From a virus, in the IMG/VR virus record IMGVR_UViG_3300042549_000629, positions 1-23,521 of that record: 23,521 nucleotides of DNA; one strand, written 5' to 3'. Numbering within the stretch: the stretch's first letter is position 1; every line of letters begins with the position of its first letter. The notes beneath the pieces were generated by a model. That model worked only from the letters and a program-made list of their open reading frames with translations. It was not told the DNA's origin and ran no database searches. Made by a program: the position numbers and the translations under genes. Shown piece by piece: positions 1-23,521 of this stretch.

Positions 1-127
1 TTGCAATAGTAGAGTCTACAGCAATAACGCCGGTTGAGCTATCATATGCAATACCAGTGCCAGCACTTACTGCACTACGAGCACGAACATCTGTATAATA
101 TTGATTGGTGCCTTCAGCAATGTTGCT
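1..127. repeat. Terminal direct repeat, copy 1 (circularisation overlap)
   Basis: These 127 bases are identical to the last 127 bases of the window. A length of exactly 127 is a common largest k-mer in short-read assemblers, so this most likely marks a closed circle rather than a biological terminal repeat. It lies inside the tail fibre gene, whose frame is preserved across the join. The non-redundant length is 23,394 bp. Confidence 0.93.
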
Positions 128-943
128 TGTGCTTTTGGTAGCTAATCTGCCATCAAAGTCAGTGTTGCCACGAGCAGTAGTATAATATAAATTAGTTCCT
201 TCAGCCAGGTCGCTGGTGCTCTTTGTGGCCAATCTAGTATCAAAGTCGCTGTTAACACGACCAGTAGTATAATAGAGATTAGATCCTTCATTTAAATTGC
301 TTGTAGTTTTTGTAGCAAGGCGTATATCAAATGCAGCATTGACTCTTGCATCTGTATAATACTTGTTTGTAGTGCCTTCTGCTAAGTCATCAGTTGTTGC
401 TGGATTGTCACCGCCTGTGTAACTGATAACGCCAGTTGTGCTGTTGTAAGCAATATTACCAGTGCCACTTACTGCACTACGAGCACGAGCAGTAGTAAAA
501 TATTGATTGGTGCCTTCGGCAATATCGCTGGTGCTCAATACAACTGCGTTTGTTTTGCCGTTGACACTATCAACTGGATAATCAATGGCAGCAATACCGG
601 CAGCTACTCTGGCATCTGCACGAGCCTGTGTGTAATATAAATTGCCTGCTTCTTCAACTTGAGCAGTTGTTAAATTATCAACTTGTGTATCTACATACAG
701 TTTGGTTGCAGTGGAAATTGGCTTGTTTAAATCGCTGGTATTGTCCACATTGGCAAGTCCAACGTCTATTTTGTTTGCAACAGTGTTGATTACAAAGTTG
801 TTGGTTGCATCAACCACGCTTACAGGTTGTGTTGTGGTTGCAACTGACACAGTTGCAACATCGCCAGAGACAGTAATAGAAGTAGTGGCCTCTGTTACTG
901 CGACTGTTTGTTTAAGTTCAGTTACAGTGATATCAGTTGGCAT
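1..943 (-). CDS. Tail fibre protein, N-terminal part (gene continues at 23394-21182)
   Basis: Reads from ATG at 943 down to base 1 with no stop and continues in frame across the circular join to the TAA at 21182-21184. The whole gene is 3156 nt, 1051 aa. This part carries about 314 residues. It starts MPTDITVTELKQ and holds at least six copies of a degenerate module with the core L/I-x-EGTN-x-YYT-x-x-R, several followed by DFDTRLATKST-like spacers. Such modules are typical of trimeric, beta-rich fibre shafts of aquatic phages (family knowledge). The ATG lies one base after the stop of the 167-aa gene, so translation is probably coupled. The N-terminal end would be expected to anchor the fibre to the tail tip, because the gene directly follows the J-like and 167-aa tail genes. 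Confidence 0.85.
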   Translation of the reverse strand, partial: MPTDITVTELKQTVAVTEATTSITVSGDVATVSVATTTQPVSVVDATNNFVINTVANKIDVGLANVDNTSDLNKPISTATKLYVDTQVDNLTTAQVEEAGNLYYTQARADARVAAGIAAIDYPVDSVNGKTNAVVLSTSDIAEGTNQYFTTARARSAVSGTGNIAYNSTTGVISYTGGDNPATTDDLAEGTTNKYYTDARVNAAFDIRLATKTTSNLNEGSNLYYTTGRVNSDFDTRLATKSTSDLAEGTNLYYTTARGNTDFDGRLATKSTSNIAEGTNQYYTDVRARSAVSAGTGIAYDSSTGVIAVDSTIA

Positions 944-944
944 A

Positions 945-1448
945 TTAAGCTCCGATTGCTGTGTAAACTGGATTTGTGCTTAAAACAGGATCGCCAGCTG
1001 TGACATCTGGTTCCCAGTTCTGAATCATTACCCAACGATGAGTATTGATGTTGTTCAAGCTGCCAGCAGTTTTCCATGTGACACCCACCACTGTGATGGG
1101 CACGTTTTTGCGAGCGTCTGGTAAAATTGGACCAGTATACATGCCCGCAGGAATTGTGATATTGACTAAACCAGTAACTGCATTTGTTACAGTAATATTG
1201 GTGCCCGGAACTTCAGCTTTGGGGAACGAGCCAATCACACGACTGTTGGCAAAGTTTGGTTCGCTGGTGTAGCGATCGTAACCCAATGTGTCTACTACCA
1301 GGGTTTGATGATCAACTTCGAACGTCCATCCTGTGATGTCTTGTCCAAAATTGTATTGAAGTGTTTTTTGCGTTGATGGGAAGATTGCTTCGCACTTGAC
1401 CTGATCGGGTCCGCCTATAAATTGTTGAAATGTTAAAATACCAGCCAT
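945..1448 (-). CDS. Unknown tail-associated protein (167 aa)
   Basis: Starts MAGILTFQQF with a good ribosome binding site (AGGAG about 6 bases before ATG at 1446-1448) and ends with TAA one base before the fibre start. The protein has no signal peptide or membrane segment. It appears beta-rich, with alternating hydrophobic residues and a motif around LQYNFGQDITGWTFEVD. Sitting between the J-like tip protein and the fibre, it may be an adaptor that joins the fibre to the tail tip, or a small Ig-like decoration. I do not recognise the family with certainty; the adaptor role rests on position only. Confidence 0.75.
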   Translation of the reverse strand: MAGILTFQQFIGGPDQVKCEAIFPSTQKTLQYNFGQDITGWTFEVDHQTLVVDTLGYDRYTSEPNFANSRVIGSFPKAEVPGTNITVTNAVTGLVNITIPAGMYTGPILPDARKNVPITVVGVTWKTAGSLNNINTHRWVMIQNWEPDVTAGDPVLSTNPVYTAIGA

Positions 1449-1470
1449 GTTTTTCTCCTAAGGGATACAA

Positions 1471-1492
1471 TGCACTGCCTCTGGGCAGTGCA
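1471..1492 (-). terminator. Perfect 9-bp hairpin between tip protein and 167-aa gene
   Basis: TGCACTGCC and GGCAGTGCA form a 9-bp stem with a 4-base loop in the 67-base gap after the J-like gene. The run of T after it on the minus strand is weak (TTGTAT), so it may be a leaky terminator, an RNA-stabilising end or a processing site. It would let the fibre and 167-aa gene be expressed at a different level from the tail genes. Confidence 0.5.
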
Positions 1493-1515
1493 AGGTTCTA
1501 TGTTTATTTACCAGG

Positions 1516-4500
1516 TTATAAGATCACTTTGCGTTGCATTACTCGCATCATGACCCAATTACTCATACCAGCGTCAGTCCAGGTAGCAATAGTTGGTGTT
1601 CCGCTAGTTCCAGGATATACATAATTTAAAGTATTAAGTCCTTTAGCAAAGATGGTCCTACCATTAAATGGTATCTCAAAAGGTAGGTTGGCATTATCTC
1701 CGTTTTCACTAAATGCAAAACCAAAAATAACTAGGTTGCATGAATTTAAACGAATTGGGCTATCATTGTATGTTACCGGAGAACCAGGTGTAATAGTTTC
1801 AAGATCGTATAAAGGTGGAAGCATTGATATGCCAGCAGACCAGGTTGTGGCGCCCCAATAATTGGTATCAATACCACTATGTGTAACATTCAAACCCGCA
1901 GCATTAAACCAATTTGTCCAAGTTTGTTGTTCTAATGTTTTGGTGGAATCGTAATTGCACATTGCATAATATGGTCTGATGCGTCTAGTGTTTGTTGTAT
2001 TTGTAGAGGTTATACTTGCTGATCTATACTTTATTTCACTAATAAGTCCAGCAGTGTCGTCATATAAAGTATGATTAGCTACAATTCCATTGGCAAACGA
2101 CCCTTTAAATACAACATCTTTAAGAGCAGAAGTTGCTAATATAGCATATTCGTGAGTTAGAATTGATTCAACACCATTAATTTTATATGGAAAAGATGTT
2201 CCGCTTACGCCTAATCTGGCGTTGGTTACATTCCAAGTTGCGTCAGTTGCAGTATAGCCACTTAAACTTACGTTGAATTTAGCCATTTGGGACACAATGG
2301 GTTTTGGTAATGGCTTGGCAGCACAAGCCAGGGTTTCGCCAGTCGTAGGATCTACAGCACCACCGCCCCCAGTGCTTGCACACGAGCATTCGGCACTAAT
2401 TACACCATTAGCATCAACCGTAATAGTAGTGCCATCGGGTCTAACAACACCTAATGTAGTGTTTGTCGCTTTTTTACCACTAATCGTAATAATGCCATCA
2501 TCGGCAACGGCTGTAATTTCAATACCATCACCAGCAACAAATGTGATTGTGTCGTTGTTGTATGGTGTTTGAATGCTATCGCCAACTTGAATCAATTTGA
2601 AGTTGCCAGCAGCATTTTTCATCTCTTGCACAGCACTGGTTGGGATACCAAAAATTTCACCCAGGGCACTGTCACCAAGTGCTTTCATAATTTCTGGATA
2701 CAGTGCTTGATAAGCAAAGTAGGCCACAGCACCCATTGCAAGAGGACCAATTAGATCACTCATTGACCCACCAATTGTGGTAGTGTCAGTAACTTGGTCA
2801 GTAACTTGCACAGGTGCCCAAACAACTGTGGTGCTGGCTGGACTAAAGTCACCAAATGCATTTTCATTACCACCACGCACTTTGAACAAGTATGAACCAG
2901 CAGGCAAGCTGGCAGCTCTAAATGTCAAGCTGGTATTCTGATTGTATGGACTACCATTACTGTTGCTACGACTGCCTAACACTTTGTAAGTTACACCTGC
3001 ATCCGTGCTATACCAAAATTCAAAGCGGTCAACAATACCAGCAGGCGTTAACCCTGTAATGTCCAGGGCAGGCACAGCTACATTGTTCAATTGCACAACA
3101 GTAGGCGCTGCTGGTGTGCCAATTACTGCAATGTCAGGAATGTCAATAGGCACACTTGGCACACGTGGGCGGCGAGGTTGTCCACCAGCAGTATACATTG
3201 TGGCATCATATTCTTGTGCTGTGATTTCAACAGCAATACCACCTGCTTCTGATTCAATCTCACGCACACGCACAATTTTGAATGGTTGATTTACAAAGCC
3301 ATAGATGCTGTTGGTGATGGTGATAACATCACCTGCTTCTGCATTGATCTTACTGTAGTCAGTGGTAAACGTGATCACACGGTCCATGCGGTTCTGATAC
3401 AGTTCCAAGTATGCAAGCGAACGTGCTTGCAGTGGCTCATTCAGCAGATCAAGACGAATGTTCAACACATTGTCAGGTTCATTAGTGTTGCGGAATTCAT
3501 CAGGCAAGTCAATGCGAATTGTATCAATTTGATCTCGTAACTGTCTATGTGGGAACTCCACAATAACACTGTTATACATGTTGTCTAATGCAGTGCCTGT
3601 AAGATCAATACCAGAGATAATGTTGCTGTCATCAAAAGTCAGGGCAGTTGCAGCGTCTCTATTGATTTTGACACCCCATAAACCACGTGCAATATCGTAG
3701 TTGACAAACGCACCACAGTTGTTGGCTAAACTGGTCAAATTGTCTAACACATTACGACCTGGATTGACAACACCGTTAATTTGATAACGGTCACCCAGTT
3801 GATATGTCAAGCCATCTGTTTCGTCAATGTAATTTACTTCGTCATCCGCATAGTCATTCAATGCAATTAGACTTGCTGTGTCAATTTCAGCTGCTGATAA
3901 TCCTGCACCGCTAATTGGATTTGTCAAGAAAGAATAAATTGCATCACCAGGCTTGAACAAGTTGTTGCTGACTTTAAACTGTAGCTCAGGCAAGCCAGTG
4001 ATACCTTTGTCTCTGTTGTAACTAACTTTGACCAGCGCAAAAGTCAATCCTACCATTCTAAAAGTGTTGTCCCAGGCTGGAAACAGCGAACGAGCATCAC
4101 CGGGCACAGCTGGTAATGGACTGATGTATGCACCTAAATCACTTGGCAGCATAGGAGTAGCACTGCCACTTCTATACAAATAAATTTTAACAAGATCTCT
4201 TGGGCTGGTGTCTACAATACCGTCCTGATTTACCAGGTAATCAATTGTGACGCCGTCAGATTTGAAATACACTCGTTGGCTGTTCCAATAAATTTCATCT
4301 ACAGAGGTAGTAATTGTAGCACCATCACTGAGTCTAGTTGTTACAGCAGTAGGCACTTCACTTAAGGTCAAGCAATACCACATGGTTTTGTTTGCATCTG
4401 TTAACTGTGCATCTGTAATCTTACCACCAAAATATGCACTACCATACAACAAGGGAATAGGATTTGTAGTGTCGGGTGCAGCTTGCAAACGCACACCCTG

Positions 4501-4644
4501 ATCTACTGCGCCAGCACCATTGTCTTGTCCTGTTGATTTGTTGATTAATCTACTAACACCATAAGCAACCAGGATACGAACCAGGGCACTTCCAATGCTT
4601 GAACTTCCAATTGCGGCAGCAGCCGCTGTCAAAAAACTTGCCAT
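1516..4644 (-). CDS. Tail tip / host specificity protein, lambda J-like
   Basis: A 1042-aa protein at the position of the lambda central tail tip protein, after the distal tail proteins and before the fibre. It begins with an Ala/Ser-rich hydrophobic segment (about residues 4-35), followed by beta-rich hub-like domains typical of J-type proteins. A fibronectin-III-like domain lies at about 510-610 (ends SYLFKVRGGNENAFGDFSPA). A hydrophobic stretch at 631-650 (LIGPLAMGAVAYFAYQALYP) looks like a membrane or pore segment. A CSC motif followed by a glycine run precedes a C-terminal region without a recognised domain. The start follows AAGGAATAAGAT, with the upstream GNAT-like gene stopping three bases before. 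It should close the tail tube and contact the host surface (family knowledge); the receptor is unknown. Confidence 0.85.
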   Translation of the reverse strand: MASFLTAAAAAIGSSSIGSALVRILVAYGVSRLINKSTGQDNGAGAVDQGVRLQAAPDTTNPIPLLYGSAYFGGKITDAQLTDANKTMWYCLTLSEVPTAVTTRLSDGATITTSVDEIYWNSQRVYFKSDGVTIDYLVNQDGIVDTSPRDLVKIYLYRSGSATPMLPSDLGAYISPLPAVPGDARSLFPAWDNTFRMVGLTFALVKVSYNRDKGITGLPELQFKVSNNLFKPGDAIYSFLTNPISGAGLSAAEIDTASLIALNDYADDEVNYIDETDGLTYQLGDRYQINGVVNPGRNVLDNLTSLANNCGAFVNYDIARGLWGVKINRDAATALTFDDSNIISGIDLTGTALDNMYNSVIVEFPHRQLRDQIDTIRIDLPDEFRNTNEPDNVLNIRLDLLNEPLQARSLAYLELYQNRMDRVITFTTDYSKINAEAGDVITITNSIYGFVNQPFKIVRVREIESEAGGIAVEITAQEYDATMYTAGGQPRRPRVPSVPIDIPDIAVIGTPAAPTVVQLNNVAVPALDITGLTPAGIVDRFEFWYSTDAGVTYKVLGSRSNSNGSPYNQNTSLTFRAASLPAGSYLFKVRGGNENAFGDFSPASTTVVWAPVQVTDQVTDTTTIGGSMSDLIGPLAMGAVAYFAYQALYPEIMKALGDSALGEIFGIPTSAVQEMKNAAGNFKLIQVGDSIQTPYNNDTITFVAGDGIEITAVADDGIITISGKKATNTTLGVVRPDGTTITVDANGVISAECSCASTGGGGAVDPTTGETLACAAKPLPKPIVSQMAKFNVSLSGYTATDATWNVTNARLGVSGTSFPYKINGVESILTHEYAILATSALKDVVFKGSFANGIVANHTLYDDTAGLISEIKYRSASITSTNTTNTRRIRPYYAMCNYDSTKTLEQQTWTNWFNAAGLNVTHSGIDTNYWGATTWSAGISMLPPLYDLETITPGSPVTYNDSPIRLNSCNLVIFGFAFSENGDNANLPFEIPFNGRTIFAKGLNTLNYVYPGTSGTPTIATWTDAGMSNWVMMRVMQRKVIL

Positions 4645-4647
4645 ATC

Positions 4648-5097
4648 TTATTCCTTAATCCAATGACTTTCCACACATCTCCAACCACGCTTGGACAAAT
4701 CAATGTCGCTGCTACCAGGTTGGGTGGATAAACTTACAGTATCCACTAATTTATCTCGGATAAATCGCTCACAGTCTGTTTGCCATTTTACAAACAGTTC
4801 AGCACTTATACGACTACGTCTAAATGCTGGCTCTACCCACCAAAACAGCTCACGCATACGTTTCTTAGAACTGATCCAAGGATCTTGTTCAACCATGGCA
4901 CCAATCATGCCAACAATTTTACCATCATGTTCAGCCACCATGAGATAATGATTCACTATTAGATGTTTGAGAATTACCACTGCACCAATAGCATCCGCTT
5001 CGGCCCAATCAGAATAATTTACAAGACTTGCAGTTGCAAATGATTTTAATAATTCAAATGTTTGTTCTACGTCTTCAAGTGTTGCTGCTCTTATCAT
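4648..5097 (-). CDS. GNAT-fold acetyltransferase-like protein
   Basis: A 149-aa protein with the GNAT layout: N-terminal IRAATLEDV strand-helix, strand YLMVAEHDGKIVGMIGAMV (51-69), then LFWWVEPAFRRSRISAELF (84-102). The usual acetyl-CoA loop Q/R-x-x-G-x-G/A falls at 93-98 as RRSRIS and lacks both glycines, so CoA binding may be weak or lost. The start ATG overlaps the TGA of the upstream tail gene (ATGA), indicating translational coupling. It ends three bases before the J-like gene. GNAT-like folds occur in virion modules of several phages, sometimes as structural parts. It could therefore modify a host or virion protein, or be a structural relic; the sequence does not decide. Confidence 0.8.
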   Translation of the reverse strand: MIRAATLEDVEQTFELLKSFATASLVNYSDWAEADAIGAVVILKHLIVNHYLMVAEHDGKIVGMIGAMVEQDPWISSKKRMRELFWWVEPAFRRSRISAELFVKWQTDCERFIRDKLVDTVSLSTQPGSSDIDLSKRGWRCVESHWIKE

Positions 5098-5951
5098 GCT
5101 GTTGCCAATGGTTTACCAAAATCAAAATTGCTTGTTGCAATTGCAGCTACACGACTGAATCCAGCGTCATCAGCTCTATAACCTGTGCCAGGTGTGGTAA
5201 CAGTTACGCTTGTAACTACTCCGCCTGCCACTATTACAGTAATGACACCGTTAACGCCACTGCCAGTGATATTTATTAAAGTTCTGCTGGTGTAAGTTCC
5301 GTTAGTATAACCAGAACCAGCAATAATATCACCAATGGTAGCAATAGCGCCATTAGTGTTGGTTGTCAGCACACGAAACTGAAAACCTGTGCCACCTGGA
5401 ATAGTGGCAGTCACAAAGCTGCCTTTAAAATTGTATTTTCTCTCTGCGTTGTTGGTGAATTGACCAGCAATCTTTTGCGCTAACACACTCACAATGCTGC
5501 TGCAACTTACGCTGATTGTGGTCGAAGCAGTTTGGCTGAACTGATTGTATTCATCATTGAAACTGTAGTTGGCAATGATACCAACAAACCTTGCACTGGG
5601 ATTACCAGCAATGTTCAATGCAACTCCTGTGTTGGCATTGAAAAACACACGAGTAATTACAACTTCACTGCCTTTGATTGCATAGCCCATCATGCCTGAA
5701 ATAAACGCTTGATCAATTGCTGCAAGACTGATAGTGATATCATTTTGACTTGGTCGCAATTCATTGTTGAATTCACTAACTGCCAGCAGCGCACCCATTG
5801 GACTATACACATAAGTGCCGTCACTTTCTACAAGACTATAAGGCACATCATGATTACTCATACGCAATGTGCCGTAGTCTGGGATCACCATTTTAATGAA
5901 CAAACTTTGCTTGACGCTGCCAAACGAACTTAAATTTAATGATCCAGCCAT
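5094..5951 (-). CDS. Distal tail / tip assembly protein (285 aa)
   Basis: The position (second gene after the tape measure, before the J-like protein) matches lambda L or GTA DUF2163-type minor tail proteins that build the tip. The first ~175 residues are beta-rich (DITISLAAIDQAFISGMMG; SVVITRVFFN). The C-terminal end GFSRVAAIATSNFDFGKPL resembles the end of such hub proteins. Between them, roughly residues 180-265, lies a Gly/Thr/Val-rich insert (IIAGSGYTNGTYT, GSGVNGVITVIVAGGVVTSV) of a type repeated in many phage virion proteins. ATG at 5949-5951 overlaps the TAA of the previous gene (TAATG), and its TGA overlaps the next start. The exact family assignment is an inference from order and texture. 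Confidence 0.72.
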   Translation of the reverse strand: MAGSLNLSSFGSVKQSLFIKMVIPDYGTLRMSNHDVPYSLVESDGTYVYSPMGALLAVSEFNNELRPSQNDITISLAAIDQAFISGMMGYAIKGSEVVITRVFFNANTGVALNIAGNPSARFVGIIANYSFNDEYNQFSQTASTTISVSCSSIVSVLAQKIAGQFTNNAERKYNFKGSFVTATIPGGTGFQFRVLTTNTNGAIATIGDIIAGSGYTNGTYTSRTLINITGSGVNGVITVIVAGGVVTSVTVTTPGTGYRADDAGFSRVAAIATSNFDFGKPLATA

Positions 5952-6595
5952 TACAGCACCTCGTAAAACAAAAAGTCACCGTTCCAGGCCACAATGTCTC
6001 TTTCAACAATGGTCCAGGTTGGGCATTCCACACAGATCACACTCCAGCTGACTGCATTGCCAACTTTCATTGTGACAGCAGTATCGCTAGGTGTTTCTAA
6101 GATACTTCTATGCACGCCTACCAATTGAGTTGGACTGCTGCCTTTGGTTACCAATTCTCTGACCATGTAAACATACTTGCTGCTGCCTGGTTGAATCAGA
6201 TCACCTGCTTTAAACAGTGCTGAACCTACTGCGCCTGGCATATTTCCCAATTCAAACTTGGTTGTGTCACTGGCTGCTTGTGCTGCATTATATTTAAAAG
6301 TCATAGTTGCTGTAGAAGTAGCTGCACCTCTGTAACCAGTATACCAATCATAACCTGTGCTTGGAAAACTAACAGTTTCAGCCTTTAGCAAATTCACAGT
6401 GTCAATATCTTCAATGTAACCACGATTGTCGCTCCAACGCATACCAGTTGGCATCTTTACAGTAAAACGCCAAACGGCACCTCCGCGACTGATACTGCGC
6501 ACACGTTGATCACGTGCAATAGTTTGACTAACTATTGGTCGCTTGTTTACGCTGATTGATTCAGCGTTGTCAAATACCCATTGAAATGAAGCCAT
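5951..6595 (-). CDS. Distal/minor tail protein after tape measure (214 aa)
   Basis: First gene after the tape measure, where siphophages encode the Dit or lambda M-type distal tail ring. The protein starts MASFQWVFDNAESISVNKRP and is beta-rich, with VRSISRGGAVWRFTVKMP near residue 33 and an ending of WNGDFLFYEVL. No catalytic motif is seen. The start lies in a GGATATTAGATATGG context 12 bases after the tape measure stop; the stop overlaps the next ATG. A role as the ring between tail tube and tip complex is inferred from gene order. Confidence 0.7.
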   Translation of the reverse strand: MASFQWVFDNAESISVNKRPIVSQTIARDQRVRSISRGGAVWRFTVKMPTGMRWSDNRGYIEDIDTVNLLKAETVSFPSTGYDWYTGYRGAATSTATMTFKYNAAQAASDTTKFELGNMPGAVGSALFKAGDLIQPGSSKYVYMVRELVTKGSSPTQLVGVHRSILETPSDTAVTMKVGNAVSWSVICVECPTWTIVERDIVAWNGDFLFYEVL

Positions 6596-6606
6596 ATCTA
6601 ATATCC

Positions 6607-9003
6607 TTATCTTCTATTTGGAATTGAGCTGCGGCCCTTCTCGGTAACCGCATACAAAAACTCCGGATCACTAGCAACCAACTGTCTAAAGCTGGATGCA
6701 TCTACTGCATTGATGTTGTATGTAACATTGGAACCACCACCACCTAACTGGTTATTTGGCACAATTGTTCCTGCTGTGCGAGGCACAAACAATTCAGGAC
6801 CTACTTCACCTACCATGTATGGCGTATTGCTGTCAACTGGACCACCTTTGGCTCGACCTGGGAATCCTAACATAGATCCAATGACGCTTTGTGCACCGCT
6901 ACCACCAAATATGCCTAATGCCAATTGCTGTGCTTGAATGCGAACGAATTGTTCAATCACGCTGTTGGCAAAGTCTTTGAAACTTAACTTACCAGTCTTA
7001 ACAAAATTTACAATAACATCTTCAATGCCACGAGTAACTGTTGAGAACATGGAACGTGCCTGTTCAGCTGCATTGGTAGCATTTTCAGCATACTGTTTAT
7101 AAGCCTGTTCCCATCCAATTCCAAACTCTCGACTCTTATTAATTTGTTCTTGTGTTTGCTTGCCCTGTTCGTCATAAAATTCACCAATTTGCTTTTTAAT
7201 TTCAGCAATGCGTTCAGGTTTGATAGGCACTAACTCACCGTCTTTTCTGCCCAATTTGCTTTGTTCTTCTTGCAGCTTCTGAGCAATGGCCAAATCTTTT
7301 TGCAATTTGATTGCATTTATAATTTTTTCATTCTCAGTTGCTGTCAATCCAATCATTGCACCTTTGGCAGTGATTGCATTCAGCTGTGCTTGATTTGTTA
7401 AACCCAATGCAAACTGATAAGCTGCTTCGCTGCTGCGTAGCTCTTGCAGGCCAGACACATAGCTCTTGTTGGTAGCGATAGCTACATCAGTTTGTTCTTT
7501 AACATATCTAATAGCCTGAGCATTCTTTAACAATCTTTCTTCTGCTGTTGGATCAATGCCTAATGTTAATTTAATTTTTTCTGCTTCTTGCTGTAAGGCA
7601 ATCACTTGCAAACGACTTCTTGTTAGAATAGCTTCTTGCTGTTGATACAGTTCAGCAGCGTCTTGACCAAGACCAATGCTGCGAGTCTGAATGGTCAATT
7701 GATTGGCAGATTCAATGTTGCCTCTGCTGAAATTTTCAACCAATTGATTATAACTGAGATTTGATGCTCTGATCTGATCAGTAACACGCTGTTCAATATT
7801 ATAAAGTTCCACAGCACCTTTTGCCAGGGCAGCATTTGATCTTGCGGCAATTTCAGCCTCACGTTGTTTAGCACCTTCGGGACCTTTTAATTGTTCATTG
7901 GCATTTACTTCAGAGGTAATCTTAGCAATTTCAGCAGTTGTCTGAGCCGCAATCTTAACTTGCTCATCACGAGTCATAAGAGCCATACTTAAACTATAGG
8001 CTGCTTTGGCATCCTGGATACGCTTAATGCTGGCTAACTCGGCCGCTTCACCCAACTTACCAGCAGTGCCACCTTCGCCAGTTTGTATCTTATTAAAGTC
8101 TGCAAGTTCCTGAGCAGTTGGACCGCCCTGGCCACCTCTGCCACCACCGGCTCGATTGCCCAAGCGTTCCATACGAGCCTTATCAACTAAGTCAGACACT
8201 TTACCCAATCCTGGAATCAGACTGATTAACTTACCCATTTCTTCCACGCCGGCTGCTAACGTTTCAACCCATCCACCGTTATTGATTGCGTCAGCCAAGT
8301 TTCCAAACGCCTTAATCAATTCTCTATCAATTGTTTCTCTTAGTTTTTTAAGTTGATCATTATATTTGTTCAATTGGGCGATCTGGTCATCAGTAAAAGC
8401 ATCTTTACCAGCAGATACTTTTGACCAATCAATTTTCGACGCCTCTTTACCCATAAGTGACACAGCGATCCTGGCCCTTGTTGCTGGATCCTCAATTTTG
8501 GCCAAAGCTGCAATAGTTTCCTCAAGTATAACTTGACTATTTCTTAACTGGCCGTTAACATCAACCGTATTAACACCTAATTCTCTAAAGGATTTTTTAT
8601 ACGCTTCATTGCCATCAGCAGCCTCACCAATGGACACACTCAACTTAGAGGCAAACTTTTCAAATGTGTCAAGATTACCACCAGCCTGGACTAAACTTTG
8701 TTTAAAATTCAATAACGAACTGGCATTGATACCAGTAGCATCTGATAAATCACTTAAAGCATCTACTGAATTTAAGGTTGTCATTGCTAATCCCGCAATG
8801 GCAGTGCCGGCTGCGGCTGCGGCAAAACCTAAGGGACCTAACTTGCCAATGATACCATTTAATGTATTACCAAATGCTCCACCAACCTGGCCAGCACCAG
8901 CAATATCTGATTTTAAGTCATTGATACTTTTCTTAAGACCATTAACATCATTGGCACCTTCTACCCGGGTCTTGATTATAACTTCTTCAATTGTCTTAGC
9001 CAT
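6607..9003 (-). CDS. Tail tape measure protein
   Basis: A 798-aa protein, the longest in the tail operon after the tip and fibre. It has long coiled-coil stretches (about 200-240 and 320-660) and a hydrophobic segment near residues 51-78 (LGPLGFAAAAAGTAIAGLAM). Its C-terminus is lambda-type: FKDFANSVIEQFVRIQAQQL, then AKGGPVDSNTPYMVGEVGPE at 718-737 and an Asn/Gly-rich end. Tape measure length sets tail length at about 1.5 angstrom per residue (family knowledge), giving a tail of roughly 120 nm. A glycine-rich break, RAGGGRGGQGG, lies between the N-terminal part and the coiled coils. It starts at an AAGATATGG context three bases after the previous stop. Confidence 0.95.
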   Translation of the reverse strand: MAKTIEEVIIKTRVEGANDVNGLKKSINDLKSDIAGAGQVGGAFGNTLNGIIGKLGPLGFAAAAAGTAIAGLAMTTLNSVDALSDLSDATGINASSLLNFKQSLVQAGGNLDTFEKFASKLSVSIGEAADGNEAYKKSFRELGVNTVDVNGQLRNSQVILEETIAALAKIEDPATRARIAVSLMGKEASKIDWSKVSAGKDAFTDDQIAQLNKYNDQLKKLRETIDRELIKAFGNLADAINNGGWVETLAAGVEEMGKLISLIPGLGKVSDLVDKARMERLGNRAGGGRGGQGGPTAQELADFNKIQTGEGGTAGKLGEAAELASIKRIQDAKAAYSLSMALMTRDEQVKIAAQTTAEIAKITSEVNANEQLKGPEGAKQREAEIAARSNAALAKGAVELYNIEQRVTDQIRASNLSYNQLVENFSRGNIESANQLTIQTRSIGLGQDAAELYQQQEAILTRSRLQVIALQQEAEKIKLTLGIDPTAEERLLKNAQAIRYVKEQTDVAIATNKSYVSGLQELRSSEAAYQFALGLTNQAQLNAITAKGAMIGLTATENEKIINAIKLQKDLAIAQKLQEEQSKLGRKDGELVPIKPERIAEIKKQIGEFYDEQGKQTQEQINKSREFGIGWEQAYKQYAENATNAAEQARSMFSTVTRGIEDVIVNFVKTGKLSFKDFANSVIEQFVRIQAQQLALGIFGGSGAQSVIGSMLGFPGRAKGGPVDSNTPYMVGEVGPELFVPRTAGTIVPNNQLGGGGSNVTYNINAVDASSFRQLVASDPEFLYAVTEKGRSSIPNRR

Positions 9004-9006
9004 ATC

Positions 9007-9282
9007 TTATTTTCCTAACTCTTTTTTAATATAATCACTAATATGCTTTTTAGTTGGTTTGGTCATACCCTCTGGGAATTGATCACTCCAGCCTTGATCT
9101 AATCGTTTAGCATATGGATACGCGGCGTGTATCTCATCGCCTTGTAGTCGTGTATTACGGCGGGCGTTGCCAGTATCAATGGCAGTATTGTCCTTAAAGA
9201 CTTTATAGGCTTCTTGTGCCAAAGTCTTTGGATCTAATACTTGCTGTATCCGATTTAATCTTTTTACGATTTCGCCCGCCAT
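9007..9282 (-). CDS. Small tail protein, HK97 gp10/gpZ-like (91 aa)
   Basis: A short basic protein containing VFKDNTAIDTGNARRNTRLQ followed by HAAYPYAKRLDQGWS. This resembles the core of the HK97 gp10 / minor tail Z family (YA..ld.G....p.g) that joins head and tail or completes the tail. Unusually it sits between the chaperone and the tape measure instead of beside the other completion genes. ATG at 9280-9282 lies one base after the chaperone stop; its TAA is three bases before the tape measure ATG. Function is inferred from motif resemblance. Confidence 0.68.
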   Translation of the reverse strand: MAGEIVKRLNRIQQVLDPKTLAQEAYKVFKDNTAIDTGNARRNTRLQGDEIHAAYPYAKRLDQGWSDQFPEGMTKPTKKHISDYIKKELGK

Positions 9283-9283
9283 A

Positions 9284-9526
9284 TTATGATTTCCTTACAA
9301 GTTTAAGCAATTCTTCTTCGCTTAGTTGTGGCATAGTATTTTTACCGTCTGCCTTATCCTGCTGATGTCGTTCCCAAGTCATAGACACATCATAGACCAT
9401 TAAATCAAATGTTGTGGCACGACTCGACACTTCACTTGGCAGCAGTCCATAGTGTTTAGCCAATGCCCCAATGGTAATCAATTTTACTGATTGCCAGTCT
9501 GAGCTGTCGATGGCTTGGTCTTTGAC
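9284..9526 (-). CDS. Tail assembly chaperone T extension, made by -1 frameshift
   Basis: Reached by slipping back one base at GGGAAAG (9532-9526) in the upstream chaperone gene. The extension is 80 residues, running VKDQAIDSSDWQSVKL and then ITIGALAKHYGLLPSEVSSR, and ends at TAA 9284-9286. An independent reading would have to start at a TTG (9481) with no clear ribosome binding site, which argues for expression only as a fusion. In lambda the GT fusion binds both the tape measure and the tail tube protein during tail assembly and is absent from the virion (established). The next gene starts one base after the stop. The fused product would be 179 aa. Confidence 0.85.
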   Translation of the reverse strand, partial: VKDQAIDSSDWQSVKLITIGALAKHYGLLPSEVSSRATTFDLMVYDVSMTWERHQQDKADGKNTMPQLSEEELLKLVRKS

Positions 9527-9822
9527 TTTCCCAAGTTTTCATTGATCTTAATCAAGGCCTCAAATACAATATCAATGGGTAGCATTTCTTCATCACCAAT
9601 AACTGGCTTGCCATCCACACTGACAATAATCTTTCTCATTAACGCATTTAGTTGTGTGCCGCTCTGATCTTGCTGAGCACGATAAAAGTCAAAGTATGTA
9701 TGGATATCAACACTATCATACATATAAAACTCAATAGGTTCCCCATACTCTTTGACGATCTTTTCATCATCGAGAACCATTTTTAGTAATTCGGGTTTTT
9801 TTGCTACTTTTGCGATGTCCAT
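9484..9822 (-). CDS. Tail assembly chaperone, G-like
   Basis: A 112-aa protein just upstream of the tape measure module, starting MDIAKVAKKPELLKMVLDDE, with charged helical texture throughout. It occupies the lambda G position. Codons 97-99 are TTG GGA AAG, which places the heptamer G GGA AAG in the correct X XXY YYZ phase at 9532-9526. This is the same heptamer used for lambda G to GT frameshifting (established for lambda). Without slipping, translation ends 13 codons later at TAA 9484. The start lies in GGAAAATAAGATATGG, three bases after the stop of the 56-aa gene. Confidence 0.85.
   Translation of the reverse strand: MDIAKVAKKPELLKMVLDDEKIVKEYGEPIEFYMYDSVDIHTYFDFYRAQQDQSGTQLNALMRKIIVSVDGKPVIGDEEMLPIDIVFEALIKINENLGKSKTKPSTAQTGNQ
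9526..9532 (-). promoter_or_regulatory. Programmed -1 ribosomal frameshift site GGGAAAG
   Basis: On the minus strand the heptamer reads G GGA AAG in the zero frame of the chaperone gene. It is followed by an open -1 frame that runs straight into the downstream ORF. The zero-frame stop lies about 40 bases further on, giving the overlap expected of G/GT systems. I did not find an obvious strong pseudoknot immediately downstream by eye. Confidence 0.85.
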
Positions 9823-9825
9823 ATC

Positions 9826-9996
9826 TTATTTTCCAATCTTATCTTTTAGGTAATGAATAGCACTTAGAACGAAACGCAGTCTTGCGTCTGTTTGTTCTAA
9901 ATCTTTACGAGCGCATTTTAGTTCAGAGATTGTTTTGGCAGCTTCAGCTTCCATGCTCTTTAAAATATCGTGCAGCTCTAACTTATCAAAAATCAT
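9826..9996 (-). CDS. Small coiled-coil protein (56 aa), unknown
   Basis: Reads MIFDKLELHDILKSMEAEAA and onward to AIHYLKDKIGK. It has an excellent ribosome binding site (AGGAGGT, about 6 bases before ATG at 9994-9996). It is almost entirely charged helix with a heptad pattern, suggesting a small coiled coil. It lies between the tail tube gene with its terminator and the chaperone pair, with CTAAATA 24 bases before its start, so it may be the first gene of a separate tail transcript. A role in tail assembly is inferred from position. No family recognised. Confidence 0.78.
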   Translation of the reverse strand: MIFDKLELHDILKSMEAEAAKTISELKCARKDLEQTDARLRFVLSAIHYLKDKIGK

Positions 9997-10019
9997 ATCT
10001 ACCTCCTAAGGTGATACTT

Positions 10020-10026
10020 TATTTAG
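10020..10026 (-). promoter_or_regulatory. CTAAATA late-promoter-like motif before 56-aa gene and chaperones
   Basis: The minus strand reads GACTAAATAAAGT just after the tail tube terminator and 24 bases before the next start codon, well placed for a -10-type late promoter. It matches the same motif at other gene boundaries. Function not demonstrated. Confidence 0.45.
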
Positions 10027-10030
10027 TCAT

Positions 10031-10060
10031 AAAAAAAAGAGGACCCTGAGATCCTCTTTT
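10031..10060 (-). terminator. Rho-independent terminator after tail tube gene
   Basis: AAAAGAGGA and TCCTCTTTT form a 9-bp stem (10035-10043 with 10052-10060) around an 8-base loop, and the minus strand continues into eight T residues. It lies 21 bases after the tail tube gene stop. Partial termination here would give an excess of head and tube mRNA over tail assembly mRNA, as particle stoichiometry demands. Confidence 0.85.
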
Positions 10061-10081
10061 GCTTGTTCAACTTGTGATTGA

Positions 10082-10636
10082 TTAAGCGATAGCTGCCAAT
10101 GTATAGTCACCGTTGACTTCAATTGTAACAGGCGATACCCAAACTGGGCTATCAGCAGACACTTTTGGTGCCAAGCTAGATACGAAACCATTGCCCATGA
10201 TCAAGTAGTTGTCAGGAGTTTGACTTATAGTTGCACCCGATGGAGCAACCATAAATGCCACCTGAATGCGGTTGTTACTGTAACCAAAAATACCACCAGT
10301 TGCAATAGTTGTGTTGGTGCCTGGAGTTGTTCCGAAGAACAATGCTGGATCCAATACAAAGTTGCCGCTTAGGCTGTTTGTAGAAACAGTGGTGATAACG
10401 CTCTCACCTTGTTGGCTCAATGTTTTCCAACGGAATGAACCGTTAGCGTTGTTGATGGTTACGTCTTGTAACCCGGTTAATTCGATTGCACCGCTTACTA
10501 ATGTTAGAGCACCTGTGCCAGCATCAACGGCAGAGTAGAAATCACTACCTGTCAATGTTGCGTGAGCAGTTGCATCATACTTAATAAGAACAAGTTTAAC
10601 CCAATTTTGTTGTGTTGTTGCGTTAATATACGCCAT
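10082..10636 (-). CDS. Major tail (tube) protein
   Basis: A 184-aa beta-rich protein starting MAYINATTQQNWVKLVLIKY and ending VTIEVNGDYTLAAIA. It is followed by a strong terminator and lies between the tail completion protein and the chaperone genes, which is the usual tail tube position. Many Thr/Ser/Gly/Asn residues, no cysteines and no membrane segments fit a hexameric tube subunit. The start follows AAGGAAAC. No C-terminal Ig-like extension is present. Assigned by position and composition; the family is too diverse for motif proof. Confidence 0.78.
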   Translation of the reverse strand: MAYINATTQQNWVKLVLIKYDATAHATLTGSDFYSAVDAGTGALTLVSGAIELTGLQDVTINNANGSFRWKTLSQQGESVITTVSTNSLSGNFVLDPALFFGTTPGTNTTIATGGIFGYSNNRIQVAFMVAPSGATISQTPDNYLIMGNGFVSSLAPKVSADSPVWVSPVTIEVNGDYTLAAIA

Positions 10637-10646
10637 GTTCGTTTCC

Positions 10647-11039
10647 TTAATTGATTGTTGAGAATCTATACTCGAAAGTATAAATCATGACATCTTTGTC
10701 AATCTCAGTAGAGTAGTCAAATTCTTTTCTAAAAACATTTGACATGCTACTCATATCTTTTGCATTCTTAATAATTACCAATGCTGATTCTAAATCAGCG
10801 GGTTTATTCTTAGCATCTACAGCAAGATATCCATTTACTGTGGTAGTTGTTCTAGCAAGGTCCAGAGCTCCTAACGTTTCAACAAATGCTTCTTGCGAAG
10901 TCTGTGGTTCATCAAGATAAACACGTTTCATATTCTGACGATATAGCACAATATCGCCTTGCGCCCAGGGCAACTCGCTAGCACATTTGATTGTGCCAGA
11001 CAAGTTTGCTGAGAGATAGGCCAATAGTTCTGTTCTCAT
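10647..11039 (-). CDS. Tail completion/terminator protein
   Basis: A 130-aa protein between the connector and the tail tube protein, the usual place of the lambda U / SPP1 gp17-type tail terminator. It begins MRTELLAYLSANL, has a mixed alpha/beta texture and ends MIYTFEYRFSTIN, an edge-strand-like end common in this group. The start ATG overlaps the upstream TGA (ATGA), so translation is coupled to the connector. It would cap the tube and dock it to the head. Assignment by order and size. Confidence 0.7.
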   Translation of the reverse strand: MRTELLAYLSANLSGTIKCASELPWAQGDIVLYRQNMKRVYLDEPQTSQEAFVETLGALDLARTTTTVNGYLAVDAKNKPADLESALVIIKNAKDMSSMSNVFRKEFDYSTEIDKDVMIYTFEYRFSTIN

Positions 11040-11542
11040 CGAATACGCACCAGGTTCAGCTTGACAGGTTGTTTTTCTGTGGTTTCAATTACATTGTCAC
11101 CATCAAAATCATACCAGTCACCTGCTTCAATTAACTCACGGAATAGTGCAGAATTCTTTTCTGTATAAAACAGAATCTTCTGACGTTCTGCACTAGCCTC
11201 ATTGCCAAAATCTGCAACTTTAGGAAGAATGTATTCCTCCATTGCTTGATATACACATAAATCTGTGAAATCATTTTGGCGACTCTTAATTAACAAAGCA
11301 TTAACTTCTGGAACTCGACGCACATCGTTGTTTAAGCCTGGATTGCGCTTGAATTGGTAATCTCTCCACCAATCTGTAGCACGGATCTTAGACAGGATAC
11401 GTTGACTAGTGCGAATCAACATATCCTCAACGGTAGCATCATCAAGCCCCTCGTTAGCTTCAAATAGGCGCTGATCACGATCAACTACATCTTGATAGGT
11501 GGCAAAACTTCTAAAAGTTGCACCAGAAATAATGAAAGTCAT
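11036..11542 (-). CDS. Head-tail connector / adaptor protein
   Basis: A 168-aa, mostly helical, acidic protein that follows the capsid gene. It contains DDATVEDMLIRTSQRILSKI and DWWRDYQFKRN near residues 39-68, and FTDLCVYQAMEEYILPKVAD. Helical adaptors of HK97 gp6 / SPP1 gp15 type occupy this place beneath the portal (family knowledge). AAGGAG stands about 9 bases before ATG at 11540-11542. The 4-base overlap with the tail completion gene supports a joint role at the neck. Confidence 0.72.
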   Translation of the reverse strand: MTFIISGATFRSFATYQDVVDRDQRLFEANEGLDDATVEDMLIRTSQRILSKIRATDWWRDYQFKRNPGLNNDVRRVPEVNALLIKSRQNDFTDLCVYQAMEEYILPKVADFGNEASAERQKILFYTEKNSALFRELIEAGDWYDFDGDNVIETTEKQPVKLNLVRIR

Positions 11543-11561
11543 CGTGATTGCTCCTTAACTA

Positions 11562-12386
11562 TTAAGCTGCGTCAACTAGCTTGACACCGCGAGCAGCGTC
11601 AACAATGCCAACACCAGCGTGCAAGCTGGCAACAATGTCGTTACCAACAGCGGCTGCACGGCGAGCAACTTCAAGATCAACGTTCTTGAACATAGCGATA
11701 CGGAATGCATCAACACCAAAGATTGCACCTTTGAAACCAGTCACGCCAGAAACAGCGGCTGTTGCAAATGCGCTTTGGTAGAAACGAACACCACCAATTT
11801 GACCAATGAAACCGTTCAACAGGGCTTCGTTTTGTGCGTTAGAACCAGCGTAGGCTTGTGAGCCAACAACTTTCATCAGTTCAGCAGCAGCAGCAGCACC
11901 AAGGATGCCATACAACTGACCTGTTTCACCAGCACCGCGGATCTGAGCAACTGCGTCAAAAATTGCGTTAACTGTCAATGTGCCTGTGTCAGCACTAGAT
12001 GTCAAGCCACTCATAGCGGCAACACAGTCTTTGTCGAATGCTGCACTAACTGCATTACCCAACACACGGCCCAATTCGTTAGGGTCAATACCACCCAGGT
12101 CACGAACAACGTCACGAGCAGCGTAGATGTTGCTGGTGATTACTTTGTTTGTGCTAGTGATACCTAAAGCGTTGAAGTCATCAGCGTCGTGAGAGGCGCT
12201 TGTCAACTTTTGTGCTGTTACAGCGCCCATTAGTGGCAACTGTGCTGCGATGGAACCTGCAGGAACCTGAATTTGTGGAATCATTAAACCACCCAAGAAC
12301 AATGAAGATTCTTGTGCGGCGTAAACTGCTGCTGCTTTGGTGTTAACCATGAAGCCAGCTAAGTCATATGCTGTATTGAAAGCCAT
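11562..12386 (-). CDS. Major capsid protein
   Basis: A 274-aa Ala/Gly/Val-rich protein right after the scaffold gene, starting MAFNTAYDLAGFMVNTKAAA. Segments such as VRDLGGIDPNELGRVLGNAV (long spine helix-like) and the C-terminal VGNDIVASLHAGVGIVDAAR look like a compact HK97-fold coat protein. There is no long N-terminal delta region and no protease gene nearby, so assembly probably relies on the separate scaffold, without maturation cleavage. The start has a modest binding site (AAAGG). It should be among the most abundant proteins made. The fold call is by context and texture. Confidence 0.85.
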   Translation of the reverse strand: MAFNTAYDLAGFMVNTKAAAVYAAQESSLFLGGLMIPQIQVPAGSIAAQLPLMGAVTAQKLTSASHDADDFNALGITSTNKVITSNIYAARDVVRDLGGIDPNELGRVLGNAVSAAFDKDCVAAMSGLTSSADTGTLTVNAIFDAVAQIRGAGETGQLYGILGAAAAAELMKVVGSQAYAGSNAQNEALLNGFIGQIGGVRFYQSAFATAAVSGVTGFKGAIFGVDAFRIAMFKNVDLEVARRAAAVGNDIVASLHAGVGIVDAARGVKLVDAA

Positions 12387-12403
12387 TTTATTTTACCTTT
12401 AAA

Positions 12404-13078
12404 TTAGATGCGGCCGTTGCGTCTTGCTTCGGCATAAATTTTGCGATGCTCGGGACGAGTCAAATCCAATGACTTCAAATCAATGGCACCAGTGCCGCTG
12501 TTGTTTACATTGCTTTGCGTATTTGTGGTAGCGGGTGTTGCTGAAGTAAAGTGCGGATTGGCATCCAAGAACTCTTTGACATATTTGTCCACGCTTAGTG
12601 GAGATCCTGAGTCGTCATACCTGACGCTACCGGTTTTGGTGTCAATCACTTCTACTTCACCTTCAGCATTCAATCTTACAGCTGGTTTAAGCAACTGCTT
12701 GACCTGCTCAGGATTCACGCTACGATACTGCGAAGCCAAACTCAACAGTGGTTGTTCCACTTTGAACTCACGAATAATCGCGTCTCGTTTCTGAATTTCA
12801 GCATCCTTCTTGGAGCCAAATTCACTCATCACTCGATCAAATTCGCCACGCTTGAGTGCAGTCTCTTGCTCACGTTGTTGGTGAGTGGTCAGCACATTAC
12901 GGATAACTTCTGGATCGCCTAAGTCTTCATATGGCTTCAGCAATTTCTTGCTTAGGCTGGACTTCATACGTGCCATCATGTCATCAACTTCGCGTTGTGA
13001 ATAAGATTTGTCTACCTGAGTTGTAGTTTCAGTTGAGACCTCAGTAGTCTCAGCATTGCCAATGTTTGTATCGCTCAT
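12404..13078 (-). CDS. Capsid scaffold protein
   Basis: A 224-aa, highly charged helical protein directly before the major capsid gene. It has a low-complexity Thr/Glu N-terminus, a coiled-coil middle (SYSQREVDDMMARMKSSLSK to about residue 110) and a basic C-terminal end (LDLTRPEHRKIYAEARRNGR) like the capsid-binding tail of scaffold proteins. No protease motif is seen. AAGGAGG lies 11 bases before ATG. The CTAAATA motif and a small hairpin precede it. It would direct procapsid assembly and be released before packaging. Confidence 0.85.
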   Translation of the reverse strand: MSDTNIGNAETTEVSTETTTQVDKSYSQREVDDMMARMKSSLSKKLLKPYEDLGDPEVIRNVLTTHQQREQETALKRGEFDRVMSEFGSKKDAEIQKRDAIIREFKVEQPLLSLASQYRSVNPEQVKQLLKPAVRLNAEGEVEVIDTKTGSVRYDDSGSPLSVDKYVKEFLDANPHFTSATPATTNTQSNVNNSGTGAIDLKSLDLTRPEHRKIYAEARRNGRI

Positions 13079-13111
13079 TGTAAGCTCGCCTCCTTGGGGA
13101 GTGGGTTAAGG

Positions 13112-13130
13112 TGATATCTCTATGATATCA
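13112..13130 (-). promoter_or_regulatory. Small hairpin in scaffold/capsid leader
   Basis: TGATATC and GATATCA make a 7-bp stem around TCTAT in the 61-base gap between portal and scaffold. It lies between the CTAAATA motif and the ribosome binding site, so it would be near the 5' end of a transcript made there and could protect the capsid mRNA. Confidence 0.4.
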
Positions 13131-13136
13131 GTAATC

Positions 13137-13143
13137 TATTTAG
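13137..13143 (-). promoter_or_regulatory. CTAAATA late-promoter-like motif before scaffold/capsid
   Basis: The minus strand reads GACTAAATAGATT, overlapping the portal stop codon and 59 bases before the scaffold start. It matches motifs at 10020, 14685, 17138, 17239 and 21091. Confidence 0.42.
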
Positions 13144-14660
13144 TCCTGATCTGCTGCGTTGGTTCCGTTATTGCTTAAATTCAACAGATCTTGTTTGGCT
13201 GCTGTAATGTCAGCTTGTGAGATTTCAGCATGTATTACTAAGATTTCTGCATCTGTGTAACCTTCCATGATCATAGTTTGAATATGAGCACTACGATCAG
13301 ACACAGTGGTCACTGGATGCGCTTCCAACTCAGCTACTACAGTTTCTTCTAAGTCTAGATCCAACAGTTCAGCAATTTCATGCTCAATGGCTGTTCTAAA
13401 TGCAGGCGTAGCAACTGTGCCGTATGCACGTAACTTTTGGTCTAATTCGTTGTCTGTGTCACGCACTGCAAAACTGTCTGGATATTTGATTTCGCCTGTC
13501 CAGATTTGACCTTGATACTCAGCAAACAGTTTCCATAGTTGTTCTTCAGCCAATTCAATGTTGTCAGCTTGTTCGCTTAGACGTGCATTTAGCAATTGAA
13601 ACTCTACTTCCCGGCTGACGCCACTCATCACTTGTGATTCTGTTGCACGGATGCTGCCTGTGTTGGCCATTTTGTCAATACTGCTGACCAGGTTAGTGAT
13701 AGCTGTGTAAACTGAACTTACTTCTTGTCCTGTAAACTCTAGCACGTATGGCTTGAGAGCAGGATCTAAGTTTTGTGGCATGTGAATTAGCGCACCAGCA
13801 CCAGAACCCACGTTGGTATCAGCTGTGGCCACCAAGCTAGGGTGTGAGCCTAAACGAATGCCTTGTTCTGCTTCACTGGTTAAATTGTAAATCAGACGCT
13901 GTGTGTCAGCAATGTCATTCACTGTGCTAAGACCTAATCCACGAACGCTTGATGTGTGTGCATACAAGCAAACAGCTGGCACACGGCCCAATCCGTTAAG
14001 TTCTTCAAGACGGTCAGTAATGGTTTCACCTTCGTGATTCACAGTAGTTGTAACAACAGTTGTAGGTGTCCATTCTTTGATAACACTGACACTACCGTTT
14101 GAATCTTCTACATATTTTAGATAGCTGAGTTCATAACTGCCATTAAGTTTGCGTGTCCATTTCCAATCAGTAACCACTAGTGGAGTCATCATGTTTAAAT
14201 ATGGACGCACGCCTGCTGCAATTTCATCTGCTCTTGTAATAGCACCTACATCTGGCTTGCTCATTACAATCCAGGTATGTCCAAAAATGTTGGCGTAAAT
14301 TGCTGCCTGCTTCATGAACGCATCTAAGTCACGTCCTTCCCAATCGCAGTCTTTTAAGAAGTCTCCCACAGTGATTTCAGATTCTAAGCTGCCCAAGTCA
14401 CGTGTAGGGTTCACTCTAAACAAAAAGCTGATGTAAGTGGCAATGATACTGCGCACTTGATTGTCTAGCGGTGTAATTTGTAGACGTGCAGCGTATTCAG
14501 CTTCTGTCTCCAATTGATAGCGAGTTAGGTAGCTGCCATTCTGATACTGCATGCCGCCCATGTAACTATCTAACAGAAACGCCCATCTTGCACGATGTCT
14601 ATTATAGATTGTGTTGCTGCCTGCTGCGCTGGCATAGTCAGTAGAAATTATTTGATCCAT
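13140..14660 (-). CDS. Portal protein
   Basis: A 506-aa protein between the large terminase and the scaffold. Typical portal features include an N-terminal Tyr/Arg-rich region (YNRHRARWAFLLDSYMGG), TPLDNQVRSIIATYISFLFR at about 82-101, a central beta/alpha wing, SVYTAITNLVSSIDKMANTG before the crown, and a long C-terminal helical, acidic tail (EEQLWKLFAEYQGQ). Twelve copies form the vertex through which DNA passes (family knowledge). The start follows AAAGGACCC; CTAAATA lies 25 bases before the start, overlapping the terminase stop. Confidence 0.92.
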   Translation of the reverse strand: MDQIISTDYASAAGSNTIYNRHRARWAFLLDSYMGGMQYQNGSYLTRYQLETEAEYAARLQITPLDNQVRSIIATYISFLFRVNPTRDLGSLESEITVGDFLKDCDWEGRDLDAFMKQAAIYANIFGHTWIVMSKPDVGAITRADEIAAGVRPYLNMMTPLVVTDWKWTRKLNGSYELSYLKYVEDSNGSVSVIKEWTPTTVVTTTVNHEGETITDRLEELNGLGRVPAVCLYAHTSSVRGLGLSTVNDIADTQRLIYNLTSEAEQGIRLGSHPSLVATADTNVGSGAGALIHMPQNLDPALKPYVLEFTGQEVSSVYTAITNLVSSIDKMANTGSIRATESQVMSGVSREVEFQLLNARLSEQADNIELAEEQLWKLFAEYQGQIWTGEIKYPDSFAVRDTDNELDQKLRAYGTVATPAFRTAIEHEIAELLDLDLEETVVAELEAHPVTTVSDRSAHIQTMIMEGYTDAEILVIHAEISQADITAAKQDLLNLSNNGTNAADQD

Positions 14661-14683
14661 AATATGGGTCCTTTTATATTGTT

Positions 14684-15922
14684 TTATTTAGCAAGGCTGT
14701 GTCCAAATCTTTGTGGCGCACTTGCTGCTACAGTTTTGTTGATTGGATATAAGAATTGCAACATATATGTCAGCGCATCGCATCCGTGGTCAAATCCAGA
14801 GTTCTTATCTGGAGTCATTGTGTCTGGCTTGTAGGCCCAGTTCTTTAAACAAGCAATAGTTTTCTTACAGCTGGGATCAATGTAGAAACGAGTGCTACCA
14901 TCCTCACGCAGAAAGAACAAACTGTTGCCACTGTTGATACGATCACGCACTAACGGATGCTGGCGGTGATATCGTGTTTGAAAGCCTGCTATCTCTAGTA
15001 ACTTGATGTCAGTGTTGCCACCAGCACTACTTTTACGTTGCACACCAGCTGGGTCTGGAAATACCACAATAGGATTGGCAGGATAGCGACTACGTATCTC
15101 AGAGATGATCTCTGTGGTGTTTGAATTCTCAAGGTAGATCTCATCATAAATCTCAACGCCATTTGGTATTTGTCGACCCAACACTACACTCATTGGCGTA
15201 ACGTTAAAGTCCATGCCCACCAATATGGGTTCATTTGGACCAGGCTTGCGCACTTCACGAATGTTGTGTGAGCCAAAGTCTCCAAAAATAACTCCAGCAA
15301 AGTTTTCCCAGTTTGCTAGATATTCTTGACTAAACACTTTGGGACTAAGATCCTGTCGTGCTTGTTCAATTTCTTCCTCATCAACAAAGCCACCTTCGGC
15401 TGTGCTGTAACTAAAACTGGCCCAATTCTTTTTAGTTAAATGATTGTCATACAAGTCACGTGCAGCTTGATTGCCTGCTTTAGGTGTGCCGGTGAACAGT
15501 GCATGTCCTTTCTTGTCACTGAGTGCAGGACGAATAATCTGATGAAAGATCTCGTCTAAATCAATGTCACAAAACTCATCTATACACACAAAGTCTAGGC
15601 TTTCACCACGCAAGTTATCACCTTGCTCTGCACTTTTTAAACAGATCAAGCTGTTGTTCTTAAGAATTATACTGAGTTCACTTTCATTGGTTGACAGAAT
15701 CCAATTGAGTTTGCTCAGTTTCTTTTTTAACTTGGTCCACACTAAGCTCTTAATCTGTTGACGGCTATTGGCCAGCATCCACACAATACTGTTGGGTTTA
15801 CTTGCAAAGCGACATACTTCACGCATGGCCAGGAATGTTTTGCCACCACGACGCCCAGCCAGCACAACTCTAAAGCGGCTTTTGCTTTCTGCGATTAATT
15901 GTTGCTTTACACTAAGAGCCAT
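14684..15922 (-). CDS. terL: Terminase large subunit
   Basis: A 412-aa protein with a complete two-domain terminase. Walker A is GRRGGKT at 23-29, Walker B FVCIDE at 111-116 and the coupling motif FTGTP at 143-147. The RNase H-like nuclease begins ILVGMDFNVTP with Asp 238, followed by VVFPDPAG near 295 and a late DHGCDALTY motif near 385. The ATPase drives DNA into the procapsid and the nuclease cuts concatemers. The length is near the lower end of the family. The ATG overlaps the stop of the upstream small gene (TAATG). The small terminase lies two genes upstream. Confidence 0.96.
   Translation of the reverse strand: MALSVKQQLIAESKSRFRVVLAGRRGGKTFLAMREVCRFASKPNSIVWMLANSRQQIKSLVWTKLKKKLSKLNWILSTNESELSIILKNNSLICLKSAEQGDNLRGESLDFVCIDEFCDIDLDEIFHQIIRPALSDKKGHALFTGTPKAGNQAARDLYDNHLTKKNWASFSYSTAEGGFVDEEEIEQARQDLSPKVFSQEYLANWENFAGVIFGDFGSHNIREVRKPGPNEPILVGMDFNVTPMSVVLGRQIPNGVEIYDEIYLENSNTTEIISEIRSRYPANPIVVFPDPAGVQRKSSAGGNTDIKLLEIAGFQTRYHRQHPLVRDRINSGNSLFFLREDGSTRFYIDPSCKKTIACLKNWAYKPDTMTPDKNSGFDHGCDALTYMLQFLYPINKTVAASAPQRFGHSLAK
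14685..14691 (-). promoter_or_regulatory. CTAAATA late-promoter-like motif before portal
   Basis: The minus strand reads TTGCTAAATAAAAC across the terminase stop codon, 25 bases before the portal start. Same motif and similar spacing as at 10020 and 17138. Confidence 0.4.
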
Positions 15923-16131
15923 TACTCAGCAGCGTTGTTTATAATAGAGTTTGCAACAAAAATTGCTATTTGACTATCCAACCGCATACATGAAATGCAT
16001 TCAGCTGCTGTATTTTCTTGTTCAACGCTGTAGGCAATGCCAGACTCGGCTAATGCAGTTACGGCAGCATCAGAGTGTAGTTCACAGTAAACAGCTGGGT
16101 TTGCGTCAGGTGTATAAATTACGTTTTTCAT
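15922..16131 (-). CDS. Small unknown protein before large terminase (69 aa)
   Basis: The start is placed at ATG 16129-16131 (MKNVIYTPDANPAVYCEL) because AAGGAAC precedes it at good distance. A longer reading from 16161 lacks a binding site. The protein is small, mildly acidic, Ala-rich, with four cysteines in all, including a CISC motif (ECISCMRLDSQIAIFVANSI), which could bind metal but is not a recognised domain. Its TAA overlaps the large terminase ATG, so it is translationally coupled to packaging. Function unknown. Confidence 0.65.
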   Translation of the reverse strand: MKNVIYTPDANPAVYCELHSDAAVTALAESGIAYSVEQENTAAECISCMRLDSQIAIFVANSIINNAAE

Positions 16132-16141
16132 CAGAGTTCCT

Positions 16142-16348
16142 TTATCTGCACAAGCAGTCATTGATGTAATCAGCCAACAGCATCAGTTCAGCTGGCGTCA
16201 TAAAATAGCTGAGATTGCGTGTTTCGGCGCCGCGTAGTCCTTGATCCACAGTGACAAACTTTAGCTGCACAAGATCTGGCTCAAGCCAGGTTACTTGTGC
16301 GTTTAGCTGGTAAGTTTCATTATTCTGTATCTTCATTGGTGGTTTCAT
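16142..16348 (-). CDS. Small unknown protein (68 aa)
   Basis: Starts MKPPMKIQNNETYQLNAQVT and overlaps the 3' end of the small terminase gene by 29 bases. A second possible ATG is at 16336. It contains beta-strand-like VTWLEPDLVQLKFVTVDQ and a C-terminal helix TPAELMLLADYINDCL. Its stop codon sits within the ribosome binding region of the next gene. It belongs to the packaging operon by position. No family recognised. Confidence 0.6.
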   Translation of the reverse strand: MKPPMKIQNNETYQLNAQVTWLEPDLVQLKFVTVDQGLRGAETRNLSYFMTPAELMLLADYINDCLCR

Positions 16349-16769
16349 TCAAATCTTCTTCATCTTCTACAACATCATCCATTTCATCAGTCCAGGGTAG
16401 CGCACGAACTTCATCACTGGCAGAACCAGCATCGTTTTGTTGTAATATATTTTTGCCCAGCCAAATCAGCATGGTGGGATTGCCATCTAGTGCTACTCTG
16501 AGTTGTGCTTGACGTAAACTAGTTTTAAGGTTGTATCGGCCTTTTGCAAGAAAATCCGCAAAATGGCGCCGCAGCGTGTCTTCTTTGACACCAAAATAGT
16601 TTGCTATTTCTCTATCAGTGCAGCCTAAACTGGCTTGATGCTCTACTTCATCAGGTGGCACTGCAATCTTGTTGCGACCAACCACAATGCCCAGCTTGAC
16701 AATCTCAACAGTGTGTCCAGTTTGTGGTCCAGGTTTATTGTAGGGTTTATCGTTTGACTCTGCGTTCAT
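16320..16769 (-). CDS. terS: Terminase small subunit
   Basis: A 149-aa protein with a helix-turn-helix at about residues 50-73 (CTDREIANYFGVKEDTLRRH), a helical central domain with RQAQLRVALDGNPTMLIWLG and a strongly acidic C-terminus (DEMDDVVEDEEDL), the layout of DNA-recognising small terminases. It should bind the packaging start site and bring in the large subunit. The ATG at 16767-16769 is preferred; a TTG at 16793 would add eight residues. It overlaps the upstream metallopeptidase-like gene by 23 bases, indicating coupled expression. Confidence 0.88.
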   Translation of the reverse strand: MNAESNDKPYNKPGPQTGHTVEIVKLGIVVGRNKIAVPPDEVEHQASLGCTDREIANYFGVKEDTLRRHFADFLAKGRYNLKTSLRQAQLRVALDGNPTMLIWLGKNILQQNDAGSASDEVRALPWTDEMDDVVEDEEDLNETTNEDTE

Positions 16770-17115
16770 CTTCTTCTGTGGTCCTTTCAGCAATAAAGCC
16801 CAGCAGTTCAGGGTTTGCTTGAAATATATTGGCCCAGGCCATGCCCAATATATGCACCTGATGCTCTGTCAAATCAATGTTACAACGCTCGCTAATGTAA
16901 TGATTAACTTCGTGTAAGAGTGTATCTAAGCACTGTTGCGCAGCCAGACTATTGCGGATTCGTATTTCACGATCTTCGGTATGACAACTACCGTAGTTCC
17001 CATTCATCATAGATTCTGGATACCATTGAATATCTACATGCTCACCCAGGATCTCCATTTGCACATAAGTGGTGGGGTGTGGTGGGTGTAGCACCCGGTT
17101 AGGTTGTGTTTTCAT
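16747..17115 (-). CDS. HExxH zinc metallopeptidase-like protein
   Basis: A 122-aa protein with HEVNH at residues 68-72 within CLDTLLHEVNHYISE, the zincin signature in which both histidines bind zinc and the glutamate is catalytic. Glu 84 or His 85/88 in LTEHQVH are candidates for the third ligand. No signal peptide is present, so it should act in the cytoplasm. The ATG at 17113-17115 is preferred because GGAG stands 10 bases before it; a TTG at 17124 is too close to that site. It is the first gene of the packaging operon. It could be a regulatory protease, a host-directed protease or a catalytically changed structural factor. Related small zincins occur in phages without known function. Confidence 0.75.
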   Translation of the reverse strand: MKTQPNRVLHPPHPTTYVQMEILGEHVDIQWYPESMMNGNYGSCHTEDREIRIRNSLAAQQCLDTLLHEVNHYISERCNIDLTEHQVHILGMAWANIFQANPELLGFIAERTTEEDERRVKR

Positions 17116-17137
17116 ATCAGCCAATCTCCTATACAGT

Positions 17138-17144
17138 TATTTAG
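17138..17144 (-). promoter_or_regulatory. CTAAATA late-promoter-like motif before packaging operon
   Basis: The minus strand reads TGCTAAATAACTG, 23 bases before the metallopeptidase-like start and 12 bases before its ribosome binding site. It is preceded by a 9-bp hairpin. Probably a promoter for the whole head operon. Confidence 0.48.
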
Positions 17145-17154
17145 CACAAAAGGC

Positions 17155-17187
17155 GAAACACCTGTGCTTCACAGCATGAGGTGTTTC
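17155..17187 (-). terminator. 9-bp hairpin upstream of packaging operon, possible terminator
   Basis: GAAACACCT (17155-17163) pairs with AGGTGTTTC (17179-17187), with an inner TGCT/AGCA stem. On the minus strand it is followed by GCCTTTTGTG, a weak T run. It sits just upstream of CTAAATA, so it may stop early transcripts before the late operon begins. Confidence 0.5.
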
Positions 17188-17238
17188 TAAACAGGAGATA
17201 ATTGTCACAACGCCTATTATCAGTTTGTCGTTGCAAAG

Positions 17239-17245
17239 TATTTAG
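17239..17245 (-). promoter_or_regulatory. CTAAATA motif in packaging operon leader
   Basis: The minus strand reads GACTAAATACTTT, 124 bases before the metallopeptidase-like start. A second copy in the same leader, possibly a tandem late promoter. Confidence 0.35.
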
Positions 17246-17333
17246 TCCAACACTTTGTTACTTGGCGGTAACTGGCAGTTGGCTCCTGTGCGTTTTACTG
17301 TAACACAAACAGTCCTAAGGTAGTTAGGTGCTG

Positions 17334-17341
17334 TATTTATA
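17334..17341 (-). promoter_or_regulatory. TATAAATA motif, T4-late-promoter-like
   Basis: The minus strand reads GACTATAAATACAG immediately after the terminator at 17345-17376. TATAAATA is the T4 late promoter core (established for T4). Here it would start a transcript running into the packaging operon. No T4-type late sigma factor is visible in the window. Confidence 0.4.
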
Positions 17342-17344
17342 GTC

Positions 17345-17376
17345 AAAAGAAACCCTGAGTTTTTTAGGCTCAGGGT
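17345..17376 (-). terminator. Rho-independent terminator after AT-hook-like gene region
   Basis: ACCCTGAG (minus strand) pairs with CTCAGGGT around a 9-base A-rich loop (8-bp stem, 17352-17359 with 17369-17376), followed by TTCTTTT. It separates the early/control region from the late packaging leader. Confidence 0.8.
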
Positions 17377-17508
17377 CGGAAACTCCACAGAGTTTCTATT
17401 ATATTATGTAAATCACACATACAGCAACCAAAATCAACTTGTGGTATCTTTTGGTTGCAAAGTTACTTACACCAGACTCAATAAGCCCAGCTACAACTAC
17501 TGTAGAAC

Positions 17509-17676
17509 TTAGGCTTTAATATTGCGTTCACTTAGTAACCGAACCAACAAACTATACATTTGAGCATTGCGTTCTTTTTGACGCAGTCTCCAACGACGTT
17601 GACGTTCTGTATTGCTTAATGAGTTGGCTAACTTTGGACGGCCCGGCTTGCGTTTAGTGATGATTGTATGTTCCAT
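17509..17676 (-). CDS. AT-hook-like small DNA-binding protein (55 aa)
   Basis: Reads MEHTIITKRKPGRPKLANSL and continues with the very basic SNTERQRRWRLRQKERNA and a C-terminal helix MYSLLVRLLSERNIKA. KRKPGRPK has the AT-hook core (G-R-P flanked by basic residues) that binds the minor groove of AT-rich DNA. The ribosome binding site is strong (AAAGGAG, 7 bases before ATG at 17674-17676). It lies directly beside an AT-rich structured non-coding region and before a terminator, so a role in DNA organisation, replication start or transcription control is plausible but inferred. Small basic proteins with ERQRRxR motifs occur in many phages; no function is established. Confidence 0.75.
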   Translation of the reverse strand: MEHTIITKRKPGRPKLANSLSNTERQRRWRLRQKERNAQMYSLLVRLLSERNIKA

Positions 17677-18385
17677 TTGATAACTCCTTTAAATTGCTGT
17701 TGCTATAGTAATTATTGCGTAGATGTGCTGAGTAGCTACTGCTAGGGTGCTATAACATACGTCAGTAGTAGATACCGTTATCCATTTGTTGTAGTCATAG
17801 TATGTCATTTATCAAATTGCTTTGTTGTTTTAGGATCTACTGCGTATCTCCTAAAGAGATATAACCAACTCGTTTATCAACTCGTTGTTGTTATATCCCT
17901 AACTTTTTTTGGTATCAATTTATATGTTGTAGTAAACACGAAAACTTATAGTGTTTAGTATGAAACATAATAGATCATTTCCTAGATTCTTAGCCAAGAC
18001 GGGACTACTAAAGTCCCGTCTCAGTTGAAGATTTCCCGTCATCCGCACCTGTCTCTGGTATAGGTATTTGTTTTGACACTGTAATGCTAATGGGTTCTGT
18101 CCTTTCCCAACCTATAACGATATCACATGATTTCTCATGCTACCTTAAACCTCGTCCCTTGTGTTTAAGTTTTTATAGCGCAGTGTTTTCGTATGCTAAC
18201 AATTCATACTATGTCAATTTACACCCTATGGGGTTCGTTCTCAACATGTCTCGTGCTCCAGCTATCACCCTGGATTTTTCCACAGCCCCTGTATCCGGTG
18301 GGCCAACCTTGTGTGTTAGTTAATAATTGTTTTGTGTGAGTATTGTATTAGTATATATGATATCTGTTAGATAACATTTAGCCAA
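17677..18385 (-). other. Long AT-rich non-coding region with inverted repeats; candidate origin or regulatory RNA
   Basis: About 709 bases without a convincing gene, the longest such stretch on the circle. It holds a perfect 10-bp hairpin (17997-18021); GATATAAC/GTTATATC inverted repeats (17858-17865 and 17890-17897) that enclose two copies of CAACTCGTT (17866-17874 and 17878-17886); a TAAACAC/GTGTTTA stem near 17933-17957; and TTGACA on the minus strand near 18213 without a clear -10. Non-coding structure in an otherwise packed genome suggests an origin, a packaging site or a regulatory RNA. I see no tRNA. A 39-codon ORF at 17689-17808 is weak. Confidence 0.5.
17997..18021 (-). ncRNA. Perfect 10-bp stem-loop, possible structured RNA or cruciform
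   Basis: AGACGGGACT (17997-18006) pairs perfectly with AGTCCCGTCT (18012-18021) around ACTAA. It is much more GC-rich than its surroundings. No T run follows on either strand, so it is unlikely to be a terminator. A second CCCGTC lies 11 bases further on (18034). It may be part of a structured RNA, an origin cruciform or a protein binding site. Confidence 0.4.
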
Positions 18386-18787
18386 TTAATCAAACAGATC
18401 CATGATCTTTGTTTCTAATTGTTTAAAGTCATTTAGGATCTCTGCTCGTGTAGGTTTACGCTTTCGGGGAGCAAGACCATGCACTTCATCAACTACTGCA
18501 TGAATGTCCACAGTAGGCGCACTCACAAGGATCTCTGGCTTTGAGTCTGCATCAATTTGGTTTGCTGCTGACAGTTTTCCGTTACTAAAATACACAATAT
18601 GGCCCTGGGCCGGACGTTCTGTAATTGCTTGCCATTTTTTACTGTTCTTGTATGTCTTGACCACATAAGTGTGATAATGTTTATTATCTGTTATACCACG
18701 CATGTTCACGGTGATCATTGAACCACCATTTTTGCTGACACCAGCAACTTGGTTCACTACTGCGTATTGTTGTTCTACAAATTCCAT
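18386..18787 (-). CDS. Unknown putative early protein (133 aa)
   Basis: Starts MEFVEQQYAVVNQVAGVSKN, with a binding site TTAGGAAAC before ATG at 18785-18787. The N-terminal ~70 residues are beta-strand-like (MITVNMRGITDNKHYHTYVV; GHIVYFSNGKLSAANQI), perhaps a small OB- or SH3-like barrel. The C-terminus is a basic linker (LAPRKRKPTRAE) and a charged helix ending ETKIMDLFD. The fold and the basic linker suggest nucleic acid binding, but no family is recognised. A promoter with a perfect TATAAT lies 45 bases upstream, so it probably has its own transcript. Confidence 0.7.
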   Translation of the reverse strand: MEFVEQQYAVVNQVAGVSKNGGSMITVNMRGITDNKHYHTYVVKTYKNSKKWQAITERPAQGHIVYFSNGKLSAANQIDADSKPEILVSAPTVDIHAVVDEVHGLAPRKRKPTRAEILNDFKQLETKIMDLFD

Positions 18788-18804
18788 TTTATGAGTTTCC
18801 TAAG

Positions 18805-18829
18805 CAACATAGGATCTCTGCTTATGTTG
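18805..18829 (-). promoter_or_regulatory. Leader hairpin before 133-aa gene
   Basis: CAACATA and TATGTTG (18805-18811 and 18823-18829) form a 7-bp stem between the predicted -10 (18832-18837) and the ribosome binding site, so it would lie at the very 5' end of this mRNA. It may stabilise the message. Confidence 0.4.
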
Positions 18830-19040
18830 TTATTATACTTATCTCGTAACACAAAAGCAAGCACTTTATGGCGGAAAAAACTGCAAAAATAAAAGTGCTC
18901 TTTTGAAAGTAAAACATTACTTTAGGTAAATCCTTGATCAGGGGATCCAAGCCGCAGTTATCGCATAGGGCCCGGTAGGGTAGCTCTCCAGCGCCTACTT
19001 GACAGATTCTATGCTTGCACTGGCATTGCACCAGCTGCAT
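18822..19040 (-). CDS. Possible zinc-ribbon-like small protein (72 aa)
   Basis: Starts MQLVQCQCKHRICQVGAGEL with cysteines at 6, 8, 13, 26 and 29; C6/C8 with CDNC at 26-29 form a zinc-ribbon-like pair. After about residue 40 the composition changes to hydrophobic, AT-rich codons (FYFQKSTFIFAVFSAIKC) and overlaps an 8-bp inverted repeat AGCACTTT/AAAGTGCT. The C-terminal half may therefore be readthrough into non-coding DNA after loss of an earlier stop. No Shine-Dalgarno site is seen; ATAAATA is 6 bases before the ATG, so it would be leaderless or nearly so. Com-like zinc-ribbon regulators are a possible comparison, not a firm match. Confidence 0.4.
   Translation of the reverse strand: MQLVQCQCKHRICQVGAGELPYRALCDNCGLDPLIKDLPKVMFYFQKSTFIFAVFSAIKCLLLCYEISIITT
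18832..18860 (-). promoter_or_regulatory. Sigma70-type promoter for 133-aa gene
   Basis: The minus strand has TATAAT (18837-18832) preceded at 17 bases by TTGCTT (18860-18855). The -10 is perfect, the -35 matches only TTG. Start of transcription would be about 40 bases before the ATG. Confidence 0.5.
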
Positions 19041-19082
19041 AAGATTATTTATGAATGAAGCCCAAAGTTTGTGTGTCCATTT

Positions 19083-19097
19083 CTGTTATTATAACAG
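19083..19097 (-). promoter_or_regulatory. Palindromic extended -10 promoter / operator
   Basis: CTGTTAT-T-ATAACAG is a perfect 7+7 inverted repeat. On the minus strand it contains TGTTATAAT (19096-19088), an extended -10 (TGnTATAAT), and no good -35 is present, as expected for that class. A palindrome over the -10 is a typical repressor operator. It would drive the zinc-ribbon-like ORF and the 133-aa gene. Confidence 0.55.
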
Positions 19098-19158
19098 ATT
19101 GACAAAAATTATCTGAAACTACCAAATTGCTACTAGCAGTTTGCAATGACATTGCGTT

Positions 19159-19443
19159 TTATTCAAGTTCAATGGTTCTACCTAAGGTTAGAGCACTTAC
19201 TGTGAAGTCTTCTGTATTGTGAGCTGCATTCAATCGTTGTGCTAGATTGATAGCATGTCCTGGTCCAGGAAAACTTGCTCTACCATACTTGTAGCCTTGG
19301 TAACGCAGATTAGGGTTGTGTGTTCTCATCATAATAGGCCGACCTTGATACAGCACAGCATACACAGCATCTGCTTCGCATACTTCATACATAATGTCAC
19401 CTTCTCGGTGACTGGCAATTAAAGTTGGTTTGGGTCTAGACAT
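19159..19443 (-). CDS. Unknown small protein (94 aa)
   Basis: Starts MSRPKPTLIASHREGDIMYE, followed by a compact beta-rich stretch (ADAVYAVLYQGRPIMMRT) and YKYGRASFPGPGHAINLAQR, where the P-G-P-G-H and the helix after it look like the conserved core. It overlaps the 3' end of the 254-aa gene by 25 bases with a weak binding site (AAAGA), so it is probably translated by coupling. Proteins with a similar FP.PGHA.NLA..LN pattern are common small phage unknowns. No function known. Confidence 0.7.
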   Translation of the reverse strand: MSRPKPTLIASHREGDIMYEVCEADAVYAVLYQGRPIMMRTHNPNLRYQGYKYGRASFPGPGHAINLAQRLNAAHNTEDFTVSALTLGRTIELE

Positions 19444-20183
19444 TCTAAGTCTTTCTGAATTTTAATTAGTTTATACACATAGGCCAAGGCAGTGTTGTAT
19501 TGGTCAGCCAGTTGTTTTGGTGTAGCACCGCCACGAAAATCTTTCATCAGGGCCTTGGCATCAATTCTAGGCTTTTGAAACTTCTCATACAGCGGCAAGC
19601 CTGCACGCCATTTCTTGATCACATAATCAATGTTTTCTGTAGGAAAGTCCAATAACTTGGAAATTTCTTTTCTATCTTTGCCTGCATCTAACATTTGATA
19701 TACTTGTGCATGATCCAATTGACGACGCGGACGTCGACCTGCAAGTGGATCTACTGCTCGCATAGCATTATTAACTGGCGCATTCCACCAAACAAATGTG
19801 GCGCCATGTTCCCGATAAACTTTTATCCATGCCGTTATTTCATGCATGGGCACTGCGGCACACACGCCAATAGCAGGCAATAATGGTGTGCGGTCAGCTG
19901 CTCGTGAACTACGTTGTAATATACGATCAGGCTCAGGAATTTTAAAGTATCTAAACAGTTCACGATGCATGCCTGTGATAGGCAATCCATAACCATCTGG
20001 CTGTTTATACCAAATTCCAGCAACTGAAATTTCTAATGGTGTTAAACTACCAGGTTGGAATGTGGTATCGTCTATTGTAGGTGTATCATACGCACGGCGT
20101 AGCCATGCACGTGGGCTACCTAGCGCACCATTAGTGCCATATTCAGCTCGTGTAACAGTGTGGGTCCAAGTATCTTGTTGCAT
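19419..20183 (-). CDS. Unknown protein with two HTH-like segments (254 aa)
   Basis: The N-terminal half (1-145) is mixed alpha/beta with Trp/Pro-rich stretches (ISVAGIWYKQPDGYGLPITG; HGATFVWWNAPVNNAMRAVD) and no recognised domain. After a basic hinge GRRPRRQ (149-155) come two helix-turn-helix-like units: 158-192 (YQMLDAGKDRKEISKLLDFP) and 208-243 (FRGGATPKQLADQYNTALAY). This suggests a DNA-binding regulator, replication initiator or packaging accessory. There is no integrase, recombinase or polymerase motif. The start codon lies inside a 9-bp inverted repeat with no clear binding site, hinting at control of its translation. It follows the holin-like gene by 31 bases. Confidence 0.7.
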   Translation of the reverse strand: MQQDTWTHTVTRAEYGTNGALGSPRAWLRRAYDTPTIDDTTFQPGSLTPLEISVAGIWYKQPDGYGLPITGMHRELFRYFKIPEPDRILQRSSRAADRTPLLPAIGVCAAVPMHEITAWIKVYREHGATFVWWNAPVNNAMRAVDPLAGRRPRRQLDHAQVYQMLDAGKDRKEISKLLDFPTENIDYVIKKWRAGLPLYEKFQKPRIDAKALMKDFRGGATPKQLADQYNTALAYVYKLIKIQKDLECLDPNQL

Positions 20184-20200
20184 AATTGTAGTTATGCAAC
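20177..20200 (-). promoter_or_regulatory. Inverted repeat enclosing the start codon of the 254-aa gene
   Basis: GTTGCATAA (20177-20185) and TTATGCAAC (20192-20200) pair perfectly (9 bp, 6-base loop). The ATG (20183-20181) lies within the stem, so in the mRNA it would be paired. No Shine-Dalgarno precedes it. It may be an RNA switch or an operator bound by the protein itself. Confidence 0.6.
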
Positions 20201-20214
20201 TTTTATCTGGCTGT

Positions 20215-20658
20215 TTAGGCCTTATCGGCTACTTTTTCTTTTGTTCGGCCCCAACTTGTAATGCCCAATAGAGCACCAAAGCTAACGTGTATTAGGCCAC
20301 CACCTTGCAGACTCAGTGGTTGCCATTGTGTGCTAACAACCCCATGTGCTTGGGCTTGTATAATGCTCCATAACACAGGAGCCAGTATAAAATCAAATAC
20401 GCAAATAACAAGATATACCCAACCAGATACTGGGCGCCACTTGTTGTTGACCCAGTCAGTATTGGTGTTAGCTATTTCACTGCTAACACCCTGACTAGCA
20501 GTGACAGCACCTGCGTGGGCTGTGGCAGCAACAGCAACAGCAACATCGTTGGTAGTAGAATCACTGCGACTGATGTTTTCATTACGAGTAGCAAGGCTTG
20601 CTTGAGCATGAGCAGACAGCGGATGCATAGTGTCATCGTAATCTTCTAATTTAGGCAT
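20215..20658 (-). CDS. Holin-like membrane protein (GTA 3TM-type)
   Basis: A 147-aa protein with a polar, Ala-rich N-terminus (helix-like 38-55), then WVNNKWRPVSGWVYLVICVF with a membrane segment at 80-100, a loop and a second one at about 118-136 (GLIHVSFGALLGITSW), ending in a charged tail. The WRP-x-x-GW start of the first segment and the GG-x-x-x-x-x-FG-x-L second segment resemble the 3TM holin family of gene transfer agents (PF11351-like; by eye). It would permeabilise the inner membrane at lysis. The ATG directly follows the stop of the XhlA-like gene (TAAATG), with no separate binding site, so expression is coupled. Confidence 0.78.
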   Translation of the reverse strand: MPKLEDYDDTMHPLSAHAQASLATRNENISRSDSTTNDVAVAVAATAHAGAVTASQGVSSEIANTNTDWVNNKWRPVSGWVYLVICVFDFILAPVLWSIIQAQAHGVVSTQWQPLSLQGGGLIHVSFGALLGITSWGRTKEKVADKA

Positions 20659-20949
20659 TTATTTTGGCAAGTGTGTGACCACATATCCCAGCATACCTAA
20701 AAGTGCTACTATCACTGTGGCAGTAGAAGCAACCATGGTTTTGAACTTTTCATCTTTGGCATTGCCCAGCATACTTTTAATTTCATTGAACTGCCGATCG
20801 TTAGTGACTTTAAGATCTTTAACGTCAGCACTGATTGAATCCATACGTGTTTCAATATTGTCCATACGTGTTTCAATTCCTTTGTAGCGTTCAGCACAAA
20901 TTTGCTCATGTGTGTTTAATCTTGCTTCTGTGCTATCAATCTGCGACAT
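20659..20949 (-). CDS. XhlA-like membrane-anchored coiled-coil protein
   Basis: A 96-aa protein with a coiled coil over about residues 17-60 and a single C-terminal membrane helix at 71-92 (TMVASTATVIVALLGMLGYV). IETRM occurs twice, seven residues apart (25-29 and 32-36), a heptad duplication also visible in the DNA. This is the layout of the haemolysin XhlA family that works with holins (established for that family). The binding site is good (AAGGAAC and GGAG before ATG at 20947-20949). It is directly coupled to the holin-like gene downstream, which supports a lysis role. Confidence 0.75.
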   Translation of the reverse strand: MSQIDSTEARLNTHEQICAERYKGIETRMDNIETRMDSISADVKDLKVTNDRQFNEIKSMLGNAKDEKFKTMVASTATVIVALLGMLGYVVTHLPK

Positions 20950-21086
20950 TTCTCCAGTTCCTTTAGTAGTATTGTTTCAACTTCTCGAATTCGTTGTTGT
21001 TTTATTTGTTGCTGTAGTGCATGTATAGCTCTCACCTCAGCAGGTGTTGTAGCTATACATGCATCAAACGCATTAGTTATTTTCAC
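20916..21086 (-). CDS. Possible Gln-rich coiled-coil protein (56 aa, GTG start)
   Basis: From GTG 21084-21086 the frame reads VKITNAFDACIATTPAEVRA, then IHALQQQIKQQRIREVETIL and LKELEKCRRLIAQKQD, overlapping the XhlA-like start by 34 bases. The protein looks like a coherent amphipathic helix, supporting a real gene, but there is no Shine-Dalgarno site and the start is only 5 bases after CTAAATA. Part of it is also the strong hairpin at 21018-21063. It could be a leaderless small protein or a structured leader with accidental coding. Confidence 0.45.
   Translation of the reverse strand: MKITNAFDACIATTPAEVRAIHALQQQIKQQRIREVETILLKELEKCRRLIAQKQD
21018..21063 (-). ncRNA. Large stem-loop before the lysis genes
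   Basis: TGCATGTATAGCT (21018-21030) pairs perfectly with AGCTATACATGCA (21051-21063), a 13-bp stem. Inside, CACCT (21033-21037) pairs with AGGTG (21042-21046) around CAGC. It lies about 70 bases before the XhlA-like start. It could be an RNase III site, an attenuator delaying lysis gene expression, or a DNA cruciform. Confidence 0.6.
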
Positions 21087-21090
21087 TAGC

Positions 21091-21097
21091 TATTTAG
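21091..21097 (-). promoter_or_regulatory. CTAAATA late-promoter-like motif before lysis genes
   Basis: The minus strand reads CGCTAAATAGCTAG, after the fibre gene and the micro-ORF and before the hairpin and the XhlA/holin-like pair, consistent with a promoter for the lysis cassette. Confidence 0.42.
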
Positions 21098-21104
21098 CGT
21101 TATA

Positions 21105-21170
21105 CTACTTTTTAGGTGGACGTTTACGATTCTTAGCTGTTCTGCTTCCGCGTTCAGGTAATTTTCTCAT
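21105..21170 (-). CDS. Possible 21-aa basic micro-protein
   Basis: Reads MRKLPERGSRTAKNRKRPPK with one further Lys. It has a textbook binding site (AAAGGAG, 6 bases before ATG at 21168-21170) that also overlaps the fibre stop. Nine of 21 residues are Lys or Arg. The good binding site and position favour translation, but such short ORFs arise by chance. Function unknown. Confidence 0.45.
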   Translation of the reverse strand: MRKLPERGSRTAKNRKRPPKK

Positions 21171-21181
21171 CAAGTTCTCCT

Positions 21182-23521
21182 TTAAACTGCTGCATCATCA
21201 GCAATATATAACCAAGCAGCACTGGTTGTATTGTAATAGGCCAACTTGCCTTGGTTATCATTGACAGCAGCCATATAACCCACAGCACCCGTAACGGCTC
21301 TCAATGCCACTGCGGTGTAATTAGGCAACTGCACTGGTCTGTTAAACTGTGCTTTGACGCTGTCAAGTGTGGCATAAGTCACTGTGTTGCCCAGGTCTTT
21401 TAATACCAAACTGCCTGTGTTAAAAGTTGCAGCAGCAGCATTCAATGTCATGTAGTTGAATGTGTTAGTGCCACCCTGAACTATAAACGAGTCAGTGCGA
21501 TATGTGGCTGCGGCTGCTGTATGATTTAAAAAGTTAATGCGGTTTGTGGCATTATAACTGGTGTTGTCAGCAAAGCCACGAATACGGAAACCACTGCCAC
21601 CAGCAGTGACATTATAAATGCTTACTGTGCCTGCTACAGTTTGAGTGGTGCCTGTGTGATAGTTGCCGTAACCCACTTGTGTAGTTGTGCCAAACACAGC
21701 ACGATGTGTGCCATTATAGCCTGTGGGTGTAATACCTGCAACCGTGACTTTTGAAGCAAAGCCAAACGGAGCAGTTGTTTGTGCTGCAAATGTAATAATA
21801 CTACGATGCCTAAAAAATGTCAACCCAGTTGTTGTGCCAGCAGTGGTTGCAATAGGTTCACCATCCTGTTCAGCAGCAAGAGTAAATGTAGTTGTTGGGT
21901 TGGCACCTGCTCGCACATAATAAATGTTGCTAGAAACATATCCAGGAAAAGTCATGGTGCCAGTTAGTGTGCCTGTCACACGCACTACATCATATTGACG
22001 AACATCTGCACTGGTATTGGTAAACACACCTGAACCACTACTTACTACTGCGGCAATTGAGAGACTACTTTGAAGAGTGGCAGTAGTTGGTATAGTAATA
22101 GTGCTTTCTGCAAATGTCTGATTGGCAAAGCCTTGCAATTGTAATGGATTCAATGCAAGATTGCCACCACCGCCGTTTTGCGTGCCTACTCTACTGGCAA
22201 AGTCTGTGCCACTATGACCGTTAAAGTTGAAACTGCCTAATGTTGTGGTTGCAGGAACTGCTGCTCCACCCAGGGCATTGGTGCCTGCACTTGTTCGCAA
22301 TGTAAAACTGGGAGCCCCTTGATTGCCAGCACTGGTTTCACCGTGATAGTATGTGGCTGTAAAACCTGAAGTGTATCCTTTTGGTCCAGCAGCATCTGGC
22401 GGGCTACTAATTGCTTCAAATCCATTGTTTCCAGATACTTCACTTGAGTTTGGTAGTGGATCAATAAAAGCAGTGTTGCGAGTGGCCGCTAATTCACCTA
22501 GCACTGTGGTTTGATCGCGAATGCTTTTTACATAAACTGCATTGCTGCCATCAACCGCAAGATCAGCTCCATTAGTTACTGCACTGCGAGCATTGGCGTC
22601 AGTGTAACTGGTGCCACCGCCTGAAGCTGCAATAACTCCATCTACAATAGTGATATTGGTGCCTGCACTGAATGCATCACGAGCACGAGCAGTTGTAAAG
22701 TATAGGTTGGTGCCTTCTGCTAAATCAGTTGTGCTGGTAATAGTAGTGCCAGGTTCGCCTTGTGGTCCGGTAGGACCTGCAACACCCTGGATACCTTGTG
22801 GACCTGTAGGCCCAGTAGCACCAGTAGGGCCTGTAGGACCAGTAGGCCCTGCAACACCTTGGATACCTTGTGGTCCAGCAGGACCTGTAGGACCTGTATC
22901 ACCAGTTGAGCCAATTGCACCAGTAGGACCAGTAGCACCAGTAGGCCCTGCAACACCTTGGATACCTTGTGGTCCAGCAGGACCTGTATCACCAGTTGAG
23001 CCAATTGCACCAGTAGGACCAGTAGCACCAGTAGGCCCTGTAGGACCAGGTGTCAATTCAATAGTGTTAATTGCTGAATCAACATAACCTTGAGTCGCAT
23101 AACCATATGCTTCAACCACAGTGGCAACTCTACCTGCGGTGTAATATAAGTTTGTGCCTTCAGCAATGTTAGTAGTTGTTTTACCTGCCAATTGACCATC
23201 AAATGTGGTGCCAAAATCATTTGTATTGAATTTTTGACCTAGAGTTGACGTAATTGTAGTGGCAAAGTTTGGATCGTCACCCAAGGCAGCAGCCAACTCA
23301 TTTAAAGTATCCAACGTGCTTGGTGCAGCATCAACTAAGGCAGCAACTGCACTGTTGGCGGCACTTGTGGCAGCAGCGTCAGTATAAGTTTTTGTTGCAA
23401 TAGTAGAGTCTACAGCAATAACGCCGGTTGAGCTATCATATGCAATACCAGTGCCAGCACTTACTGCACTACGAGCACGAACATCTGTATAATATTGATT
23501 GGTGCCTTCAGCAATGTTGCT
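21182..23521 (-). CDS. Tail fibre protein, C-terminal part with collagen-like stalk (gene starts at 943)
   Basis: Continuation of the gene that begins at 943; bases 23395-23521 duplicate 1-127. A TTG at 23314 could be mistaken for the start, but the frame is open far upstream ([20 protein letters not shown] precedes it), so that is not the true N-terminus. In order: a short alanine-rich linker, two more EGTNLYYT modules, a Gly-X-Y collagen-like stretch at about residues 430-530 (22750-23050), then a long Thr/Ser/Gly-rich region with repeated beta-strand-like segments. The C-terminal end ([13 protein letters not shown]) resembles the closing domain of many fibre proteins. Collagen-like stretches in phage fibres form trimeric stalks (family knowledge); receptor binding by the C-terminal half is inferred. 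The gene ends 11 bases before a tiny downstream ORF. Confidence is high for fibre and low for any receptor. Confidence 0.87.
22844..23032 (-). repeat. Tandem repeat encoding collagen-like G-X-Y stalk
   Basis: Two nearly identical tandem copies, 22844-22942 (99 nt) and 22943-23032 (90 nt), differing mainly by a 9-nt (Gly-Pro-Thr) insertion. A third partial copy begins at 23033. All steps are multiples of 9 nt, so the Gly-X-Y register is kept. This is a natural site for slippage and length change, and also a place where short-read assembly may collapse or expand copies. Confidence 0.88.
23395..23521. repeat. Terminal direct repeat, copy 2 (circularisation overlap)
   Basis: Exact second copy of bases 1-127. 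It should be counted once. Base 23394 is followed on the circle by base 1. The alternative is that the 127 bases are a repeat shared by two fibre genes of a larger genome, which would make the circle false. Confidence 0.93.

Follow-up and report, generated by a model that had tools for sequence, protein, structure and literature searches.

We report here a locus on the minus strand of a 23,521-base virus record (the whole stretch analysed, referred to below as the window, which carries terminase, capsid and tail genes) that is very probably the G/GT tail assembly chaperone gene of a tailed phage, with a programmed − 1 ribosomal frameshift at the heptamer G_GGA_AAG. The 0-frame (9484..9822, minus strand, including the stop codon at 9486-9484) encodes a G-like chaperone of 112 aa, assigned from its open frame, its relatives and its predicted fold. 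Codons 97 to 99 read TTG GGA AAG in the context ...GAA AAC TT|G GGA AAG|TCA AAG..., which puts the heptamer (9526..9532, minus strand) in the phase X XXY YYZ relative to the G frame, as a − 1 slip requires. Read after a slip, the message becomes GGG AAA GTC AAA GAC... and encodes VKDQAIDSSDW... (extended, VKDQAIDSSDWQSVKLITIG...), and this frame is free of stops until 9286-9284. The T-like domain (9284..9526, minus strand, stop included) would thereby contribute 80 aa of a 179-aa GT fusion.

Further 5' the − 1 frame is shut by a UGA at 9539..9541 (minus strand), nine bases before the heptamer, so that in the window it can be entered only near or after the heptamer. The T frame has its first start codon, a TTG, at 9481, 2 bases past the 0-frame stop, and the stretch that precedes it (GACTGGCAATCAGTAAAA) holds no Shine-Dalgarno-like sequence. 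These features bear out a first-pass annotation, which had put the heptamer at 9532-9526 in the right phase, had the − 1 frame run into the downstream ORF to give 179 rather than 112 aa, and had credited that ORF with a TTG start only and no binding site; all its coordinates and lengths are correct.

Conservation of the proposed slip site and the open frame

Two scans of viral contigs returned 19 and 35 loci, the contigs being partly shared, and yielded a main group of 23 distinct sequences, window included, whose chaperones are 48-94% identical to that of the window. One locus (L002) is cut by the contig end, and what is said of the heptamer covers the main-group loci that contain the region. 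In every one of these (the window and 22 distinct relatives) GGGAAAG occupies the same position, and throughout the main group the − 1 frame runs uninterrupted from base − 6 until it meets a stop 231-258 bases past the heptamer start. In two remote relatives, 34% and 31% identical, the matching place is taken by GGGAAAC, again with an open − 1 frame, and G_GGA_AAC is another standard slip site. The first-pass annotation had named relatives that lack the heptamer, or that have a stop in the − 1 frame, as what would count against it; neither was found in the main group, and the two remote relatives have the AAC form of the site.

The codons of the heptamer are kept far more strictly than their amino acids would demand. 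In a codon alignment of the 23 sequences, Gly98 is GGA and Lys99 is AAG in all pairs, where codon usage predicts pairwise agreement of only 0.38 and 0.51; GGA makes up 19% of the glycine codons in these contigs, yet Gly98 is invariably GGA. When third-position changes were counted on a tree built from the upstream codons only, none fell at Asn94, Leu97, Gly98, Lys99, Ser100 or codons 102-103, against a mean of 6.85 over codons 1-93, where zero was reached only at a methionine, and against 3-10 at other well-kept Gly columns. The cleanest evidence for the heptamer comes from Leu97 and Gly98, because Lys99 shares its third base with the start of the − 1 codon GTC and the later codons are read twice. 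An open frame of 80 codons would arise from composition with a chance of about 0.003 in one sequence and is found in 23/23 distinct sequences, whose alignment is gap-free across 109 bases from the site. The conservation of heptamer and open frame together is more than chance.

The second frame and alternative routes to its product

Beyond the overlap, the codons of T show a pN/pS of 0.47, similar to the 0.37 of G, which indicates that this part of T is under purifying selection. Within the overlap there is little synonymous change in any frame, as double coding predicts, and pN/pS there does not tell the frames apart. Several T residues are invariant, namely V1, K2, W11, G20, A23, Y26, LPS29-31, D41, D46 and W51, and V1, K2 and W11 are encoded 5' of any start codon everywhere but in L029, L030 and L045. 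At these three loci an ATG of the − 1 frame lies six bases 5' of the heptamer, right after the kept UGA (AATGAATG). The model of T is helical (mean pLDDT 80) and matches phage proteins listed separately as uncharacterized, which fits the earlier expectation that an automated annotation would split the pair.

It could be argued that T is a separate gene, translated by termination and reinitiation at a start codon by the 0-frame stop, TTG 9481 in the window, without any fusion. The closeness of this TTG to the stop is in keeping with such a scheme, and so are the codons at the same place in the 23 sequences in so far as 10 are ATG and 3 TTG, some as an overlapping ATGA. The remaining 10, however, are TTA (6), CTG (2), CTA (1) or CTC (1), and at one locus (L006) the first start comes only at base 132 after the heptamer. 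Moreover, the invariance of V1, K2 and W11 although they lie 5' of the start codon would not be expected of a separate gene, and reinitiation leaves the invariant heptamer unexplained; we therefore consider it very unlikely as the route to T. Certain relatives may gain some free T from a separate start, but since that start is missing in 10 of the 23 it cannot, on this comparison, be the conserved feature, and the idea that the downstream ORF is translated only from its own start, which the first-pass annotation had allowed for, is not borne out.

The same fusion would also result if the shift were made by the polymerase during transcription rather than by the ribosome. Slippage during transcription requires long homopolymers, roughly 8 bases or more, whereas the runs at this site are three G and three A only, and we give this route scarcely any credence. 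Nor are slippery-looking heptamers rare in themselves: other in-phase XXXYYYZ heptamers occur in these genes (e.g., AAAAAAA near the G start), as they would if the heptamer and the overlap were coincidental and the T frame untranslated. Those other heptamers are not conserved, whereas the heptamer discussed here, the open frame and the T residues are all kept across the 23 distinct sequences, which makes the probability of coincidence negligible. The interpretation as a programmed ribosomal frameshift, as first proposed, is supported by all of its sequence-level tests.

Proposed mechanism and comparison with lambda

From these features we infer slippage, its efficiency and the roles of the two products as follows. 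The majority of ribosomes would continue to the 0-frame stop and release the 112-aa G protein, while a few, with tRNAs on GGA and AAG, would slip back one base and re-pair on GGG AAA, giving the 179-aa GT fusion. If the analogy with lambda holds, G would bind the tape measure protein, and the tail tube protein would be recruited by the T part of GT; in lambda itself G binds the tape measure protein, T binds the tube protein and the G:GT ratio is ~30:1 (PMC5009743). The heptamer G_GGA_AAG has been reviewed as highly shift-prone in E. coli (PMC5009743). The mechanism is of an already known kind, and the finding leaves the current picture of phage tail assembly as it was.

The likeness to lambda is at the level of the site and its surroundings. 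Lambda G carries the identical GGGAAAG, as had been claimed from the window, in the same phase and near the 3' end of G, with the − 1 frame running into T and the pair located between the tail tube and tape measure genes (PMC5009743). The distances differ: from the heptamer start to the 0-frame stop there are 22 bases in lambda and 46 here, the T part is ~144 aa in lambda and ~80 aa here, and the nearest upstream stop of the − 1 frame is 42 bases away in lambda, whereas here it is the UGA nine bases before the heptamer. An extra small gene also separates GT from the tape measure gene in the window. The proteins, which by eye had looked unrelated, have no detectable sequence similarity between the window's G and lambda G (profile comparison probability 0.1%). 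Haloarchaeal tailed viruses use the same kinds of site in g-t expression, HCTV-5 having G_GGA_AAG like the main group and HCTV-1 having G_GGA_AAC like the remote relatives, with HCTV-2 belonging to the same set (PMC5009743); the likeness is one of sites, and the hosts differ.

Two named phages reached through terminase and tape measure matches were considered as possible relatives. The chaperone of DSL-LC06 is without significant similarity to G, and in Methylophilaceae phage P19250A no in-phase XXXYYYZ heptamer was seen in the overlap. DSL-LC06 is nevertheless arranged in a similar way: its annotated chaperone (L022:20864-21384) ends in A_AAA_AAC with a TAG stop directly behind, while the T frame after it, an open − 1 frame of ~60 aa, carries no annotation, and this is probably a missed GT fusion.

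Sequence around the site and the kept UGA

What speaks against the reading is that, downstream of the heptamer, no stimulatory RNA structure above shuffled sequences was detected in the window (z − 0.28). Over the relatives the mean z for downstream folding was − 0.9 to − 1.2, single sequences ranging from − 5.7 to + 2.0, and a search without pseudoknots gave no consensus structure with covariation there (consensus energy − 0.67 kcal/mol). The 23 distinct sequences make a clean comparative set for studying − 1 frameshift sites without evident structure.

What is kept around the site is sequence. Asn94 is always AAT, which gives the − 1 frame a UGA nine bases 5' of the heptamer in 23/23 distinct main-group sequences, and its zero third-position changes compare with 6-10 at other Asn columns on the tree; the two remote relatives are without this UGA. 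This putative element may guard against other routes into T or may belong to a sequence signal. It can tentatively be hypothesized, though we hold it rather doubtful, that the kept bases (AATGA shortly before the heptamer, TCAAA and CCA after it) serve this phage group as a recoding signal without structure, where the UGA would close the − 1 frame just upstream such that T is reachable only by a slip at the heptamer.

Assignment to the tail assembly chaperones

In the window and its relatives the G/T pair sits between the tube gene, named by position only, and the tape measure gene. In the window these are the probable tail tube (major tail) protein upstream (10082..10636, minus strand), for which the name comes from position and gene order and a profile search gave no family match, and the downstream tail tape measure protein (6607..9003, minus strand; PHROG 24, E 3.5e-23), the expected client of the chaperone. 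The relatives keep the order capsid, terminator-like, tube-like, G, T, small gene, tape measure.

The model of G (mean pLDDT 78) has fold matches to 3fgx (Z 5.8), the HK97 tail assembly chaperone gp13, 2ob9 (Z 5.5, rmsd 5.0, aligned over 96 residues), and YqbN, 3klu (Z 3.8). These Z values are middling, in a range that possibly reflects only a common arrangement, and sequence identity to gp13 and YqbN is 8-12%; nonetheless a solved tail chaperone is among the top-ranking matches, and the predicted fold of G appears to resemble that of the HK97 tail chaperone. The nearest predicted viral structure, the tail assembly chaperone A0A6J5LPC3 of an uncultured Caudovirales phage (BFVD), shows 53% identity and a TM-score of 0.87 to the G model and is of the same family, already named. 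At 114 aa it comprises the G part only, with T-like entries listed apart. A 179-aa entry, D6PII1, is matched by both the G and T models with weak E-values (0.017 and 0.30); its length and double match would fit a G-T fusion. The tail-module context favours the original reading of the locus as a tail chaperone, and the chaperone-like predicted fold is in keeping with it.

Searches of curated collections gave G no significant match to a chaperone profile in Pfam or PHROGs, and no named chaperone family was matched by profile or by sequence. Tail chaperone families diverge fast, and a curated-profile match is therefore not required for membership of G/GT. Sequence searches of solved structures with both alignments returned chance matches only, a tblastn search of 50,697 named phage records with G gave no match, and among prokaryotes, searched with one genome per species, no relative was confirmed. 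The curated libraries searched contain no profile of this G-like chaperone family, and the present analysis settles how it is to be annotated in a group of uncultured phages.

Other frames of the window

The window's minus strand carries several further frames. One of 56 aa (9826-9996, ATG at 9996), situated between the tube gene and G, lies in a stretch that is similar in several relatives, L018 having a frame in the same place, and is possibly a further small tail gene. The small gene at 9007-9282, which separates GT from the tape measure gene, matches tail completion / Neck1 profiles (phrog_169, E 3.4e-4), and the relatives examined have it in the same position; genes of that kind usually lie upstream of the tube gene. 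A GNAT acetyltransferase (4648-5097; PF00583, E 7e-6) lies within the tail module, and an N-acetyltransferase is annotated at the equivalent position in DSL-LC06, between the hub genes of that phage. Finally, a 710-aa frame (21182-23314) encodes collagen-like Gly-X-Y repeats, and its product is perhaps a tail fibre.
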